A stretch of DNA of 64,000 nucleotides from an uncultured Metabacillus sp. GTDB taxonomy: Bacteria > Bacillota > Bacilli > Bacillales > Bacillaceae. Below the pieces are notes generated by a model. The model made no database searches, had not been told where the DNA came from, and saw nothing but the letters and a program-made list of their open reading frames with translations. A program made the translations under genes and the position numbers. Shown here one piece after another: positions 1 through 64,000 of this stretch (positions within the stretch are counted from its first letter, which is position 1; each line of letters opens with the position of its first letter). The stretch covers positions 1-64,000 of the forward strand of contig NZ_CANNCR010000001.1 of assembly GCF_947503125.1 (NCBI RefSeq), read 5' to 3'.

Positions 1-97
1 GCAAGTTTTTTGCATTTAAAGCCCTTAAATTCAAAGATTATTAACTTTTTTAATATAAAAGTTTTTACAATACGAAAAAGTAAAGGGGAGTTATAAT

Positions 98-970
98 ATG
101 AGAAAAACGGTTGGTTTTATTGGGCTTGGCGTCATGGGGAAAAGCATGGCCAAGCATCTTTTAAAAGGAGGATATCAGCTTAATGTTTTTACAAGAACGA
201 AAGAGAAGGCAGATGATCTTTTAAATGAAGGGGCAATATGGAAGGATTCAGTTCAAGAGCTTTCAACTGATAGCGATATTATTATTACGATGATCGGCTA
301 TCCAAAGGATGTCGAAGACGTTTATTTAGGCGAAAAAGGCATTATTGAATCTGCAAAGCCAGGTACATATGTTATTGACATGACAACATCACAGCCATCC
401 TTAGCAAAAAAAATCTATGAACGAGCAAAAGCCAAGGAAATCAATGCATTTGATGCACCAGTATCAGGCGGCGACATTGGTGCACAAGAAGCAAGGTTAG
501 CTATAATGGTTGGCGGTGATAAAAAAGCATTTGAAGAATGCTTACCGCTATTTGAGCTAATGGGACAAAATATTGTTTATCAAGGTGAAGCAGGTGCCGG
601 CCAGCATACAAAAATGTGTAATCAAATTGCGATTGCCTCAGGAATGATCGGTGTATGTGAAGCAATTGCTTATGCAGAAAAATCTGGTTTAGACCCTGCA
701 AATGTATTAAAGAGTATTTCCACTGGTGCAGCAGGAAGCTGGTCACTTAGCAATTTGGCACCAAGAATGCTTGCTGACAATTATGAACCAGGCTTTTTCG
801 TGAAACATTTTATTAAAGATATGGGAATTGCTCTCGAAGAATCGATGAATATGGACTTAAACACGCCAGGCCTGCAGCTTGCCCATAAGCTTTATGAACA
901 GCTAGCGGAGTTAGGGAATGAAAATTGCGGTACACAAGCGTTGATTAAACTATGGAAAGGTGAAAAATAA
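98..970 (+). CDS. ykwC: NAD(P)-dependent beta-hydroxyacid dehydrogenase (YkwC-like)
   Basis: This 290-residue protein belongs to the 3-hydroxyisobutyrate/6-phosphogluconate dehydrogenase family, soluble enzymes that oxidise beta-hydroxyacids with NAD(P). The N-terminus has the Rossmann signature GLGVMGKSMAKHL at residues 8-20. The substrate loop DAPVSGGDIGA lies near residues 119-129 and the catalytic-lysine motif GAGQHTKMCNQ near 167-177. The ATG at 98 follows AAAGGGGAG at 82-90. The gene sits before pbpH, as ykwC does in B. subtilis, which is why I use that name. The true substrate is unknown. A strong terminator separates it from pbpH, so it is probably transcribed alone. Confidence 0.88.
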   Translation: MRKTVGFIGLGVMGKSMAKHLLKGGYQLNVFTRTKEKADDLLNEGAIWKDSVQELSTDSDIIITMIGYPKDVEDVYLGEKGIIESAKPGTYVIDMTTSQPSLAKKIYERAKAKEINAFDAPVSGGDIGAQEARLAIMVGGDKKAFEECLPLFELMGQNIVYQGEAGAGQHTKMCNQIAIASGMIGVCEAIAYAEKSGLDPANVLKSISTGAAGSWSLSNLAPRMLADNYEPGFFVKHFIKDMGIALEESMNMDLNTPGLQLAHKLYEQLAELGNENCGTQALIKLWKGEK

Positions 971-1038
971 AGGGAAAATTTATAGATCATGCGGTCTGCT
1001 TTACTTATTAATGTTGAAGAGATCACCATAGAAATAAG

Positions 1039-1083
1039 CTGCAAATGAAGAGGAGTTGTCGCCTCTTCTTTTGCAGTTTTTTA
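1039..1083 (+). terminator. Rho-independent terminator after ykwC
   Basis: A long near-perfect stem (CTGCAAA/TTTGCAG arms continuing into GAAGAGG/CCTCTTC) is followed by a run of T residues. It lies about 70 bases after the ykwC stop. Confidence 0.85.
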
Positions 1084-1211
1084 CTTCACATTATTTTCAA
1101 ATTCCAAACCTATATCTTCACAAAGATTAGTGGTAAAATAATGGGTGGACCAAAACTGTAAATATAGATCTTTTGACATAAGCAGATCTTTTAGTAAAGG
1201 GGGAATTTGTA

Positions 1212-3299
1212 TTGACTGAACAAGGCGCGAATGCATCTGAACACCGAAAATTAAAAAAGTCGAGATACATTCGCATTAATGTATTTTTTTTCCTAGTGTT
1301 TGTATTGTTCGTTGCACTTATTGTACGGCTCGGTGTCGTTCAAATTGTCCAAGGTGAGGCATTTGCCAAAGAAGTGGCACGAACAGAATCAGATTATGCT
1401 AGTATGCCTGCACCAAGGGGGAAAATGTATGATCGCTATAATCGAGTAGTCGTTGACAACAAAAGTGTGCCTGCAATTACGTATACTGTTGATAAAACAA
1501 CAAAAGCAGAGGATAAAATAGCGACAGCTAAAAAGTTATCACAATATATAAGCTATGATGCGGCGTTTTTAGAGAAAGAGCTGAAGGAAAGAGATATAAA
1601 GGATTATTGGCTGGCTTCACATCCAGATGAAGCGAAAGAGCTGCTTTCAGAGAGTGAATTGGAGTTAGAATCATCTGAAACTTATCGATTACAGGTTGAA
1701 CGTGTTCCAGAAGAGGAAGTTGCTGCCATTAAAGCTAGCAGCCAAGAAAAAGAACTTGCCTATATCTACACTCGCTTTTCTTCAGGCTACCAATATGAGC
1801 CGCAAATCGTGAAATCAACGAATTTAACAGATGAAGAAGTTTCTATGGTTGCAGAGCATTTAGAAGAGCTTCCTGGCGTTGACGTTATTACGGATTGGGC
1901 CAGAGATTATCCGTATGAATCATTGAAAACCATTTTTGGCGGTATTAGTACTCCTGAACAAGGAATTCTTCAATCCAGGGAGGATTTTTATACGGCAAGA
2001 GGCTATGCCCGAAATGAACGAGTAGGGACGAGCTATCTTGAATACCAATACGAAGATTACTTAAATCCGCGTAAAGCAAAGATTGAATATATATCGGATA
2101 AAAGCGGGAACATTGTTTCTGAAGAAGTGGTTGATGAAGGACAAAGAGGTTATGATCTAAAGCTTTCATTTGACATGGAACTGCAAATGGAAGTAGAAAA
2201 AATTGTTGAGGAAGAACTTCGTAAAGCTAGTGCAAGCCACTTTTTGATGGACCGCGCGTTTGTTGTCATGATGGATCCATATCAAGGCGATGTATTAGCG
2301 ATGGTAGGGAAGCAGCTTAACCCAGAGAACCGCAGTGGTGAAATGCTTGATTTTGCTTATGGGACATTCGCAACTCAATATGAAGCAGGTTCAACAGTAA
2401 AAGGAGCAACCGTGCTTGCCGGTTATCAAGACGGGATGCCGATCGGCCAAGGATATTATGATACAACCCTTTATTTAAGGGGAACACCGCCAAAAGGCTC
2501 TTATAGAAATCTTGGATATATGACTGATTTAAGTGCATTAAAGCTATCATCTAACGTCTATATGTTCCATGTGGCGATGAGAATTGCTGACATCACATAT
2601 GTGAAAAATGGACCGTTTAATGCGACTTCAGAGGATTTCCAAAAGCTTCGTAATTATTTTGCTCAATTTGGTTTAGGGGTGGCAACTGGTATTGATTTAC
2701 CACAGGAGTCTTCAGGTTTAATCAGTACACCAGATTCAGCCGGTAAGCTTTTGGATATTGCGATCGGACAATTTGATACGTATACACCGCTTCAAATGGC
2801 TCAATATGTTTCGGTTATTGCCAATGGAGGGTATCGTGTACAGCCCCGTATTGTTACCAGTATCCATGCACCTGTTGAGGAAAATGAAATAGGACCAATT
2901 GTTGTTGATAAAGAACCGAATATTTTAAATCGCGTTAACAATACAACAGAAGAAATTGAACGGGTACAACAAGGGTTTAAGCTTGTTGTCACATCAGGAA
3001 CAGCTTCTGCCTATATCGATTATGATGTGGCTGGTAAAACTGGTACATCACAAACCCTTTATTATGGTCCTAAACGTGAATATTGGGGAAGAAAAACAAA
3101 TAACTTAAACTTCGTTGGCTATTATCCATCTGAAAACCCACAGGTTGCCTTTAGTGTTGTTGTCCCTTGGGCTAGTGATGATAGTGATCCCGTCAATAAG
3201 CATATTGCAAATCGAATTGTAAAAGCTTATATGGATCTTCAAGAAAAATATGTTACAACAACAGAAATTAATACAGACAGTAAAAAAGAAGAGGAATAA
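1212..3299 (+). CDS. pbpH: Class B penicillin-binding protein (PbpH/PbpA type transpeptidase)
   Basis: This 695-residue D,D-transpeptidase crosslinks peptidoglycan during lateral wall growth. It has a short cytoplasmic N-terminus, one membrane anchor at about residues 24-46, a PBP dimer/pedestal region, then the transpeptidase domain. The three active-site motifs are visible: STVK with the acylated serine at residue 394, SSN at 446-448 and KTG at 609-611. The start is a TTG at 1212 placed 8 bases after AAAGGGGG. Length matches B. subtilis PbpH and PbpA (about 700 residues), and the position after ykwC and before kinA fits pbpH. The stop codon lies inside its own terminator hairpin. Confidence 0.9.
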   Translation: MTEQGANASEHRKLKKSRYIRINVFFFLVFVLFVALIVRLGVVQIVQGEAFAKEVARTESDYASMPAPRGKMYDRYNRVVVDNKSVPAITYTVDKTTKAEDKIATAKKLSQYISYDAAFLEKELKERDIKDYWLASHPDEAKELLSESELELESSETYRLQVERVPEEEVAAIKASSQEKELAYIYTRFSSGYQYEPQIVKSTNLTDEEVSMVAEHLEELPGVDVITDWARDYPYESLKTIFGGISTPEQGILQSREDFYTARGYARNERVGTSYLEYQYEDYLNPRKAKIEYISDKSGNIVSEEVVDEGQRGYDLKLSFDMELQMEVEKIVEEELRKASASHFLMDRAFVVMMDPYQGDVLAMVGKQLNPENRSGEMLDFAYGTFATQYEAGSTVKGATVLAGYQDGMPIGQGYYDTTLYLRGTPPKGSYRNLGYMTDLSALKLSSNVYMFHVAMRIADITYVKNGPFNATSEDFQKLRNYFAQFGLGVATGIDLPQESSGLISTPDSAGKLLDIAIGQFDTYTPLQMAQYVSVIANGGYRVQPRIVTSIHAPVEENEIGPIVVDKEPNILNRVNNTTEEIERVQQGFKLVVTSGTASAYIDYDVAGKTGTSQTLYYGPKREYWGRKTNNLNFVGYYPSENPQVAFSVVVPWASDDSDPVNKHIANRIVKAYMDLQEKYVTTTEINTDSKKEEE

Positions 3300-3321
3300 T
3301 AACCTCTTCTTTTTTACTGTG
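3277..3321 (+). terminator. Terminator overlapping the pbpH stop codon
   Basis: The coding tail of pbpH forms the left arm (ACAGTAAAAAAGAAGAGG) of an 18-base inverted repeat, and its complement follows the stop codon. A- and T-rich flanks could let it work in both directions. Confidence 0.8.
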
Positions 3322-3385
3322 CGCTACATAATTCCCTGATTTTTTCACAAAATACTCATGAGGTCTATAAAGAGGAGTGAAGAAG

Positions 3386-3568
3386 ATGGCGAAACGTACT
3401 AAGAAAAATGATCCACAGCAAAAAAACAAAAAAGGCTTTGACTCAAGTGCTATTGATTCAGAATTCAGCCATGAAATGGGCAGTGCAGCAACAAATAAAA
3501 TTCATCATGATAAAGCGAAAAAAGTAAAAGCAGCCAAAAATAACGGTGAATATAAAGGAAGCCATTAA
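3386..3568 (+). CDS. Small lysine-rich protein of unknown function
   Basis: This encodes 60 residues, rich in lysine and asparagine, with no membrane segment and no cysteine. The ATG at 3386 is preferred over an upstream GTG at 3377 because AGAGGAG at 3371-3377 is correctly spaced to the ATG and the GTG would overlap it. Composition resembles the small basic proteins packed into Bacillus spores, and the middle part (DSEFSHEMG) recalls the YfhD/small spore protein type, but I cannot assign a family. A terminator follows immediately, so it is a single-gene unit. Confidence 0.6.
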   Translation: MAKRTKKNDPQQKNKKGFDSSAIDSEFSHEMGSAATNKIHHDKAKKVKAAKNNGEYKGSH

Positions 3569-3591
3569 GAGACCTGGTGTCTCTTTTTTTA
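3567..3591 (+). terminator. Terminator after the small lysine-rich gene
   Basis: AAGAGAC and GTCTCTT form a 7-bp stem with a 5-base loop, followed by six or more T residues. Confidence 0.85.
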
Positions 3592-3608
3592 AAATTTAAG
3601 AAAGTTTT

Positions 3609-3731
3609 AGTGTCTAGCTCCAGCGCCTAGCCCCTCTAGGGTCTAGCCACTCATGAATTGAAGGCAAAGAACGCCTTCTATTCATGTGCGTCTTATTTGC
3701 CCTAGGCTGATCAAGGCGCTTGCGCTTTTCT
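3609..3731 (+). repeat. Intergenic palindromic repeat, family A, copy 1
   Basis: This is a full-length copy of an approximately 120-bp repeat that starts TGTCTAGCTCCAGCGCCTAG and ends with GCGCTTGCGCTTTTC. It contains an inner inverted repeat (CATGAAT-GAAGGC against GCCTTCTATTCATG) and an outer one (AGCGCC..AGCC against GGCT..AAGGCGCT), so the transcript could fold into a two-stage hairpin. Further copies are at 12313, 20382 and 23993, all in the same orientation. Confidence 0.85.
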
Positions 3732-3858
3732 TATGGAAAAACAGTTTCTTTTTAAAAAAGGGTACAGGGCAGCAAGCAGCGAATACATAAAGTAATGAAC
3801 GAATAGAATATCAAAAAGATGATCTTGATTGTGTACTAATAAGAGGAGGACGAAAAAA

Positions 3859-5475
3859 ATGAAAAATCCTAAACATTGGTTGGCAACGTATCCTGTACAT
3901 GTCCCAAATGAAGTGGAAATACCTCCTATTTCTGTTCCGGAAATGCTTCATAAAACAGTTGAACTTTTTGGAGAGCATGAAGCGGTCTCTTTCTATGGAA
4001 ACAGCTACACATATAATGAGATTGCAAGATTGGTAGGTGAATTTGCATCTTCTCTGCAGCAGGCAGGGGTACAAAAGGGTGACCGAGTTGCAATCATGCT
4101 GCCAAATTGCCCGCAGTATTTGGTTTCCTTTTATGGTGCATTGACAGCAGGAGCAATTGTTACTCAAGTAAACCCAATGCTTGTTGAAAGAGAGCTGGAA
4201 TATTTGTTAAATGATTGTGAAGCTGAAACAATCGTATTATTACATGCACTCTACCCAAGATTAAAAGCGATTCAAATTAAAACAAGCATTAAAAATATTA
4301 TTACTGTAAGTCTCCAATCTCCCGTGACAAATCAACTAGAGGATGATACATTTGAGAGCTTCCTAACAAGACAAAATGGGCAAGTTCATCCGATTGAATG
4401 TGAACCAGAGCATGATATTGCTGTTCTTCAATATACTGGCGGGACGACAGGCCGGGCAAAAGGGGCAATGCTCACACATCGTAATATCGTCGCAAATGCG
4501 GTTCAAACCTATCAATTTTTTAAAGAGGAAATAGAGAAAGGTCAAGAAAAATGCTTAACTGTTCTTCCACTTTTCCATGTTTTTGGAATGTCTGCCTGCA
4601 TGAATCTCTCCATTTATTGTGGATATTCGATGATCATGCTGCCAAGATTTGATCTTGAGGAGGTGCTTGAAACGATCAAACGCGAGCAGCCATCACTCTT
4701 TCCTGGTGTCCCAACGATGTATATGGCGATTACTAGTCATCCGAGGGCGGAGGAATATGGGATTGAATCAATTCGACTTTGTAATAGCGGTAGTGCTCCG
4801 ATGCCTCTCGAGCTTTTAAGGGAGTTTGAATGGAAGACAGGTGCCAAGATTCTAGAGGGATATGGTCTTTCAGAAGCCTCGCCATCCACACATTGCAATC
4901 CTGCCTTTGCTGAAAGAAAACCTGGTACTGTTGGAATAGGTCTGCCAGAGACAGAATACAAAATAGTTGATGTTGCAACAGGAACACAGGAAGTACCGCC
5001 TGGTAGACTAGGTGAGCTCATCATAAGAGGACCACAAGTGATGAAAGGTTATTGGAATATGATTGAGGAAACCGCTGCAACTCTTCGTGACGGATGGCTC
5101 TTTACAGGAGATATTGCAAGAATGGATAAGGAAGGATATGTATCGATAGTTGATCGTAAAAAGGATCTTATTATTGCAAGCGGTTACAATGTTTATCCTC
5201 GTGAAATTGAGGAGGTTCTATATGAACATCCTTCCGTACAGGAAGCTGTTGTTATCGGGATTCAAGATGATTATCGAGGGGAAACGGTTAAGGCATTCAT
5301 TGTCCAAAGACCTGGAAATACAGCAGATCCTGATGAAATCAAAGGTTTTTGCCGTCAGCACCTAGCTGCTTTTAAAGTCCCGGAAATTGTTGAATTCAGA
5401 GAAGAACTTCCAAAAACAAACGTAGGTAAAATTTTACGCAGAGTACTACGGGAAGAGAGCATAAAAAAACAGTAA
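3859..5475 (+). CDS. Long-chain acyl-CoA synthetase (AMP-forming, FadD-like)
   Basis: This 538-residue member of the ANL adenylating superfamily activates a fatty acid with ATP and CoA. Visible motifs are the P-loop-like YTGGTTGRAKGAMLTH, the GYGLSEASP core motif, the TGD aspartate motif, the hinge region DRKKDLIIASGYNVYP, and the C-terminal catalytic-lysine region KTNVGKILRR. ATG 3859 follows AAGAGGAGG at 3841-3849; an upstream in-frame TTG has no ribosome site. It lies between pbpH and kinA, where B. subtilis has no such gene, so it is a lineage-specific insertion. I found no convincing FadR box upstream. Substrate chain length cannot be read from the sequence. Confidence 0.88.
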   Translation: MKNPKHWLATYPVHVPNEVEIPPISVPEMLHKTVELFGEHEAVSFYGNSYTYNEIARLVGEFASSLQQAGVQKGDRVAIMLPNCPQYLVSFYGALTAGAIVTQVNPMLVERELEYLLNDCEAETIVLLHALYPRLKAIQIKTSIKNIITVSLQSPVTNQLEDDTFESFLTRQNGQVHPIECEPEHDIAVLQYTGGTTGRAKGAMLTHRNIVANAVQTYQFFKEEIEKGQEKCLTVLPLFHVFGMSACMNLSIYCGYSMIMLPRFDLEEVLETIKREQPSLFPGVPTMYMAITSHPRAEEYGIESIRLCNSGSAPMPLELLREFEWKTGAKILEGYGLSEASPSTHCNPAFAERKPGTVGIGLPETEYKIVDVATGTQEVPPGRLGELIIRGPQVMKGYWNMIEETAATLRDGWLFTGDIARMDKEGYVSIVDRKKDLIIASGYNVYPREIEEVLYEHPSVQEAVVIGIQDDYRGETVKAFIVQRPGNTADPDEIKGFCRQHLAAFKVPEIVEFREELPKTNVGKILRRVLREESIKKQ

Positions 5476-5530
5476 TTTAAGTAATAAAAATAAAAGTTGA
5501 TGACATTTTCTAAAGAAAATGTTGTAAAAG

Positions 5531-5557
5531 AAAAAGTCGGTATGAACCGGCTTTTTT
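5531..5557 (+). terminator. Terminator after the acyl-CoA synthetase
   Basis: AAAAAGTCGG and CCGGCTTTTT pair over 10 bp around TATGAA, with the T-tract in the right arm. Confidence 0.85.
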
Positions 5558-5648
5558 CCTATTATTTGAACAGTGTATTGACAAAAGGGGATAACAACGT
5601 AAACTTATAATATCTTTAATGCTTTTTGAATACGTGAATTACCTAAAA

Positions 5649-5678
5649 AAAGGATTTTTATAAATTGGAATAGAATAG
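5649..5678 (+). promoter_or_regulatory. Sigma-H-type promoter upstream of kinA
   Basis: AAAGGATTT is followed after 12 bases by ATAGAATAG. This matches the Bacillus sigma-H consensus (RnAGGAwww, 11-12 bases, RnnGAATww) except for the last base. It is about 140 bases upstream of the kinA start. B. subtilis kinA is a known sigma-H gene, which supports the call. Confidence 0.6.
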
Positions 5679-5818
5679 TATAAAAAGTAGAAAATTCATT
5701 ATGTTCATCATGTCACGATCTAGTATTAAAAAATGATTTATTTTTTAGTACTATTAATTGTTTTCTATAAATCCTGCTTTTTCATTAGTGAAGAGGTCAT
5801 AACTTAGGAGGAGATGCT

Positions 5819-7639
5819 ATGGATCATAATGCAACAAATGTTCATACAGTTATACAAGATGTCGAGGTATATGCTGTAGTTTCTTCAAATGGGCGCTTCC
5901 AATATATTTCTTCAAACTCTACTGAACTGATCGGTTATTCATATGATGATTTAATTGGTAAATATATGAAGGATTTTATACATAGTGAGGATCTATTCTT
6001 AATAGAAAGTTATTTTTTTAACGAGCACCACCTACACCCATGTACATTTCGCTTTATGCATAAAAAAGGGTTCTATGTATGGTTTCAGGCAACAGTAGAT
6101 TTCATTAGAAGTACAGTATCAAAGCAAGGGCAGGATATCGTTCTAAAAATTAGAGTGCTTGACACCTACAATGTTATGATTGAACAATCGATAGAAAATG
6201 ATAAGAACAGTCAGGATTATACCATTGGTCAAGTGGATGGCGATCTTTTACTCGACGATTTGCCAAGTCCGCTATATATCTCTCATCTAGGGAAAATCGT
6301 TTATGTAAATAAAGCTTTTATGGAGTTACTTGGAGCAAACTCTAAAGCACAATTAATCGGAAAACACACAGTAGATTTCATTGATAATAGTTATCATGAG
6401 GTTGTGAAAAATAGAATTAAAAGGCTCCATACTGGTGAAAAAATTGGAATAATAGAACAAACGTGGAGCAGACTTGACGGCATTGAAATTAATGTCGAAG
6501 TAACTGCTAATCTTACAACCTTCAAAGGGGAAAAGGTTGAATTAATCGTATTAACAGACATTTCTTCAAGAAGAAACTTTCAAAAAATACTCCAAAAAAG
6601 CAGGGAGCGTTATCAACGGCTTATCGACAATTCGATTGATACCATCGGTGTAATCCATCAAGATAAATGGGTTTTTATTAATGAATCAGGAGTAAAGCTA
6701 TTTGAAGCTGGAGATTATCCTGAAATGTTGGGGAAAAACATCTATGAACATTTACACCCGAATGATCATCAAAAAATGAAGGAATCATTAGAAAATATTC
6801 TGTCAGGTAAATCAGAAGTAAACGTAACGAACCAATCGTGGGTTATTTCTAAGGAAAAAACCATTTATTCAGAAATGGTTTGCATTCCAACAACGTATTT
6901 TGGTGAACTGGCAGTTCAAGTCATATTGCGCGATATTTCAGACCGCAAAAAAACAGAAGAATTAATGCTGCGTTCAGAAAAACTATCAATTGCTGGCCAG
7001 TTAGCTGCGGGAATTGCGCATGAAATACGAAATCCTTTAACGGCAATTAAGGGATTCTTGCAAATCATGCATCCTGAATTTAAAAATCACGCGCAATATT
7101 TTCAAATTATCTTTTCAGAATTAAATCGTATAGAAATGATTTTAAGCGAATTGCTAGTGCTTGCTAAACCTCAAGAAACACAATTCAGGAAAACCAATTT
7201 GGTCACATTGATTCAGGATGTAGCGATGCTTTTAGAAACACAGGCTAATCTAAACAGTGTTTCAATTCTACAAAAACATGAATATGCGAAATTGCTGATT
7301 AATTGTGATCAAAATCAGCTTAAACAGGTGTTTATCAATTTATTTAAAAATGCAATCGATGCAATGCCAAAAGGTGGAAAAGTAACAGTTCAAACAAAAA
7401 GAACGGAGGATAAAATTCGTATCATCGTTCAGGACGAAGGAGAAGGAATTCCTGCAGAGCTGATTGACCGATTAGGTGAGCCATTCTTAACAACAAAAGA
7501 AAAAGGAAATGGACTTGGTCTAATGATTACCTACAAAATTATTGAGGATCATAATGGGAGTATTACTGTTGAAAGTACAGTGGGGAAGGGCAGTACTTTT
7601 ACGGTTGAAATGCCATCTGGTGATTTTTTAGGAGAATGA
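5819..7639 (+). CDS. kinA: Sporulation sensor histidine kinase KinA-like
   Basis: This 606-residue soluble kinase has three PAS domains (about 12-115, 145-255 and 265-385), a dimerisation/phosphotransfer domain and a HATPase domain. The H-box AAGIAHEIRNPLTAIKGF places the phosphorylated histidine at residue 401. The N-box (FINLFKNAIDAMPKGG), G1 (DEGEGIP) and G2 (GNGLGL) motifs are intact. In B. subtilis KinA starts the Spo0F-Spo0B-Spo0A phosphorelay. Length equals B. subtilis KinA, and the patA and pbpH neighbours match. It lacks membrane segments, unlike KinB. AGGAGGAG precedes ATG 5819, and a sigma-H-like promoter lies at 5649-5678. Among the Bacillus sporulation kinases, synteny favours KinA over KinE. 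Confidence 0.9.
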   Translation: MDHNATNVHTVIQDVEVYAVVSSNGRFQYISSNSTELIGYSYDDLIGKYMKDFIHSEDLFLIESYFFNEHHLHPCTFRFMHKKGFYVWFQATVDFIRSTVSKQGQDIVLKIRVLDTYNVMIEQSIENDKNSQDYTIGQVDGDLLLDDLPSPLYISHLGKIVYVNKAFMELLGANSKAQLIGKHTVDFIDNSYHEVVKNRIKRLHTGEKIGIIEQTWSRLDGIEINVEVTANLTTFKGEKVELIVLTDISSRRNFQKILQKSRERYQRLIDNSIDTIGVIHQDKWVFINESGVKLFEAGDYPEMLGKNIYEHLHPNDHQKMKESLENILSGKSEVNVTNQSWVISKEKTIYSEMVCIPTTYFGELAVQVILRDISDRKKTEELMLRSEKLSIAGQLAAGIAHEIRNPLTAIKGFLQIMHPEFKNHAQYFQIIFSELNRIEMILSELLVLAKPQETQFRKTNLVTLIQDVAMLLETQANLNSVSILQKHEYAKLLINCDQNQLKQVFINLFKNAIDAMPKGGKVTVQTKRTEDKIRIIVQDEGEGIPAELIDRLGEPFLTTKEKGNGLGLMITYKIIEDHNGSITVESTVGKGSTFTVEMPSGDFLGE

Positions 7640-7656
7640 AGTCGTTTAACTAAAAA

Positions 7657-7680
7657 CAACGGCTTATTCGCCGTTGCTTT
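7657..7680. terminator. Bidirectional terminator between kinA and patA
   Basis: CAACGGC and GCCGTTG flank TTATTC. T-rich and A-rich sides lie between two convergent genes. Confidence 0.75.
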
Positions 7681-7690
7681 AGAAGTGGTA

Positions 7691-8839
7691 TCATTCATTT
7701 TTCACATAGCTTTCAATACGATCCATCGCTTCCTTTAAACGTTCCATTGAATAGGCATAGGATAGACGAACATACCCTTCCCCATATTTGGAAAAGGCAC
7801 TGCCAGGTACTAATGCAACACCAGCTTTTTCTACTAGTGACAGGGCAAAATCAAAGGAAGTTTGATTAAATCTTTTTATAGAGGGAAATAAATAGAAAGC
7901 TCCGTCAGGTTTTACGACATCAAATCCCATATTCACCAAACGGTTATATACGTATTCTAATCGATCTTGATAGGAGTCTTTCATCGTTTTAGCATCATCA
8001 AAACCTGCAGTAAGAGCTTCATATGCTGCCTTTTGGGATACTGATGATGCACATGACACATTATATTGATGTACCTTAATTAAGTGCTTTGTAACAGCAG
8101 CTGGAGCAAATAATAAGCCAACACGCCAACCTGTCATACTGTGCGACTTTGATAATCCGTTGATAACAATCGTTTGCTCCCTTATGTAACGGGCTATTGA
8201 TCGATGTTGTTTTCTGTAAACAAGCTCACTATAAATTTCATCAGATAAAATAAATATATCTTTCCCTTTGACTAATTCTGCGATTGCTTGTAACTCATCA
8301 TCCTCCAAAGTTACACCTGTAGGATTAGAAGGATAAGGAAGAACGATGCATCGTGTTTTTTCTGTGATAAATGGAGTAAGCAGCTCGGCAGTTAATTTAA
8401 ATTTATTTTCAGTCGTATCGACATAAATAGGAGTGCCTCCGGCAAGTTTAATCAACGGTTCATAACCAGGATAAACAGGGCTAGGTAAAATAACTTCACT
8501 ACCTTCTTCTAATAATGTTCTAAAGGTGCAATCTATTGCTTGGCTAGCGCCAACAGTTACAATTACTTCATCTTCCGGAGAGTAATTTAAATCATATTTT
8601 TTTCGTAAATACTCGCTCGCTGCTTCGCGAAGTTCAATAAATCCTGCATTATAAGTATATGTAGTGTAATTTTGTTCAATTGCTGCAATCCCAGCATCTT
8701 TAACATGCTGTGGAGTATCAAAATCAGGTTGACCGATTGTAAGGGATATGACGTCTTCATAATTTGCGACCATGTTAAAGAACTTCCTAATCCCTGAAAG
8801 CTCAATTTGTCTTACTTTTGAATTTACTAAATGCTCCAT
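7691..8839 (-). CDS. patA: Aminotransferase A (N-acetyl-LL-diaminopimelate aminotransferase)
   Basis: This 382-residue class I/II PLP aminotransferase has the PLP-lysine motif INGLSKSHSMTGWRVG and the substrate motifs YPSNPTG and GAFYLFP. In B. subtilis PatA acts in the acetylated diaminopimelate branch of lysine biosynthesis, between DapH and DapL; both partners are encoded in this window at 30956 and 31811. The start at 8839 follows a perfect AGGAGG four bases upstream. A longer reading to 8926 would need codons before that ribosome site and is unlikely. It is convergent with kinA, as in B. subtilis. Confidence 0.9.
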   Translation of the reverse strand: MEHLVNSKVRQIELSGIRKFFNMVANYEDVISLTIGQPDFDTPQHVKDAGIAAIEQNYTTYTYNAGFIELREAASEYLRKKYDLNYSPEDEVIVTVGASQAIDCTFRTLLEEGSEVILPSPVYPGYEPLIKLAGGTPIYVDTTENKFKLTAELLTPFITEKTRCIVLPYPSNPTGVTLEDDELQAIAELVKGKDIFILSDEIYSELVYRKQHRSIARYIREQTIVINGLSKSHSMTGWRVGLLFAPAAVTKHLIKVHQYNVSCASSVSQKAAYEALTAGFDDAKTMKDSYQDRLEYVYNRLVNMGFDVVKPDGAFYLFPSIKRFNQTSFDFALSLVEKAGVALVPGSAFSKYGEGYVRLSYAYSMERLKEAMDRIESYVKNE

Positions 8840-9107
8840 TTTAACCTCCTCGTGGAATAAGACTCCACATCGAACATGGTAGAAAAGCTTTGCCAAGTAG
8901 CCAAAAAACCTCATAGCTACATTCAAATACCTTTCAAAAAATAATATATAGGTGTTATTTTACCATTTTTGATTTTGTTGTCATCTTATTTCTGCTTTTA
9001 AAGGAAAAAATACAAGTATATGGCTGCTACCGACATAAATCAATAATAGTCAACGAATATATTTACCTGTCAAACTTTTTGATCAATCCATGAAAGAGGT
9101 GGAAAAG

Positions 9108-9287
9108 ATGATCGCTGAAAAAGAATTGCTTACAAAAGAAGAGCTAGAAATTGTTACAAAATTAGAAGCTGAAATGATGTACGCACTTACACTTTCACAT
9201 ATGAACTTTTATAAAAATGAAATTCAAACCATTATCTCCCAAGCGAAAAGACGCCATCAATTTTTAAGTGGATTTTCAAAAGTTTAG
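9108..9287 (+). CDS. Small hypothetical protein (59 residues)
   Basis: This encodes a short, charged, probably helical protein with no membrane segment or cysteine. An in-frame ATG at 9090 exists, but AGAGGTGG at 9095-9102 fits only the ATG at 9108. The alternating charged and leucine residues of the first half suggest an amphipathic helix. I do not recognise a family. It stands alone between patA and the SASP gene and shares the following convergent terminator. Confidence 0.55.
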   Translation: MIAEKELLTKEELEIVTKLEAEMMYALTLSHMNFYKNEIQTIISQAKRRHQFLSGFSKV

Positions 9288-9369
9288 GGTTTTACTGCTT
9301 GTTGTAGCAAATTAAAGTAATCGATCATTTACTGATTGCTTTAAGTGTCATTTGTCCTATAATTAATAA

Positions 9370-9407
9370 GGGTATCTAAAAAGTAAACATACTTTTTAGA
9401 CACCCCC
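9370..9407. terminator. Bidirectional terminator before the SASP gene end
   Basis: TCTAAAAAGTA and TACTTTTTAGA form an 11-bp stem extended by GGGT/ACCC. It lies between two convergent small genes and can serve both. Confidence 0.75.
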
Positions 9408-9428
9408 ATTATTTTTATCCCAATATAT

Positions 9429-9620
9429 TTATCGGGATTGGTTCCGAAGCTGATTTTCGGCCATTGCGATCATCCGTTTTGTCATTTCTCCACCTACGGA
9501 ACCATTTGCGCGAGCTGTCGTATCGGCACCAAGTTCAACCCCTAATTCATTCGCAATTTCTTCTTTCATGGAATTCAGAGCATTTTCGGCACCTGGCACT
9601 AACAATTTGTTTCTTGCCAT
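9429..9620 (-). CDS. Alpha/beta-type small acid-soluble spore protein
   Basis: These 63 residues match the alpha/beta SASP family, which coats and protects DNA in the dormant spore core. The GPR protease recognition region ([13 protein letters not shown], cut after the first glutamate of the core) and the C-terminal DNA-binding segment ([16 protein letters not shown]) are conserved. The start follows AAAGGGGTG. Expression is expected in the forespore under sigma-G, but I could not define a clear promoter. The paralogue (sspA-D) cannot be decided from sequence alone. Confidence 0.93.
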
Positions 9621-9844
9621 CTTCCAACACCCCTTTTTGAATTGTATGGTTTAAGAACTTTGAGCAACCGATGAGATGCTCATTTTTATCATGTCCTCTG
9701 GCTTATTTTTTAACAAGAAAAAGTTGAAAGTAATATGGTGAATAATGGTGAAGGATCAAGTTTTTTGTAGCGATTAAACAAAATAAAGTCCTATCCCTAT
9801 CTAAAAGAGCAGAGATGAGTAAGTTCGGGAAATCTCACTTTATT

Positions 9845-10234
9845 TTAATAGCAACTAAATGAACGGATACGATCTAAATCAATACCAAAATATACCCAAC
9901 GATATTGATTTCTGCGCCAACGCCATCCAGCTACAGAGTTTCTGCCTACAAATGTTGGATAGTACCAAAATGCACGGCCATTATTTAGGCGAACATACGT
10001 ATAACGATAGAGACAACCTCGAATTCCTCCTGGATCCACTGCATACACCCCAAACTGCCCTTGTCCTTGTTCAGGAGGGATTACAGTTGGAGGTGGCCCT
10101 GAAGGAGGTCCGCTTTGACCTGGCCCTCCGCCGAAACCGCTGCCTGGAGGTCCAAAAGGCGGGAAGCCTGTTCCACCGCCTAACTGGGGAAAACCTGGGA
10201 TTTGTATGGGTAATTGTCTATAATATGGATACAT
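9845..10234 (-). CDS. Proline/glycine-rich protein with aromatic C-terminal domain
   Basis: This 129-residue protein starts with MYPYYRQ, has a proline/glycine-rich tract (residues 15-55), then a compact domain rich in tryptophan, tyrosine and arginine that contains two cysteines. GAGAGGAGTG lies 9 bases before the ATG. Similar proteins with the ending found here (GIDLDRI then CY/CF) are common in Bacillus and remain uncharacterised. The composition suggests a spore-surface or exported structural protein, though no signal peptide is visible. Function is unknown. Confidence 0.7.
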   Translation of the reverse strand: MYPYYRQLPIQIPGFPQLGGGTGFPPFGPPGSGFGGGPGQSGPPSGPPPTVIPPEQGQGQFGVYAVDPGGIRGCLYRYTYVRLNNGRAFWYYPTFVGRNSVAGWRWRRNQYRWVYFGIDLDRIRSFSCY

Positions 10235-10339
10235 TCAATTTTTCACTCCTCTCACATACCTTCACGATTACGATATGCAGATGTTGAGAGATGGGTGAAT
10301 GTCTAAGAATAAACAGGAGCTATCTAAAACATCATGGGA

Positions 10340-10524
10340 TTAGATCTTTTGGTGTATTGTTTCATAAGAAATAAAGCAGCTTCCTTCAACGGACTTACAT
10401 TGTTTTTTTACCATAGCCGAAACTTTACTTATATGTTCAATCGATTGAAATGTTTGATGTTGATTCGTTACTACAGCAATTGAAAGGGAAACAAGCGGAA
10501 TTTTCCCATATTGTCCGTTTCGGT
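10340..10524 (-). pseudogene. C-terminal remnant of a GGDEF-domain protein
   Basis: Read on the minus strand, this stretch encodes about 55 residues, including GQYGKIPLVSLSIAVVTNQ and a segment ending in KKQCKSVEGSCFISYE. This resembles the last part of GGDEF (diguanylate cyclase-like) domains of the type whose C-termini read SIAVVTN..AAELKKYAKS. An in-frame TAG at its left edge (about 10525) and the lack of any start codon, ribosome site or GGDEF motif show that the 5' part is gone. It fills the otherwise gene-free stretch 10235-10545. Confidence 0.45.
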
Positions 10525-10545
10525 CTAACTAGTTTAAATACATAG

Positions 10546-10595
10546 AAAAAGGATGACTTACATATCAGGAGTTACCCTGTATGAAGCATCCTTTT
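10546..10595. terminator. Terminator downstream of the lipoprotein gene
   Basis: AAAAAGGATG and CATCCTTTT form the stem of a hairpin with a long loop. It serves the minus-strand lipoprotein gene. Confidence 0.6.
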
Positions 10596-10617
10596 ATTAT
10601 TTGTGTCACTATTAAAG

Positions 10618-11013
10618 TTATCGTCTTAGGGATTGAACAGCTTTTGTTTGCAAATCAACCATATACCAAGCTTCACTATTTTCTTGGGAACCTTCAACAG
10701 AATAAACATGGATTATATATTTGCCTTTTTCCAGGTGATCATATTGAACAATCACATTTTCGTTATTTTCCAAGCCAAGCTTTTCGCGAACGAGCTCTTC
10801 TGCCATTGTTGGGTGCAGGGGATCGTGGTCTTTATCAAGGTTCACTTCTTCTCTAGCTTCAACTAAGATATCATCATTTGTGATTCTCTGATCATTCCCT
10901 GTTTGCAATAAGCCGTTTTCTTCTGTACCAGTTTCATTTAATGCTTCGTCTTGATCATTTACATTACAGGCTGAACAAACAGCTATCATGATAAATAGTA
11001 GGAAATACTTCAT
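10618..11013 (-). CDS. Putative lipoprotein of unknown function
   Basis: This 131-residue exported protein has a hydrophobic signal segment ending in a lipobox (VCSAC), so it should be cleaved and lipid-anchored outside the membrane. After an acidic linker, the C-terminal 60 residues (KGKYIIHVYSVEG to AWYMVDLQTK) look like a small beta-rich domain resembling PepSY-type folds, but this is only a suggestion. The ATG at 11013 is used because GAGGTGG precedes it; an ATG at 11025 has no ribosome site. The gene stands alone and diverges from cheV. Confidence 0.65.
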   Translation of the reverse strand: MKYFLLFIMIAVCSACNVNDQDEALNETGTEENGLLQTGNDQRITNDDILVEAREEVNLDKDHDPLHPTMAEELVREKLGLENNENVIVQYDHLEKGKYIIHVYSVEGSQENSEAWYMVDLQTKAVQSLRR

Positions 11014-11253
11014 TATCCACCTCATATAAAAAAGTTATTGATTCCACACTATTTAGTTTGTAATGGTTTTTGTATTTTTATGCAATGTGGATAACAGCAA
11101 AAAAGGGATTTCCTCAGTGTGAAGCGAATGTATGGTTTTGGACGTATGGACGGAAGGTCAATAAATGACCGATCAATACAAATCTTTCAGAAGAAACAAT
11201 ATTAAATGATCTTTATTAGCTAAGCTTGGAAAGCAACTACTTTTTGGCTATGT

Positions 11254-11280
11254 TAAAGAATGAGAAAAAACAACCGATAT
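11254..11280 (+). promoter_or_regulatory. Sigma-D promoter of cheV
   Basis: TAAA at 11254-11257, 15 bases, then ACCGATAT at 11273-11280. The Bacillus sigma-D (motility) consensus is TAAA-N15-GCCGATAT, so only one base differs. The cheV start codon is 38 bases downstream. Confidence 0.8.
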
Positions 11281-11317
11281 AAAAGGTGCATCGTTTTAAC
11301 ATGGAAGGAAGAAGTGT

Positions 11318-12223
11318 ATGGAGCAGCATAAAGGCATTTTTCTTGAAAGTGGTACAAATGAACTGGAAATCGTAGAGTTTTGCGTCGGACAGAATAAGTT
11401 TGGAATAAATGTGTTGAAGGTGAAAGAAATCATTCAGCCTGTTAAAGTGACGAATATTCCGCACTCTCATCCAAATGTTGAAGGGATCATCGACATCCGC
11501 GGAGAGATTGTCCCTGTTGTAAATTTAGGAACTGCACTTGGACTGGATTTATTCGAGGACCCTCGCAGTGAAAAATTCATCGTCACAGAATTTAATCAAT
11601 TAAAGGTTGTGTTTCATGTACATGCAGTTACACAAATTCATCGTATATCTTGGGATGAAATTGAAAAACCAGCAGCAATGTATCAAGGACTTGAGAATCA
11701 AGTTACAGGAGTTGTAAAAATACATGATGAAATGGTGTTTTTGCTAGACTTTGAAAAGATTGTTGTTGAAATTAATCCGGAATCAGGCATACATGTAGAT
11801 CAGGTAAAAAAAATAGGGCCAAGAAATCGCTCTACTAAAAAGCTGGTAGTTGTCGAGGATTCACCACTATTACGAAAGCTTTTGCAAGAGACTTTGAATA
11901 GAGCAGGATTTTCTCAAATTGAATTTTTTGAAAATGGCAAGGAGGTGTTTTCGTATTTACAAACTATAGTTAATTCTGGAAAAGCCATAGAGGATGAGGT
12001 ACAACTAGTTATAACAGATATTGAAATGCCGCAAATGGATGGGCATCATCTTACGAAAAAAATTAAAGAAGACCAGACATTATCGATTTTGCCGGTTATC
12101 ATTTTTTCATCGTTAATCACAAGTGATCTTCGACATAAAGGAGAAAAAGTAGGGGCGAACGGACAAATTAGTAAACCGGAAATTGTTAAACTGATTTCTA
12201 AAATTGATGAAGTTATTTTATAG
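11318..12223 (+). CDS. cheV: Chemotaxis coupling protein CheV (CheW domain plus receiver)
   Basis: This 301-residue cytoplasmic protein couples chemoreceptors to CheA and contributes to adaptation. Residues 1-160 are a CheW-like domain (motifs VLKVKEII and IIDIRGEIVPVVNLG). Residues 170-300 form a receiver domain with the phosphorylated aspartate at residue 234 in TDIEMPQMDG, plus the conserved threonine/serine and lysine (ISKPE). B. subtilis CheV has 303 residues with the same layout and neighbours. A sigma-D promoter at 11254-11280 ties it to the motility regulon. It forms a single-gene unit closed by a strong terminator. Confidence 0.93.
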   Translation: MEQHKGIFLESGTNELEIVEFCVGQNKFGINVLKVKEIIQPVKVTNIPHSHPNVEGIIDIRGEIVPVVNLGTALGLDLFEDPRSEKFIVTEFNQLKVVFHVHAVTQIHRISWDEIEKPAAMYQGLENQVTGVVKIHDEMVFLLDFEKIVVEINPESGIHVDQVKKIGPRNRSTKKLVVVEDSPLLRKLLQETLNRAGFSQIEFFENGKEVFSYLQTIVNSGKAIEDEVQLVITDIEMPQMDGHHLTKKIKEDQTLSILPVIIFSSLITSDLRHKGEKVGANGQISKPEIVKLISKIDEVIL

Positions 12224-12228
12224 ACTAG

Positions 12229-12275
12229 GTTGTTCCAGAGTGGGATTTGTATCAATCTCTGGAACAACTTTTTTA
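12229..12275 (+). terminator. Terminator after cheV
   Basis: GTTGTTCCAGAG and CTCTGGAACAAC make a perfect 12-bp stem followed by a T run. Confidence 0.9.
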
Positions 12276-12312
12276 AATGGTAAGAGTATAAAATTTTGTA
12301 CTTAGTTTTATT

Positions 12313-12432
12313 AGTGTCTAGCTCCAGCGCCTAGCCCCTCTAGGGTCTAGCCACTCATGAATTGAAGGCAAAGAACGCCTTCTATTCATGAGCGCCTTAT
12401 TTGCCCTAGGCTGATCAAGGCGCTTGCGCTTT
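12313..12432 (+). repeat. Intergenic palindromic repeat, family A, copy 2
   Basis: This is nearly identical to copy 1 at 3609-3731, from GTGTCTAGCTCCAGCGCC to GCGCTTGCGCTTT. It lies between convergent cheV and ykyB. A decayed extra half-copy follows at about 12450-12500. Confidence 0.85.
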
Positions 12433-12449
12433 ATCATTTAAGAAGCGAG

Positions 12450-12500
12450 AAATGACCTTCTATTCTAAAAACATCTTATTTGACCGAGGTTGAGCAAATC
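12450..12500 (+). repeat. Degenerate partial family A repeat
   Basis: ATGACCTTCTATTC, ATCTTATTTGACCGAGG and TTGAGCAAATCG align with the second half of the adjacent family A repeat, with many substitutions. It suggests an older tandem copy. The rest of 12433-12570 shows nothing recognisable. Confidence 0.45.
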
Positions 12501-12570
12501 GTTTTCTAAAAAAGATACAAAAGTAGAGGTCATAGTACATTGTTTTATCCCCAGCACCATTGCCTCTGTT

Positions 12571-13050
12571 TTAGTTATAACTTTCCCCTAGTTTTTTAAA
12601 CACGGGTTTTTGGTATGTACGTGTTTTTTTGGGTTGGTATGGTTTTGGTGGGTGTTTTGCTTCTTTCATTCCTACATAATTTTGTAAAAGGATTTTTGCC
12701 TTTGATAGGGACATATGTGTTCTAGGATTACGATATGTTTGATTCAAGGATCCTAAATGTGGAAGTTGAACGAAGTCATCTTTTGTAGGAGGCATATGAA
12801 AGTAATAGTCTCCAGCTGAAACGAGAACGTCAGACTGCTGTTTACTGAATTTTGGATTATTTGAGAAATGTAACCCTTCTTTTTTTGCTTTTCCTTCATG
12901 GACAAGTTTAATTAAAGCTCTCTTTTTTAGTTCATAAAGATATTTAGGATTTGTAGCAGTTTTAGCATGACGGTTAACGACATAGATTGCACGTGCGAGG
13001 TTTTCAGTTGTTGATTGATTCGTTGGATCGAGTCGATTATGATCGTCCAT
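12571..13050 (-). CDS. ykyB: YkyB family protein
   Basis: This 159-residue basic protein matches Bacillus YkyB in length (about 155 residues) and in position beside cheV and ykuC. The start at 13050 (MDDHNRLD) follows AAGGAGAG; an upstream reading to 13074 has no ribosome site. The N-terminal half is helical and asparagine/lysine-rich. The C-terminal tail is rich in proline, lysine and arginine (KPYQPKKTRTYQKP). No membrane segment or catalytic motif is seen, and the family's function is unknown. Confidence 0.85.
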   Translation of the reverse strand: MDDHNRLDPTNQSTTENLARAIYVVNRHAKTATNPKYLYELKKRALIKLVHEGKAKKEGLHFSNNPKFSKQQSDVLVSAGDYYFHMPPTKDDFVQLPHLGSLNQTYRNPRTHMSLSKAKILLQNYVGMKEAKHPPKPYQPKKTRTYQKPVFKKLGESYN

Positions 13051-13185
13051 TGTTTCTCTCCTTTTCTTGAACACTTTCAGTTTGGACCATTCTTAATTAA
13101 ATTATACTTTGAGTATAGTAAAAAGCAACTAATTATTAGAAGCTTCATGCAAATTTCGTTGGAAATTCATGTGCAATCTCTAAAA

Positions 13186-13222
13186 GAGAAGATGACCAAA
13201 ACCTAGGTCTTGATCATCTTCT
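13186..13222 (-). terminator. Terminator after ykuC
   Basis: AGAAGATGA and TCATCTTCT flank a short loop immediately after the ykuC stop on the minus strand. It separates ykuC from ykyB. Confidence 0.75.
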
Positions 13223-14512
13223 TTAAATCGATGTAATATTTGGATTTGTTTTTGTTCGTTGATTCCGTTTTTCTTTTGCTTCTAAAGCTTCACTCAATTT
13301 TGGTAATGTCCAGGCATAAAAGAGGGATACCAAAAGAATAATAAGCGCCATTCCATAATATAAATAATCAATTGTTTCAATGATTTTAGGGAATAACAGG
13401 GCAATTAAACCTAATGTGATGGATTGCGCCAGCATCATTAACGGGTCAATCCATCCACTGACTCTCCCCATTAACTTTGGATGAACGATTTTTGGCATCC
13501 AACCGCCAATAGCTATATTTATCGGTCCTAAGCACATACCAATAATGAAAACAATCACTAGAAATATCGATACTCTATCAGTAAAACCTAAAAAGAAAAT
13601 AAGCAAGCTTGTAATAAATATTGGAAATACCATTAGTTGATAAGGCTTAAACTTTGATGCAATCAGCGTTCCAACGCCGCTGCCAGTCAATAAACCTAAT
13701 CCAAGTGCGATTGCAAAAAATGATGCATACCATTCGTAATTATCAGGTGTTAACTCATATTTCATTGTAAACATTGGCAAAATGGCAAAGGCACCATTTA
13801 CGATACCAAAGATGAAAAAACCGAAAACTAATACAGCTAGCAAACGATTTTTAATGATATAAATAATCCCTGCTTTAAAGTCATTCAGCGATGATTTAAT
13901 GCTGATATCCTTCCATTCCAACTTGCCATTTGGAAGCCTGGCTGATGAAGGGATTTTACAAGAACGAATGAGCAGAGCTGAAATAATAAAGCTGATAAAA
14001 TCTACTGTAACAGCTCCATGAATCCCGATCGTTTTATAAATTGCTGCTCCAATCCCGACGCCAAAAACCATAAAAATACTGAAAAGCATTTGATTTAGAC
14101 CTGCGGCTTGAGCGTATTGTTCCTTATTTAAAATGCCTTGAACAAGACTATTTTCTGCCGGGAAAAAGAATTTAGTGACAGCACTTCGTAAAAATAAGAT
14201 CAGAAAAACGAGTGGAATGGAATTTGTAAATAAAGCTCCAAATAATACTAATGTTAGTGCAGCTCGGATCCAATCGCAGTTTTCAGCTACCTTTTTCCTG
14301 TCAAAGCGATCGGCGACGACTCCCACAACAAAAAAGACTAAAATTGTCGGCAAGGAGTACATCAATTCAGCAATTGTTGCATAAGATGGCTGATGGCTGA
14401 AGTGATCAAGGAGATAAAAAGCAAAGGCCATATTTCCAATCGTAGTTCCCATCTGTGAGAATAGAGCTGCATAAAATAATCTTACAAAATTCTTATTTTG
14501 AAAAATTTTCAT
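13223..14512 (-). CDS. ykuC: Major facilitator superfamily transporter YkuC
   Basis: This 429-residue integral membrane protein has 12 hydrophobic segments and the MFS signature loop GVVADRFDRKKVAEN near residues 63-77. Length and position match B. subtilis YkuC (430 residues), a putative drug-efflux-type transporter of unknown substrate. It starts with MKIFQNKNFVRLF, typical of the family, preceded by AGGAGCGAAC. It is closed by its own terminator before ykyB. Confidence 0.88.
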   Translation of the reverse strand: MKIFQNKNFVRLFYAALFSQMGTTIGNMAFAFYLLDHFSHQPSYATIAELMYSLPTILVFFVVGVVADRFDRKKVAENCDWIRAALTLVLFGALFTNSIPLVFLILFLRSAVTKFFFPAENSLVQGILNKEQYAQAAGLNQMLFSIFMVFGVGIGAAIYKTIGIHGAVTVDFISFIISALLIRSCKIPSSARLPNGKLEWKDISIKSSLNDFKAGIIYIIKNRLLAVLVFGFFIFGIVNGAFAILPMFTMKYELTPDNYEWYASFFAIALGLGLLTGSGVGTLIASKFKPYQLMVFPIFITSLLIFFLGFTDRVSIFLVIVFIIGMCLGPINIAIGGWMPKIVHPKLMGRVSGWIDPLMMLAQSITLGLIALLFPKIIETIDYLYYGMALIILLVSLFYAWTLPKLSEALEAKEKRNQRTKTNPNITSI

Positions 14513-14712
14513 CTGTTCGCTCCTTAAATTGCGGTATCGATCAGCTCTAAAGGATTTAGACTTGTTGGGTGTATTTCATGATATGAATATCTTGTCTTCT
14601 CTCTTCGAATCATAGGAAATTCGCTCTAGCTGATTTCGTTCGTTGCTACATTAGTCATTATAAGGGTTATTCCCCAATTTGAATACGTATCTTACAAAAT
14701 ATTAATAAAATC

Positions 14713-15207
14713 TTAAGGTCTGATAAATACTTTGGTCCCGTTAGGAACGATAGATGCCAACTCTAAAACGTCCTTGTTATACATCCGGATACACCCGCGT
14801 GAAACAGCCTTCCCTATTGAAGCAGGGTTATTTGTACCATGGATTCCATAATGAAGTTTTGATAAACTTAACCACATCGCTCCAAAAGGACCACCAGGGT
14901 TGGGTTCGCGATTTACAATAACAAAATCACCAACTGGTGTAGTTGTTACCATTCTGCCAACAGCAATAGGGTATTGTTTAACAACTTGTTGCCCTTTTTT
15001 TAAAACTAATCGTTTCGTTGAAACTGTAATGTGAATCGAATATGGAATAGTGTCCGGATCGGGTAAGGTTGGTATGTTGATACGTTGCCCTATATAAAGA
15101 ATATTTGGGTTCATGATGTTATTCGCGGCCATTAATTGATTAAGTGGCAATCGGTAATTAGCAGCAATCATAGACAATGATTCTCCCTGCTTGACAATAT
15201 GAATCAT
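14713..15207 (-). CDS. ykuD: L,D-transpeptidase with LysM domain (YkuD)
   Basis: This 164-residue protein is the same length as B. subtilis YkuD, the prototype of the YkuD L,D-transpeptidase fold. An N-terminal LysM domain (residues 2-46, [20 protein letters not shown]) binds peptidoglycan. The catalytic motif [20 protein letters not shown] near residues 125-145 carries the nucleophilic cysteine. It has no signal peptide, as in B. subtilis, where the protein is associated with spores. The start follows GAGGAGGGG. It is monocistronic; ppx lies divergently upstream. Confidence 0.93.
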
Positions 15208-15467
15208 TTAACCCCTCCTCATACGTTTTATCCCAATTTAAACTGGCAGTAAACACCACTTTACATGATTTCAAGAGAAGGTAAAAAGCTATGTAGGGAT
15301 TACTGCCCGAAAAGATTTGCTAAGACACGTTTTCTTTTGAAGTTAAAGTGAAAAATCCCAATAAATATTTTCTTATTATGGTATAATGACCTTATTTTAG
15401 AGTAATAGCTGTTATACTAATGATATTTAGCGATAAGCATGTTTTATGATAAGGGTGTGGGTTGAAA

Positions 15468-17003
15468 GTGAAACATGAAAAGTATGCAATAATTGATATA
15501 GGCTCTAATACGATGAGGCTTGTTATGTACTTAAGAGACACGAGCGGCAGATTAAAAGAAATAGAAAATGTAAAAGTTGTCGCACGGCTTCGCAATTATT
15601 TGACTGACGAGGTAAGGCTTGCGGATAAAGGAATTACCATTTTACTAAATACGCTAAAAAGCTTTCAAGAAATTACAAGACACCATCAATTAGAAGAAGT
15701 AAAATGTGTGGCAACCGCGACAATAAGGCAAGCGAAAAATCAAGAGGAAATTGTCAAAAAAGTTGAAGAGGAGACAGATTTTTCAATTCGGATTTTATCA
15801 GAATATGAAGAAGCTTATTTCGGTTACTTAGCTGTTGTCAATTCAACTCCGTTTGAAAGCGGAATCACCATTGATATTGGCGGAGGTAGTACTGAGGTTA
15901 CCTATTTTAAGGATCGAAAATTAATCAACTATCACAGCTTTCCATTCGGGGCTTTATCTTTAAAAAAGCAATTTGTGCAGAATGACACTCCGACGAAAAA
16001 TGAACTTTATTTACTTAAAACATACCTTAATGAACAATTTAAAACGCTTGAGTGGATTATTGACAAGAAGCTTCCGATTATCGGTATCGGAGGAAGTGCA
16101 AGGAATATGGTACAAGTCCATCAAGAGCATATAGGCTATCCACTAGCAGGAGTTCATCAATATGTAATGGAAAAACAGGATGTCCGGGAAATAAGTGATT
16201 TATTACAATCGCTGTCATTTTCGGAAATTCAGCGTGTTGAAGGTTTATCAAAGGATCGTGCAGATATTATTATTCCGGCTGTGGAAGTTTTTACTTCTTT
16301 AATGGATGTCGTCAATACGGATCTGTTTGCCTTAAGCAGAAAAGGTTTAAGAGACGGTGTATTTTATAAGGAATTAACAAAAGATTTTGGAATTGCTGTA
16401 TTTCCAAATGTTATTGAAGAGAGTTTTTATGAATTAGCTGCAGATTATCATATTAATCTAAATCATGTATTCCATGTCACAAATAGTGCGATGATCATTG
16501 CACAACTATTAAACAAAGCTGGCTTGTCTTCCATAAATAAGCAGGATGCAAAGCTTTTAAAACGTAGTGCCTTTGTTTATAACCTTGGGGCATACATTGA
16601 TTCTGAATCTAGCAGCCAGCATACCTTCTATTTACTAGCAAACCGGACAATAGACGGGCTTCTTCATAGAGAACGTTTGATTATTGCGCTCATTGCTTCT
16701 TTTACTAGCAAGTCTGCTTTTAAGCGAAACGTCCTGCCATATAATGAATGGTTTACTAAAGAAGAGCTAAATAAATATCGTTTATTAGGAGCAATCTTAA
16801 AATTTTCCTACAGTATTCATGCAACAAAAAGAAATATAATTGAAAAAATAGATCTGAGATTAAATGGTGAAGAACTTTTATTTACCTTTACTTGCCATAA
16901 AGATTGGAAGCCTGAACAGTATCAAGTTGAAAAACAAAAAAAACATTTGGAAAAGCAAATAAAAAAGTCAATTTCTGTTACATTTTTAGAAAAAACAAAC
17001 TAG
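15468..17003 (+). CDS. ppx: Exopolyphosphatase (Ppx/GppA family)
   Basis: This protein of about 511 residues removes terminal phosphate from inorganic polyphosphate. The ASKHA-fold motifs are present: IIDIGSNTMRLVMY (phosphate 1), EYEEAYFGYLAV, and DIGGGSTEVTYF (phosphate 2). The C-terminal 190 residues resemble the helical HD-like domain of Ppx. Two starts are possible: TTG 15462 or GTG 15468; AAGGGTGTGG at 15451-15460 fits the GTG better. B. subtilis has no ppx-ppk pair at this position between ykuD and ykuE. The next gene, ppk, is 178 bases away with its own promoter. Confidence 0.88.
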   Translation: MKHEKYAIIDIGSNTMRLVMYLRDTSGRLKEIENVKVVARLRNYLTDEVRLADKGITILLNTLKSFQEITRHHQLEEVKCVATATIRQAKNQEEIVKKVEEETDFSIRILSEYEEAYFGYLAVVNSTPFESGITIDIGGGSTEVTYFKDRKLINYHSFPFGALSLKKQFVQNDTPTKNELYLLKTYLNEQFKTLEWIIDKKLPIIGIGGSARNMVQVHQEHIGYPLAGVHQYVMEKQDVREISDLLQSLSFSEIQRVEGLSKDRADIIIPAVEVFTSLMDVVNTDLFALSRKGLRDGVFYKELTKDFGIAVFPNVIEESFYELAADYHINLNHVFHVTNSAMIIAQLLNKAGLSSINKQDAKLLKRSAFVYNLGAYIDSESSSQHTFYLLANRTIDGLLHRERLIIALIASFTSKSAFKRNVLPYNEWFTKEELNKYRLLGAILKFSYSIHATKRNIIEKIDLRLNGEELLFTFTCHKDWKPEQYQVEKQKKHLEKQIKKSISVTFLEKTN

Positions 17004-17075
17004 TTAATACGATTACAGCTGAAAGTGACGATCATAATACGTCGCTTTTTTGAATATATTGTCAAATTATTCATA

Positions 17076-17140
17076 TTTACATAACATTTACAATATATTT
17101 ACAATAAATTTACAATAGTAATAAAAGTAAATGCTAAGAT
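17076..17140 (+). promoter_or_regulatory. Four tandem PhoP boxes and promoter of ppk
   Basis: Four identical TTTACA hexamers start at 17076, 17087, 17098 and 17109, exactly 11 bases apart. Bacillus PhoP binds TTAACA-like direct repeats with this helical spacing. A -10-like TAAGAT lies at 17135-17140, about 20 bases after the last box, and the ppk ribosome site follows. Confidence 0.7.
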
Positions 17141-17181
17141 GAAGTTGTAAGAAATTGTCGAATAAAAGGGTGGCAGTACAT

Positions 17182-19293
17182 ATGAATACAATGAATAAAA
17201 ATGCTGTTGAACTATCTAGTCCAATGTATTACAACAACAGAGAACTTAGCTGGCTTGCATTTAATAAACGCGTCCTAGAGGAAGCGCTAGATGAACGCAA
17301 TCCATTATTAGAAAGATTAAAATTTTTGGCGATATTCAGCTCAAATCTCGATGAGTTTTTTATGGTTCGTGTTGCTGGACTAAAGGATCAGGTGAAAGCA
17401 GGCTTTAATAAGCCCGAAAATAAAGCAGGAATGACACCTAAACAGCAATTAGCTGAAATAGCTGCTACAACACATTATCTGGTTGAGTTGCAATATGAAG
17501 CATTTAATAACATACTTCTGCCTTTGCTTAACCAGGAAGATATTGAATTCTTAAAGATGAATCAATTAACAACGGAACAGTTGGAAGCGATGGAAGATTA
17601 TTTTGATGAACATATTTTCCCTGTTTTAACTCCAATGGCTATTGATGCCTATCGTCCTTTTCCTATGCTGTTAAATAAAAGCTTAAATTTAGCCATTGTA
17701 ATTGAGGATCATGATGAGTATGTTGAAAATCGTTACAAAACGGCGATTGTACAAGTACCTGCAGTCTTAGATCGGTTTGTTAAGCTTGATTCATCTGCTG
17801 AAAAAGTGCAGCTAATTCTTTTAGAGGATGTCATTAGCTATTTTATTCAAAAGTTATTTAAGGGATATAAAGTTCTTTCTGTCTCTGTATTTCGGATTAC
17901 GAGAAATGCTGATATGACGATCCATGAGGAAGGGGCACGCGACCTCCTAAAAGAGATAGAAAAAGAATTGAAAAAACGAAAATGGGGAGCCGCAGTCCGG
18001 CTTGAAATCCAGCAAGACGGATTTGATCGCAATATTTTACGTTATTTAACTGAAGAGCTTGAAATACACGAAAAAGATGTTTACGAGATTGATGGTCCCT
18101 TAGACTTAACATTGCTATTTGGTTTTTATAAAGAGATGGCTAGCCTGCGGGAGCATCTAGTATATGAAGCACTCATACCTCAGCCGCCACGGGACCTTGC
18201 CTCAGATGAAGATATTTTCGAAAAGGTTTCAGAACAGGATGTTTTATTGCATCATCCATACGAATCATTTGAGCCTGTTGTTGAATTTGTTGCTGAGGCC
18301 GCTGATGATCCTGATGTATTGGCAATAAAACAAACCCTTTATCGTGTAAGCGGTGATTCTCCTGTCATTGATGCGTTAAAACGAGCAGCTGAAAATGGAA
18401 AGCAAGTAACCGTATTGGTTGAACTTAAAGCTCGTTTTGATGAAGAAAATAATGTTCAGTGGGCGAAAGAGCTTGAAAAGGCTGGATGTCATGTTATTTA
18501 TGGCATGACCTATTTAAAAACACATAGCAAGATTACACTAGTTGTAAGAAAGAAAAATAACCGAATAGAACGATTCGTCCATCTTGGTACAGGAAACTAT
18601 AATGATCAGACAGCAAAGATTTATACAGATATGGGTTTACTGACTTCAAAAAGAAAATTTGGAATTGATGCTACAAATTTCTTTAATTATCTTAGCGGCT
18701 TTACGGAAAAACCAGATTTTCACCATTTATCTGTTGCACCGTTTGATATTCGTAAAGATTTTATCAGGTTAATAGATGAGGAAATAGAATTTCATAGAAG
18801 GTTTGCAAACGGCAGAATTATTGCCAAAATGAATTCCTTAACTGATAAAGTGATTATCATGAAACTATATGAGGCATCAAATGCTGGAGTGAAAATTGAT
18901 TTAATCATTCGCGGTACATGCTGCTTGCGCCCGGGTATTAGTGGAGTTAGTGAAAATATAAAAGTTCGAAGCATTGTTGGAAGATTTTTAGAGCATAGTC
19001 GAATCTATTATTTCCATCACAATGGAGAGGAAAAAATCTTCCTTTCATCAGCTGATATGATGACACGCAATATGGAAAAACGAGTTGAGATACTATTTCC
19101 TATTTTTGAAGGCGAAATTAAAAAACGAGTGAAATATATTCTTACTAGTGCATTAGCTGATAATGTGAAAGCAAGAGAACAGGATGAATTTGGTGAATAC
19201 AATTATGTATCAAGAAAAATGGAGGAGCCTGTAATTGACAGTCAATTGCTATTGTTCAGTAAGGCTTACCAAGTAATGGATGATGAAGAGTAA
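17182..19293 (+). CDS. ppk: Polyphosphate kinase 1
   Basis: This 703-residue enzyme polymerises the gamma-phosphate of ATP into polyphosphate, reversibly. The domain order is typical: N-terminal helical domain (NRELSWLAFNKRVLEEA, LAIFSSNLDEFFMVR), a head domain, then two phospholipase D-like C-domains. These carry the catalytic histidine motifs YLKTHSKITLVV and FVHLGTGNYND and the second-domain region RNMEKRVEILFPI. The ATG at 17182 follows AAAGGGTGG; an in-frame TTG at 17155 lies upstream of this site. Tandem PhoP-like boxes suggest induction by phosphate limitation. It is followed by a long inverted repeat. Confidence 0.94.
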   Translation: MNTMNKNAVELSSPMYYNNRELSWLAFNKRVLEEALDERNPLLERLKFLAIFSSNLDEFFMVRVAGLKDQVKAGFNKPENKAGMTPKQQLAEIAATTHYLVELQYEAFNNILLPLLNQEDIEFLKMNQLTTEQLEAMEDYFDEHIFPVLTPMAIDAYRPFPMLLNKSLNLAIVIEDHDEYVENRYKTAIVQVPAVLDRFVKLDSSAEKVQLILLEDVISYFIQKLFKGYKVLSVSVFRITRNADMTIHEEGARDLLKEIEKELKKRKWGAAVRLEIQQDGFDRNILRYLTEELEIHEKDVYEIDGPLDLTLLFGFYKEMASLREHLVYEALIPQPPRDLASDEDIFEKVSEQDVLLHHPYESFEPVVEFVAEAADDPDVLAIKQTLYRVSGDSPVIDALKRAAENGKQVTVLVELKARFDEENNVQWAKELEKAGCHVIYGMTYLKTHSKITLVVRKKNNRIERFVHLGTGNYNDQTAKIYTDMGLLTSKRKFGIDATNFFNYLSGFTEKPDFHHLSVAPFDIRKDFIRLIDEEIEFHRRFANGRIIAKMNSLTDKVIIMKLYEASNAGVKIDLIIRGTCCLRPGISGVSENIKVRSIVGRFLEHSRIYYFHHNGEEKIFLSSADMMTRNMEKRVEILFPIFEGEIKKRVKYILTSALADNVKAREQDEFGEYNYVSRKMEEPVIDSQLLLFSKAYQVMDDEE

Positions 19294-19343
19294 TCGAAAA
19301 GTATGGGCAGATTCCTGTTCATTCTGATGAGGTGGAAAAAATA

Positions 19344-19430
19344 GGGCTGTCTAAAACAAAGGGTCAGTCCTCCTAAAACACAGTTTTAAACAAATTTATC
19401 AGTGAGGCAAAAACCTTATGGAGACAGCCC
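19344..19430. terminator. Long-loop terminator hairpin between ppk and ykuE
   Basis: GGGCTGTCT and AGACAGCCC are 69 bases apart, lying between convergent genes. The same GGCTGTCT stem recurs at 31671 and 33255, so it belongs to a small family. Confidence 0.65.
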
Positions 19431-19435
19431 AAAAT

Positions 19436-20308
19436 TTATGATGTTGAAAAAAGTGTAAATTGTGTGATTTCTGGTACAGATAAAAAGCGAAAAGGTAGTC
19501 TTGTTGTACCTAATCCACGATTCACATATAACTTAATCTCATCAACCTCATACATTCCTTCAGAATAAACAGATGCAAATGGTGGAGTAATAAGCGGTCC
19601 GTAAAATGGTAGTTGAATTTGTCCCCCATGACTATGTCCTGATAATTGCAAATCAACATGAAATCTCTTTGCATCCAGTGCTGCATCTGGTTCATGGGCT
19701 AGTAGGATATTAAACACATCTTTATTTAAATTCCCTAAAGTTCCTTCATAGCTTGGCTTTCCAAGCATTAAATCATCAATTCCAGCCACACCTATTTTAC
19801 TGCCATCTAGCATAGTAACGTTTGTTGCTTCGTTTTGTAATAAGATAAAGCCGGCCATTTTGATGACATTTTTATAGATATCTGTTCCATAACCGCCATG
19901 ATCATGATTACCGTAAACAGCGTATTTTCCAAACGGAGCATGTAATTTTTCAAGAACAGGAACAATTTTGTTAATTTCAGTATACTGATTTGGCTCATCC
20001 ATTAAATCACCAGTAAAAAATAAGAGATCTGGTGACAATTCATTAATCTTTTTGACTACTGTTTCTAATCTGTCTAATGTAAAGAAGTCACTTAAATGAG
20101 TATCACTGAATTGAACAATTTTAAAGCCGTCAAAGGCCACTGGAATTTTCTCATGTGTAATTGAGTGTTTCGTTATATCTAATAATGCTGGTTCAATAAA
20201 CCGTGCATAAGTATATCCTCCAGCTGCAGTAATGATGCTTCCAAAGGAAATAGAAAGAAGACCTTTTAAAAACGATCTCCTTGAATATTTTTTAGTCATC
20301 TTTACCAA
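19436..20308 (-). CDS. ykuE: Tat-exported metallophosphoesterase YkuE
   Basis: This 290-residue calcineurin-like phosphoesterase carries the metal-binding motifs FSDTHLSDF, GDLMDEP, GNHDHGG, and the SGHSHGGQ cluster near the C-terminus. The N-terminus has a twin-arginine signal (SRRSFLKG, then a hydrophobic stretch ending in AGGYTYA). B. subtilis YkuE is a known Tat substrate bound to the wall. The start is either TTG 20308 (GGAG six bases upstream) or ATG 20299; this shifts the protein by three residues and does not touch the RR motif. Confidence 0.9.
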   Translation of the reverse strand: MVKMTKKYSRRSFLKGLLSISFGSIITAAGGYTYARFIEPALLDITKHSITHEKIPVAFDGFKIVQFSDTHLSDFFTLDRLETVVKKINELSPDLLFFTGDLMDEPNQYTEINKIVPVLEKLHAPFGKYAVYGNHDHGGYGTDIYKNVIKMAGFILLQNEATNVTMLDGSKIGVAGIDDLMLGKPSYEGTLGNLNKDVFNILLAHEPDAALDAKRFHVDLQLSGHSHGGQIQLPFYGPLITPPFASVYSEGMYEVDEIKLYVNRGLGTTRLPFRFLSVPEITQFTLFSTS

Positions 20309-20381
20309 CCATTCTCCATTGTTTTATTCTCATTTAAAGTTGTTAATTTTCTTTAAAATATAAAATTTTAACATATTTTTT

Positions 20382-20482
20382 GTGTCTAGCTCCAGCGCCT
20401 AGCCCCTCTAGAAGGCAAAGAACGCCTTCTATTCATGAGCTTCTTATTTGCCCTAGGCTGATCAAGGCGCTTGCGCTTTTCT
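20382..20482 (+). repeat. Intergenic palindromic repeat, family A, copy 3 (internal deletion)
   Basis: This matches copies 1 and 2 but lacks about 22 bases, including the left arm of the inner hairpin (GTCTAGCCACTCATGAATTG). Only the outer stem can form. It lies between divergent ykuE and fadH. Confidence 0.8.
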
Positions 20483-20583
20483 TAAGTATAGCATGGTTTC
20501 AATAAGGACTCTATTTAAAAACTGAATTGTCATCTAATTGACTTTTTGATAGGAATGATTGAAAAGAAATGGTAAAATACATA

Positions 20584-20599
20584 ATGAATGGTCATTCAT
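20584..20599. promoter_or_regulatory. FadR operator upstream of fadH
   Basis: ATGAATG-GT-CATTCAT is a perfect palindrome followed by a further CATT. It matches the Bacillus FadR (YsiA) box built on TGAATGA/TCATTCA halves. It ends 25 bases before the fadH start, so FadR bound here would repress; long-chain acyl-CoA would relieve it. Confidence 0.75.
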
Positions 20600-20624
20600 T
20601 CATTTTTTCTAAGGGGGATTTATT

Positions 20625-21389
20625 ATGAAGGATAAAGTCATAATTGTTACAGGCGGTTCAAGCGGGATGGGAAAAGCGATGGCCAAGAAATTTGCGGCAG
20701 CTGGAGCGAATGTGGTCATTATTGGAAGAACCCAGGACAAATTAGAAGCAGCAAAAATGGAGATAGAATCCGTCAAAGGAGAAATAAACACAATTCAACT
20801 GGATATTCGAGATCCGGAAAAGGTTGCTCAGATGATAAAGCAGGTTGATCAGCTATATGGGAGAATCGATGCTCTTGTTAATAATGCTGCGGGTAACTTT
20901 ATCTGTCCTGCTGAAAACTTATCGATCAATGGTTGGAGATCAGTCATTGATATTGTGTTAAATGGGACATTTTATTGCAGTTCAGCAATTGGGAAGTATT
21001 GGATTGAACGAAAAACAAAAGGTGTGATTTTAAATATGATCGCTACCTATGCTTGGAATGCGGGGGCTGGAGTTATTCACTCAGCAGCAGCAAAAGCGGG
21101 TGTATTATCTATGACAAGAACATTGGCTGTTGAATGGGGTCGAAAGTATGGGATAAGGGTTAATGCCATAGCGCCAGGACCAATTGAAAGAACTGGCGGA
21201 GCAGATAAATTATGGGAGTCTGAGGAATCGGCTATGCGTACGTTAAACAGTGTCCCGCTTGGCAGACTTGGGACCCCGGAAGAAATTGCTGCGCTTGCTG
21301 TGTTTTTACTATCTGATGATGCAGCCTATATTAACGGTGAGTGTATCACGATGGATGGGGGACAATGGTTAAATCAGTTTCCATTTTAA
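20625..21389 (+). CDS. fadH: 2,4-dienoyl-CoA reductase (short-chain dehydrogenase)
   Basis: This 254-residue SDR enzyme reduces 2,4-dienoyl-CoA with NADPH, needed for beta-oxidation of polyunsaturated fatty acids. It has the cofactor motif TGGSSGMGKA, the NNAAG motif and C-terminal DGGQWLNQFPF. The region where classic SDRs have a YxxxK reads HSAAAKAG, so tyrosine is replaced, as expected for the dienoyl-CoA reductase subgroup. Length equals B. subtilis FadH. A FadR palindrome at 20584-20599 supports fatty-acid control. The partner gene fadG is absent here; ykuI follows. Confidence 0.9.
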   Translation: MKDKVIIVTGGSSGMGKAMAKKFAAAGANVVIIGRTQDKLEAAKMEIESVKGEINTIQLDIRDPEKVAQMIKQVDQLYGRIDALVNNAAGNFICPAENLSINGWRSVIDIVLNGTFYCSSAIGKYWIERKTKGVILNMIATYAWNAGAGVIHSAAAKAGVLSMTRTLAVEWGRKYGIRVNAIAPGPIERTGGADKLWESEESAMRTLNSVPLGRLGTPEEIAALAVFLLSDDAAYINGECITMDGGQWLNQFPF

Positions 21390-21509
21390 AAAAGGATGCT
21401 CTATGTAGACTTCTGTTAAATCATCCTGTAAGGGATTTCCCACCAATTATAAATAGGAATATGGTATAATCCATACGTAATCTATATAGATATAGGTGAG
21501 GGGATTGCA

Positions 21510-22724
21510 ATGGATCCATTGGATGTACTGACAAACGTAGAGAAGGTCATTCCTTATTACCAAGCGATATTTAGTGCGGATGAACAACGGGTTATCGGTT
21601 ATGAAGTTTTTGGAAGAATTCAGCATAACGATGAAATTCAAAGTTTAGGCCCTTTCTTCCAAGATGAAAATGTTCCCGATGAATATCGAATTGAGGTTGA
21701 CGACTTTATTTTACATATGGCAATTGATGAATTCTTACAATTGCAGGATCAAGAACTACTGCTTTTTATTAATCGCGATGCTAACATACTCATGCTTGAT
21801 CATGGAGAGAGTTTTCTGCAAATTTTATTAGAAAAGCAAGAAGCTGGTTTACAGCTTACTCAAATTGTACTTGAAATAACAGAGCATAATTTTAAAGGCG
21901 ATATTGAGCAGTTGTATCATCTATTAACTTATTACAGAACATATGGCATAAAAGTTGCAATTGATAATATTGGAAAGGCTAGCAGCAACTTAGATCGTAT
22001 CGTTATGCTATCTCCGGATATATTAAAAATTGATTTACAGCCATTACGACTGACATCACCATCCCAATCATATTATGATGTACTATACTCAATTTCTCTT
22101 TTAGCAAGGAAGATCGGTGCGACACTTTTATATGAGGATGTTGAAGTGAATTTTCAGCTGCAATATGCTTGGAAAAATGGCGGCAGGTATTATCAAGGAT
22201 TTTTCTTAAGCAAACCAAAGAGACAATTTATTCATCAAGATCATTGTAAGGAAAGATTGAAACAGGAATTCCAACATTATATTTCTGCAGAAAAAAGGAA
22301 GCTGGAAAGGCTTAATCACTTTACAGAAGATTTCCATCATCGAATTGATCAACTTATTTCTAAAATAAGTAAACAAAATAGTGATTACAATCAGCTTTTA
22401 AAGGAGCTTTCTGTACATCTGGATGATTGCAGTTTCCGGATCTATATTTGCGATGAAGATGGCTTTCAACAATCGGTGAATATCTATAAAAATAACGGCT
22501 GGGAAATTCAACCTAATTACTATATGAAAAATTGGAGCTGGCGCCCATACTTTTTAGCTAATATTATGAAAATGCGCTATGATAAAAAGGGTTTCCTTAG
22601 TGATGTTTATAGTGATATCGAAAAAGGCGATTTAATCCGAACATTTTCCTATCCTTTACAACAAAATCATTATCTGTTTATTGATTTATCATATGAATTT
22701 TTATATGAGAAAGAAGTCTTATAA
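21510..22724 (+). CDS. ykuI: EAL-domain c-di-GMP-binding protein YkuI
   Basis: This 404-residue cytoplasmic protein has an EAL domain (about 20-250; YEVFGR in place of the EAL triad, LEITEH and the DNIGKASSNLD region) and a C-terminal PAS-like YkuI_C domain. B. subtilis YkuI (407 residues) binds c-di-GMP with calcium, but little or no phosphodiesterase activity has been reported. It may therefore be a receptor. The start follows AGGTGAGGGG. It is separated from fadH by about 120 bases. Confidence 0.9.
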   Translation: MDPLDVLTNVEKVIPYYQAIFSADEQRVIGYEVFGRIQHNDEIQSLGPFFQDENVPDEYRIEVDDFILHMAIDEFLQLQDQELLLFINRDANILMLDHGESFLQILLEKQEAGLQLTQIVLEITEHNFKGDIEQLYHLLTYYRTYGIKVAIDNIGKASSNLDRIVMLSPDILKIDLQPLRLTSPSQSYYDVLYSISLLARKIGATLLYEDVEVNFQLQYAWKNGGRYYQGFFLSKPKRQFIHQDHCKERLKQEFQHYISAEKRKLERLNHFTEDFHHRIDQLISKISKQNSDYNQLLKELSVHLDDCSFRIYICDEDGFQQSVNIYKNNGWEIQPNYYMKNWSWRPYFLANIMKMRYDKKGFLSDVYSDIEKGDLIRTFSYPLQQNHYLFIDLSYEFLYEKEVL

Positions 22725-22823
22725 TAAAGATTTGGATAAAGCCACAGCCAAAATGGTAAAGAAAACCAAGGCATAGCTGCCTGGCTTTTTAGTCATCCTA
22801 TACATAGAAGGGGTGACTAAATA

Positions 22824-23063
22824 GTGGGCAATTTAACAATGATACTCGGTATAATTGCATTACTTATTTTAGCAGCAAGTTTAATCTATACGATCAAGGT
22901 AGGGAGACTTGTTGGGGCAAGAAAATCAAATATGGACACACAAATTAATGAAAAAGTTCAAGAACATCCTTATATGCGCAACCCTGTATTTTTGACATAC
23001 GTAATCTTCGGTATACTTGCATTAGCCTTTATTTTTTATTTGGCCTATACGGTGGTTTGGTAG
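22824..23063 (+). CDS. Small two-TM membrane protein
   Basis: This encodes 79 residues with two hydrophobic helices (about 3-25 and 56-78) joined by a charged loop (VGARKSNMDTQINEKVQEHP). The start is a GTG at 22824, 8 bases after GAAGGGGTG. Its own strong terminator follows. I do not recognise the family. The gene lies between ykuI and a secreted protein, where B. subtilis has none that I recall. Confidence 0.65.
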   Translation: MGNLTMILGIIALLILAASLIYTIKVGRLVGARKSNMDTQINEKVQEHPYMRNPVFLTYVIFGILALAFIFYLAYTVVW

Positions 23064-23088
23064 CAGCGGAATTTTCCGCTGTTTTTTT
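23064..23088 (+). terminator. Terminator after the two-TM gene
   Basis: CAGCGGAA and TTCCGCTG with a two-base loop are followed by seven T residues. Confidence 0.9.
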
Positions 23089-23250
23089 GATTAGAAAATC
23101 ATGTTTCCGGGTAGATACATATTAAATATAAAAATTGTGTCGCATTTTAAGAGTATTTTACGAACGGTTAATAGGCTTTTTTGACAAGATAGTTGTTAAA
23201 ATGAGATTAGGGAAGGAAAGGTTGTCCAGATGACGGAATAAGATGAAAGG

Positions 23251-23931
23251 ATGAGTAAGTTGAAACAAAATTTCTTAAGCTTTAGTCTACTCCTTTTGAT
23301 TGCTATTTTTTCCTTTTCACATGAAGCAACAGCAAAAGAACTTGAGGGTAACTCAAAAGCGGAAATTCTGAATCACATACAAGATGCTTTTCAAGCACAA
23401 ACTTCTTTAACTGAGAAACCAAGATCACTTTATGAAATGAGGCTAATTTTAACACCCTATTTTGAGAATGAATTGATTAAAAAATATATGGATGCAAATG
23501 TTCAACCTATAGAAGATCAATTTATTGTCTACGGGACAGATTTCCCGGTTTATACGATTCCATTCTTTAGCTATGATGAACATACAAAAGTAGTTGAAGA
23601 AGGGAATCAACGGATTATTTATGAATTTTTCCAAGCTACTTCTGATGGACCGGTTGAATATGAGGACCATTACGAGTTAGTAAAAATGCGCAAAACAAAT
23701 GGAAGTTGGAAGATCTATTCAATTGATAGTCAAAAACAAAAGCCAAAATTAGTGAAAGATACAATGAGAAGTGAAGATTATACAACATCAAACATGATTA
23801 ATAATACATCTTTTCAGCCGTTGATACAGGCTCTGAATAATGACTCTTCATTATTTAAACATTCATTTTTAAATCAAAGTAAAGTCTTATTCTTTTCCTT
23901 AATGGATGAACATTTCAAGGTAATACAGTAA
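23251..23931 (+). CDS. Secreted protein of unknown function (DUF3993-like)
   Basis: This protein of about 226 residues has an N-terminal signal peptide (hydrophobic stretch then HEATAKE, a likely cleavage site near residue 29). The mature part has a helical region followed by a beta-rich segment (VEYEDHYELVKMRK, GSWKIYSIDS), reminiscent of the small exported DUF3993 proteins of Bacillus. The start is ATG 23251 or TTG 23260; AAAGGATGAG at 23247-23256 fits the TTG. No catalytic motif is apparent. A terminator follows directly. Confidence 0.65.
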   Translation: MSKLKQNFLSFSLLLLIAIFSFSHEATAKELEGNSKAEILNHIQDAFQAQTSLTEKPRSLYEMRLILTPYFENELIKKYMDANVQPIEDQFIVYGTDFPVYTIPFFSYDEHTKVVEEGNQRIIYEFFQATSDGPVEYEDHYELVKMRKTNGSWKIYSIDSQKQKPKLVKDTMRSEDYTTSNMINNTSFQPLIQALNNDSSLFKHSFLNQSKVLFFSLMDEHFKVIQ

Positions 23932-23936
23932 AAAGT

Positions 23937-23961
23937 GGGAGGCGGGAAGCCTCTCTTTTTT
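23937..23961 (+). terminator. Terminator after the secreted-protein gene
   Basis: GGGAGGC and GCCTCTC form a 7-bp stem followed by a T-rich tail. Confidence 0.85.
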
Positions 23962-23992
23962 ATAGGAAAGTATAAAATTTTAACCTAGTTTT

Positions 23993-24116
23993 AGTGTCTT
24001 GCTCCAGCGCCTAGCCCTTCTAGGGTCTAGCCACTCATGAATAGAAGTCAAAGAACGTTTTCTATTCATGAGCGTTTTATTTGCCTTAGGCTGATCAAGG
24101 CGCTTGCGCTTTTTTA
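23993..24116 (+). repeat. Intergenic palindromic repeat, family A, copy 4
   Basis: This full-length copy has about ten substitutions relative to copy 1. Several are paired changes in the inner stem (GAAGTCAAAGAACGTTTTC), so that arm is partly weakened. A family B element follows after only two bases. Confidence 0.8.
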
Positions 24117-24117
24117 T

Positions 24118-24288
24118 AATATCAGAATTTATATATTTTCTTAACATAGCTTGCGTTTCTGAATCTAGCTCCAGGCGCCATCGGCTCGAGGTCATAAGTC
24201 AAACAGGAATTGAAGGTAAAGTACACCTTCTATTCCTGTTTGCCTTATGCTTGTCGCCGATAGGCAGGCGCCTTGCGCTTTTTTTATT
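24118..24288 (+). repeat. Intergenic repeat, family B, copy 1
   Basis: This approximately 170-bp element begins ATATCAGAATTTATATATTT and contains AATCTAGCTCCAGGCGCCAT, an inner inverted repeat (ACAGGAAT-GAAGGT against ACCTTCTATTCCTGT) and an outer one (AGGCGCCATCGGC against GCCGATAGGCAGGCGCCT), ending in GCGC and a T run. A copy at 38794-38964 differs at only two positions. Confidence 0.85.
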
Positions 24289-24338
24289 TAGTGTTGTTTG
24301 CATATATAAAATTAAATTTAAAAAATCATAAAAAACTG

Positions 24339-24367
24339 TTGACAATGAAACTGATAATCATTATCAT
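24339..24367 (+). promoter_or_regulatory. Sigma-A promoter overlapped by a perfect Fur box
   Basis: TTGACA at 24339-24344 and TATCAT at 24362-24367 are 17 bases apart. The Fur 7-1-7 palindrome TGATAATCATTATCA occupies 24352-24366 without mismatch and covers the spacer and -10. Iron-loaded Fur should block this promoter. Confidence 0.85.
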
Positions 24368-24373
24368 TATAAA

Positions 24374-24557
24374 TGAGAAAGGTAATCAATTAAGTTCTTG
24401 TTTTACATACTGCTCTGGTAGGTGTGTAAAGGTTAATTGTTTCATTCACCCTTGTAAACAATTAACGCTGGAATTTGATTAGTCATGAACTCTCGATTTT
24501 CCCCAAACCCCTTTTAATAGAACGGAAAAAAGCTTGGCTGGTCACCAAGCTTTTTTT
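24374..24557 (+). ncRNA. Candidate Fur-controlled small RNA (FsrA-like)
   Basis: The unit runs from the start expected for the Fur-controlled promoter to an intrinsic terminator at 24526-24557, about 184 nt. It has no plausible translated ORF. It contains a perfect 11-bp hairpin (GTTAATTGTTT/AAACAATTAAC, 24432-24466) with loop CATTCACCCTTGT, and then a single-stranded C-rich stretch TTTTCCCCAAACCCC. C-rich segments that pair with Shine-Dalgarno sequences are the hallmark of B. subtilis FsrA, the iron-sparing sRNA. As I recall, FsrA is encoded between ykuI and ykuJ, which is also the location here. It is longer than B. subtilis FsrA (about 84 nt), so identity is not proven. Confidence 0.6.
24526..24557 (+). 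terminator. Terminator of the Fur-controlled RNA
   Basis: AAAAAAGCTTGG and CCAAGCTTTTTT form a 12-bp stem around CTGGTCA, with seven T residues. Confidence 0.9.
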
Positions 24558-24586
24558 CATGTGTCTTTTTAAAAAGGTATGAAAAA

Positions 24587-24652
24587 ATTGAAGGTAAAGA
24601 ACGCCTTCTATTCTTATTTGCTCGAGGCTGATCAGTGCGCTTGCGCTTTTAT
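24587..24652 (+). repeat. Truncated family A repeat
   Basis: Only the right half of the family A repeat is present, beginning ATTGAAGGTAAAGAACGCC and ending GTGCGCTTGCGCTTTT. It abuts the 3' end of the glutaredoxin-like gene. Confidence 0.7.
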
Positions 24653-24662
24653 GATATTGCTC

Positions 24663-24899
24663 TTAGAGTTCTAAAAGTTCCTCAAGTTTTTTTAAATCAA
24701 ATCCGGTTACTACTTGATCGTCCACGGTAATTGTAGGAGTTGATGTTGATTCAAGTTCATATACTAATTTGTCACGTGCTTCTGTGTCAACACTAATATC
24801 TTTTTCAATGTATGAAACATGATGGTGATTTAAAAATTGTTTCACAACTTGGCAGGGTGGACAGCTCGGCTGTGTATATACTGTTACTACCTTTTCCAT
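24663..24899 (-). CDS. Glutaredoxin-like (NrdH-type) thiol oxidoreductase
   Basis: This 78-residue thioredoxin-fold protein has the redox motif CPPC in VYTQPSCPPCQVVKQFL, the cis-proline segment TSTPTITV and the GFD motif. It could reduce disulfides, for example for ribonucleotide reductase, but no nrd gene is nearby. ATG 24899 follows GGAGTG at a suitable spacing. It lies 43 bases downstream of the MBL-fold gene on the same strand and may be cotranscribed with it. Confidence 0.85.
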   Translation of the reverse strand: MEKVVTVYTQPSCPPCQVVKQFLNHHHVSYIEKDISVDTEARDKLVYELESTSTPTITVDDQVVTGFDLKKLEELLEL

Positions 24900-24941
24900 A
24901 TTAATCACTCCAAACACTTCATTTTTCAACAAAACCTTTTG

Positions 24942-25898
24942 TTAGAAATTCTTTCGTAAATAATCAACTAATCCTATAGCACTTACTGACAAATCAAGTT
25001 TTAACATAGCATAAGCTTGGTCGGCTATCATAATATTTTGCTTGCGAAGTTGATTGAAAACGAGATGGTTTAATTCAGTTTCAACAGCTTTACAGCATTC
25101 CTCAAAAGAACTATCTTTGGATTTTTCTACAATCTTTTGAGCAGTATCAACAAATATAGGGAGCCATTTTCTAAGTTCGCTGAATACTAGCTGAGGTTGG
25201 CAGCTCACACCAAAATGGCTAAAATATATTTTGTCAACCTGTAATTCTTCGATCATTTTAGCTGATTCCAGCATGGCTTTCGGGTTAAATTGATTTGGTG
25301 ATGTTGAGGGTAAATAGAACTCAATCCCTTGGTCGAGAAGGTCCTGATAAAATATTCCAATCGTATCACCTGTAAAGATCCCATTGCTTACTGAATCATA
25401 GATACTAAAGTGATGATTGGCATGACCTGGTGTGTTGAAGAACGTTAAATATGAATTTTTCCCGATTTTTATTTTTTCTCCGTGGGACTTGATTAATAAA
25501 CGATTTTCAGGTACAGGTATAATTGGATGGAAGAGGCGATCAAACTCATCCTTATAAACAGCTCTGGCACTAGAGATTAGCCTAGCAGGATCTATCATAT
25601 GTTTTGCTCCTCTAGGATGAACAATTAATTTTGCATTTCGACATTTTTCTAAAAGTAATCCTGCTCCACCGGCATGATCTAGATGAATATGTGTTACAAT
25701 AATGAAGGCTATTTCTTCTAACGGAATGTTAAGCTCTGATAAGCCTTCCAATAAGAAAGGGATTGAAGGGCTTGCAGAGGGTTCAAAAAGAACCACTTTT
25801 TCATCCTGAAGAACATAGCAACTTGTTCTGCCTTGCATTCCTAAGTCTAAACTGTCAATAATCGAGATTCTTTCATCAATTGTTTTTATGTATGCCAT
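24942..25898 (-). CDS. MBL-fold metallohydrolase
   Basis: This 318-residue metallo-beta-lactamase-fold hydrolase has the dinuclear metal motif THIHLDHAGGAG, further metal ligands in NTPGHANHHFS and FTGDTIG, and SHFG near residue 230. The C-terminal 90 residues form a helical extension. Substrate is unknown; the family includes glyoxalase II-like and lactonase-like enzymes. The start at 25898 follows AGGGGGAG; a longer reading to 26027 lacks a ribosome site. It diverges from ykuJ. Confidence 0.82.
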   Translation of the reverse strand: MAYIKTIDERISIIDSLDLGMQGRTSCYVLQDEKVVLFEPSASPSIPFLLEGLSELNIPLEEIAFIIVTHIHLDHAGGAGLLLEKCRNAKLIVHPRGAKHMIDPARLISSARAVYKDEFDRLFHPIIPVPENRLLIKSHGEKIKIGKNSYLTFFNTPGHANHHFSIYDSVSNGIFTGDTIGIFYQDLLDQGIEFYLPSTSPNQFNPKAMLESAKMIEELQVDKIYFSHFGVSCQPQLVFSELRKWLPIFVDTAQKIVEKSKDSSFEECCKAVETELNHLVFNQLRKQNIMIADQAYAMLKLDLSVSAIGLVDYLRKNF

Positions 25899-26144
25899 TA
25901 TAAGCTCCCCCTTGTATAAATAGCTAATATTCGCCTGAAAATAAAGCTTTTTATGACTGACAAGGGTGTAGAGGCGTAATTTCTTTGGAAATCCCTTCAT
26001 ACATAGTGTAAAATTGAATAGGCACAAAGTAAAGATACAGATTATTGAATCGTTGTTTAGTGGATAGAATGTATGGTAGTGTAAAACAATATTAAATATA
26101 AGGAATCAGTTATACGTTAACTCTTCCGGAAGGGGGATCTCTTT

Positions 26145-26381
26145 TTGTCACAGCTATTAGGTATTATTACAAGATTGCAAAGTTTACAGGAAAATTCTGG
26201 ATCAGGCGAGCCTTTACAACGTTTTTTTGAGGTTGAGGGAGAAAAGCGTTGCAGTGTGAAATACTTCGATAAAAGCAATACATTTGAATTAGAGGTATTT
26301 CAAAAAGGAGATAAACCCCAATCATACCAATTTGATAATATTGATATGATTGCTATGGAAATCTTCGACCTTCTGCAATAA
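26145..26381 (+). CDS. ykuJ: YkuJ family protein
   Basis: This 78-residue protein starts with TTG 26145, 8 bases after AGGGGG. Length and position match B. subtilis YkuJ (79 residues), which has a small alpha/beta fold. It has no catalytic motif and is probably cytoplasmic. Function is unknown. The sequence around residues 15-45 (NSGSGEPLQRFFEVEGEKR) is typical of the family. Confidence 0.85.
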   Translation: MSQLLGIITRLQSLQENSGSGEPLQRFFEVEGEKRCSVKYFDKSNTFELEVFQKGDKPQSYQFDNIDMIAMEIFDLLQ

Positions 26382-26495
26382 GTGAAACTTTAGTTGTTAT
26401 ACTTAGCGTAGACTAGTTGGTAGTAGAAAAAAACATTTTGACTTATACGTAATGAACATTGCTGCCCATTATTTAGGGATTATAAAGGAGGCAAT

Positions 26496-26648
26496 ATGAG
26501 AAAAGAGCCTACTGTTATTTGCCCGTTTTGTCAAAATCAGCAACCACTATCAAAATCTTTAACAGCTCAATCAAATCAAAATGTTATCTTTACGTGCGCT
26601 CATTGTCTTGAAAAATTGCGAAACATTGAGACGAGTAAGGGAGAATAG
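26496..26648 (+). CDS. Small zinc-ribbon protein (50 residues)
   Basis: This short gene encodes two CxxC knuckles: VICPFCQNQ near residue 9 and FTCAHCLEK near residue 37, a likely zinc-ribbon. AAAGGAGG lies 4 bases before ATG 26496, a strong site. A terminator begins at its stop codon. It sits between ykuJ and ykuK. I know no characterised homologue; nucleic-acid or protein binding is a guess from the fold. Confidence 0.75.
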   Translation: MRKEPTVICPFCQNQQPLSKSLTAQSNQNVIFTCAHCLEKLRNIETSKGE

Positions 26649-26679
26649 CTATGCCTTTATAGGCATAGCTATTTTTTTT
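26646..26679 (+). terminator. Terminator after the zinc-ribbon gene
   Basis: TAGCTATGCCT and AGGCATAGCTA make an 11-bp stem that includes the stop codon, followed by eight T residues. Confidence 0.9.
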
Positions 26680-26814
26680 GAAAACTTTTGAAAGGTAACA
26701 TTTTTATGAACATATTTTAAATGATATACGACATATAATTTATAAGGATATTTTTTGAAAACTATATTACAAAAATGAGCTGGAACAAAAGATATGTTGA
26801 TGGGGAGATGTGAC

Positions 26815-27333
26815 ATGAACGAATCTTTTACCTTTTATAATATCTCAGAAAAGAAAATGTCATTCCAAACCGTGATAGAGCGTATAAAAAGGTTTATGTT
26901 AAAAGATCTGCGTACAGAGTATATACTCTCAATCGGTTCGGATTCACATGTTCATCAAAAAGAGACAAGATTTATTACAGCCATTCATCTTCATCGAAAA
27001 GGCAAAGGGGCATGGGGATGTTTAAAGGCACATAGTGTGAAACGCCCTATTTTAAGCGTACGTGAAAAAATATCCATCGAAACAGCATTAAGTCAAGAGG
27101 TGGCTTATTTTTTTCTCACCAAATATTTAAATGTGTTAACAGAATTGTTAATCCCTTTTGCAGATGAAGGAGCAAATTTACTATTTGAAATCCATCTAGA
27201 TATCGGCCAAAAGGGCATGACAAAGGAATTAATTCAGGAAATGACAGGCAGAATTGAGGCGATGGGGGTTGAAGCGAAAATTAAACCAGAGTCCTATACG
27301 GCATTCAGTTATGCCAATCGATATACAAAATAA
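26815..27333 (+). CDS. ykuK: YkuK family protein (DUF458, RNase H-like)
   Basis: This 172-residue protein is exactly the length of B. subtilis YkuK. The DUF458 family has an RNase H-like fold; the motif SIGSDSHVHQKETRFITAI near residues 38-56 and the acidic residues in FEIHLDIG fit this. The ATG at 26815 follows GGGGAG; an earlier ATG at 26794 has no site. Activity is unknown. Confidence 0.87.
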   Translation: MNESFTFYNISEKKMSFQTVIERIKRFMLKDLRTEYILSIGSDSHVHQKETRFITAIHLHRKGKGAWGCLKAHSVKRPILSVREKISIETALSQEVAYFFLTKYLNVLTELLIPFADEGANLLFEIHLDIGQKGMTKELIQEMTGRIEAMGVEAKIKPESYTAFSYANRYTK

Positions 27334-27381
27334 AAGGTAAATGCCTGCTTATTTTTATATGAATAAAACCAGGAGGAACGT

Positions 27382-27570
27382 ATGAAAGCGACAATTGAAG
27401 GGCTTACTTCTGATGAGCAAAAATTACTTATCGAATTATTATTACGCCAACAATATGCTTTAGAAATTGTTTGCAGCGAGATTAATGATATTGAAGCAGG
27501 AATGAAAAGAACAGATGAAAAAACATATCAACAATTAATTGCCTTGTATGATCGATTAAGAGTCAGATAG
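27382..27570 (+). CDS. abbA: AbrB antirepressor AbbA
   Basis: This 62-residue, largely helical protein resembles B. subtilis AbbA (65 residues; formerly YkzF): EEQKLL-type start, then SSEINDIE..TYxxLxxLYDR. AbbA mimics DNA and binds AbrB, lifting repression of transition-state genes when Spo0A is active. Its place after ykuK and before ykuL matches. AGGAGGAACGT precedes ATG 27382. A terminator follows at 27633. Confidence 0.85.
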   Translation: MKATIEGLTSDEQKLLIELLLRQQYALEIVCSEINDIEAGMKRTDEKTYQQLIALYDRLRVR

Positions 27571-27632
27571 TTATTTACATAGTAAATTAGGAAGTAAAAT
27601 GATTTAGTCGGTATGTTGCTAAAAAAGGTAAT

Positions 27633-27663
27633 AATGATACTCTTATTGGGTATCATTTTTTTG
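27633..27663 (+). terminator. Terminator after abbA
   Basis: AATGATAC and GTATCATT flank a nine-base loop and are followed by T residues. The remaining 27664-27876 shows no other clear element. Confidence 0.85.
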
Positions 27664-27876
27664 TCCCCTAATTAATGAAGAAAAAATAAAATATTGGGAT
27701 TTTCTTTTATAATGATTTGTTTTTATAAGAAGGATTGCAAACAATATGGTATGATAGAATTGGTGATTTTTCCACCGCAATTCCAGCAGGAAATCCTATT
27801 AATGGAAGTCTCAATTTATGACCTCTTTAATTAGAAAGCGGCCTTAGACAATGTTTTTTAGAGAGGAAGAGCAACT

Positions 27877-28326
27877 ATGATTCGTTTAGAAACCGGAGAT
27901 TTAATGAATGCAACTATTCAAGAGTTAATGATTCCAGCAGATAAAGTGGCACATGTTCAAATCGGCAATAATCTAGAACATGCTTTGCTTGTTTTAACAA
28001 AAACAGGATATACAGCCATACCAGTATTAGACCCAACCTTTAAGCTGCATGGCTTAATAGGAATGAATTTAATAATGGATAAAATTTTTGGATTAAAGCG
28101 GATTGAATTTGAAAAATTAGAAAATATGAAGGTTGAAGAGGTTATGAATAAAGAAATACCAAGGTTGTACCTGGATGATCCTATCAAAAAGGGACTTGAC
28201 CTTATTTTGAATCATCCTTTCGTATGTGTTCAAAATAAAGAAAATGTATTTGAAGGGATTTTTACAAGAAGAGCTATATTAAAACAATTAAAAAAGCGAA
28301 TGAGAGGTTTGGAACAAGAACAATAA
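27877..28326 (+). CDS. darB: CBS-domain c-di-AMP-binding protein DarB (YkuL)
   Basis: This 149-residue protein consists of two CBS motifs (about 10-65 and 80-140). B. subtilis DarB (YkuL, 147 residues) binds c-di-AMP and, when free of it, stimulates the (p)ppGpp synthetase Rel and pyruvate carboxylase. The ligand-contact segments KTGYTAIPVL and FVCVQNKENVFEGIFTRR are present. AGAGGAAGAG precedes ATG 27877. Synteny (abbA before, ccpC after) supports the assignment. Confidence 0.87.
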   Translation: MIRLETGDLMNATIQELMIPADKVAHVQIGNNLEHALLVLTKTGYTAIPVLDPTFKLHGLIGMNLIMDKIFGLKRIEFEKLENMKVEEVMNKEIPRLYLDDPIKKGLDLILNHPFVCVQNKENVFEGIFTRRAILKQLKKRMRGLEQEQ

Positions 28327-28331
28327 CAATG

Positions 28332-28379
28332 AAACGATGTAGATGAGAGGGATAACTTCATTACATCGTTTTCTTTTTA
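28332..28379 (+). terminator. Terminator after darB
   Basis: AAACGATGTA and TACATCGTTT form a 10-bp stem with a T-rich tail. Confidence 0.85.
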
Positions 28380-28427
28380 TTCAGATCGTTTGACAAATCA
28401 TTAATACATATAGGCGGTGATGTTGGA

Positions 28428-29954
28428 TTGGGACAAGCAATTATACAGAAACAGTCAATGGCACAAAAGGATATGTCAAAGAAAACCAATAGACCTTTTG
28501 TTTTAGTAACAGTTATGCTTGCGATGTTTATGGCTGCAATAGAAGCGACGATTGTGGCAACAGCCATGCCGGCGATTGTAACAGAATTAGGGGATTTTTC
28601 TTTATATAGCTGGGTTTTTTCATCTTATTTGTTAATGAATGCGGTAACGGTCTTGATTTACGGTAAGCTTTCAGATTTATTTGGTCGAAAACCCGTTCTT
28701 GCGATAGGAATCATTATCTTTTTGCTCGGATCAATAATATGTGGTTTAGCTTCATCAATGGAATGGCTTATTTTTGCGCGGTTTGTTCAAGGCTTTGGCG
28801 CAGGTGCGGTCATGCCGATTGCTTCGACGATTGTGGGGGATATTTATACAAAGGAAGAGCGGGCAAAAATACAAGGGTATTTATCAAGTGTATGGGGGAT
28901 TTCTGCCATTTTGGGACCAGCGATTGGCGGGCTTCTAGTTGAGTTTGTTAGCTGGCGGTTTGTCTTTTGGATCAACATTCCCCTTGGTATCCTAGCAATA
29001 ATTGGCTTATTTATGTTTCTTCATGAAAATATCGATAAAAAGAAGCCAAAAATTGATTATGGCGGAGCAATCCTGCTTACCTTATCAGTGACATCGTTTA
29101 TGTTTATTTTAGTCGAAGGCGGTGTCCGCTGGGAGTGGCTCTCGATGCCAATCCTCTTATTGGGAGGTCTTTCGTTCCTTAGCTTTATCGCCTTTGTACT
29201 ATATGAACGAAGAGTAGAGGAACCAATGATGCCTTTTGAGCTTTGGAATGAAAGATCGATTTTAATTGTCAATCTGACATCTTTAACAACTGGTGTGTTA
29301 TTAATCGGGTTATCGACTTTTTTGCCGACATTTGTTCAAGGTGTTATGGAGGAAAAAGCAATTGTTGCCGGCTTTACATTAACAACCATGTCCATTGGCT
29401 GGCCAATCGCTGCAATGATATCTGGAAGAGCTATTTTAACAATCGGTTTTCGAACAACCTCTATTTTAGGAGGAGTAGCATTAGTTTGTGGGAGTATTGT
29501 TTTTATCATGTTATCTGCAAATGATAGTGCTCTTTTTGCTGCTGCCGGTTCATTTATCATTGGAATAGGGATGGGACTAACAACAACAGCCTTCATTGTT
29601 TCGATTCAAAGTACAGTAGATTGGAATAAGCGAGGTGTTGCAACAGCTACGAATATGTTTATGAGAAATGTAGGAAGTACAATTGGGGCCGCTCTGCTTG
29701 GAGGGATCTTAAACAGCCGGCTATTAAGTTATTTATCAAGCAAAGGTGTGAAGGAAGAGTTGAGTCTTGATTCTGCAACCACTTTACTTGAATCTTCAGA
29801 ACGTACAAGCTTGTCAGCTGAGTCAAAAGGGCTCCTTCAGCAGGGACTGGAATTTGCTTTACATGATGTTTATTTTGTTGTTTTTGGTTTTGCATTATTA
29901 AGCTTTGCCTTTATTTTATTTCTACCAAAAAATGAAAAGGCTGATTCAAAATAA
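28428..29954 (+). CDS. DHA2-family multidrug efflux MFS transporter
   Basis: This 508-residue membrane protein has about 14 hydrophobic helices, the EmrB/QacA layout. Family motifs are visible: motif C-like and GKLSDLFGRKPVLAIG after TM2, VATAMPAIVTELG in TM1, and GIGGG-like ARFVQGFGAGAVMP. It exports drugs or amphipathic compounds with protons; substrate is unknown. The start is probably TTG 28428, 7 bases after AGGCGGTGA, though later ATGs are possible. It is inserted between darB and ccpC relative to B. subtilis. A second member is at 48333-49856. Confidence 0.85.
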   Translation: MGQAIIQKQSMAQKDMSKKTNRPFVLVTVMLAMFMAAIEATIVATAMPAIVTELGDFSLYSWVFSSYLLMNAVTVLIYGKLSDLFGRKPVLAIGIIIFLLGSIICGLASSMEWLIFARFVQGFGAGAVMPIASTIVGDIYTKEERAKIQGYLSSVWGISAILGPAIGGLLVEFVSWRFVFWINIPLGILAIIGLFMFLHENIDKKKPKIDYGGAILLTLSVTSFMFILVEGGVRWEWLSMPILLLGGLSFLSFIAFVLYERRVEEPMMPFELWNERSILIVNLTSLTTGVLLIGLSTFLPTFVQGVMEEKAIVAGFTLTTMSIGWPIAAMISGRAILTIGFRTTSILGGVALVCGSIVFIMLSANDSALFAAAGSFIIGIGMGLTTTAFIVSIQSTVDWNKRGVATATNMFMRNVGSTIGAALLGGILNSRLLSYLSSKGVKEELSLDSATTLLESSERTSLSAESKGLLQQGLEFALHDVYFVVFGFALLSFAFILFLPKNEKADSK

Positions 29955-30007
29955 TTCAGCCTTTAAACTTGTAAAGAAATGTATTTTTGAAAAGCAGGTG
30001 GATGGTT

Positions 30008-30874
30008 ATGCAAATGTCAGAGCTCCGAATGCTGGTTGTCTTATCTGAGGAAATGAATATGAGGAAAGCGTCTGAACGACTATTTGTTTCCCAGCCAGCA
30101 TTATCACAGCGCTTACAAACGATAGAAAAATCATGGGGCTTTCAAATTTTTATCCGTTCTCAAAAAGGATTAACGTTAACACCAGCAGGAGAAAAGGTTG
30201 TTTCCTTTGCCCGTGAGGTTGTCGAAAAAGAAGAACAGGTACGTGAGAAAATTTTAGAGCTCGAAGGAGAGGTTCATGGAACACTAAAGCTTGCAGTCGC
30301 GTCCATCATTGGTCAGCATTGGCTTCCTGAGGTTTTAAAAACCTATGTTAGAAAAAATCCACATGCTAAAATTTCACTTATTACTGGGTGGAGCAGTGAA
30401 ATATTAAAAAGCATGTTTGAAGATCACGTCCATATCGGTATCATTCGAGGAAATCCTGATTGGAAGGGGGTTAAGGAACATCTGTTTTCAGATACCTTAT
30501 ATCTTGTGGATACGGAAATTAGTAAGGTTGAGGACGTACTGCATACAGAAAGACCTTTTATACAATTCAAAAGTGACTCCACGTATTATCAAGAAATTCA
30601 AGATTGGTGGCATCGGCAGTTTCAAACCTCGCCAAAGCGAACAATCGTTGTGGATCAAATCGAAACTTGTAAACAAATGGCATTCAATGGTATTGGCTAT
30701 GCTATTTTACCCTCTGTTACGTTAAAGGAAGATGAGCAGGATATTTTTAAGGTCCCTCTTCTTGATGAAAATGGAAAACCAATTGAGAGAGATACGTGGC
30801 TATTAGGATATGAATCTTCGTTTGAATTAAAACAAGTAAAGGCATTTCTAGACATTGTAAAAGGACATAAATAA
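30008..30874 (+). CDS. ccpC: LysR-type regulator CcpC
   Basis: This 288-residue LysR regulator closely resembles B. subtilis CcpC, which represses aconitase, citrate synthase and its own gene and responds to citrate. The HTH lies at residues 15-40 (MRKASERLFVSQPALSQRL). The effector domain contains conserved stretches such as KLAVASIIGQHWLP and ITGWSSE and ends with GIGYAILPSVTL. ATG 30008 follows AGGTGG; the ATG six bases upstream is too close to it. The ykuNOP flavodoxin genes that follow ccpC in B. subtilis are missing; dapH comes next. Confidence 0.92.
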   Translation: MQMSELRMLVVLSEEMNMRKASERLFVSQPALSQRLQTIEKSWGFQIFIRSQKGLTLTPAGEKVVSFAREVVEKEEQVREKILELEGEVHGTLKLAVASIIGQHWLPEVLKTYVRKNPHAKISLITGWSSEILKSMFEDHVHIGIIRGNPDWKGVKEHLFSDTLYLVDTEISKVEDVLHTERPFIQFKSDSTYYQEIQDWWHRQFQTSPKRTIVVDQIETCKQMAFNGIGYAILPSVTLKEDEQDIFKVPLLDENGKPIERDTWLLGYESSFELKQVKAFLDIVKGHK

Positions 30875-30955
30875 GTGAACATTTGCTTGTCAAGAATTAA
30901 ATCCTTTGATACAGTAAAGAATGATTGTAAAATGAATCAAGGAGGAAACATACAT

Positions 30956-31666
30956 ATGAAAATGATGGATGCAAATGAGATTATTTCATTTATACAAAAC
31001 AGTAAAAAATCTACACCTGTAAAGGTTTATTTAAAAGGAAATCTAGAAGGCATCAACTTTGGTGAATCAGCTCAAACCTTCATAACTGGCAATACTGGTG
31101 TCGTATTTGGAGAATGGGCTGAAATCCAGGATGCGCTTGAAACAAACAAAGACCATATTGAAGATTACGTTGTCGAAAATGATCGCCGAAATTCTGCGAT
31201 TCCTCTGCTTGATCTAAAGGGAATTAAAGCACGTATTGAGCCAGGCGCAATCATTCGTGATCAAGTTGAAATTGGTGATAATGCCGTTATCATGATGGGT
31301 GCTTCTATTAATATTGGTGCTGTTATTGGTGAAGGTACAATGATTGATATGAATTGTGTACTTGGAGGTCGTGCGACTGTAGGTAAAAATTGCCATATCG
31401 GTGCTGGCACAGTTTTAGCAGGTGTTATCGAGCCCCCTTCTGCTAAACCTGTTGTTGTAGAAGATGATGTTGTTATTGGAGCAAATGTTGTTGTATTAGA
31501 AGGCGTTACAATTGGAAAAGGTGCGGTAGTTGGTGCCGGCGCAATTGTTACAAAGGATGTAGAGCCATATACAGTTGTTACAGGTGCTCCAGCCCGTAAA
31601 ATTAAGGATATTGATGCCAAAACAAAATCAAAAACAGAAATCATGCAAGAGCTAAGACAATTATAG
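30956..31666 (+). CDS. dapH: Tetrahydrodipicolinate N-acetyltransferase DapH
   Basis: This 236-residue left-handed beta-helix acyltransferase has the same length as B. subtilis DapH. It acetylates tetrahydrodipicolinate with acetyl-CoA, the first step of the acetylated lysine/diaminopimelate branch. The hexapeptide repeats run from about residue 85 to 205 ([44 protein letters not shown]). ATG 30956 follows AAGGAGGAAAC. Its partners are patA (7691) and dapL (31811). A long hairpin separates it from dapL. Confidence 0.95.
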
Positions 31667-31670
31667 GATT

Positions 31671-31797
31671 AAAGAGAGGCTGTCTCAGGAAGGGGATAAC
31701 CCACTAGGAAACAAGAATATATGGATTTGTTCATTATTTTAAATCCTATATTGTGTTTACAGGGGTGACTCTTTGATTTGAGTCAGCCTCTTTTGTA
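31671..31797 (+). terminator. Long-loop hairpin between dapH and dapL
   Basis: AGAGGCTGTCTCA and TGAGTCAGCCTCT pair over 13 positions with one mismatch, enclosing about 95 bases and ending in TTTT. It belongs with the GGCTGTCT elements at 19344 and 33255. Confidence 0.6.
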
Positions 31798-31810
31798 TAG
31801 GGGTGATTAG

Positions 31811-32944
31811 ATGATCAAAGAACAACTTAATCAAATTCGCCGGGACCTTCATCGAATACCTGAAATTGGTTTTCAGGAGTTTAAAACACAGCAATATTTA
31901 TTAGGTGTATTAAGGCAATTACCGCAAGAGCGAATTGAGATTAAAACATGGAAAACAGGTATTTTTGCTTTAGTAAAGGGGACAAACCCTACAAAGATCA
32001 TTGGCTACCGGGCTGATATCGATGGATTACCGATAACTGAGGAGACAAATTATGATTTTCAATCAGAGCATCCTGGTTATATGCATGCCTGTGGTCATGA
32101 CTTTCATATGACAATAGCGTTAGGTATCCTTGGCCATTTTGTAGAACACTCTGTACAGGATGATATTTTGTTTTTATTTCAACCTGCAGAGGAAGGGCCA
32201 GGAGGAGCGGAACCAATGCTTAATAGCGATATAGCGAAGCAATGGAAACCTGATATCATAACAGCTCTTCATATTTCTCCAGAGCTGCCGGTTGGAACCA
32301 TTGCAACAAAACCTGGATTGCTTTTTGCCAATACTTCTGAATTATTTATTGATTTAAAAGGAAAGGGCGGACATGCAGCATACCCTCATACGACAAATGA
32401 TATGGTTGTTGCAGCATGTTCACTTATTACACAATTGCAAACTGTCGTAGCACGGAATGTCGATCCTCTTGACAGTGCTGTTATTACAATTGGAAAAATA
32501 ACAGGAGGCACCGTGCAGAATATTATAGCGGAAAATGCTAGATTAGAAGGTACAATTCGAACCCTTTCTGTTCAATCAATGGATAAAGTGAAGGAAAGAA
32601 TTGAGGCATTGGTTAAAGGGGTTGAGATTGGCTACTCATGTAAAGCGACTATTGATTATGGTTCGATGTATCATCAAGTCTTTAATGAAGAAGTCTTAAC
32701 AGCAGAATTTATGGAATTTGCAGCTGCAAACACATCCGTTACCGTCCAAGAATGTAAGGAAGCAATGACTGGTGAGGATTTCGGATATATGGTCGATCAA
32801 ATTCCCGGCTTTATGTTTTGGTTAGGCGTTGAATCATCATTCGGCCTGCATCATGCTAAACTAGAGCCTAGTGAAGATGCAATCCATGTCGCTGTTGATT
32901 TGATGACAAAGTATATCACATTCAAGGCTAATCAAAATAATTAA
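31811..32944 (+). CDS. dapL: N-acetyldiaminopimelate deacetylase DapL
   Basis: This 377-residue M20-family amidohydrolase releases acetate from N-acetyl-LL-diaminopimelate. Metal-binding regions are visible: [26 protein letters not shown], and the C-terminal [10 protein letters not shown]. The lid domain is at about residues 175-290. Length matches B. subtilis DapL (374). ATG 31811 follows AGGGGTGATTAG. It functions with the upstream dapH and with patA. Confidence 0.93.
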
Positions 32945-32995
32945 AGTATATTTTTTCCTCCCATGTACACAATACATGTAGGAGGTGGATAAACA

Positions 32996-33241
32996 ATGCC
33001 AAAAATCGGTGTAGAACAATCATTATCTGACGTATCATCTGCTTTACAGGAAAAAGGCTATGAGGTTGTCCAATTAAAAAATGAAAATGATGCACAAGGC
33101 TGTGACTGCTGTGTGGTTACAGGACAAGATTCAAACGTAATGGGGATTAGTAATGTTGTAACTGCAGGCTCTGTTATCGAAGCGAGCGGAATGACAGCAG
33201 AAGAAATTTGCCAGCAAGTTGAAAGCAAAATAAATCGATAA
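32996..33241 (+). CDS. ykuS: UPF0180 protein YkuS
   Basis: This 81-residue UPF0180 family protein matches B. subtilis YkuS in length and position. It contains a cysteine cluster ([16 protein letters not shown], residues 37-52) that could bind metal or be redox-active. GGAGGTGG precedes ATG 32996. Function is unknown. The mechanosensitive channel gene ykuT that follows in B. subtilis is absent. Confidence 0.87.
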
Positions 33242-33254
33242 AATTCGTTAAAAG

Positions 33255-33362
33255 AAAGGCTGTCTAAAATGGTCTGTCCCTAACAAACAACAAGATACGA
33301 ACCTTCTTACGTATTAGCTTCTTGTATAGGGCTGATCCATTTGTTATGAGACAGCCTTTTCT
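33255..33362. terminator. Long-loop hairpin after ykuS (GGCTGTCT family)
   Basis: AAAGGCTGTCT and AGACAGCCTTT are perfect 11-base arms 83 bases apart, and the interior is itself partly self-complementary. A T-rich tail follows. Confidence 0.65.
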
Positions 33363-33422
33363 TTTTGTTTTGAGTAAATAAGTTGAATTTCAAATTTTTT
33401 ACACAATAAACAAAAGGATATT

Positions 33423-33472
33423 TTAAAATCATTATCACCTACATTGACTAAAAAGGATGCTTGTCCTATAAT
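33423..33472 (+). promoter_or_regulatory. Promoter of ykuU with a PerR/Fur-like box
   Basis: TTGACT (33444) and TATAAT (33467) are 17 bases apart, a strong sigma-A promoter. Just upstream, TTAAAATCATTATCA (33423-33437) matches both the PerR and the Fur 15-mer with two mismatches each. PerR is more likely because the gene encodes a peroxiredoxin. A hairpin TTGAGAA/TTCTCAA lies in the leader at 33502-33525. Confidence 0.6.
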
Positions 33473-33563
33473 GTTCACTGTATTAGACATATAAATATTG
33501 GTTGAGAAGCATAAATTTTTCTCAATTAGTAAACCTAACAAAACTTATTTGGAGGGATACATA

Positions 33564-34106
33564 ATGGCAGAACGTATGGTAGGAAAACAAGCACCACGAT
33601 TTGAAATGGAAGCAGTTTTAGCAAACAAAGAGTTTGGAAAAGTAAGTCTAGAAGAAAACATGAAGAATGATAAATGGACAGTTCTTTTCTTCTATCCAAT
33701 GGACTTTACATTCGTATGTCCAACAGAAATCACTGCATTGTCAGATCGTTATGATGAATTCGAAGATTTAGATGCAGAAGTAATCGGTGTTTCTACTGAT
33801 ACCATTCATACACACTTAGCATGGATTAAAACAGATCGCAAAGACAACGGCTTAGGCGATTTAAAATATCCATTAGCTGCTGATACAAATCATGTTGTTT
33901 CCCGTGAATATGGTGTTTTAATTGAAGAAGAGGGTATTGCACTTCGTGGATTATTCATCATTAATCCAGAAGGTGAATTACAATATTCTGTCGTAAACCA
34001 CAACAACATTGGCCGTGACGTAGATGAAACACTTCGTGTGCTTCAAGCACTTCAAACTGGCGGACTTTGCCCAGCAAACTGGAAGCCAGGCCAAGCTACA
34101 TTATAA
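33564..34106 (+). CDS. ykuU: Typical 2-Cys peroxiredoxin YkuU
   Basis: This 180-residue thioredoxin-fold peroxidase reduces H2O2 and organic hydroperoxides. The peroxidatic cysteine is in DFTFVCPTE (near residue 52) and the resolving cysteine is in GGLCPANW near the C-terminus, so it is a typical 2-Cys enzyme. Length equals B. subtilis YkuU. The start at 33564 follows GGAGGGATACATA. It has its own strong promoter and ends before a terminator; ykuV follows. Confidence 0.94.
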   Translation: MAERMVGKQAPRFEMEAVLANKEFGKVSLEENMKNDKWTVLFFYPMDFTFVCPTEITALSDRYDEFEDLDAEVIGVSTDTIHTHLAWIKTDRKDNGLGDLKYPLAADTNHVVSREYGVLIEEEGIALRGLFIINPEGELQYSVVNHNNIGRDVDETLRVLQALQTGGLCPANWKPGQATL

Positions 34107-34132
34107 TTTCTTTAAAAAACACATTGATAAAA

Positions 34133-34170
34133 GAGAGGCTGACAAAAATAAGAATGTCAGCCCCTTTTTT
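34133..34170 (+). terminator. Terminator between ykuU and ykuV
   Basis: GGCTGACA and TGTCAGCC form the stem, followed by six T residues. Confidence 0.9.
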
Positions 34171-34200
34171 AATCTGTTCATTTAACATGGAGGGATAGAG

Positions 34201-34656
34201 ATGAAATTACGTGAGCCAATGCCGGAGCTTACTGGTGCAACCGAATGGTTAAATGGTGAGGTAACGAAAGAACAATTAATTGGTGAGAAGCCAACGCTTA
34301 TTCATTTCTGGTCAATCAGCTGCCACTTATGTAAGGAAGCGATGCCGCAAGTTAACGAATTCCGTGATAAATTTAAAGATAAATTAAATGTTGTAGCAGT
34401 TCATATGCCGCGTTCAGAAGATGATTTAAAACTTGATGAGATCAAAAAGGTTGCTGGAGAGCATGATATTAGCCAGCCAATCTTCGTTGATAATGAGCAT
34501 AAATTAACAGACTCTTTTGAAAATCAATATGTGCCTGCTTACTATGTTTTTGATAAAGAAGGTAAGCTTCGCCACTTCCAAGCTGGCGGAAGCGGGATGA
34601 AAATGCTTGAAAAACGCGTGAATCGTGTTTTAGCTGAACTTGAAAACGCTGAATAA
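34201..34656 (+). CDS. ykuV: Thiol-disulfide oxidoreductase YkuV
   Basis: This 151-residue thioredoxin-like protein has the active site CHLC in HFWSISCHLCKEAMPQV (near residues 38-43) and the cis-proline segment NQYVPAYYVFD. B. subtilis YkuV (148 residues) is a cytoplasmic ResA/TlpA-like thiol-disulfide oxidoreductase. GGAGGGATAG precedes ATG 34201. It is probably functionally linked to the peroxiredoxin upstream. Confidence 0.92.
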   Translation: MKLREPMPELTGATEWLNGEVTKEQLIGEKPTLIHFWSISCHLCKEAMPQVNEFRDKFKDKLNVVAVHMPRSEDDLKLDEIKKVAGEHDISQPIFVDNEHKLTDSFENQYVPAYYVFDKEGKLRHFQAGGSGMKMLEKRVNRVLAELENAE

Positions 34657-34663
34657 TGACTAT

Positions 34664-34701
34664 AAAGTCGGTTGCCACAACATGGTAACTGACTTTTTTT
34701 G
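34664..34701 (+). terminator. Terminator after ykuV
   Basis: AAAGTCGGTTGCCA and TGGTAACTGACTTT pair over 14 bp with two G-T pairs, followed by T residues. Confidence 0.9.
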
Positions 34702-34768
34702 CAGATAATGCATATAAGAATATTCCTTTCTCCGATTCACGTTAAAATATTAAAAAGGGGGCTATGCA

Positions 34769-35389
34769 GTGAAAGAAACGATAGGTGTGTTATTAGCTGG
34801 GGGGGAGTCCCGTCGATTTGGCCATCATAAGGCATTTGCGAGTTATCAAGGGAAATTCTTTTGGGAGCATTCCTTTTCCGTATTAAAAGCTGTATCAGAT
34901 AAGCAAATAATCATTAGTCATCCCAATATAGCTGGAAAATTAAAGGATGCAGTTCTCTGTCCTGTATTACTTGATGAACCTGATGTTAAAGGAAAAGGGC
35001 CAATGGCAGGAATGATTACGGCAATGAATCATGTTCAGGCAGAATGGTATGTGTTTTTAGCATGTGACATACCTTTAATCACTAATCAGGCTGTTTTAAG
35101 GTTGCTACATTTTCGACAGCAAGACATTAAGGCAATTATACCTAAAATAAACGGAAGGCTTCAGCCGTTAACAGGGGTTTATCACCATTCGATATATTCA
35201 CTTATGAAAGAGCAGTTAGAGAATCATGAGTATAGAATTATTTCACTTCTTGAAAAAATTGAGGTATTATATGTAACTGAAAAAAATTTGCAGGTTGATC
35301 CAAGCATTTTTCGTAATGTAAACTCACAAGAGGATTATACAGAACTACATACAAATGGTAAAATATCAGAATCAAATAATAATAGTTGA
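34769..35389 (+). CDS. mobA: Molybdenum cofactor guanylyltransferase MobA
   Basis: This 206-residue nucleotidyltransferase attaches GMP to molybdenum cofactor. The GTP-binding signature GVLLAGGESRRFGHHKA lies at residues 6-22, and the metal aspartate is in FLACDIPLI. The start is GTG 34769 after AAAAGGGGGC. It is the first gene of a tightly packed molybdopterin operon (mobA-moeA-mobB-moaE-moaD). B. subtilis has moeB between mobA and moeA; it is missing here. Confidence 0.92.
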   Translation: MKETIGVLLAGGESRRFGHHKAFASYQGKFFWEHSFSVLKAVSDKQIIISHPNIAGKLKDAVLCPVLLDEPDVKGKGPMAGMITAMNHVQAEWYVFLACDIPLITNQAVLRLLHFRQQDIKAIIPKINGRLQPLTGVYHHSIYSLMKEQLENHEYRIISLLEKIEVLYVTEKNLQVDPSIFRNVNSQEDYTELHTNGKISESNNNS

Positions 35390-35421
35390 TGAATTGATCA
35401 ATGATAGACCGGAGTGATGAA

Positions 35422-36702
35422 ATGGTAGAAAAAAGAAAGCCATTGGCTGTAAGCGAAGCAATACATAAGGTATTACGTTACTCTGTAAAAGGTGAGAGTG
35501 AATCTGTGTCTTTAATAGAAAGCCATGGGAGATTTTTAGCTGAGGACTTAATTGCTGATCATCCAGTACCACCTTTTGATCGCTCACCATATGACGGATT
35601 TGCGGTTCGATCAGTTGATACCATATATGCAAGTTCAGATCAACCAGCAGTTTTTGAAGTAATTGATGAGATTGGTGCTGGAGATGTTAGTATGTTCACA
35701 CTTGGTGAAATGCAGGCAGCACGAATTATGACAGGTGCCCAAATTCCAAGTGGCTGTGATGCGATTGTTATGCTAGAGTTAACGAAAGAATTTCAAAAAA
35801 ATGGAAAAAAATTCATGTCTATCAAAAGGCCTTTCAAAAAAGGAGATAATATTTCCTTTAAAGGGGAGGATACACCAAAAGGCAGTGTTTTAGTGAAAAA
35901 AGGGTCATTTATTACTCCTGGTACTATTGCCTTGCTTGCAACCTTTGGGTATAAAACGGTTTCGGTTGTTAAAAAACCGCGGATCGGGATTATTGCGACA
36001 GGCAGTGAACTGCTCGATGTTGATGAACCTTTAAAGCCTGGTAAAATTAGAAATAGTAACTCTTATATGATTGAGGCACAAGCTGGAAGAAGCGGAGCTG
36101 AGCCTATTTTTTTAGGCAAACTACTAGATGACCTTGAGGAATGCTATGCTGCAATCAAAAAAGCATTAGAGAATGTTGACTTTTTAATAACTACTGGTGG
36201 TGTTTCTGTTGGAGATTTTGATTATTTGCCAGAAATCTACAGTCGTTTAGGTGCTAATGTATTGTTTAATAAAGTAGCTATGCGTCCGGGCAGTGTCACA
36301 ACGGTTGCAGAGCTTAATGGGAAATTATTATTTGGGCTTTCCGGCAATCCATCTGCTTGTTATGTCGGCTTTGAACTATTTGTAAGACCGATTATTCGCA
36401 CCTTTTTATTCTCTGATCGTGTTCATCTGCAAAGAGTAACGGCAAGCTTGGAAAAAGACTTTTTAAAACCAAATCCTTTCACAAGGTTTGTTCGGGGGAA
36501 AATTAATTTTTCCGATGGGAAAATTCTTGCCTTACCTGTAGGATTAGATAAATCAAATGTTGTGACATCACTTGCTGATGCCAACGCACTTATCGTATTG
36601 CCTGGTGGAACAAGAGGTTTTCAGAAAGGTGATCATGTTGACGTATTGCTAATAGACGATCAAGTGGGAAGTGAATCCTCATGGGCAAAGTCCTTCAAGT
36701 AG
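35422..36702 (+). CDS. moeA: Molybdopterin molybdenumtransferase MoeA
   Basis: This 426-residue enzyme inserts molybdate into adenylylated molybdopterin. MoeA motifs are present: PPFDRSPYDGFAVRS, MTGAQIPSGCDAIVMLE, the MoCF-binding stretch TTGGVSVGDFDYLPE, MRPGSVT and GLSGNPSACYV. GGAGTG precedes ATG 35422, which is preferred to ATG 35401. The end overlaps mobB by 22 bases, showing translational coupling. Confidence 0.94.
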   Translation: MVEKRKPLAVSEAIHKVLRYSVKGESESVSLIESHGRFLAEDLIADHPVPPFDRSPYDGFAVRSVDTIYASSDQPAVFEVIDEIGAGDVSMFTLGEMQAARIMTGAQIPSGCDAIVMLELTKEFQKNGKKFMSIKRPFKKGDNISFKGEDTPKGSVLVKKGSFITPGTIALLATFGYKTVSVVKKPRIGIIATGSELLDVDEPLKPGKIRNSNSYMIEAQAGRSGAEPIFLGKLLDDLEECYAAIKKALENVDFLITTGGVSVGDFDYLPEIYSRLGANVLFNKVAMRPGSVTTVAELNGKLLFGLSGNPSACYVGFELFVRPIIRTFLFSDRVHLQRVTASLEKDFLKPNPFTRFVRGKINFSDGKILALPVGLDKSNVVTSLADANALIVLPGGTRGFQKGDHVDVLLIDDQVGSESSWAKSFK

Positions 36703-37193
36703 TCGGTTATCAAAATAGCGGAAAAACAACATTTGTTGCAGATTATATCAAAATGGCTGTTGAGCAAGGTTTAAAAGTGGGGACAATTAAGCATCACGGC
36801 CATCCAGGGGCAATTGATATAAGTGACCACAAAAAGGATACAGGGAAGCATCGACAAGCGGGTGCTTATGTTTCTGTAGTAGAGGGCAATGGCTCAGTTA
36901 TTTTGACTTCAGAACAAGCCTCTTTATCCCTCGTCCAATTGCTATCCTTATATAGCCAGTTTCAATTAGATGTGATTGTTGTTGAAGGGTATAAGGCAGC
37001 TGGTTATCCAAAAGTAGTATTAATAAGGTCGCTTGATGATATAAAAATATTAGAAGATGTAGTAAATGTCAGCTGTGTGATATCGAGGGTTGCTCTACCC
37101 GAGAGCATTACAGAAGAATATAGATGTTTCACAAATTATTTCGAAGGTATTAAGTGGCTTCTAACAAATAAAGTAGGTGAAATAATTGACTAA
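36681..37193 (+). CDS. mobB: Molybdopterin-guanine dinucleotide accessory protein MobB
   Basis: This 170-residue P-loop GTPase-like protein assists MobA. The Walker A motif GYQNSGKTTF lies at residues 8-17 and GTIKHHGHPGAID follows near residue 36. It overlaps moeA upstream and moaE downstream, so all are translated from one message. Confidence 0.92.
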   Translation: MGKVLQVVGYQNSGKTTFVADYIKMAVEQGLKVGTIKHHGHPGAIDISDHKKDTGKHRQAGAYVSVVEGNGSVILTSEQASLSLVQLLSLYSQFQLDVIVVEGYKAAGYPKVVLIRSLDDIKILEDVVNVSCVISRVALPESITEEYRCFTNYFEGIKWLLTNKVGEIID

Positions 37194-37653
37194 ACCATTG
37201 TTTGAAATAGTTAAGGATCCTATTTCAATTGAAGAAATAACGGATAAAGTGATTCGCCGTGAAGCTGGGGCGGTTACCACTTTTATCGGAACTGTAAGGG
37301 AATTTACTCATGGAAAGCGAACATTGTCATTAGAATACCAAGCATATGAACAAATGGCCGTAAAAAAGCTGGAGCAGATTGGTGATGAAATAAAGGAGAG
37401 GTGGAGTGATGCAAAGGTAGCCATTACACATCGAATCGGTAAATTAACAATTTCGGAAATTGCTGTTGTCATTGCTGTTTCAACTCCACATCGTAAGGAT
37501 GCGTACGAAGCAAATGAATATGCCATTGAGCGGATAAAACAAATTGTACCGATATGGAAAAAAGAGATTTGGGAAGATGGCGAATCATGGATAGGTGATC
37601 AATTAGAAAAAACACCTTATCCAAAAGGAAAGCCGGAAAAGGGGTTGTTGTGA
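37186..37653 (+). CDS. moaE: Molybdopterin synthase catalytic subunit MoaE
   Basis: This 155-residue large subunit of molybdopterin synthase converts precursor Z with sulfur from MoaD. Family motifs are GAVTTFIGTVREFTHGKR, LEYQAYEQMA, HRIGKL and the catalytic-lysine region PIWKKEIWEDGESWIGD. The start is TTG 37186 after TAGGTGAAA, overlapping the mobB stop by 8 bases. Confidence 0.93.
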   Translation: MTKPLFEIVKDPISIEEITDKVIRREAGAVTTFIGTVREFTHGKRTLSLEYQAYEQMAVKKLEQIGDEIKERWSDAKVAITHRIGKLTISEIAVVIAVSTPHRKDAYEANEYAIERIKQIVPIWKKEIWEDGESWIGDQLEKTPYPKGKPEKGLL

Positions 37654-37886
37654 TGATTAAGATCTTGTTATTTGCCCATTTACAAGAGAAGATTGGAGAG
37701 GAGAGCATTTCTTTCGATATTCCGAGCATCACTGTGAAAGAATTAAAGGAGCTTGTAGGTACTAGGTTTGAACTTGGCACTTTAGAGCATATCATGATTG
37801 CGGTAAATGAAGAATATGCCCTAGATGAAGACCTTGTGCAATCAGGTGATGTAGTGGCTTTTATTCCACCTGTTAGTGGTGGTTAA
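37650..37886 (+). CDS. moaD: Molybdopterin synthase sulfur carrier MoaD
   Basis: This 78-residue ubiquitin-like protein ends in PPVSGG; the C-terminal diglycine is adenylated and thiocarboxylated. It overlaps moaE by four bases (ATGA). The adenylating enzyme MoeB is not encoded nearby and must be elsewhere. It closes the intact operon. Confidence 0.93.
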   Translation: MMIKILLFAHLQEKIGEESISFDIPSITVKELKELVGTRFELGTLEHIMIAVNEEYALDEDLVQSGDVVAFIPPVSGG

Positions 37887-37900
37887 TGTTATGAAAGGTA

Positions 37901-38107
37901 AGAGAGGGCTTTAGGGGAATTTTGAGCCAAGTCACCTTTATCATTGCTGGAAACATTCCTGGAAAAACACAAACTGTTTCAACTGCTATTTTCGTTGCGG
38001 TTGATAGTAGAAATATGAAGCTGGCCTGGCTGTGGGTTTGTTCGATTATTGTCATTTCAGCTAGACTATTTTTCTTTGTTCAATTGTTTAATAAAGATAC
38101 GAATTGA
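37901..38107 (+). pseudogene. Remnant of molybdate ABC transporter permease (modB 3' end)
   Basis: The stretch AGGGCTTTAGGGGAATTT reads RALGEF, the ModB loop motif; a stop (TGA) and a frame change follow. The next frame then encodes IIAGNIPGKTQTVSTAIF and a closing membrane helix, the typical ModB C-terminus. No start, ribosome site or N-terminal 150 residues exist. It sits directly after moaD, so a molybdate uptake gene once followed this operon. Confidence 0.65.
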
Positions 38108-38153
38108 TGTAAAATTCATATTAATTTGTACATTTACAAATAATGTGTTTAAT

Positions 38154-38182
38154 TTGACAATACCTTACAAATCGGTTAAAGT
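38154..38182 (+). promoter_or_regulatory. Putative sigma-A promoter of the csp leader
   Basis: TTGACA at 38154-38159 and TAAAGT at 38177-38182 with 17-base spacing. Transcription would start near 38189, giving a leader of about 350 nt before the cold-shock gene, or a separate RNA. Confidence 0.5.
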
Positions 38183-38188
38183 AATAGA

Positions 38189-38345
38189 GTGCTTTTTATA
38201 GAATTTCACCTTGGTGGTGCTGTGTGAATGATGAAAGACTTTGAATTACATGCATCGTGTAATAGTAAAAGAGGACGTTTGATCACAATTCACACTGGCA
38301 CGGTCTAGGAGCCGTAAGGACGAAAGAGAGGCAGGGCTTTCGTTG
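38189..38345 (+). ncRNA. Structured RNA element upstream of the cold-shock gene
   Basis: Several paired segments are visible: GTGTGAAT (38222-38229) with ATTCACAC (38288-38295), TTACA with TGTAA inside it, CACGG with CCGTA, and ACGAAAG with CTTTCGT (38320-38343) followed by TGTTTTG. The region has no ORF. The element is unlike the riboswitch classes I can recall, and its nature (leader, sRNA or riboswitch) is open. Confidence 0.4.
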
Positions 38346-38428
38346 TTTTGAGATAATGCAATTTCTTTAATAATAATAAATTGATCAAATGATTGTTTAT
38401 TTAAAAGACCAAATATGGAGCTATATAA

Positions 38429-38487
38429 TTCACATATTATCGAGATTATCTACTCCTTTTTTGATAGTCTCTATAATATGTGAATTT
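38429..38487 (+). terminator. Long hairpin before the cold-shock gene
   Basis: ATTCACATATTAT and ATAATATGTGAAT pair perfectly, with inner GAGA/TCTC and TATC/GATA, followed by TTTTATTTA. It may be a conditional terminator or a leader structure, since csp follows only 55 bases later. Confidence 0.6.
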
Positions 38488-38541
38488 TTATTTACCAAGT
38501 AAATACAAGTAACATATTAAAAAATCTTTGGAGGTTCTCTC

Positions 38542-38745
38542 ATGAAAACAACTGGTACAGTAAAATGGTTTAACTCAGAAAAAGGTTTCGGATTTATCGA
38601 AGTTGCAGAAGGAAACGATGTATTCGTTCACTTCAGCGCTATCGCTGGTGAAGGATTCAAAACGTTAGAAGAAGGACAAAAAGTTGAATTCAACATAGTT
38701 GAAGGCAACCGCGGACCTCAAGCTGAAGACGTTGTTAAATTATAA
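38542..38745 (+). CDS. Cold-shock protein (CspB/C/D type)
   Basis: This 67-residue OB-fold RNA chaperone has RNP1 KGFGFIEV and RNP2 VFVHFSAI, and a typical beginning [16 protein letters not shown]. It binds single-stranded RNA or DNA and prevents secondary structure. GGAGG precedes ATG 38542. The leader carries two long hairpins, which is compatible with post-transcriptional control known for csp genes. The paralogue cannot be decided from sequence. Confidence 0.95.
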
Positions 38746-38752
38746 TAAGCAT

Positions 38753-38793
38753 AAAAAGGGCTGACGTTTTATTATAAACGTCAGCCTTTTTTA
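38753..38793 (+). terminator. Terminator after the cold-shock gene
   Basis: GGCTGACGTTT and AAACGTCAGCC form the stem, flanked by A and T runs. Confidence 0.9.
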
Positions 38794-38964
38794 TGATATC
38801 AGAATTTATATATTTTCTTAACATAGCTTGAGTTTCTGAATCTAGCTCCAGGCGCCATCGGCTCGAGGTCATAAGTCAAACAGGAATTGAAGGTAAAGTA
38901 CACCTTCTATTCCTGTTCGCCTTATGCTTGTCGCCGATAGGCAGGCGCCTTGCGCTTTTTTTAT
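38794..38964 (+). repeat. Intergenic repeat, family B, copy 2
   Basis: This is identical to 24118-24288 apart from two substitutions over roughly 165 bases (C/A after AGCTTG and T/C after TTCCTGT). The conserved part includes the AT-rich left flank, so the unit is larger than its palindrome. It ends just before the 3' end of sspH. Confidence 0.85.
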
Positions 38965-38975
38965 GAAGAATTCTG

Positions 38976-39155
38976 TTATTTCTCAATTAAGCTCTCAACT
39001 GGAACATCTTTTTCTGCTTGCGGGTTATTTAGCGGGTAAATTCTTGCTGTTCCTTGCTCTTCATTTACTGATTGTATATATATACCTTCACCTTGATAGA
39101 GAACATTCATCATTTCTCCCATTTGTGATATTTCTTTTGCGCGGTTTATATTCAT
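38976..39155 (-). CDS. sspH: H-type small acid-soluble spore protein SspH
   Basis: This 59-residue protein begins MNINRAKEISQMGEMMNVLY and contains the family stretches GIYIQSVNEEQGTARIY and VPVESL, matching H-type SASPs of Bacillus spores (B. subtilis SspH, 59 residues). AAAGGAAG lies 8 bases upstream of the start. The gene is expected to be expressed in the forespore. A family B repeat abuts its 3' end. Confidence 0.88.
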   Translation of the reverse strand: MNINRAKEISQMGEMMNVLYQGEGIYIQSVNEEQGTARIYPLNNPQAEKDVPVESLIEK

Positions 39156-39335
39156 TTCTTTTTCTTCCTTTCATCCTTAAAATGTGAGTATACGCCTTTA
39201 CCATATCCATTTTAAAAATAACTATTCAAAGAAAGGAATGAAAAATAGAATAATTAGGAATCGAAAAGATATTTTTTCATTCTGTTTATTATGGTATCTT
39301 GTATAAAGGAAAGTGAAATAAGGGGGATCAGGTAT

Positions 39336-40442
39336 TTGTTAAATCTCATGTATTTAATTTTTCTATTTTTCTTTATTTGTTGGTTCATCTGGAATGTCCC
39401 GAAACGTTCAGGAGAAACACCGTTCGATGAATCATTTGTCCGATCATTTATTAAAAGATATGGCGGGAATTCGTTATCACATCTTCTATTTTTGCAGGAT
39501 AAACAAATTTATATGGCGCAAAATGATTCTGTGATGATTTCCTATAGACAAAAAGGAAATAAACTTTTTGTTCTAGGTGATCCAATTGGAGAAGAGTTGT
39601 GTTTTGAAGCTGGTCTGGATGAATTCATTGATTATGCCAGTCGCATGCGAGCAATACCTGTTTTTTACCAAGCTAGTGAAAGGTTCCTACCATTTTTACA
39701 AGAGCGCGGCTATCGTTTCTTCAAAGTTGGTGAGGAAGCAAGGGTTTGTTTGGATCATTTCAAGATAGAAGGCAAGAAATCTGCAAAAATTCGGACAACA
39801 AGAAACAAGTTTTTAAGAGAGGGATATCAATTTTCCGTCATCTATCCTCCGTTTAGTACTGAACTGATTGAAGAACTTAAAGCGGTTTCTGACGAATGGT
39901 TAGCAGAACGATATGAAAAAAGCTTTTCGGTCAGCTCCTTTCATGAAGATTATATTACCCTTTTTCCCGTTTCGATTTTAAGAAGTCCACAGGGGAAGTT
40001 AGTTGCCTTTGCGAGCTTGCCTTCTGATTATAAAGCGGATGAGTCAATAAGCATTGATTTAATGAGGTATACAAAGGCTGGTTCTTCTGGAGCAATGGAT
40101 ATGGTTTTTCTTTCGACAATAATGTGGGCAAAGGAAAAGGGATTTTCATCCTGCAGCTTAGGAATGTCGCCATTATCAAATGTAGGAACTGAGGAAGGGG
40201 CGCCTATTCCGGAGAAAATAGCAAGGTATGTCTTTTTGAATGGCTGTAAATATTATAATTTTAAAGGATTGCGCAGATATAAAGCTAAATTTGCCACTGA
40301 TTGGATGCCGCGTTATCTCGTTTATAAGAAATCATTTTTGTTGATTTTAATTATTCACTTAATGGCAATGGTAAGAAAACAGCCTAGACTAAAACGAAAC
40401 TCATTTGTTAGAAAGCTAATTCGTGTTAAAAAAGCGGTGTAA
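39336..40442 (+). CDS. Membrane-anchored phosphatidylglycerol lysyltransferase-like protein (DUF2156)
   Basis: This 368-residue protein has one N-terminal membrane helix (residues 2-18) and then a tandem GNAT-type domain like the C-terminal catalytic domain of MprF. Visible family features are MISYRQKGNKLFVLGDPIG, the SMRYTKAG-like block SIDLMRYTKAG, and the FKGLRRYKAKFATDW region near the C-terminus. MprF has a large multi-helix flippase in front, absent here. The start is TTG 39336, 9 bases after AGGGGG. It may transfer an amino acid from tRNA to a lipid or other acceptor. A C-terminal hydrophobic stretch (LLILIIHLMAMV) may also contact membrane. Confidence 0.78.
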   Translation: MLNLMYLIFLFFFICWFIWNVPKRSGETPFDESFVRSFIKRYGGNSLSHLLFLQDKQIYMAQNDSVMISYRQKGNKLFVLGDPIGEELCFEAGLDEFIDYASRMRAIPVFYQASERFLPFLQERGYRFFKVGEEARVCLDHFKIEGKKSAKIRTTRNKFLREGYQFSVIYPPFSTELIEELKAVSDEWLAERYEKSFSVSSFHEDYITLFPVSILRSPQGKLVAFASLPSDYKADESISIDLMRYTKAGSSGAMDMVFLSTIMWAKEKGFSSCSLGMSPLSNVGTEEGAPIPEKIARYVFLNGCKYYNFKGLRRYKAKFATDWMPRYLVYKKSFLLILIIHLMAMVRKQPRLKRNSFVRKLIRVKKAV

Positions 40443-40448
40443 GAGTGG

Positions 40449-40514
40449 AAAAGGGTCAGATCCTAACCAAATCCTCTAAACTAGAAGATTTGGATCTAGG
40501 ATTTGACCCTTTTT
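40449..40514. terminator. Bidirectional terminator
   Basis: AAAAGGGTCA and TGACCCTTTT outer arms with inner ATCCTA/TAGGAT pairing, lying between convergent genes. Confidence 0.8.
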
Positions 40515-40527
40515 GATAAGAATGCTT

Positions 40528-40815
40528 TCATATACTTTCAACAAGCTGCCTGCAATAGCTCGTTACTTCCTTTATTTCATCGTCCAATAATGCATAGTCT
40601 AAAACAAGCTCGGTTGTTTTTTCGATAAAATGATATTGCGCAATTTTAGCTTGTTCACCTTCAACTGCAAAGATGAGATTTAGGACAATTCCGTTTTCAC
40701 TATAAAGTACATCTTCTTCATCAATATCCAAAGTAAGGATTATTTCATACCGTTCACCTGTAAGAATACCGAATGGATCTTCCAATTTTTCGATTTTAGA
40801 TTCAATAATTTTCAT
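40528..40815 (-). CDS. Conserved hypothetical protein (DUF6509-like)
   Basis: This 95-residue acidic protein contains LEDPFGILTGERYEIIL near the N-terminus and LDYALLDDEIKEVTSYC at the end. The pattern recalls a small conserved Bacillus family (DUF6509), but the assignment is from memory. No membrane helix or catalytic motif is seen. AGAGGTT lies about 10 bases before the start. It stands alone. Confidence 0.65.
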   Translation of the reverse strand: MKIIESKIEKLEDPFGILTGERYEIILTLDIDEEDVLYSENGIVLNLIFAVEGEQAKIAQYHFIEKTTELVLDYALLDDEIKEVTSYCRQLVESI

Positions 40816-41016
40816 ACTTTATGTAACCTCTTTTCTATTTTCAACAAGGATTAACTCAATGTATATTATAGCCTTTTAAAGGAACCAAGCCAAATATGAG
40901 TTCTTTCAGGATGGATGTAAGCTTTATCTGGAATGTCCTTTGCGTTATAAAAGACAGTGATCTGGAGTTTAAAGTGAATTGAATTGAATATAACCCTATC
41001 ATAGTTATAATTTACT

Positions 41017-41045
41017 GAGCATCTTACGTGTGAGATGTTCTTTTT
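41017..41045 (+). terminator. Isolated terminator in the 40816-41095 gene-free stretch
   Basis: GAGCATCT and AGATGTTC (one G-T pair) are followed by five T residues. No gene precedes it on this strand, so the transcript it ends is unclear. The rest of 40816-41095 shows nothing recognisable. Confidence 0.6.
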
Positions 41046-41095
41046 GTCTATTTAATCCCTTTTTTTGTAAGATGCATAGCAAAAAAACGAAAGTT

Positions 41096-41203
41096 TGTTA
41101 GATTTTCTAACGTTGAATTTTCAGAAACCTTCGAAAATAGGTTGACACTTAAAGATAATCGTATAAAATAGTAAATAAGAACGAGATGTTATATTTTCTT
41201 ACA
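41096..41203 (+). promoter_or_regulatory. Nitrogen-controlled promoter with two TnrA/GlnR boxes
   Basis: Box 1 at 41096-41112 is TGTTAGATTTTCTAACG, one mismatch to TGTNA-N7-TNACA. Box 2 at 41187-41203 is TGTTATATTTTCTTACA, a perfect match. Between them, TTGACA (41142) and TAAAAT (41164) with 16-base spacing form a sigma-A promoter. Upstream TnrA activation combined with a downstream GlnR/TnrA site fits nitrogen-limitation control of the amt operon. Confidence 0.75.
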
Positions 41204-41239
41204 TCTAAAGTTAGTAAATCGCACAAGGGAGGAAATACA

Positions 41240-42505
41240 ATGGACACGATGTTTTTAATGAACAGCTTGTGGGTCATGCTAGGAGCAATTTTAGTTATTT
41301 TTATGTTAGGTGGATTTATACTACTTGAGGCCGGTTCAACAAGAATGAAAAACGCAGGTCATATTGCGGGTAAAACAATTTTTACATTCGGTTTGGCATC
41401 ATTGGTTTTCTGGGCAGTAGGGTATGGATTTATTTTTGGTGATAATGGAAACTTTTTTGTTGGCTTATCCGATTTCTTCTATTCTGGTTATCAAGTAGAA
41501 GATATGGGCTTAGCAACATCTGTATTTTTTGTCTTCCAATTAGCCTTTGCAGGAATTTCTATCACAATTGCTTTAGGTGGATTTGCAGAACGGGCGAAGC
41601 TTTCTGTTTACCTTGTTTTTACTGTATTATTTTCAGCACTTATTTATCCGGTTATTGCACATTGGATTTGGGGAGGCGGCTGGTTAGCTGAACATGGAAA
41701 GCAAGATTTTGCTGGCTCTACAGTTGTTCATTTAACAGGCGCGATGGCAGCATTTGCCGCAACAATTTTGTTGAAGCCGCGTATTGGCAAATATAATAAA
41801 GATGGTTCTGCCAATAATATACAAGGACATAACCAAGTATTTACGGCTTTAGGTGTGTTAATTTTATGGATTGGCTGGTTCGGTTTTAATGCAGGAAGTA
41901 CTGTAGCGGTCGATGACGGATTTTTTGGATTTGTAGCTTTAAATACGAATTTAGCAGCAGGTGCAGGAGCTGTTTCAGCCCTTATTATTTCTTGGATCGT
42001 ATTGGGTAAATCAGATATTCCGACAATGTTGAATGGAGCTTTAGCAGGTTTAGTAGCCATTACTGCATCTTGTGCATTCGTTGATACATGGGCAGCGGTT
42101 GTCATTGGTTTAATAGCTGGGATCCTCGTTTTCTATAGTGCTAGATTCTTTGAAAAGAGAAAAATCGATGATCCAATTTTCGCATTATCAGTTCACGGAG
42201 TAGCGGGTGTATGGGGAACATTATCGACAGGATTTTTTGCAACACCGGAACTCGCTACTGTAGGCTTGCCAGGACTATTTTACGGTGGCGGATTTACACA
42301 GCTTGGCGTACAATTTATGGGAGTAGCAGTTTCTGGAGCATACGCATTCGTTGTATCATTTATCATTTTAGCAATCTCGAAAAAGCTGATGAATGGATTG
42401 CGTGTAACAGAAGAAGAAGAAATCATGGGCTTGGATATAAGTGAACATGGTAGCTATGGTTATCCTGAATTATTTGTAACGAAAGATCAAAATGTCGGTT
42501 CATAA
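41240..42505 (+). CDS. amtB: Ammonium transporter (Amt/NrgA)
   Basis: This 421-residue membrane protein has 11 predicted helices. It carries the Amt signature around GGFAERAKLSVYL and the channel histidines within VVHLTGAMAAF and SVHGVAGVWGTLSTG. It conducts ammonium/ammonia inward under nitrogen limitation. ATG 41240 follows GGGAGGAAATAC. In B. subtilis the partner is the PII protein NrgB (GlnK); here no PII gene follows, but a nucleotidyltransferase and an exonuclease gene do. The TnrA/GlnR-type promoter upstream fits its role. Confidence 0.94.
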   Translation: MDTMFLMNSLWVMLGAILVIFMLGGFILLEAGSTRMKNAGHIAGKTIFTFGLASLVFWAVGYGFIFGDNGNFFVGLSDFFYSGYQVEDMGLATSVFFVFQLAFAGISITIALGGFAERAKLSVYLVFTVLFSALIYPVIAHWIWGGGWLAEHGKQDFAGSTVVHLTGAMAAFAATILLKPRIGKYNKDGSANNIQGHNQVFTALGVLILWIGWFGFNAGSTVAVDDGFFGFVALNTNLAAGAGAVSALIISWIVLGKSDIPTMLNGALAGLVAITASCAFVDTWAAVVIGLIAGILVFYSARFFEKRKIDDPIFALSVHGVAGVWGTLSTGFFATPELATVGLPGLFYGGGFTQLGVQFMGVAVSGAYAFVVSFIILAISKKLMNGLRVTEEEEIMGLDISEHGSYGYPELFVTKDQNVGS

Positions 42506-42560
42506 ACAGGAAGCTTGGTTTACCTCGTTTCATTTTAAAAATGTTGAGGGAGTGTCTCTC

Positions 42561-43550
42561 ATGCATAGGGAGTTTGATTCATATGAATCAATTAAAAAAT
42601 GGAAAGACGATCATATTCATAAATTTGAATTTGACACAAAACAATTAAACGATTTCCATGATGAGATGATGAGGAGTGCTAGTAAGTTAGCACTCTTTCA
42701 TCTTGAGAAAAACATTGGTTTACCTCCTTGTAACTATACTTGGTTTATTACTGGAAGCGGCGGCAGGATCGAACAAGGAATTATAAGCGATCAAGACCAT
42801 GGTCTGATCTATGAAGAAGACACTGAACAGGCTGGCTTTTATTTTAAAAAGCTAGGAGAAGAGCTTTCAAAAGGTCTTCATGCCATTGGTTATCCTTATT
42901 GTGAAGGAAAGATCATGAGCTCTAACCCGCTTTGGTGTCAATCGTTTGCAAATTGGAAACAGCAACTTTTTAATTGGATGGAAGAACAAACATGGGAATC
43001 CATTCGTTACTTGCAAATTTTTTACGATTCTCGCAGCCTTGTTGGAGAAAAAAACTATGTGGATGAGCTTAAACAGTCGATATTTTTATATCAAAAGGAA
43101 CATCATAAGCTTCTTCAGCGATTTTTAGATAATGTTCAGCATATTAAGCATTCAGTAGGGCTTTTGGGCCAGCTTTATGTTGAAACCGGAGGTAAGTATG
43201 AGGGCTGTATTGATATAAAAAAAGCAGCTTTTTTGCCATATGTAAATGCAGTTAGACTTTTGGCGATTAAAGAGGGGGTGGTTGAGACGTCGACCATAGA
43301 ACGAATACACCGCCTTTGTGAAAATAAAACCTATCGCAATGAACTTCTTCAGTATCAGCAAAATTTTGAAAAGCTTCTTGATTATCGGCTTTTAGTATTT
43401 GCAAATGCTGAATCCTATGATGATATTCATTATCTTAATATTAGGAAATTGTCTAAACTTGAACGAAAAGAAATTAAAAACATATTGAAAGCCGGCAAAA
43501 AACTCCATCAATATGTTCAAGGGATAATCGAAAAAGGGTGTTATGAATGA
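42561..43550 (+). CDS. DUF294-type (GlnD-like) nucleotidyltransferase
   Basis: This protein of about 329 residues has a DUF294 nucleotidyltransferase domain: GSGGRIEQGIISDQDHGLIY carries the GS motif and the two metal-binding aspartates. A helical DUF294 C-terminal domain follows (about 190-320). Related proteins usually have N-terminal CBS or cyclic-nucleotide domains; this one lacks them. The start at 42561 follows GAGGGAGTG; an in-frame ATG at 42492 overlapping amt has no ribosome site. It lies between amt and an exonuclease gene, overlapping the latter by ATGA, so they form one operon. GlnD modifies PII; whether this enzyme does so is unknown. Confidence 0.85.
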   Translation: MHREFDSYESIKKWKDDHIHKFEFDTKQLNDFHDEMMRSASKLALFHLEKNIGLPPCNYTWFITGSGGRIEQGIISDQDHGLIYEEDTEQAGFYFKKLGEELSKGLHAIGYPYCEGKIMSSNPLWCQSFANWKQQLFNWMEEQTWESIRYLQIFYDSRSLVGEKNYVDELKQSIFLYQKEHHKLLQRFLDNVQHIKHSVGLLGQLYVETGGKYEGCIDIKKAAFLPYVNAVRLLAIKEGVVETSTIERIHRLCENKTYRNELLQYQQNFEKLLDYRLLVFANAESYDDIHYLNIRKLSKLERKEIKNILKAGKKLHQYVQGIIEKGCYE

Positions 43551-44260
43551 CATTTGACCCATTTTTTTTTATGAAAGGCATTCAAGGAAAGCTTGGTGGT
43601 TCACAAAGTGGACAAAGTCAACAGCAGGTTGCGTTTTTAAGGCAATTGCAACGTGAAATGAGAGTAGAGGAAACACTAAATATACCGCTGTCTGACTTAA
43701 ATGTTATTGTTTTTGATATAGAAACAACTGGTTTTTATCCCGAGCAAGGAGATCAAATTATTTCAATCGGAGCTATCAAGGTGAAGGGTGATAAAATAAA
43801 CGAGAATGAAACATTTTATTCACTAGTCAGAACAGATAAGCTGCTTACCGATGAAATTAGTCAACTGACAGGTTTATATGACACTCAATTACAGCAGGCT
43901 CCACCATTATCAGAAGTCCTTTTTCAATTTTTTCAGTTTACACAAGACTATACACTCGTCGCCCACCATGCAAACCATGAGAAAGTATTCTTACAGCATG
44001 CATCATGGAAGTTATATCGTGCACCATTTAAGCATCGATTAGTTGATATGTCCTTCTTATATCGCATTGCTGAACCAGAGGTAAAGTTAATTACGCTTGA
44101 AGAATGCTGTGAGCATAATGGAATCCCGATTATTGGCAGACATCATGCGCTGCAAGACGCGAAATTAACTGCTCAACTTTGGAGCATTTATGTCAATAAG
44201 CTTTATCAAAAAGGCTGTGAATCACTGAAAGATTTATATGAACAGTTAACGAAAGTATGA
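43547..44260 (+). CDS. DnaQ-type 3'-5' exonuclease
   Basis: This 237-residue DEDDh exonuclease has ExoI FDIETTGFYP, ExoII HHANHEKVF and ExoIII HHALQDAKLTAQLW, so all catalytic acids and the histidine are present. There is a 50-residue N-terminal extension before the fold. It resembles the epsilon subunit but is not fused to polymerase. It overlaps the nucleotidyltransferase gene by four bases. The same nucleotidyltransferase-exonuclease pairing is common in proteobacteria next to acetate/sodium symporters; here the transporter is Amt. Confidence 0.88.
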   Translation: MTFDPFFFMKGIQGKLGGSQSGQSQQQVAFLRQLQREMRVEETLNIPLSDLNVIVFDIETTGFYPEQGDQIISIGAIKVKGDKINENETFYSLVRTDKLLTDEISQLTGLYDTQLQQAPPLSEVLFQFFQFTQDYTLVAHHANHEKVFLQHASWKLYRAPFKHRLVDMSFLYRIAEPEVKLITLEECCEHNGIPIIGRHHALQDAKLTAQLWSIYVNKLYQKGCESLKDLYEQLTKV

Positions 44261-44289
44261 TAAGTATTAATAAATATGAAGATCAAATG

Positions 44290-44324
44290 AAGAAGACATC
44301 CTTCATTATGGTCTTCTTTTTTTT
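44290..44324 (+). terminator. Terminator of the amt operon
   Basis: AGAAGAC and GTCTTCT flank a 13-base loop and end in eight T residues. Confidence 0.85.
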
Positions 44325-44353
44325 ATACAAACCTCGTAAAAAAGCGTGTTTTT

Positions 44354-44427
44354 ATTACATCGTTTTACAAGTCTTTACAAAAAATGAACAATTACCTACA
44401 GATTTATTTACATTCTCTTAGTACAAT
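44354..44427 (+). promoter_or_regulatory. PhoP-like boxes and -10 upstream of the YfkN-type gene
   Basis: Hexamers ATTACA (44354), TTTACA (44364), TTTACA (44374), CCTACA (44395) and TTTACA (44407) recur at roughly helical spacing, before TACAAT at 44422-44427. The spacing is less regular than in front of ppk, so the PhoP assignment is weaker. Confidence 0.45.
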
Positions 44428-44485
44428 AATTTAGTAGTAGGAAAGTAATGGTATCTGAATAAAAAAATGGAAAGGTGGAAATGTT

Positions 44486-47400
44486 TTGAGGAAAAGATTG
44501 AATCGTATATTTAAGTGGAAAATTTTTTATGGTGCTCTGGCATCAACTCTAGCTCTAAGTGTATTTCCATTTTCATCATTGTCAGGCATTGCACATGCTG
44601 AAGATACACCTGTTACCATGAATGTAAGGCTTTTGGAGACGACGGATATCCATGCCCATATTATGGATTATGATTATTATGGGGACAAATCCGTCACAAA
44701 CTTTGGCTTAGTAAGAACCTCTGCATTATTAAAGCAGCGTCAAGCTGAGGTAGAGAATAGTATTCTAGTAGATAATGGTGATTTAATTCAAGGAAATCCC
44801 TTAGGTGAATATGTTTATAAACAAGGATTAAGAGATGGAGAGGTTCATCCGATAATCGCTGCTATGAATCTATTGGACTATGACGCTGCAACCGTGGGGA
44901 ATCATGAATTTAATTATGGCTTAGACTTTTTAAATGAAACGATGGATGATGCCAATTACCCAGTGGTAAACGCCAATGTCTTCCATGTAGGCAATCAAAA
45001 TGATTACTATTTTAAACCTTATGAAATTGTTGAAAAAGAATTTGTTGATCATAATGGTGAAACTCATAAAGTGAAAGTTGGTTTTACCGGGTTTGTACCG
45101 CCGCAAATTAACGTATGGGATAAGAAGCATTTAGACGGAAAGGTTGTAACGAAGGATATCGTCGAATCTGCCAAAAAAATCGTTCCTGAAATGAAGGAAC
45201 AGGGAGCAGATTTAATCATCGTTATTGCACATACGGGCATTGATCCAAATGAAGGTCAAAGCGGCTCTGAAAATGCTGTTTTTGATTTAACAAAACAGGT
45301 AGCAGATATTGATGCTGTTGTATCTGGCCATCAGCATAACCTCTTCCCAGGCGACTCAAGATTTAATGGGGCTGCAAATATTGATAATGAAAAGGGAACA
45401 GTTAATGGTGTACCAGTTGTCATGCCGAAAAACTGGGGGAGCCATTTAGGGATGATTGACCTTACTTTACAAAGAACTGAGGTCGTTAATGGCGAAGAGG
45501 AATGGGATGTCATTGATTCCAAGTCAACAGCCGAATCCATTTCAGGTGTTAATGAAAAGAACCAGGAAATGGTTGCTGCTGTAAAGAGTGCCCATGACGC
45601 TACTTTGGAATATGTCAGAAAAAGTGTTGGGACAACAACAGCTCCTATTAATAGTTTCTTTGCCCTTGTTCAAGATGATCCTTCCATTCAAATCGTAACA
45701 GATGCTCAAAGGTGGTATGCTGAACAAAAGTTAAAGGGAACTGAATATGAAGGAATGCCATTATTATCGGTTGGTGCCCCATTTAAAGCAGGAGGGAGAA
45801 ATGGAGCCGATTATTATACAAATATCCCAAAAGGTGATTTAGCCATTAAAAATATTGGTGACCTTTACCTTTATGACAATACAGTTCAAATTGTGAAAAT
45901 AACTGGTGCTGAAGTGAAGGAATGGTTAGAAATGTCAGCGGGTCAGTTCAATCAAATTGATCCTGCTTCAACAGAAGAACAAAGTTTAATCAATACAGAA
46001 TTTCCAACCTACAATTATGATGTGATTGACGGTGTTACATACCAAATTGATGTAACAAAACCGGCTAAATATGATACTAAGGGAAACCTGATCAATGGTG
46101 AATCATCACGGATTAAAAATTTAATGTATGATGGCAAGCCAATCGACTTAGACCAGGAGTTTCTAGTTGTAACGAATAACTATCGTGCTTCAGGCGGAGG
46201 GAATTTCCCTGGAAATCTGCCTTCAAAGATCATTGAACAATTTCCAGATGAAAATCGTCAAGCGGTAATGAATTATATTATGGAAAAAGGCGAAGTAAAT
46301 CCTTCAGCAGATAACAACTGGTCAATTGCTCCGATTTTTGGAAATGTAAACGTAACCTTTGAATCATCAACAGAAGCAAAGCAGTTTACTGAAGATACGG
46401 ATACGATTAAATTTCTTGAAACATTAGATACAGGGTTTAGTAAATATAAATTAGAGGTAGGATCAGATAAGTGGAATCTTACGATTATGCATACGAATGA
46501 TACCCATGCTCATCTGGACAATGTTGCCAGACGTGTTACTGCTGTAGAGCAAGTCCGAGCAGCTGCTGATCATTCGATCCTTCTTGATGCAGGTGATGTT
46601 TTCTCAGGAACATTATTCTTTAATCAATACCTCGGACAAGCTGACCTTGAATTTATGAACATGATGAAATATGATGCCATGGTACCTGGAAATCATGAAT
46701 TTGATAAAGGGACTAGTGTTTTTGCAGACTTTATTAACAAGGCAAATTTTCCAATAGTAAGCGCTAATATCGATTACTCAGAAGACAGTCATCTAGGGCC
46801 ATTATTTAAGGACAAATTCGCAAATTCAGGGGAGAAAGGGATTTATCCAGCAGCTATTTTGGATGTGGAAGGTGAAAAGGTCGGTGTTTTTGGATTAACG
46901 ACAGAAGAAACAGCGATTCTTTCAAATCCTGGTAAGGATATTTCTTTTAATAATCATATCGAAAAGGCAAAGGAAACAGTAAAATTACTTGAAAATGAAG
47001 GCATTAACAAGATCATTGCCTTAACACATATTGGTTATAACAATGATAAGGTGTTAGCGGAAGAGGTTGAAGGAATTGACGTAATCGTTGGCGGACACAG
47101 TCATACATACCTCGAAGAACCAACAGTATATAACCAAGATACTGAACCGACCATTATTTTATCGGCACAAGAATACAGCTACTATTTAGGCAATACAAAC
47201 GTAACATTTAATAAAAATGGTGTTCTTCAGGAGTGGGAGCAAAATCTGATCGATCTGGATGCACAAGATGAAAATGGTCAGTATATAATTGAGGAAAACG
47301 CTGCAGCTGCTCAACGTTTGGCTGAATTAGCTGAGCCGATCGAAGAATTAAAAAATCAAATTGTTGGTGAAACATCAGTATTCTTAAATGGTGAACGCGA

Positions 47401-48232
47401 AGATGTTCGTACAAAAGAAACAAATCTTGGAAACTTAATAGCAGATGGAATGCTTTGGCGTGCACAAAAACAAAATACTGGTGCCACAATTGCTATTCAA
47501 AATGGCGGTGGAATCCGCGCTTCAATTGATAAGGGTGAAATTTCTCTTGGTGAAGTACTAACGGTCTTGCCGTTTGCCAATACATTAGTAACGCTTGATT
47601 TGACAGGTCAAGAAATAATTGATGCCCTTGAGAATGGAGTAAGTCAAGTGGAAGATATAGCAGGCCGCTTTCCACAGGTTGCAGGTCTAAAATTTGGCTA
47701 TGATCCTGCAAAACCAGCTGGTAGCCGTGTTCATAGTGTGCAGGTTCAAACGGAAAATGGATTCGAAAAAATTAATCTCGGTGAAACTTACACAGTTGCT
47801 ACCAATGCTTATCTTGCAGATGGAGGGGATGGCTATGCTTCATTTAAAGCTGCAAAAGAAGATGGCCGTATGACGGAACTGTTCATCCCCGATTATGAAG
47901 TTTTCCAAGAATATCTGAATGAAATAGGTACTGTAAATGCTCAAACTGAAGGTAGAATTACCATCGGAGCAGAGCCTGCAGAAAACCAAGGAGAAGATCC
48001 TGAAGAGCAACCTGGTAATGACCCTGTAAATGATAATGAGGAGAAAGATTCAGGTAAAGATAATTCAGCTTCAGGTAATGGTACCAAAAATAGTGATGTT
48101 CCTAATTCAGGAAATTCATTACCAAGTACTGCTACAAATATATATAATTTACTAGCAGCAGGTATTGTGATCATCGTCTGTGGTGTAGCCCTATTTTTTG
48201 TAAGACGTAAGACAAAGCAAGTCCAATCTTAA
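44486..48232 (+). CDS. yfkN: Cell-wall-anchored bifunctional nucleotidase/2',3'-cyclic phosphodiesterase (YfkN-like)
   Basis: This 1248-residue exported protein has a signal peptide (cleavage near HAEDT, residue 39) and two tandem metallophosphatase plus 5'-nucleotidase C modules. Module 1 starts at LLETTDIHAHIMDYDY with GNHEFNYGLDF; module 2 starts at IMHTNDTHAHLDN with GNHEFDKGT and the substrate motif NGGGIRASIDKGEIS. A spacer and a sorting signal LPSTA, a hydrophobic helix and RRKTK end the protein. Like B. subtilis YfkN (LPDTS-type signal, SrtD), it should be sortase-anchored. It releases phosphate from extracellular nucleotides. The start is TTG 44486 after AAAGGTGG. Upstream PhoP-like boxes fit phosphate scavenging. 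Confidence 0.93.
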   Translation: MRKRLNRIFKWKIFYGALASTLALSVFPFSSLSGIAHAEDTPVTMNVRLLETTDIHAHIMDYDYYGDKSVTNFGLVRTSALLKQRQAEVENSILVDNGDLIQGNPLGEYVYKQGLRDGEVHPIIAAMNLLDYDAATVGNHEFNYGLDFLNETMDDANYPVVNANVFHVGNQNDYYFKPYEIVEKEFVDHNGETHKVKVGFTGFVPPQINVWDKKHLDGKVVTKDIVESAKKIVPEMKEQGADLIIVIAHTGIDPNEGQSGSENAVFDLTKQVADIDAVVSGHQHNLFPGDSRFNGAANIDNEKGTVNGVPVVMPKNWGSHLGMIDLTLQRTEVVNGEEEWDVIDSKSTAESISGVNEKNQEMVAAVKSAHDATLEYVRKSVGTTTAPINSFFALVQDDPSIQIVTDAQRWYAEQKLKGTEYEGMPLLSVGAPFKAGGRNGADYYTNIPKGDLAIKNIGDLYLYDNTVQIVKITGAEVKEWLEMSAGQFNQIDPASTEEQSLINTEFPTYNYDVIDGVTYQIDVTKPAKYDTKGNLINGESSRIKNLMYDGKPIDLDQEFLVVTNNYRASGGGNFPGNLPSKIIEQFPDENRQAVMNYIMEKGEVNPSADNNWSIAPIFGNVNVTFESSTEAKQFTEDTDTIKFLETLDTGFSKYKLEVGSDKWNLTIMHTNDTHAHLDNVARRVTAVEQVRAAADHSILLDAGDVFSGTLFFNQYLGQADLEFMNMMKYDAMVPGNHEFDKGTSVFADFINKANFPIVSANIDYSEDSHLGPLFKDKFANSGEKGIYPAAILDVEGEKVGVFGLTTEETAILSNPGKDISFNNHIEKAKETVKLLENEGINKIIALTHIGYNNDKVLAEEVEGIDVIVGGHSHTYLEEPTVYNQDTEPTIILSAQEYSYYLGNTNVTFNKNGVLQEWEQNLIDLDAQDENGQYIIEENAAAAQRLAELAEPIEELKNQIVGETSVFLNGEREDVRTKETNLGNLIADGMLWRAQKQNTGATIAIQNGGGIRASIDKGEISLGEVLTVLPFANTLVTLDLTGQEIIDALENGVSQVEDIAGRFPQVAGLKFGYDPAKPAGSRVHSVQVQTENGFEKINLGETYTVATNAYLADGGDGYASFKAAKEDGRMTELFIPDYEVFQEYLNEIGTVNAQTEGRITIGAEPAENQGEDPEEQPGNDPVNDNEEKDSGKDNSASGNGTKNSDVPNSGNSLPSTATNIYNLLAAGIVIIVCGVALFFVRRKTKQVQS

Positions 48233-48276
48233 TAAAACTTTAAAATTATAAATATTTTTATCATAAGTGGCAATCG

Positions 48277-48312
48277 AATGTGCTGGACAATATTGAAATT
48301 GCCCAGCATATT
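48277..48312. terminator. Bidirectional terminator
   Basis: ATGTGCTGG and CCAGCATAT with additional CAAT/ATTG pairing, lying between convergent genes. Confidence 0.75.
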
Positions 48313-48332
48313 TGTTTAAAAAATCGACTTTC

Positions 48333-49856
48333 TTACCCTTTGCTTAGATTCTTTTTCGTCTCAACTCGCCCATTCCCCATCATCAGGACGATAACAGCAG
48401 AAACGGCTATTGGAATTAATGCGAGCATAAATGTAGTTGTAATTGAGTCAGACATTGAATGGACAATTTTATCCAAAATGAAGTCAGGGATTTTCTCGCG
48501 TTCACCGGCTTGGAAGAGCTGTTGAGGGTCTCCGAGATTTAACGATTGTTGCCCTTCCATTTGACCACCTTGCATATTATTAAAAGCCTTTTTTATCTTA
48601 TCTGTAAATACATTGTTTTGGATAACCCCAAATATCGTAATTCCTAAAGTCATTCCGAAGGATCTCAGGAATGAGTTCGTGGAGTTTGCTGTTCCACGAT
48701 AGCGCGGTTCTAGATCGTGAATGGAAGCAGTTGGCAAAAGGGAAAAAGAAAAACCCATTCCAAAGCCAACGATAATCATGTAAATGGTTAATAACATCCG
48801 GCTTGTGTCAGGAGTAAGCGTTCCAAGCAAATACATGCCAATAAAATAGGAAATAACGGAAATGATCATCAAATTCCTAAAGCTCGTCTTTGTCTGGAAA
48901 ACACCGCCAACTCCACTGCCCGCGACAGACCCGAGCATCATGGGCATTAAAATAAAGCCAGCACTTGTAGCTGAACTACCGTAGACTGCTTGAACAAAAA
49001 TTGGAATGAACACAGTTAAAATAATAAATGTACTACCATATAGGAAGGCTAATAATTGAGATGTAGCGAAAAGTCTCTTTTTGAATAACCAAAATGAAAT
49101 GATCGGCTCTTTTGCCACACGTTCAATAAAGAAAAATGCAATAAAAAAGATGGTAAAAATAACGAATAAACCAATGATCTGCACGGAATCCCATGCATAT
49201 TCTTCACCACCTAACTCAAGGGCAAACATTAGGCTAACGACGGCAATCACCAGGGTAATCGCACCCCACCAATCTATTTTTTGTTTGCTGTGTTGTGGTG
49301 ATTCTTTGTAGTTACGATAAATAATGAATAAAGAAACTAAACCAATTGGAATATTTACATAAAATATCCAATGCCAGCTTATGTACTCGGTAATATAAGC
49401 TCCTAATAGCGGTCCTAATACACTCGAAGCCCCAAAAACCGCTCCAAGGAGTCCTGTCATTCTTCCGCGTTTTTCTGGAGGGAAAATATCAAAGATAATG
49501 GTAAAGGCGATCGGCATTAAAGCTCCGCCGCCAATCCCTTGAATGGCACGGTAAATACTTAATTGCACAATGTTTTGAGCAAGTCCGCATAACGCAGAGC
49601 CTATTAAAAAAATAGCTAATCCAAAAATAAAGAACTGTTTTCTGCCGTACATGTCAGAAAGTTTACCGAATATCGGCATCCCAGCCATTGTCGTCACCAT
49701 ATATGCTGATGTAACCCAGACAAATTTGTCAAATCCGCCTAAATCAGAAACAATTGTTCCCATAGCAGTTGCTACAATCGTATTATCCATTGCCGCCATT
49801 AAGATAGCCAATAATAATCCGGCAACAATGAACCGTTGATTGCTTCCTTGTTCCAT
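48333..49856 (-). CDS. DHA2-family multidrug efflux MFS transporter
   Basis: This 507-residue protein has about 14 membrane helices. It has NTIVATAMGTIVSDLGG in TM1, FGKLSDMYGRKQFFIFG after TM2, and the antiporter-type GIGGGALMPIAFTIIF. It is related to the pump at 28428 but is not a recent duplicate, judging by sequence. Start 49856 follows AAGGGAG; a longer reading to 49877 has no site. Substrate is unknown, and no regulator is adjacent. Confidence 0.85.
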   Translation of the reverse strand: MEQGSNQRFIVAGLLLAILMAAMDNTIVATAMGTIVSDLGGFDKFVWVTSAYMVTTMAGMPIFGKLSDMYGRKQFFIFGLAIFLIGSALCGLAQNIVQLSIYRAIQGIGGGALMPIAFTIIFDIFPPEKRGRMTGLLGAVFGASSVLGPLLGAYITEYISWHWIFYVNIPIGLVSLFIIYRNYKESPQHSKQKIDWWGAITLVIAVVSLMFALELGGEEYAWDSVQIIGLFVIFTIFFIAFFFIERVAKEPIISFWLFKKRLFATSQLLAFLYGSTFIILTVFIPIFVQAVYGSSATSAGFILMPMMLGSVAGSGVGGVFQTKTSFRNLMIISVISYFIGMYLLGTLTPDTSRMLLTIYMIIVGFGMGFSFSLLPTASIHDLEPRYRGTANSTNSFLRSFGMTLGITIFGVIQNNVFTDKIKKAFNNMQGGQMEGQQSLNLGDPQQLFQAGEREKIPDFILDKIVHSMSDSITTTFMLALIPIAVSAVIVLMMGNGRVETKKNLSKG

Positions 49857-50114
49857 ATATTTTTCTCCCTTCAACAATCATGATTAGATACGACTTGTTT
49901 CTTTTGTACTTCATCATTATATAACTCAAATTGTTAAAAGGAAAAGTTAGGATTTATAAATAACTCCAAAGCTTTAGAGTGCGCCAGAAACTCTGCTTAA
50001 AGACGGAGTGTATGCAATGGAAATCCACAGGTGAATTTATTGGGATAAAAAGAAAAGAGGCCAAGTGAAATTAAAATAGAATTCATTTAGCACTCTAACA
50101 TGTAGAATATTTTT

Positions 50115-50600
50115 TTACCTGGCATCAAATCGAATGAAATAAGAATCTTGTTTTGTAGGAGAACGGCTCCCTCCTTTTGGTTCAATACTGACAATAATGT
50201 ATTCAGCATCATCAATCGGTTTATTTTTTAGGTAAAGCTGTCCGCTTCTATCTAATAATTGTAAAATGCCTGCATCGTGTAATCCGTTATTTGTTTTTAC
50301 CCATGCTTGGTAATCCTTGTTTTTTATGGGGATCAGTCCATCAACAAATAAATACAATTCCTCTGTTCGATTATTGACCCAGGCATATCCTTTTAAATGG
50401 TCGTTTGTCTCTGGATTCAATTCATAGAGATCTGTATCTGAATTCATTACAAACATCGTTTCTGATGAGGTTGGTTCAATTACTTTTTCCTGATGCTGAC
50501 TATTTATGATGCCAAAGAAAGCTGCAACACATAAAGCGGCAATACTTGTTGATTTCCAAATGAAAGTTGAACTGAGGAACTTTTTGTTCTGTTCAATTTG
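50115..50600 (-). pseudogene. Truncated anti-sigma factor (RskA-like C-terminal part)
   Basis: The minus strand encodes a membrane helix (STSIAALCVAAFFGII) and an extracellular domain with YQAWVKTNNGLHDAGILQ and IIVSIEPKGGSRSPT, features of RskA-type anti-sigma factors. The N-terminal zinc-binding sigma-capture domain is missing. Upstream of about 50600 the open frame continues only as antisense of a permease fragment (start 50699), so the ORF is chimeric. No sigma factor gene is nearby. It is probably non-functional. Confidence 0.6.
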
Positions 50601-50619
50601 TACACCTTCTGTCCGTACG

Positions 50620-50787
50620 CTTGGGCCGTTAACAATGGAGCAGGTAGTTGGAGCGATTCCAAGCGCTCTTCCATTAAGCCAAAGCTTATTATTAATCACA
50701 CCTCAGCTAATTGGATTAATAGCTGCTACTCTTCTATGTTTCGGCATATCTTATTTCCTATTTATGCGGAAAGAAATTCGTAACTAA
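50620..50787 (+). pseudogene. Truncated ABC-2-type permease (C-terminal helix)
   Basis: The plus strand reads LPLSQSLLLITPQLIGLIAA and ends in YFLFMRKEIRN, the typical last helix and tail of ABC-2 permeases (ending MRxEIR). The N-terminal five helices are absent, and the preceding sequence is antisense of the anti-sigma fragment. Both genes thus lost their 5' parts at the same point. Confidence 0.5.
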
Positions 50788-50807
50788 CTAGTCGATATAG
50801 CTAAACT

Positions 50808-50856
50808 AAAAAAGACTGTCGCTAAAGGTTATCCTATGTTAGACAGTCTTCTTTTT
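50808..50856. terminator. Terminator after the permease fragment
   Basis: AAAAAAGACTGTC and GACAGTCTTCTTTTT form the stem of a hairpin that probably served the former permease gene. Confidence 0.8.
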
Positions 50857-50926
50857 GAAATTTTAGTAGATTCCTTAGTAATCTCCTATATCCAAAAAAT
50901 AAATAAACTGATAAAGAAGTCTTGCT

Positions 50927-51434
50927 TTATTTTAACTCTCCTAAAGAGGGATGGAAGAACAATAACAAAAGGAAAATGATAGGTATAGAAATAATAATGG
51001 CAAATAACGGTTTTTTATAATGGATTCTTAAGACGGGAAACATGATCATATTAAAAAGGAGTGACCACCAAATATTCCAGCCGTTTTCATAGATAAAATT
51101 CCCTCTTTTATTAAAGATAACTTCTGTTATCCAAAAGAAGAGAGCCCATGCCGCAATATATGCTAACCCTTTTATGCCAGAAGGAAAAAAATGAAGATAA
51201 ACGAGTATCATGATCGGGACAACGATCAATGTAAAGGCAATTTCAATGATTGAATGTTTTAACCATGAAGGATCTCCTTCATACCTCCATAAAGTATGCT
51301 GGTAAAAGACAAAATTATAAAGGAGATTACAAATGACGTAGTATTGAATCGTTGGATAATAATCTTAGCTGATCGCGATTAATAAAAAGGAATACAATTA
51401 AGGTAAAAACAGTAATTATAAATAATAAGTACAT
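50927..51434 (-). pseudogene. Frameshifted CBO0543-like membrane protein gene
   Basis: The frame from ATG 51434 (after AAGAGGAC) encodes a first helix, MYLLFIITVFTLIVFLFINR. It leaves frame near 51360, where a second frame continues with DYYPTIQYYVICNLLYNFVF, SWLKHSIIEIAFTLIVVPIM and two further helices down to 50927. Together they give about 169 residues with four or five helices, the size of CBO0543-family membrane proteins. One base gained or lost explains the break. It could be a real mutation or a sequence error. Confidence 0.55.
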
Positions 51435-51865
51435 AAAAGTCCTCTTATATTATATAATTCGTTAAAATTATTTCCTAAATTTGTTAAACTATACACAAAA
51501 GCCATAGGATGGTTTATAGGGTGAAAAAGTTCATTTGAGAATTCTTAAATAAGCTTTAATTGCATATCGTTTTAAAGGTATGGAAGTAACCTCATTTTGC
51601 AGGTTGCTTTTTTATTTTGTTTCTAAAGGAGCTTTAGGAGTGGTTGGAACAATAAGTTAAATGCGTATTTCTATCTTCTCATACAAAAGTCGTAGACAGA
51701 TCGTCAAAAAGAAGGAGGCATCTTCCACCTAATGATGCGATTTTCAGAAAAATGAAATAAGGGCTAGAAAATTATTTCGATTGCCGATATATTTATTTGT
51801 ATGCCGCCATATTTATAACGAATGTAAAAATTAAACAATTCGTCTTTTAGACGGGAGGAGTTTTC
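51435..51865 (+). other. Leader region of the BmrCD-type exporter with internal terminator
   Basis: This gene-free stretch has an intrinsic terminator at 51584-51613 (AAGTAACCT/AGGTTGCTT then TTTTT) about 250 bases before the exporter. Upstream lie very short possible reading frames (GTG 51521 with AGGATGG before it, five codons). A small hairpin CGTCT/AGACG sits at 51842-51853 just before the ribosome site. B. subtilis bmrCD is controlled by ribosome-mediated attenuation, so a conditional terminator is plausible. Confidence 0.4.
51584..51613 (+). terminator. Intrinsic terminator in the exporter leader
   Basis: AAGTAACCT and AGGTTGCTT (one G-T pair) enclose CATTTTGC, followed by T residues. 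Confidence 0.75.
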
Positions 51866-53620
51866 ATGGAGACCTTTAAAAAATTGAAATCCTTTTATTG
51901 GCCTTATAAAAAGTATTTTTTAGCGTCACTGTTTTTTGTTTTATTTATCACCTCAATAACCGTTATTTATCCTATTGTCTTACAGCTAACAATTGATGAA
52001 ATTGTATTAAAAGAGCAGTATGACTACATTCCATGGATTGTAATCGGGTTTTTATCATTAATGGCGGTAAAAGGATTTTCAGCTTTTTTTCATCAGTATT
52101 TAGGGGATATGTTTGGGATTCAATCTGTATATCGGCTGCGAAATGAACTATATGAAAAACTTCAACGTTTGCCTTTTGCGTATTACGACAATGCAAAAAC
52201 AGGGGATTTAATGTCAAGGCTTACAGCAGATGTTGAAGGTTTCAGGTTCTTTTTATCATTTGGTTTTTCTGAGCTTGTTCGTTTCTTTCTTTTAGTTACA
52301 GGAACTTTAACCGTTATGTTTATCTATTCTGTTCCGTTAACACTGGTGACAATTGCTGCATTACCATTTTTGGCAATTGCTGTCTACCGTTTTGATAAAA
52401 GAGTACATCCCGCATTTCGGAATATCAGAAAATCATTTGGGAAACTGAACACAAATGTGCAAGAAAATATAAGCGGCATTCAAACAGTGAAAGCATTATC
52501 GAGGGAAGATTTTGAAATATCAAAATTCAATCAAGCAAATGGTCATTATAAAGATAATTATTTATCAACTTCATTAGTATGGGCAAAGTATTTTCCACTT
52601 ATGGAGCTAATCGGAAACATTAGTGTTGTGGCCTTACTAGCATATGGAAGCGTTCTCGTTATGCGAGGAGAGTTACAGCCAGGTGAGCTTGTTGCATTTT
52701 TTAGCTTAGTTTGGTATTTGATGATGCCGATTATGCATCTGGGCTTTGTCATTAATATGTTTTCACAATCAAAGGCATCAGGAGAACGCTTGCTTGAAAT
52801 ACTTGAAGCAGATGAAACGATTCGTGATAAAGACAATACAGTCGATGTTTCATCTATTAAAGGGCATGTAACATTTAAGAATGTCAGCCTTCGTTATAAG
52901 CAAGAGGATGCATTAGCACTTAATAATGTATCATTTGATGCCCCAGCCGGTAAAATCATTGGGCTCATCGGTGGAACAGGATCAGGAAAAACTAGCTTGA
53001 CTCAATTAATGACAAGGTTTTATACCCCTACAAATGGTGAAATCTTTATCGATGGCAGAGATATATCTGATTATTCATTAAAAACACTTCGTTCAAATAT
53101 AGGAGTGGTTTTACAAGAATCATTTCTTTTTTCATCAACGATAAAAGCAAATATTTCCTATGGAAGACCTGATGCGTCAATGGAAGAAATTATTGACGCA
53201 GCTAAACGGGCGCAAGCACATGATTTTATTATGGAGCTTCCAAATGGGTATGATACAATGCTTGGTGAACGAGGAATGGGACTTTCAGGCGGGCAAAAAC
53301 AACGGATTTCTATTGCAAGAGCGATATGTGTTGATCCTAAAATATTAATTTTGGATGATTCAACAAGTGCTGTTGATATGACAACAGAATTTAATATTCA
53401 AAAAGCGTTAAAAGAAGTCATGAAGGGAAGAACAACGTTTATCATTGCTCACCGAATTTCTTCCTTGAAGCATGCCGATGAAATCCTTGTTCTTGACAAT
53501 GGTTCCATTATTGAAAGAGGAACACATGATGAGTTAGTCGAGAACCAGGGATACTATAAAAGAATTTATGATATTCAATATAAGGATCAGAAGGCTGTTC
53601 TTCAGTCTACTGTAGGGTAG
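51866..53620 (+). CDS. bmrC: Heterodimeric multidrug ABC exporter subunit BmrC-like (YheI)
   Basis: This 584-residue ABC half-transporter has six membrane helices (1-310) and an ATPase domain with Walker A GLIGGTGSGKTSL, Q-loop VLQESFLF, signature LSGGQKQR, Walker B ILILDDSTSAVD and H-loop AHRIS. The residue after Walker B is aspartate instead of glutamate, the hallmark of the degenerate site contributed by BmrC (585 residues). It pairs with the next gene, 9 bases away. It exports drugs; in B. subtilis it is induced by ribosome-targeting antibiotics. Confidence 0.9.
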   Translation: METFKKLKSFYWPYKKYFLASLFFVLFITSITVIYPIVLQLTIDEIVLKEQYDYIPWIVIGFLSLMAVKGFSAFFHQYLGDMFGIQSVYRLRNELYEKLQRLPFAYYDNAKTGDLMSRLTADVEGFRFFLSFGFSELVRFFLLVTGTLTVMFIYSVPLTLVTIAALPFLAIAVYRFDKRVHPAFRNIRKSFGKLNTNVQENISGIQTVKALSREDFEISKFNQANGHYKDNYLSTSLVWAKYFPLMELIGNISVVALLAYGSVLVMRGELQPGELVAFFSLVWYLMMPIMHLGFVINMFSQSKASGERLLEILEADETIRDKDNTVDVSSIKGHVTFKNVSLRYKQEDALALNNVSFDAPAGKIIGLIGGTGSGKTSLTQLMTRFYTPTNGEIFIDGRDISDYSLKTLRSNIGVVLQESFLFSSTIKANISYGRPDASMEEIIDAAKRAQAHDFIMELPNGYDTMLGERGMGLSGGQKQRISIARAICVDPKILILDDSTSAVDMTTEFNIQKALKEVMKGRTTFIIAHRISSLKHADEILVLDNGSIIERGTHDELVENQGYYKRIYDIQYKDQKAVLQSTVG

Positions 53621-53629
53621 GTGTGATAC

Positions 53630-55450
53630 ATGAAGAATCAAGATAAAAAGCTGGTTATTAAGGAACGTTTCCGCTATTCAACCGATACCGTTATTGATAA
53701 GCCGTTTAACTGGAAACAGATGTGGAGGCTGTTAAGCTACTTAAAGCCTTATTCAAAAAAACTGTTGCCGCTTGCTTTTCTTGCTGTAATTGTTTCTGCT
53801 GTTGTTCGGTTAACAGCTCCTATTTTAATAGGGAAATATACGCTTGACCATGCTATTAAAAATAATGATATGAATCTATTAACGATTCTTGTCATCACCA
53901 TTGCAGGATTGTACGTATTATCTTATTTAGCAAATACGTTTCGCATAAAATGGATGAATATGCTTGGGCAAAACGTCATTTATGATTTGCGCAAAGATTT
54001 ATTTACACATGTTCAGTCTCTTTCACATCGTTTTTTTGACCAGAGATCCGCCGGGTCGATTTTAGTAAGAATCATGAATGATATCAATTCCTTACAAGAG
54101 CTGTTTACGAGTGGAGTTATTAATCTATTAATGGATTTTTTCCTGCTCATCGGGGTTGTTGTTCTTCTATTTACACTAAGTCCTGAGCTTACTCTTGCCA
54201 TTTTGGTCATTGTTCCGTTAATGTTTTTTATTTCAACAAGCTTGCGAAAAAAAATCCGCCGCTCATGGCAAACGGTGAGATTAAAGCAGTCAAAGCTGAA
54301 TTCTCACTTAAACGAGTCAATTCAAGGAATTCGTGTTACTCAATCGTTCACACAAGAAACAGAGAATATTGAGTTTTTTGATGGTGTGAATACTGAAAAT
54401 TTTCAGTCCTGGAAAAATGCAACGAGGCGTAATGCGATGTTTACGCCAATGGTAGAGATGACAAATGCGATTGGTACAGCCATTTTACTCTGGTTTGGGG
54501 CAACTCTTATCTCAAGCGGTTCGATTACAATTGGTACATTTGTTTCCTTTGCCTTTTATTTAGGAATGTTCTGGGAGCCGATTTCAAGACTTGGCCAGGT
54601 ATATAATCAACTTTTAATTGGGATGGCTTCTTCGGAACGGATTTTTGAATATATGGATGAAAAACCGATTGTTGCAGAGGCGAAAGATCCTATCTATCTT
54701 AAAAATATGGAAGGCAAAATCGATTTTGAATCAGTTGAATTTGCCTATGATGAAACAAGAAAGGCATTAAATCAAATATCTCTTTCAATCGATGCTGGCC
54801 AAACCGTTGCTCTAGTTGGCCTTACAGGCTCAGGAAAAACAACTATTGCCAACTTAATTAGCCGCTTTTATGACGCGACTGCTGGTGAAGTGAAAATCGA
54901 TGGAATTAATATTAAAGAACTTTCTATTGAAGACTTAAGATCAAAAATAAGTGTGGTTCTTCAGGATACGTTTATTTTTTCAGGAACGATTCTTGATAAT
55001 ATCCGCTTTGGTCGTCCTACTGCATCTGATGAGGAGGTTATGGAAGCAGCGAAAGCTGTTGGCACAGATGATTTCATTCAACAATTATCAAACGGATATT
55101 TGACAGAGGTTGAGGAAAGAGGGAATGTCCTATCTGTCGGAGAGCGGCAGTTAATTTCCTTTGCAAGAGCATTGCTTGCAAATCCAACCATTATCATTTT
55201 GGATGAAGCAACAGCGAGTATTGATACAGAAACAGAAATCAAAATACAAAAAGCGTTAAAAACCTTATTAAAAGGACGTACAGCAATCATGATTGCGCAT
55301 CGGCTTTCGACTATTCGTGAGGCAGACAATATTATCGTACTTGATCATGGAAATATTATGGAACAAGGAAATCATGAACAGCTGATGGACCGAAGAGGAA
55401 TTTACTACGGACTTGTTAAGGCGCAATTTAATATGCTTGATGTTGGCTAA
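53630..55450 (+). CDS. bmrD: Heterodimeric multidrug ABC exporter subunit BmrD-like (YheH)
   Basis: This 606-residue half-transporter has Walker A LVGLTGSGKTTI, Q-loop VLQDTFIF, a deviant signature LSVGERQLI and a canonical Walker B IIILDEATASID with the catalytic glutamate. The partner BmrC has the opposite combination, so the dimer has one consensus and one degenerate ATP site. It is about 65 residues shorter than the B. subtilis subunit (about 673 residues as I recall), suggesting the extra extracellular domain is absent. The stop lies in a terminator hairpin. Confidence 0.9.
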   Translation: MKNQDKKLVIKERFRYSTDTVIDKPFNWKQMWRLLSYLKPYSKKLLPLAFLAVIVSAVVRLTAPILIGKYTLDHAIKNNDMNLLTILVITIAGLYVLSYLANTFRIKWMNMLGQNVIYDLRKDLFTHVQSLSHRFFDQRSAGSILVRIMNDINSLQELFTSGVINLLMDFFLLIGVVVLLFTLSPELTLAILVIVPLMFFISTSLRKKIRRSWQTVRLKQSKLNSHLNESIQGIRVTQSFTQETENIEFFDGVNTENFQSWKNATRRNAMFTPMVEMTNAIGTAILLWFGATLISSGSITIGTFVSFAFYLGMFWEPISRLGQVYNQLLIGMASSERIFEYMDEKPIVAEAKDPIYLKNMEGKIDFESVEFAYDETRKALNQISLSIDAGQTVALVGLTGSGKTTIANLISRFYDATAGEVKIDGINIKELSIEDLRSKISVVLQDTFIFSGTILDNIRFGRPTASDEEVMEAAKAVGTDDFIQQLSNGYLTEVEERGNVLSVGERQLISFARALLANPTIIILDEATASIDTETEIKIQKALKTLLKGRTAIMIAHRLSTIREADNIIVLDHGNIMEQGNHEQLMDRRGIYYGLVKAQFNMLDVG

Positions 55451-55479
55451 GAGATGGAGTTTTCATCTCTTATTTTTTT
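55449..55479 (+). terminator. Terminator of the exporter operon
   Basis: AAGAGATG and CATCTCTT (8 bp) overlap the stop codon and are followed by T residues. Confidence 0.88.
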
Positions 55480-55606
55480 GCCGTTTATTCGTTATCTTAA
55501 TAGACAAAATCCGTCATAGCAAGTGGAAGAACATCGCATTTTTTGTAGAAAGAAAATTCAGAAAATTAGCTTGTTTTTTTCGTTGTACTAGTTTATTATC
55601 AAAATA

Positions 55607-55622
55607 GTTTAAACGATTAAAC
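55607..55622. promoter_or_regulatory. Putative autoregulatory operator of the LacI-family gene
   Basis: GTTTAAACGATTAAAC is a near-perfect palindrome with a central CG, typical of LacI-family operators. Its core AAACGATTAA recurs exactly at 56723-56732 before the arabinofuranosidase gene. Confidence 0.6.
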
Positions 55623-55639
55623 AGGACGAGGCGATGCAG

Positions 55640-56698
55640 ATGGTCACAATGAAAGATATAGCTGAACGAGCAAATGTTTCAATTGCTACGGTTTCTTATG
55701 TGTTGAATGAAAGCGGAAACATAAGTGAGGAAACGAAAAAGAAAGTCCTACAAGTGATAAAAGAATTAAATTATCGCCCCAATTTAATTGCCAAGAGCCT
55801 TAAACTGCAAAAAACAAATACAATTGGTGTCATTGTTGAAGATATAACTGTATTTAATGCACCAGCGATTATCGATGGAATAAATGAAAATGCCAAAAAG
55901 CTTGGGCTTTCAATATTGTTAACAAATATTCGCTTGGAAAAACGTTCTTGCAGCAACATAAAAGATCCGAAAGCTATACAATCAGTAATTAAAAGAATAA
56001 TGGATGAATTAATTAGTAAAAAAGTCGATGGCATTATATATATTGGTTTGCATCCAAGAGATGTAACGGAAATCATTCCGGAAATCGATACCCCGATCCT
56101 TTTTACATATTGCTATACAACAAATGATTTTCACTGCTCGATCAATTACGATGATGAGCAAGCTGCATATGATGCGACAAATTACCTTGTTTCAAGAGGG
56201 CATAAAAAAATTGCCTTGATCAGCGGTCTTATTGATTCCATGTCCTCTCACTCTAGATATTCAGGCTATTATAGGTCAATTAAAGAACATAATCTTATCT
56301 TTACCCCTGCTTATCTCAAGACAGGAGATTGGCGATTTGACTCTGGATATTCCCTGACAAAAGAACTCCTTACAACAAAAGACCTTCCAACTGCGATTCT
56401 TGCTATGAATGATCAGATGGCTATTGGTGCTATTCGTGCTTGCAATGAATTAGGTTATAAAGTACCAGATGATATCTCGATCATTGGCTTTGATAATCGG
56501 GAATTTAGCGCATATTATTCTCCAAGATTAACGACGATGAGTTTACCATTAAGAAAGATGGGGCTTTTATCAATTGAAATGATTAACAAATTAATCAGCG
56601 GTAGTTTAACAGATTACAAGGAATTAAAAATAACGTTAAACTGTGAATTGATTGAAAGAGAATCAGTCAGTACTGTAACAGAGGACTTATCTTCTTGA
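55640..56698 (+). CDS. LacI-family transcriptional regulator
   Basis: This regulator of about 352 residues has an N-terminal HTH (TMKDIAERANVSIATVSYVLN, hinge NYRPNLIAKSL) and a periplasmic-binding-like effector domain with FTYCYTTNDFHCSINYDDEQA and IIGFDNREFSAYYSPRLTTM. It probably senses a sugar and represses the adjacent GH127 gene. The start is ATG 55640 (or 55634) after AGGACGAGG. Its stop codon overlaps the -35 of the next gene's promoter. Confidence 0.88.
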   Translation: MVTMKDIAERANVSIATVSYVLNESGNISEETKKKVLQVIKELNYRPNLIAKSLKLQKTNTIGVIVEDITVFNAPAIIDGINENAKKLGLSILLTNIRLEKRSCSNIKDPKAIQSVIKRIMDELISKKVDGIIYIGLHPRDVTEIIPEIDTPILFTYCYTTNDFHCSINYDDEQAAYDATNYLVSRGHKKIALISGLIDSMSSHSRYSGYYRSIKEHNLIFTPAYLKTGDWRFDSGYSLTKELLTTKDLPTAILAMNDQMAIGAIRACNELGYKVPDDISIIGFDNREFSAYYSPRLTTMSLPLRKMGLLSIEMINKLISGSLTDYKELKITLNCELIERESVSTVTEDLSS

Positions 56699-56732
56699 CA
56701 ATGACGGGTTCATATTATAGTGAAACGATTAA
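56695..56732 (+). promoter_or_regulatory. Promoter and operator of the GH127 gene
   Basis: TTGACA (56695-56700, overlapping the regulator stop) and TATAGT (56716-56721) have 15-base spacing. The operator core AAACGATTAA (56723-56732) lies directly downstream, where a bound LacI-type repressor would block transcription. Confidence 0.55.
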
Positions 56733-56805
56733 GTAAATAATTCTGGTATTCAAAAAACGGTGCTTGCCACCAATTAAAATAATAGCTCTACAAGGAGGAT
56801 ATATA

Positions 56806-58743
56806 ATGAAAATTGAACAAAAAAGTAAGCAAAATATTAAAATCACGGATGCTTTTTGGAAAAAACGCCTAGAGGTTATTCGTAATCATGTCATTCCATA
56901 TCAATGGGAAGCCTTAAATGACCGCCTTCATGATACCCCTCCAAGTCATGCTATTGAAAATTTCAGAATTGCCGCAGGTGAAGCGGAGGGTGAGTTTATT
57001 GGAATGGTATTTCAGGATAGTGATGTGGCAAAATGGATCGAAGCTGTTGCGTTTAGCTTGGAAAACGAGTCTAATGAGGAATTTGAGCAAATTGTTGATG
57101 AAGTGGTTGCTTTATTAGGCAGAGCTCAAGATGAAAACGGTTATTTAAATACATATTACCAAGTGAAGGAACCATCGAAACGTTGGACGAATTTGCGTGA
57201 TAATCATGAATTATATTGTGCAGGCCATTTAATCGAAGCTGCAGTTGCATATTATAGAGCAACAGGGAAGAAACAATTTTTAGATATTATGTGTCAGTAT
57301 GCCGACCATATTGATTCAATTTTCGGTCCTGAAGATCATAAGCGAAAAGGCTACCCAGGTCATCAAGAAATTGAATTAGCATTAGTAAAATTATATGATG
57401 TGACAGGAAATGAAAAGTATTTAAACTTAAGTAAATATTTCATTGATGAGCGAGGTAAACAACCGCATTATTTTGATATTGAGAAAAAAGAAAGAAATGA
57501 CATGAAGCCATTTTGGTTCAATGATGACTATGCTTATCATCAAGCACATATTCCCGTTAGAGAGCAAAAAGAAGCAGTTGGCCATGCTGTACGTGCTGTC
57601 TATATGTATACAGCCATGGCAGATCTAGCTGCAAAGACAAACGATGAATCCTTAAAAAAAGCATGTGAAGCTTTATGGGAAAATGTAACACAAAAGCAAA
57701 TGTACATTACTGCAGGTATGGGTTCAATGGTTTTTGGTGAGGCATTCTCATTTGATTATGATCTGCCTAATGACCTATCTTATACAGAAACATGTGCTTC
57801 TATCGGGCTGGTATTTTGGGCAAAACGAATGCTCGATCTTGAAGTGAACCGAAAATATGCCGATGTAATGGAAAGGGCATTATATAATGGGACCATTAGC
57901 GGAATGGATTTAGACGGGAAGAAGTTCTTCTATGTAAATCCATTAGAGGTACAGCCGGAAGCTAGTAATAAACGAAACGATAAAAAGCATATTAAGCCAG
58001 TCCGACAAAAATGGTTCGGATGTGCCTGCTGCCCGCCAAATATTGCTAGATTAATAGCATCCATTGGCCATTATATATACTCTCAAAAAGAGAAGGAATT
58101 ATTTGTTCATTTGTATTTGGGACATGAAACAACTGTAGAAATTGAAGGAATGTCTGTTGGACTTTCACAGAAAACAAACTATCCATGGGATGGTCATATT
58201 TCAATAGTAGTATCTCCTCATTCTGAGCAAGAATTTACCTTGGCACTTCGCATACCTGGCTGGTCAAAAGGTGCTTGTGTAAAAGTCAATGGAGATATTG
58301 TGGATCATCAGAACCTCATGAAAAATGGTTATGTCTACCTTAATCGTGTATGGAAAGAAAATGATTTAGTGGAATTATCCTTACAAATGGACATCGAACG
58401 TATTCAAGCAAATCCAAGAGTTCGAAATAATAACGGCAAAGTTGCACTCCAGCGTGGTCCTGTTGTTTATTGTCTTGAGGAAGTTGACAATGGCAGGAAT
58501 TTACCATCCATATTCCTGCCGAGAAACGCTGAATTAACAGCTACATTTGAGGGGGATTTATTAGACGGGGTTGTTGTCATTTCAGGTCAAGCTGAACAAA
58601 TACTAGAGGATGGCTGGGAAAATCAACTATATCGTACAGTACAGGACCATGTAAATACAATTAAAATAAAAGCAGTACCTTACTTTGCCTGGTGCAACCG
58701 TGAACCAGGTGAAATGATCGTTTGGATAAATGAAAAGAGATAA
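56806..58743 (+). CDS. GH127 beta-L-arabinofuranosidase (DUF1680)
   Basis: This 645-residue cytoplasmic glycoside hydrolase has an (alpha/alpha)6 barrel followed by beta-sandwich domains. The zinc/cysteine site is intact: E328 and C330 in YTETCASIG, and C408-C409 in GCACCPPN. These match E338, C340 and the nucleophile C417 with C418 of Bifidobacterium HypBA1. No signal peptide is present, so the substrate must be imported, but no transporter is adjacent. ATG 56806 follows AAGGAGGAT. Other GH127 specificities are possible. Confidence 0.87.
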   Translation: MKIEQKSKQNIKITDAFWKKRLEVIRNHVIPYQWEALNDRLHDTPPSHAIENFRIAAGEAEGEFIGMVFQDSDVAKWIEAVAFSLENESNEEFEQIVDEVVALLGRAQDENGYLNTYYQVKEPSKRWTNLRDNHELYCAGHLIEAAVAYYRATGKKQFLDIMCQYADHIDSIFGPEDHKRKGYPGHQEIELALVKLYDVTGNEKYLNLSKYFIDERGKQPHYFDIEKKERNDMKPFWFNDDYAYHQAHIPVREQKEAVGHAVRAVYMYTAMADLAAKTNDESLKKACEALWENVTQKQMYITAGMGSMVFGEAFSFDYDLPNDLSYTETCASIGLVFWAKRMLDLEVNRKYADVMERALYNGTISGMDLDGKKFFYVNPLEVQPEASNKRNDKKHIKPVRQKWFGCACCPPNIARLIASIGHYIYSQKEKELFVHLYLGHETTVEIEGMSVGLSQKTNYPWDGHISIVVSPHSEQEFTLALRIPGWSKGACVKVNGDIVDHQNLMKNGYVYLNRVWKENDLVELSLQMDIERIQANPRVRNNNGKVALQRGPVVYCLEEVDNGRNLPSIFLPRNAELTATFEGDLLDGVVVISGQAEQILEDGWENQLYRTVQDHVNTIKIKAVPYFAWCNREPGEMIVWINEKR

Positions 58744-58779
58744 GATTTTAACAATCGCAAAAATAAAATGAATTGTAAA

Positions 58780-58806
58780 AGAGCGCCAAATTGGCGCTTA
58801 TTATAT
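58780..58806 (+). terminator. Terminator after the GH127 gene
   Basis: AGCGCCAA and TTGGCGCT form a perfect stem with a one-base loop; the tail TATTATATT is only moderately T-rich. Confidence 0.65.
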
Positions 58807-58842
58807 TGGCTACTTATTGTTGTATAAAATGAACGAAATAAC

Positions 58843-58893
58843 TTTTAAGTATAAAAAGAATAATATACTCTTATCATCTTTTAAGTATAAAAA
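58843..58893 (+). repeat. Two direct TTTTAAGTATAAA repeats upstream of the CitS-like kinase
   Basis: TTTTAAGTATAAAAA occurs at 58843-58857 and again at 58879-58893, 36 bases apart. Related copies occur in inverted orientation at 62871-62883 and 62930-62943, before the second kinase gene. They may be binding sites for the CitT-like regulator. Confidence 0.5.
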
Positions 58894-58968
58894 AACCATA
58901 ATGTTTACCCACTATGGAACTTCTCTTATAGTAGAGTAGAATATTTTAAATGTTCCAATTATTTTAGA

Positions 58969-58985
58969 ATGGAAGCGCGTTCAAT
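58969..58985. promoter_or_regulatory. CcpA catabolite-responsive element (cre) before the CitS-like kinase
   Basis: ATGGAAGCGCGTTCAAT matches the cre consensus WTGNAARCGNWWWCAWW at all but one position. It lies just upstream of the leader-peptide ribosome site. Confidence 0.65.
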
Positions 58986-59003
58986 TAAAGGGGAGCTTTC
59001 ATT

Positions 59004-59060
59004 ATGTGTGTTATCAGGTTGATTTGTTTAGCTAGGGGATCCTCTCTAGCTCTTTTTTGA
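59004..59060 (+). CDS. Putative 18-residue leader peptide overlapping a terminator
   Basis: ATG 59004 lies 8 bases after AAAGGGGAG (58987-58995). The frame encodes MCVIRLICLARGSSLALF and stops at TGA 59058-59060. The last third of the frame is the terminator hairpin at 59031-59057. This is the arrangement of ribosome-dependent attenuators, but the peptide has no obvious run of one codon. It may be chance. Confidence 0.4.
   Translation: MCVIRLICLARGSSLALF
59031..59057 (+). terminator. Leader terminator upstream of the CitS-like kinase
   Basis: AGCTAGGGG and CTCTCTAGCT-type arms pair over about 9 bp with two G-T pairs, followed by CTTTTTT. It lies 88 bases before the kinase start, after any promoter near the cre site. 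Confidence 0.65.
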
Positions 59061-59145
59061 GTTATCTGACATGTTGCACCCTCTATCTTAGTATGTAAAA
59101 ATAGTAGGATCATTAGTAAACCATTAATTTAAAAGGGTTATGAGC

Positions 59146-60747
59146 ATGTACAAATTTAAAAAAATTACTCTTCAAACAAAGATTTTGGGTCTAATAAGCA
59201 CGTTGATTTTGATCATCATTTTTCTACTTGCAAGCATCTTTGCTTACTTGCAATCAGTTGATACCAGGAATCAGGTCGAGCAATTAGCCTTACAAACAGC
59301 TAAAACGATATCCCTAATGCCTGAGCTTAGGGAAGCGATCGAGAAAAATAATTTAGAAACGAATTTCAGGCCAATTGCCGAACAGGTTAAAGATCAAGTG
59401 CACGCGGCAAATATCATGATTGAAAACCGTAATGAAATTATTTATTCGCATGTTTCTCCGAATAAAGTCGGTACAATGAGTTCTGATCACACCAATTATC
59501 ACGCACTGCTATTTGGAGGATCAAACATTTTTGAGGTCGAACGTACAGAAGGTTCAGTTATCATTGGGAAGGTTCCAATTATCGCAGACTATGGTGATTA
59601 CACTAGGGTGATTGGAACAGTATCGGTTGAATTTTTAGAAAAAGACATTTACCAAAACTTAATTAATAGGATCAAAACAATAGTGGTCGCTTCAACGATT
59701 GTTTTTATGCTGGGAATTATTGGTGGCATTTTTCTAACAAAAAGCATTCGAAAAGACACATTGGGGTTAGAGCCCCATGAAATTTCTTCTTTATTTCGGG
59801 AAAGAAGTGCCATCCTTTTATCGATCAAGGAAGGGATTATTGCCCTTAACCAGGAAGGTTTTATTACGTTAGTTAATCATTCTGCAGAGTCGATGCTACA
59901 TCTTCTTGAGGATGGTATTAAAGGCAAGCATATTCACAAAGTCATCCCAAATTTAGAGATAGATGAAGTATTACAAATGGGAAAAACGATCCATAATGTT
60001 GAGGTCAAGATAAATGATAAAATGTATATCTTTAATTTAATCCCAATTTTTGAAGAAGAACATGTAGTTGGAGTCGTATCCAGTTTTCGCGATAAAACGG
60101 AATTAAAAAAGCTAATCGAAACGATTTCGGAGGTTCGCGATTATTCTGAGGGACTTCGGGCTCAAACACATGAATACGCAAATAAATTATATTTATTATC
60201 GGGATTGCTTCAATTAAAACGTTACCAGGATGCATTTGATTTTATCCAAAAAGAATCCAACATCCATCAACATCAAAATCAGATCTTATTTAATCAAATA
60301 CATGATGCTAATGTTCAAGCTATTTTGCTAGGTAAACTAGGAAAAGCTTCTGAAAAGAAAGTACTGTTTGAAATTGATCCAGATAGTTATGTCGAACCTT
60401 TGCCAAATCATATTGAGGTAACGGACATTATCACCATAATTGGAAACCTGATTGATAATGCATTCGAAGCAGTAATTCATCAAAACGAAAAAAAAGTTAC
60501 TTTTTCAATCTCAAGTATTGGCAACGATATTATTATAGAAGTGGCAGATAGTGGGAAAGGCGTATCCAAAGACTTAATTGATTCATTGTTTACATTAGGG
60601 TACTCCTCAAAGGGGGAAAATAGAGGCTACGGGCTCTTTAATGTGAAACGAATCGTAGAAGCTTTAGATGGAACGATTGAAGTTAGCAATGAGAAAAATG
60701 GCGGGGCTATTTTTACAGTTTACCTTCCAAAAAAGTTTATGGAATAA
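59146..60747 (+). CDS. citS: CitS-like (CitA/DcuS family) sensor histidine kinase
   Basis: This kinase of about 533 residues has two membrane helices (about 13-37 and 182-202) flanking an extracellular sCache/PAS domain for carboxylates. A cytoplasmic PAS domain (about 215-320) and a SpoB-type kinase core follow. The H-box LRAQTHEYANKLYLLSGLLQ holds the phosphorylated histidine (residue 342). N-box GNLIDNAFEAV and G-box GYGLFNVKRIV are present. The preferred start is ATG 59146, 8 bases after AAAGGG. The order kinase, response regulator and TctC-like protein matches B. subtilis citS-citT-yflP. It probably senses citrate or a related di- or tricarboxylate. Confidence 0.88.
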   Translation: MYKFKKITLQTKILGLISTLILIIIFLLASIFAYLQSVDTRNQVEQLALQTAKTISLMPELREAIEKNNLETNFRPIAEQVKDQVHAANIMIENRNEIIYSHVSPNKVGTMSSDHTNYHALLFGGSNIFEVERTEGSVIIGKVPIIADYGDYTRVIGTVSVEFLEKDIYQNLINRIKTIVVASTIVFMLGIIGGIFLTKSIRKDTLGLEPHEISSLFRERSAILLSIKEGIIALNQEGFITLVNHSAESMLHLLEDGIKGKHIHKVIPNLEIDEVLQMGKTIHNVEVKINDKMYIFNLIPIFEEEHVVGVVSSFRDKTELKKLIETISEVRDYSEGLRAQTHEYANKLYLLSGLLQLKRYQDAFDFIQKESNIHQHQNQILFNQIHDANVQAILLGKLGKASEKKVLFEIDPDSYVEPLPNHIEVTDIITIIGNLIDNAFEAVIHQNEKKVTFSISSIGNDIIIEVADSGKGVSKDLIDSLFTLGYSSKGENRGYGLFNVKRIVEALDGTIEVSNEKNGGAIFTVYLPKKFME

Positions 60748-60765
60748 AGTAAGGAGAGGAACGAC

Positions 60766-61458
60766 ATGATTAAAGTTGTTATTGCTGAGGATGACTTTCG
60801 AATTGCCCAAGTACAGGAGCAATTTTTACAAAAGGTACCAGATGCTACTTTAGTTGGAAAGGCACTAAATGCGAAAGAAACAATGGATATTTTAGATAAG
60901 CACAAGGTTGATTTACTATTGCTTGATATCTATATGCCTGATGAGCTTGGTACAGAGTTATTGCCAAAAATAAGAGAGCATCATCCAGAGGTGGATATTA
61001 TTATGGTAACTGCTGCAACAGAGCGAACAATGCTAGAGACAGCGATAAGATATGGCGTCTTCAATTATCTTTTAAAGCCAGTAACCATGGAGAAATTTTT
61101 GGAAACGATAGAAGATTATAAAAAGAAGAAAAAACTGATTAGCTGTCGTGAAGAGGTTGATCAGTCTTTGATTGACCGGTATTTTGGCATATCTAATCAG
61201 TCTGCCGTTAGTCAAAAGGATCTTCCTTCAGGTGTGGACCGTTTAACCTTACAAAAGGTCAAAGAAATTATGGCAGAACTTAAAGGGGGAATTTCAATCG
61301 AGGAAATGGGTGAAAAAATGGGAGCTTCAAGGACAACTGCGAGGAGATATCTAGAGTACCTTGTTTCAATAAATGTCTGTATCGCAAAACATGATTATGG
61401 TATCGTAGGAAGACCCGAGAGAAAATATTACCTTATTGAAGATTATCGGGTTATTTAA
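60766..61458 (+). CDS. citT: CitT-like response regulator
   Basis: This 230-residue regulator has a receiver domain with phosphoacceptor D54 in LLLLDIYMPDE, a conserved lysine in YLLKPVTMEKF, and a C-terminal HTH (EMGEKMGASRTTARRYLEYL) typical of the CitB/DcuR/CitT family. It starts 18 bases after the kinase gene with AAGGAGAGG, so they form one operon. It would activate carboxylate uptake genes. Confidence 0.9.
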   Translation: MIKVVIAEDDFRIAQVQEQFLQKVPDATLVGKALNAKETMDILDKHKVDLLLLDIYMPDELGTELLPKIREHHPEVDIIMVTAATERTMLETAIRYGVFNYLLKPVTMEKFLETIEDYKKKKKLISCREEVDQSLIDRYFGISNQSAVSQKDLPSGVDRLTLQKVKEIMAELKGGISIEEMGEKMGASRTTARRYLEYLVSINVCIAKHDYGIVGRPERKYYLIEDYRVI

Positions 61459-61474
61459 CCTTAAGAGGATGAAA

Positions 61475-62440
61475 ATGGGAAAAAAAAGATGGTTTATTTT
61501 CGCACTTCTTCTCATGTTATCAGCCGGTTGTTCATTGGATGGTAACGACAAAAACATCACAAAAGAAGTAACGTTGATTGCACCTAGTTCAAGAGGAGGA
61601 GGCTGGGATATAACGGCAAGAGCAATACAGGAAATCTTAATGAGTGAAAACATAATCGAGAATATTCAGGTTGAAAATATAATAGGTGCTGGCGGAGAAT
61701 TAGGCTGGAAATATATACAGAAGCAAAATCATCCTGTATTAGCTATGAATTCGAGTCTCCTCATAACAAATCATTTATTAGGTCAAAGCAAGCTCACGTA
61801 TAAAGATTTTACGCCAATTGCGACTTTAGCAACAGAATGGGAAGTTGTCATTGTAGCAAAAGATTCTAGTATAGCTAATGCTGGGAGTCTTATGAACGAT
61901 TTGAAAAAAACCCCCCATGCATACAAAATTGGTGTCTCTCCTAGGCTAGGGAATGATGATCAACTTTCATTTGTTTTAGCAAGTAAGCATGCTGGCGTGC
62001 AGCCTGAAGAGCTTGATTTTTATGTGTATGAGAATAGCAATAAAGTTGTCGAAGCATTGTTAAAAAAACAAATCGATGTTGCTACGATGACATTATCAGA
62101 GGCAAAAAAATATTATGATTTGAAACAGGTGAGACCGCTTGTCATTTCAGCCGATAAACGATTAAAAGAGCTACCTGAAATTCCAACATGGAAAGAGGAA
62201 GGAATCGATTTAGTCTTTGAACATTGGCGTGGAATTATGGGACCTCCAAATATGACAAAGGATGAAATAAGTTTCTGGGACGAAGCATTAAAAAAAATGG
62301 TAAGAACTGAAAAGTGGAAGCAAACGCTTCAAAAGTATATGTGGAAGGATTTTTATAAAGATAGTAGTACGACAGCAGGGTATCTTGAAAAACAAAGTAA
62401 AATGTACGAGGATTTAATGGGAGTAAATATAAAAGACTAA
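61475..62440 (+). CDS. Tripartite tricarboxylate transporter-type binding lipoprotein (TctC/Bug, YflP-like)
   Basis: This protein of about 321 residues has a lipoprotein signal (LLMLSAGCS) and then the Bug/TctC fold: VTLIAPSSRGGGWDITARAI is the classic ligand-binding opening, followed by NIIGAGGELGW and PTWKEEGIDLVF. It binds a carboxylate outside the membrane. The membrane partners TctA and TctB are not encoded after it, so it may deliver ligand to the sensor kinase. Start ATG 61475 follows AAGAGGATG; it begins 16 bases after the citT stop. Confidence 0.87.
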   Translation: MGKKRWFIFALLLMLSAGCSLDGNDKNITKEVTLIAPSSRGGGWDITARAIQEILMSENIIENIQVENIIGAGGELGWKYIQKQNHPVLAMNSSLLITNHLLGQSKLTYKDFTPIATLATEWEVVIVAKDSSIANAGSLMNDLKKTPHAYKIGVSPRLGNDDQLSFVLASKHAGVQPEELDFYVYENSNKVVEALLKKQIDVATMTLSEAKKYYDLKQVRPLVISADKRLKELPEIPTWKEEGIDLVFEHWRGIMGPPNMTKDEISFWDEALKKMVRTEKWKQTLQKYMWKDFYKDSSTTAGYLEKQSKMYEDLMGVNIKD

Positions 62441-62612
62441 TGATTCATGAACAAAATAAACAAAATAACATATTTGACTATAAAAAAATAAATTGTTAAA
62501 TTATTTACTTTGTCATTATATAGCTTTAAGATAGTGCCAAAAGTTAACGACAGCTTGTAATATAAATCGTTGCTGTAGTGGCTTTTTAAAACAATAATGG
62601 GGGACAGGAATC

Positions 62613-62768
62613 ATGTGGGTAATTACGGTTTATGCTGAGGAAAGCATCAAAATGTATGAATTTGAGGATGAAATCGAGGCTAAGGAATCGATACAAAAGA
62701 TAAAAGGTCGTAAAATTCTCTCACATGTTGTCTATTTTAACGATCAATTTATAGAAGCGATTCGTTAA
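62613..62768 (+). CDS. Small conserved-looking protein (51 residues)
   Basis: This encodes 51 residues starting MWVITVYAEESIKMYEFEDE, with a beta-hairpin-like start and a helix (EAKESIQKIKGRKI). There is no membrane segment or cysteine. GGACAGG lies 7 bases before ATG 62613. A long hairpin follows. I do not recognise the family with certainty. Confidence 0.6.
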   Translation: MWVITVYAEESIKMYEFEDEIEAKESIQKIKGRKILSHVVYFNDQFIEAIR

Positions 62769-62778
62769 AAACTATTTT

Positions 62779-62872
62779 TTACAAGGCTGACTTGTTATGA
62801 TGATCAAAATCTCTCACCATCCGCTAAAGGGCAAGATTGAGAATTTTGATAATGAATAGGTCAGCCTTTATT
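62779..62872 (+). terminator. Long hairpin after the 51-residue gene
   Basis: AAGGCTGAC and GTCAGCCTT outer arms enclose a second stem (GATCAAAATCTC with GAGAATTTTGAT) and are followed by TTTATT. Confidence 0.75.
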
Positions 62873-62943
62873 TATACTTTAAGAAAGCATAAATTGGCAG
62901 CGAAGTAGGGAATTCGACGTAGTGGCCAATTTTAAGTATAAAG
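62871..62943. repeat. Inverted TTTATACTT/AAGTATAAA repeat before the second kinase
   Basis: TTTATACTTTAAG and TTTTAAGTATAAAG are inverted to each other, with AATTGGC/GCCAATT nested inside. The outer element is the same 13-mer found twice at 58843-58893. The rest of 62944-63038 contains GC-rich short palindromes that I cannot classify. Confidence 0.5.
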
Positions 62944-63038
62944 TATCAGCGCAACTACTCATCATGCTTCGCCTTTCAGGCTCGCCAGTCGGCAAGTTTT
63001 CTTTATGATATTTATTATACATAAGTTAGGGGGTAAAA

Positions 63039-63055
63039 TTGTAAGCGATTACTAA
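63039..63055. promoter_or_regulatory. CcpA cre site before the second CitS-like kinase
   Basis: TTGTAAGCGATTACTAA matches WTGNAARCGNWWWCAWW with one mismatch. It lies 16 bases before the start codon, so CcpA bound here would act as a roadblock. Confidence 0.7.
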
Positions 63056-63070
63056 AATGGAGGTGATGCA

Positions 63071-64000
63071 ATGAAAAAATTTTGGAAGGTTAAACTTCAT
63101 GATCGTATCAACATTTTTGCAATTGGCCTTATTTTGCTCATTGTCCTTTTATGCAGCTTGTTGTATTTTCAGATTTTATCAACGACGGTTGAAAAGCAAC
63201 TAAGCAAGAGGGCTTTACATGTAGCGACAACGATCGCCTTAATGCCTGAAATTCAAAATGCTTTTTATACGGAAGATCCTTCAGGGGTTATTCAGCCAAT
63301 TGTAGAAAAGATTCGCGTTCAAATTGATGCAGAGTACATTGTTGTTGGAAATAAGGAAGGGATTCGCTATTCCCATCCACTTCCTGAAAGAATTGGGAAG
63401 AAGATGGTGGGTGGAGATAATGAAAAAGCGCTAAAGGATGGAAAGTCATATGTTTCAAAGGCAACTGGTTCTCTTGGCCCTTCGTTACGAGGCAAGGTAC
63501 CTGTCATTGGAAAGAATGGAGAGATAATTGGTGTCGTTTCTGTTGGTTTTCTCATTGAAGATATACATGATTTAGTCTTTGGGTACGCTAAGCCAGTCAT
63601 TAGGATTGCCCTCATTGCTTTAGTCATTGGAACAGTCGGATCACTTCTGCTTGCGAAAAGAATTAAAAGACTCATGTTTGGGCTTGAACCAGAAGAAATT
63701 GCAGCGTTGCTTATGCAGCGTAATGCCGTATTGGAATCTGTTAGAGAAGGAATTATGGTCATTAATAATGAAGGGCATATCTTAATCATGAATCAAGCTG
63801 CATATGAGATTTTGTCCTTAGATAAGCAAAAACAGGTAATTGGAGAATCAATTGATACGATTATGCCAAATACTTCACTTTTAGAAGTATTAAAAACAGG
63901 TAAAAAGCAATTAGATAGACAAATAGAATATAAGGATAAGGAAATTATTGCAAATCGTTTGCCAGTTATGCTCGGTAATGACGTAATCGGAGTTGTTTCC
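63071..64000 (+). CDS. Second CitS-like sensor histidine kinase (truncated by the window)
   Basis: The first 310 residues of a CitA/DcuS-family kinase are present: a membrane helix (about 15-37), an extracellular sCache domain with VGNKEGIRYSHPLPERIG and GKVPVIGKNGEIIGVVSVG, a second helix (about 175-200), then GLEPEEIAALLMQRNAVLES and the start of the cytoplasmic PAS domain. The kinase core lies beyond the window. It is clearly homologous to the kinase at 59146. GGAGGTGATGCA precedes ATG 63071. Confidence 0.88.
   Translation, partial: MKKFWKVKLHDRINIFAIGLILLIVLLCSLLYFQILSTTVEKQLSKRALHVATTIALMPEIQNAFYTEDPSGVIQPIVEKIRVQIDAEYIVVGNKEGIRYSHPLPERIGKKMVGGDNEKALKDGKSYVSKATGSLGPSLRGKVPVIGKNGEIIGVVSVGFLIEDIHDLVFGYAKPVIRIALIALVIGTVGSLLLAKRIKRLMFGLEPEEIAALLMQRNAVLESVREGIMVINNEGHILIMNQAAYEILSLDKQKQVIGESIDTIMPNTSLLEVLKTGKKQLDRQIEYKDKEIIANRLPVMLGNDVIGVVS

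Follow-up and report, generated by a model that had tools for sequence, protein, structure and literature searches.

An operon joining an ammonium channel gene to genes for a nucleotidyltransferase and an exonuclease was found in the window, the 64-kb stretch of DNA analysed here. The genes follow one another as amt, DUF294 nucleotidyltransferase and DEDDh exonuclease, all on the + strand (41240–44260). The reading that we prefer, with a probability of about 0.4, is that of a nitrogen-limitation operon in which the channel is accompanied by a two-enzyme add/remove module acting on a protein of the glutamine synthetase (GS)/TnrA/Amt circuit. Judged by gene neighbourhood, the enzyme pair stands where PII (GlnK), the textbook centre of ammonium-uptake control, stands beside the other class of Amt.

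Organization of the locus and nitrogen-control boxes

The features of the locus, in window coordinates, are:

41096–41112, no strand given, TnrA/GlnR box I, TGTTAGATTTTCTAACG, one mismatch
41142–41169, + strand, sigma-70-type promoter, TTGACA-16-TAAAAT, 11 of 12 matches, between both boxes
41187–41203, no strand given, TnrA/GlnR box II, TGTTATATTTTCTTACA, exact match
41240–42505, + strand, amt, class-B ammonium transporter, PF00909 E 1.9e-116, tail GLDISEHGSYGYPE
42561–43550, + strand, DUF294 nucleotidyltransferase, short form, 329 aa, PF03445 E 1e-33 and DUF294_C E 7.2e-28
42753–42797, + strand, nucleotidyltransferase motif GSx10DxD (G65, S66, D77, D79), sequence motif
43107–43520, + strand, DUF294_C domain, PF10335 match
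43547–44260, + strand, DEDDh (DnaQ-type) 3'-5' exonuclease, PRK07740/NF005836, PF00929 E 1.6e-25, HxxHE in motif II
44290–44324, + strand, putative intrinsic terminator, 8-bp perfect stem, 13-nt loop and T-run, read by eye

The positions of the boxes, promoter, amt, DUF294 and exonuclease in the initial annotation were all correct on re-reading. The amt frame opens at 41186 and the ATG that, judged by eye, follows a good ribosome site is at 41240; if amt starts there, box II lies within the 5' leader. The amt stop ends at 42505 and the DUF294 ATG is at 42561, after a spacer of 55 bases; another ATG of the DUF294 frame comes earlier, at 42492, still within amt. The DUF294 TGA (43548–43550) lies in a four-base overlap with the exonuclease gene, whose ATG is at 43547. 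The stem and T-run at 44290–44324, seen by eye where the terminator scan made no call, probably close the transcription unit. Rfam gave no match for a leader RNA element within 40400–44900.

The pattern scanned for the boxes was TGTNANAWWWTMTNACA. The sites at 41096 (one mismatch) and 41187 (none) were the only ones with at most one mismatch in the window. A box of this quality was present within 400 nt upstream of 42 of 66 operons of relatives, against 0.25 in mononucleotide shuffles; the count took 66 of the 67 operons, and L081, at a contig start, was left out. The claim of TnrA/GlnR boxes around the amt promoter is thus borne out. Taken with the position of DUF294 and exonuclease after amt in 67/84 and 79/80 loci, these values indicate that boxes and gene order are not due to chance. 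The source genome encodes a TnrA-like (C13) and a GlnR-like (C28) regulator, 67% and 44% identical to the TnrA of a relative, respectively. From its boxes, the operon is a predicted member of the TnrA/GlnR regulon.

Conservation of the pair and the place of PII

Loci were fetched from 0.7 kb before amt to 4.5 kb after. Within the order, DUF294 and exonuclease followed amt in 67 of the 84 fetched class-B loci, among the matches listed, and a second sample, from named contigs, showed the amt–DUF294–exonuclease order in 79 of 80. The 67 operon genomes comprise 66 of the fetched sample, one with two operons, and the window's own. Outside the order, 138 listed Amt rows were typed, with the window's own order and family excluded and DUF294 rows below 58 bits left out of the join; DUF294 adjoined 57 of 74 class-B Amts among the matches listed, some in altered gene order. 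The altered arrangements were DUF294–exonuclease–amt (L214, L215, L225), DUF294 upstream of amt (L216) and a convergent one (L217); at the loci of four short DUF294s (L218–L220, L223) no exonuclease was detected. Other neighbours of the amt operon scattered (5, 8 and 11 of 80). The random neighbourhood among relatives that the initial annotation had considered did not occur, the pair being kept beside amt at the frequencies given.

No PII gene adjoined a class-B Amt, either in the order (0/84) or outside it (0/74), among the matches listed; beside the other class, PII was present at 54/65 and 27/49 of the Amts listed. Full-strength PII, defined as 55 bits or more, was encoded in 15 of the order's 67 operon genomes but not in the remaining 52, and outside the order 45 of 52 operon genomes were without it. 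Weak PII-family matches (below 50 bits, over the Pfam cut-off) occurred in 14 of those 52, so that 38/67 still have no PII when these are counted. Four genomes with weak matches were inspected and encoded two-domain or tandem PII-like proteins, with genes adjoining DUF1538, which was identified through Pfam in L253 and from look-alike frames in L256 and L257; form and neighbour indicate that these are not the usual GlnK. With all 14 weak matches scored as PII, the table for the order reads 29/38/55/15 (p 2.5e-5, against 3e-10 otherwise). Among the 15 full-strength cases, the PII of G071 adjoins an Sbt bicarbonate transporter and is SbtB-like, and the PII scores of G005, G051 and G118 are like that of G071. 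Absence of full-strength PII was recorded for 69/137 and 88/134 Amt-bearing genomes in the two samples, among the matches listed.

The Amt alignment and tree took in 20 PII-linked Amts and 11 extra class rows chosen by their partner. On this tree, whose PII-linked rows were selected for having PII, the switch between PII and DUF294 is a single change, one deep event, and locus-level exclusion of PII therefore counts as one event. Absence of DUF294 within class B corresponds to about 12 changes, at least nine of them on supported branches, and full-strength PII is encoded in only 1 of the 16 DUF294-less class-B genomes; the pair is dispensable and was not swapped back. It was lost about 12 times, PII not returning. 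The earlier suggestion that the pair replaces PII stands in that the pair occupies the PII position at class-B Amts; it calls for caution in that PII is present elsewhere in the source genome, beside a second, frame-broken amt, and in that some class-B Amts live without either partner.

The two enzymes and their candidate target

The window DUF294 protein matched only PF03445 (116.6 bits, cut-off 21) and PF10335 (97.6 bits, cut-off 22.5), and no cNMP or CBS sensor, HD or ACT domain was found among its matches. The available text of PMC3710099 groups DUF294_C with GlnD/GlnE C-terminal and HEPN domains. Of 160 amt-linked DUF294 rows, 159 kept the GSx10DxD motif intact, and all 158 exonuclease rows kept the DEDDh positions (D57, E59, E/D145, H199, D204), the sampled species overlapping in both counts; the motif II acid (position 145) is E instead of D in 143/158. 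The lone exception, L050, is a fragment of a frame-broken gene, its DUF294 lying in two frames and being scored as present. A loss of the catalytic aspartates in homologues, contemplated initially, was therefore not seen in the amt-linked copies, and the active-site residues of the pair are kept though identity to the window drops to 26%. Alignment A3 covered 43 named loci out of 80; a stop in the match range excluded L155, L171 and L189, and size excluded the rest.

The DUF294 profile aligned with its active site in register to Escherichia coli GlnE (E 0.0071) and GlnD (E 0.017), a weak likeness with hhalign probabilities of 2.6 and 5.4% in single comparisons. The best match to Cca was a short stretch away from the active site (E 0.065), and the profile did not align in this way with Amt (E 0.35). 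PF03710, the GlnE family, was matched weakly by 3 of 44 DUF294 members (best E 0.023), which leaves DUF294 outside it. D156 aligns beyond the nucleotidyltransferase core in the GlnD/GlnE alignments and is therefore called only the third conserved acid. Solved relatives of DUF294 sought by sequence were not convincing (E 0.1–0.7). The exonuclease scored 292 bits against NCBIfam NF005836 (cut-off 261), and its closest solved relatives by sequence were PolC, DinG and DnaQ. A defence or toxin–antitoxin reading was rejected: DUF294 had no match in the PADLOC defence library, and the exonuclease matched generic DEDDh and PDC-S48 models.

According to the preferred reading, TnrA/GlnR would drive, under nitrogen limitation, one transcript of amt, DUF294 and exonuclease. 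DUF294 would tag a protein of the GS/TnrA/Amt circuit with a single NMP or a few, and the DEDDh exonuclease would strip them from it, so that the work which GlnD and GlnE do with fused add and remove domains would fall to two separate proteins. In the available text of PMC7641770, MntA, which carries a GSX10DXD motif, modifies a tyrosine with three AMPs. Both hydrolysis of pNP-TMP and cleavage of a dinucleotide mimic are reported for a DEDDh oligoribonuclease (PMC6390093, available text); as an aryl ester of a nucleotide, pNP-TMP may be taken as a stand-in for tyrosyl-NMP. As the short form is without cNMP and CBS sensors, its signal probably comes from a partner protein or from nucleotide pools.

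As regards the target, the tail tyrosine of class B (Y406) was present in 69/69 DUF294-linked Amts and 0/20 PII-linked ones; PII-type Amts are 37–51% identical to the window Amt and have a YGYPE tail. The Amt tail was rejected as the tagged site, since Y406 persists in 15 of 16 Amts without DUF294. Positions 203, 256 and 391 were changed in at least 3 of 9 DUF294-less Amts, which exceeds the mean of random subsets (0.25) but falls within their range (up to 4). Two of the rows are of one genus. Over nine independent pairs, the best of the 32 columns tested was G256 (mean 2.4 pairs, at most 3). The idea of Amt as the tagged protein was not supported, as none of these columns tracks DUF294 loss in more than that mean.

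TnrA-like genes (124–148 bits) were found in 12 of the 67 operon loci, against 0.10 expected, and in five family codes. Two loci, L217 and L224, carry tnrA–DUF294–exonuclease (NF053740, 157 and 163 bits, cut-off 140), and each has a box some 98 nt ahead of tnrA (two mismatches in L217, none in L224). Outside the operon set, tnrA also adjoins 3 of 17 class-B Amts, and it may therefore be amt, not the pair, to which tnrA is linked. The gene glnA joins the pair or operon in three lineages: it follows amt–DUF294–exonuclease in L242 and L243, is flanked by two DUF294–exonuclease pairs in L222, and lies upstream of amt in L014. GS, found in 195 of 200 genomes of the class, is nearly universal among the genomes sampled; GlnE, the closest relative known, acts on it, and its gene adjoins the pair in three lineages. 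For these reasons we think GS the likeliest target, TnrA the next, and Amt or PII less likely.

The earlier claim of a transporter link holds beyond amt, as DUF294 also occurs near DUF4212-SSS and ActP symporters, with a DEDDh-type exonuclease in 3 of 4 symporter-linked plasmid loci. Long forms carry cNMP and CBS domains, both lacking from the short amt-linked form, and among the SSF-linked long forms from Bacilli 8/9 have S or A in place of the third conserved acid. Some long-form pairs adjoin mrfA–mrfB-like genes (helicase and nuclease) or kdgR. The description as a transporter-linked module fits the amt and symporter copies and not the mrfAB-like, kdgR and free-standing contexts. A long pair in L091 has its exonuclease at 6507–7184, and a neighbour in L100 is a dynamin by Pfam.

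Four other explanations were weighed. Tailing of tRNA or other RNA 3' ends by DUF294 under nitrogen limitation, with trimming by the exonuclease, would agree with the usual action of DEDDh enzymes on nucleic acid 3' ends, with the solved relatives PolC, DinG and DnaQ, and with the long-form pairs that come after mrfA–mrfB-like genes; we consider it unlikely, as the profile does not match the CCA-adding enzyme at its active site, the DUF294_C domain present is of the GlnD/GlnE type, and linkage to amt, tnrA and glnA is left unexplained. Less probable still is a soluble signal, a small (oligo)nucleotide messenger made by DUF294 and broken down by the exonuclease in the way that oligoribonuclease breaks down short RNAs. 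In its favour, there are signal synthases in the Pol-beta superfamily, cNMP and CBS domains, which bind ligands, are present in the long form, and the dinucleotide mimic is cleaved by a DEDDh oligoribonuclease (PMC6390093, same text); against it, the operon has no conserved receptor gene at the examined loci, the best-aligning relatives, GlnE and GlnD, modify proteins, and DUF294 lacks a defence-library match.

The pair might instead belong to the nitrogen regulon without a functional tie to Amt, its linkage being an inherited convenience. Boxes also preceding tnrA–DUF294–exonuclease, the unrelated neighbours of the long forms, and the lack of any clear compensating change in class-B Amts that have no pair would suit this idea; we assign it low odds, given that amt linkage survives other gene arrangements and identities down to 26% while the remaining neighbours scatter. 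GlnD-like uridylylation of PII by DUF294 is highly improbable. The source genome does encode PII and GlnD does align in register, weakly; nevertheless, HD and ACT domains were not found in DUF294, PII stood beside the operon in no examined locus, and most operon genomes lack PII in the order (52/67 at full strength, 38/67 even counting weak matches) and outside it (45/52). GlnK, named initially among the candidate targets, was rejected as a general one on these counts, and PII uridylylation cannot be the general function.

Relation to known systems and significance

The amtB–glnK module (nrgA–nrgB) of Bacillus subtilis and other Firmicutes is likewise an Amt operon under TnrA/GlnR control in which the transporter is linked to a regulator gene, and in some cases to glnA as well (glnA–PII–amt in L250). 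It links PII, whereas the window operon links a nucleotidyltransferase/exonuclease pair and an Amt of another class; PII beside amt, which defines that module, was found at 0/84 and 0/74 class-B Amts, among the matches listed. With GlnD, the PII uridylyltransferase/removing enzyme with an HD domain and two ACT domains, and GlnE, the GS adenylyltransferase/removing enzyme with tandem adenylyltransferase domains, the window protein shares a Pol-beta nucleotidyltransferase core (weak similarity) and a proposed add/remove logic in nitrogen control. It differs in having no HD, ACT or second nucleotidyltransferase domain, removal being proposed in a separate DEDDh protein, and in that PII is often absent from genomes with operons of this type.

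MntA–HepT (MNT/HEPN) toxin–antitoxin systems (PMC7641770, available text) share the GSx10DxD motif with DUF294, whose helical domain is grouped with HEPN. The partner of the nucleotidyltransferase in those systems is a separate HEPN RNase toxin, in contrast to the DEDDh exonuclease that accompanies DUF294 in the window; besides, the boxes suggest nitrogen control and DUF294 is unmatched in the defence library. The acetate-symporter pair (Pflu5625, PMC5715377) shares DUF294 near a transporter, in a long form with cNMP and CBS sensors and with SSF instead of Amt; the effect of this CrbS/R-regulon homologue on growth was negligible, according to the available text. An amtB–DUF294–dnaQ operon was already in print in 2012 (Kormelink et al., PMC3412718, Table 1, footnote d) for Anoxybacillus, Geobacillus, Paenibacillus and Brevibacillus, and glnK is missing from 6 of the 8 rows that carry this mark. 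That footnote, in the available text, gives no count, function, partner switch, or tnrA or glnA link. A search whose coverage left out most subscription journals found no publication on what the amt-linked pair does.

A more specific form of the preferred reading, which we hold only tentatively, is a split GlnD/GlnE: a PII-independent switch of Bacilli that would nucleotidylate GS (or TnrA), with a DnaQ-like eraser, and would have taken the place of PII at one class of ammonium transporter, sensor-bearing pairs acting likewise at acetate symporters. If true, a DnaQ-type exonuclease would here serve as a protein de-nucleotidylase. The enzyme pair beside amt in many soil bacilli may form a nitrogen-control switch; standing in the place of PII and gathered with tnrA and glnA, it is a candidate for part of the missing control of ammonium uptake. 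The function of the widespread DUF294 and exonuclease family, also at acetate symporters, becomes directly testable.

The operon and its surroundings

The operon consists of three genes on the forward strand, between two TnrA/GlnR boxes and a candidate terminator.

Features of the operon in the window
41096, TnrA/GlnR box I, TGTTAGATTTTCTAACG, one mismatch to the box
41187, TnrA/GlnR box II, TGTTATATTTTCTTACA, exact match to the box
41240-42505, +, ammonium transporter gene (amt)
42561-43550, +, short DUF294 nucleotidyltransferase, second operon gene
43547-44260, +, DEDDh exonuclease, third operon gene
44290-44324, hairpin and T-run read by eye, candidate terminator

The spacings of the initial annotation were exact (55 bases between amt and DUF294, overlap of 4 bases between DUF294 and exonuclease), and the two boxes bracket, as it had described, a promoter-like TTGACA-16-TAAAAT ahead of amt. 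TGTTAGATTTTCTAACG and TGTTATATTTTCTTACA are the sole TnrA/GlnR sites with at most one mismatch across the whole 64-kb window. Judged from its sequence, the hairpin is probably the end of the unit; Rfam gave nothing over threshold in 40400-44900. The nearest named DUF294 relatives belong to Bacillus sp. SA1-12 (91%) and to Metabacillus (≤78%). Among the proteins of the genome, one is TnrA-like (67% to the TnrA of a relative) and one GlnR-like (44%).

Directly after the operon, 44486-48232 encodes a large predicted cell-wall-anchored 2',3'-cyclic-nucleotide phosphodiesterase/5'-nucleotidase (YfkN-like) with an LPxTATN sorting signal. At 39291-40442 lies a 383-aa MprF C-terminal (lysyl-phosphatidylglycerol synthase) domain protein (PF09924, 4.5e-83); NF033480 scored 424.8 bits, below its cut-off of 600, and matched in its C-terminal part alone.

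Gene order, motifs and contexts of the pair

The sample of the order Bacillales comprised 150 genomes, 137 with an Amt match. Class B was defined there by an identity of 59% or more to the window Amt; 84 such loci among the matches listed were fetched, window excluded, and amt was followed by DUF294 and exonuclease in 67 of them. Among the 84, one is broken off by a contig end (L072) and one retains an exonuclease remnant alone (L027). In 80 named loci found through DUF294 itself, amt was 5' in all and the exonuclease 3' in 79; the window's other neighbours were mostly missing (yfkN-like gene downstream in 5, mprF-C-like in 8, DUF6509 gene in 11). DUF294 and exonuclease frames overlap in 47/67 loci and overlap or lie at most 20 bases apart in 65/67 (longest frames). 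A Bacillus-type operon is also present in a record titled Pseudomonas sp. ISL-84 (L180), probably a mislabelled or contaminated genome.

Outside the order, DUF294 adjoins 57 of the 74 class-B Amts (at least 57% identity) among the matches listed, downstream on the same strand in 53, upstream in 3 and convergent in 1. Twenty class-B and related loci were fetched there for gene-order reading: L214, L215 and L225 have the order DUF294-exo-amt, L216 has DUF294 5' of amt with no exonuclease match, L217 has the pair convergent with amt, and L226 and L228-L232 have amt-DUF294-exo or its SSF-linked kin.

Motifs were counted in 160 amt-linked DUF294 rows and 158 exonuclease rows from three overlapping samples, with identities to the window protein as low as 26% in the order sample. 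G-S-x10-D-x-D is present in 159/160 (the one row that lacks it is part of a frame-broken gene), and the third conserved acid, D156, in 160/160. Every DEDDh position is kept in 158/158 exonucleases, 143 of which have E for D in motif II; His 144 is invariant (158/158) and mostly Phe in long-form partners. By these residues, both enzymes look intact. Against E. coli GlnE (E 0.0071) and GlnD (0.017), the DUF294 profile aligned with the active sites in register, and the Amt control gave 0.35; against Cca the active site was not aligned, the best match being a short stretch elsewhere (0.065). The GlnE and GlnD similarities are weak and serve to rank candidates alone.

The pair also occurs away from amt. 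Sixteen long forms were fetched from among the matches listed; they have about 640 aa, with cNMP-binding, CBS, DUF294 and DUF294_C domains in the two scanned, and an exonuclease frame adjoins all 16 (short in L098). Going by the size, start and position of the neighbours, the genes ahead of the long forms are those for DUF4212 and an SSF symporter in seven cases (L101 verified by Pfam), mrfA-mrfB-like in four (L094 verified) and a dynamin gene in one (L100); in three, a sigma-54 regulator is nearby (L093 verified). In eight inspected plasmid records of 61, DUF485-ActP precedes the pair in Microvirga (with acs) and Methylocella, and DUF4212-SSS precedes DUF294 in Ruegeria (exonuclease two genes further on) and Skermanella (no exonuclease annotated). 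The pair follows kdgR in two Vibrio plasmids and a HAD hydrolase gene in Cytobacillus; in Paracoccus, an MFS gene precedes DUF294 and the exonuclease lies behind kinase-like and response regulator genes. The association with acetate/sodium symporters stated in the initial annotation is therefore borne out by the SSF and ActP loci, but the mrfA-mrfB-like and kdgR contexts indicate that the pair is not strictly transporter-linked.

In SSF-linked DUF294s of Bacilli the third acid is S or A in 8/9 (L097, L099, L101-L105, L233); these may be pseudo-enzymes, or may use another acid. In three genomes of one family (f58; L218-L220), a short DUF294 has neither a detected exonuclease nor a class-B Amt nearby, and the class-B Amt of these genomes stands alone. 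In L223 (1905-5582), a short DUF294 has a separate single-CBS protein just 5' in the same direction and an MctC-like symporter 3'; the arrangement is that of the long form split into separate genes.

PII and DUF294 as alternative partners

No PII gene was found beside class-B Amts, either in the order (0/84) or outside it (0/74), among the matches listed, nor in the 80 named DUF294 loci. Among Amts of ≤51% identity to the window Amt, again among the matches listed, PII adjoins 54/65 in the order and 27/49 outside it; DUF294 adjoins none of these 49. That the pair replaces PII is so far a matter of position at class-B Amts, not of function.

Genomes with Amt, by operon and full-strength PII (at least 55 bits)
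Order: both 15, operon only 52, PII only 53, neither 17
Outside order: both 7, operon only 45, PII only 39, neither 43
Order, weak PII matches included: both 29, operon only 38, PII only 55, neither 15

Fisher p-values were 3e-10, 4e-5 and 2.5e-5, respectively, and are too small because the sampled genomes are related. Weaker PII-family matches occur in 14 of the 52 operon genomes. Those inspected proved to be PII-like proteins of two-domain or tandem type, with a DUF1538 link in the case that was checked; among the 15 genomes with operon and strong PII, one has an SbtB-like PII. In L253, L256 and L257 (G117, G042, G028) such two-domain or tandem proteins have a DUF1538 membrane protein as neighbour (verified by Pfam in L253) and are another PII-family branch within operon genomes.

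In the Amt tree, a single branch (support 100) sets off the PII class, whose PII-linked rows were chosen for having PII; DUF294 presence requires 13 changes and its absence 12. There was thus a single switch of partner, followed by some 12 losses (or gains) of DUF294. Among the 16 DUF294-less class-B loci, full-strength PII was found in a single genome (G015); the pair is therefore dispensable.

The window genome encodes both the operon and a PII-linked amt. The latter (L001 1835-3182; contig C13, ~65.9-67.1 kb) runs over two frames that overlap (PF00909 positions 1-310 in one, 310-399 in the other); either the gene is broken or the assembly is in error, so the window Amt may be the sole intact one of the genome, if there is no sequencing error.

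A third Amt group (15 rows of the class sample, 52-53% identity, e.g. G300:C7:2318118) has neither PII nor DUF294 nearby and a TnrA-like gene on the opposite strand ~140 bases off in 15/15. The Amts G134:C4:16231, G002:C15:73057, G125:C1:1148743 and G055:C22:218725, none with PII adjoining, occupy open frames of 771-803 aa and are probably fused to another domain.

Probable nitrogen control and a possible target

Boxes upstream of amt were found in 61/66 operons at ≤2 mismatches (6.7 in shuffles) and 42/66 at ≤1 (0.25 in shuffles); class-B Amts without DUF294 are also boxed (14/16 and 12/16, respectively). A TnrA-like gene lies in 12/67 operon loci of ~6.4 kb each, against 0.10 expected; seven of these genes directly precede amt in the same orientation, four are convergent and stand behind the exonuclease, and one is divergent. 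It was also found in 3/17 other class-B loci, in 7/80 named loci, and in L243 and L245-L247. In L217 and L224 the pair itself stands behind tnrA (identified by NF053740), with a TnrA box ~98 nt upstream.

The glutamine synthetase gene glnA is the fourth gene in L242 (1-base gap) and L243 (overlapping; longest frames in both). DUF294 is broken in L243, and that genome has a second copy (L244) with an intact DUF294 frame and an exonuclease truncated by the contig end. Moreover, glnA is immediately 5' of amt in L014, a glutamine synthetase gene is flanked by two DUF294-exo pairs in L222, and in L034 carA, for the glutaminase subunit of carbamoyl-phosphate synthase, separates amt from DUF294. The PII class offers a parallel in the order glnA-PII-amt of L250.

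Sequence and comparison show the order of the genes, the co-regulation sites, the intact motifs, the exclusion of PII by position and the clustering with tnrA and glnA. As to mechanism, we infer by analogy that DUF294 would attach NMP to a protein and that the exonuclease would remove it. MntA, whose motif is GSX10DXD, modifies a tyrosine of HepT with three AMPs (PMC7641770); oligo-A bound to a protein would offer a 3' end, as DEDDh enzymes require. The nucleotide aryl ester pNP-TMP, which we liken to tyrosyl-NMP, is hydrolysed by a DEDDh oligoribonuclease (PMC6390093). For the acetate-linked Pflu5625 a nucleotidylation role was predicted, and its deletion had a negligible effect (PMC5715377). 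Glutamine synthetase would rank first as target, TnrA second, and Amt and PII last.

The amtB-DUF294-dnaQ operon was already noted by Kormelink et al. (PMC3412718), where six of the eight rows so marked list no glnK. TnrA is not universal, as Brevibacillus brevis has the operon and no tnrA in their Table 1. Our search, of largely open-access literature, found no paper on the function of the pair, the PII/DUF294 exclusion or the tnrA and glnA links. In B. subtilis, TnrA is acted on by both GlnK-AmtB and feedback-inhibited glutamine synthetase (PMC3412718); a pair acting between Amt, TnrA and glutamine synthetase would thus be well placed for the role that PII has in B. subtilis.
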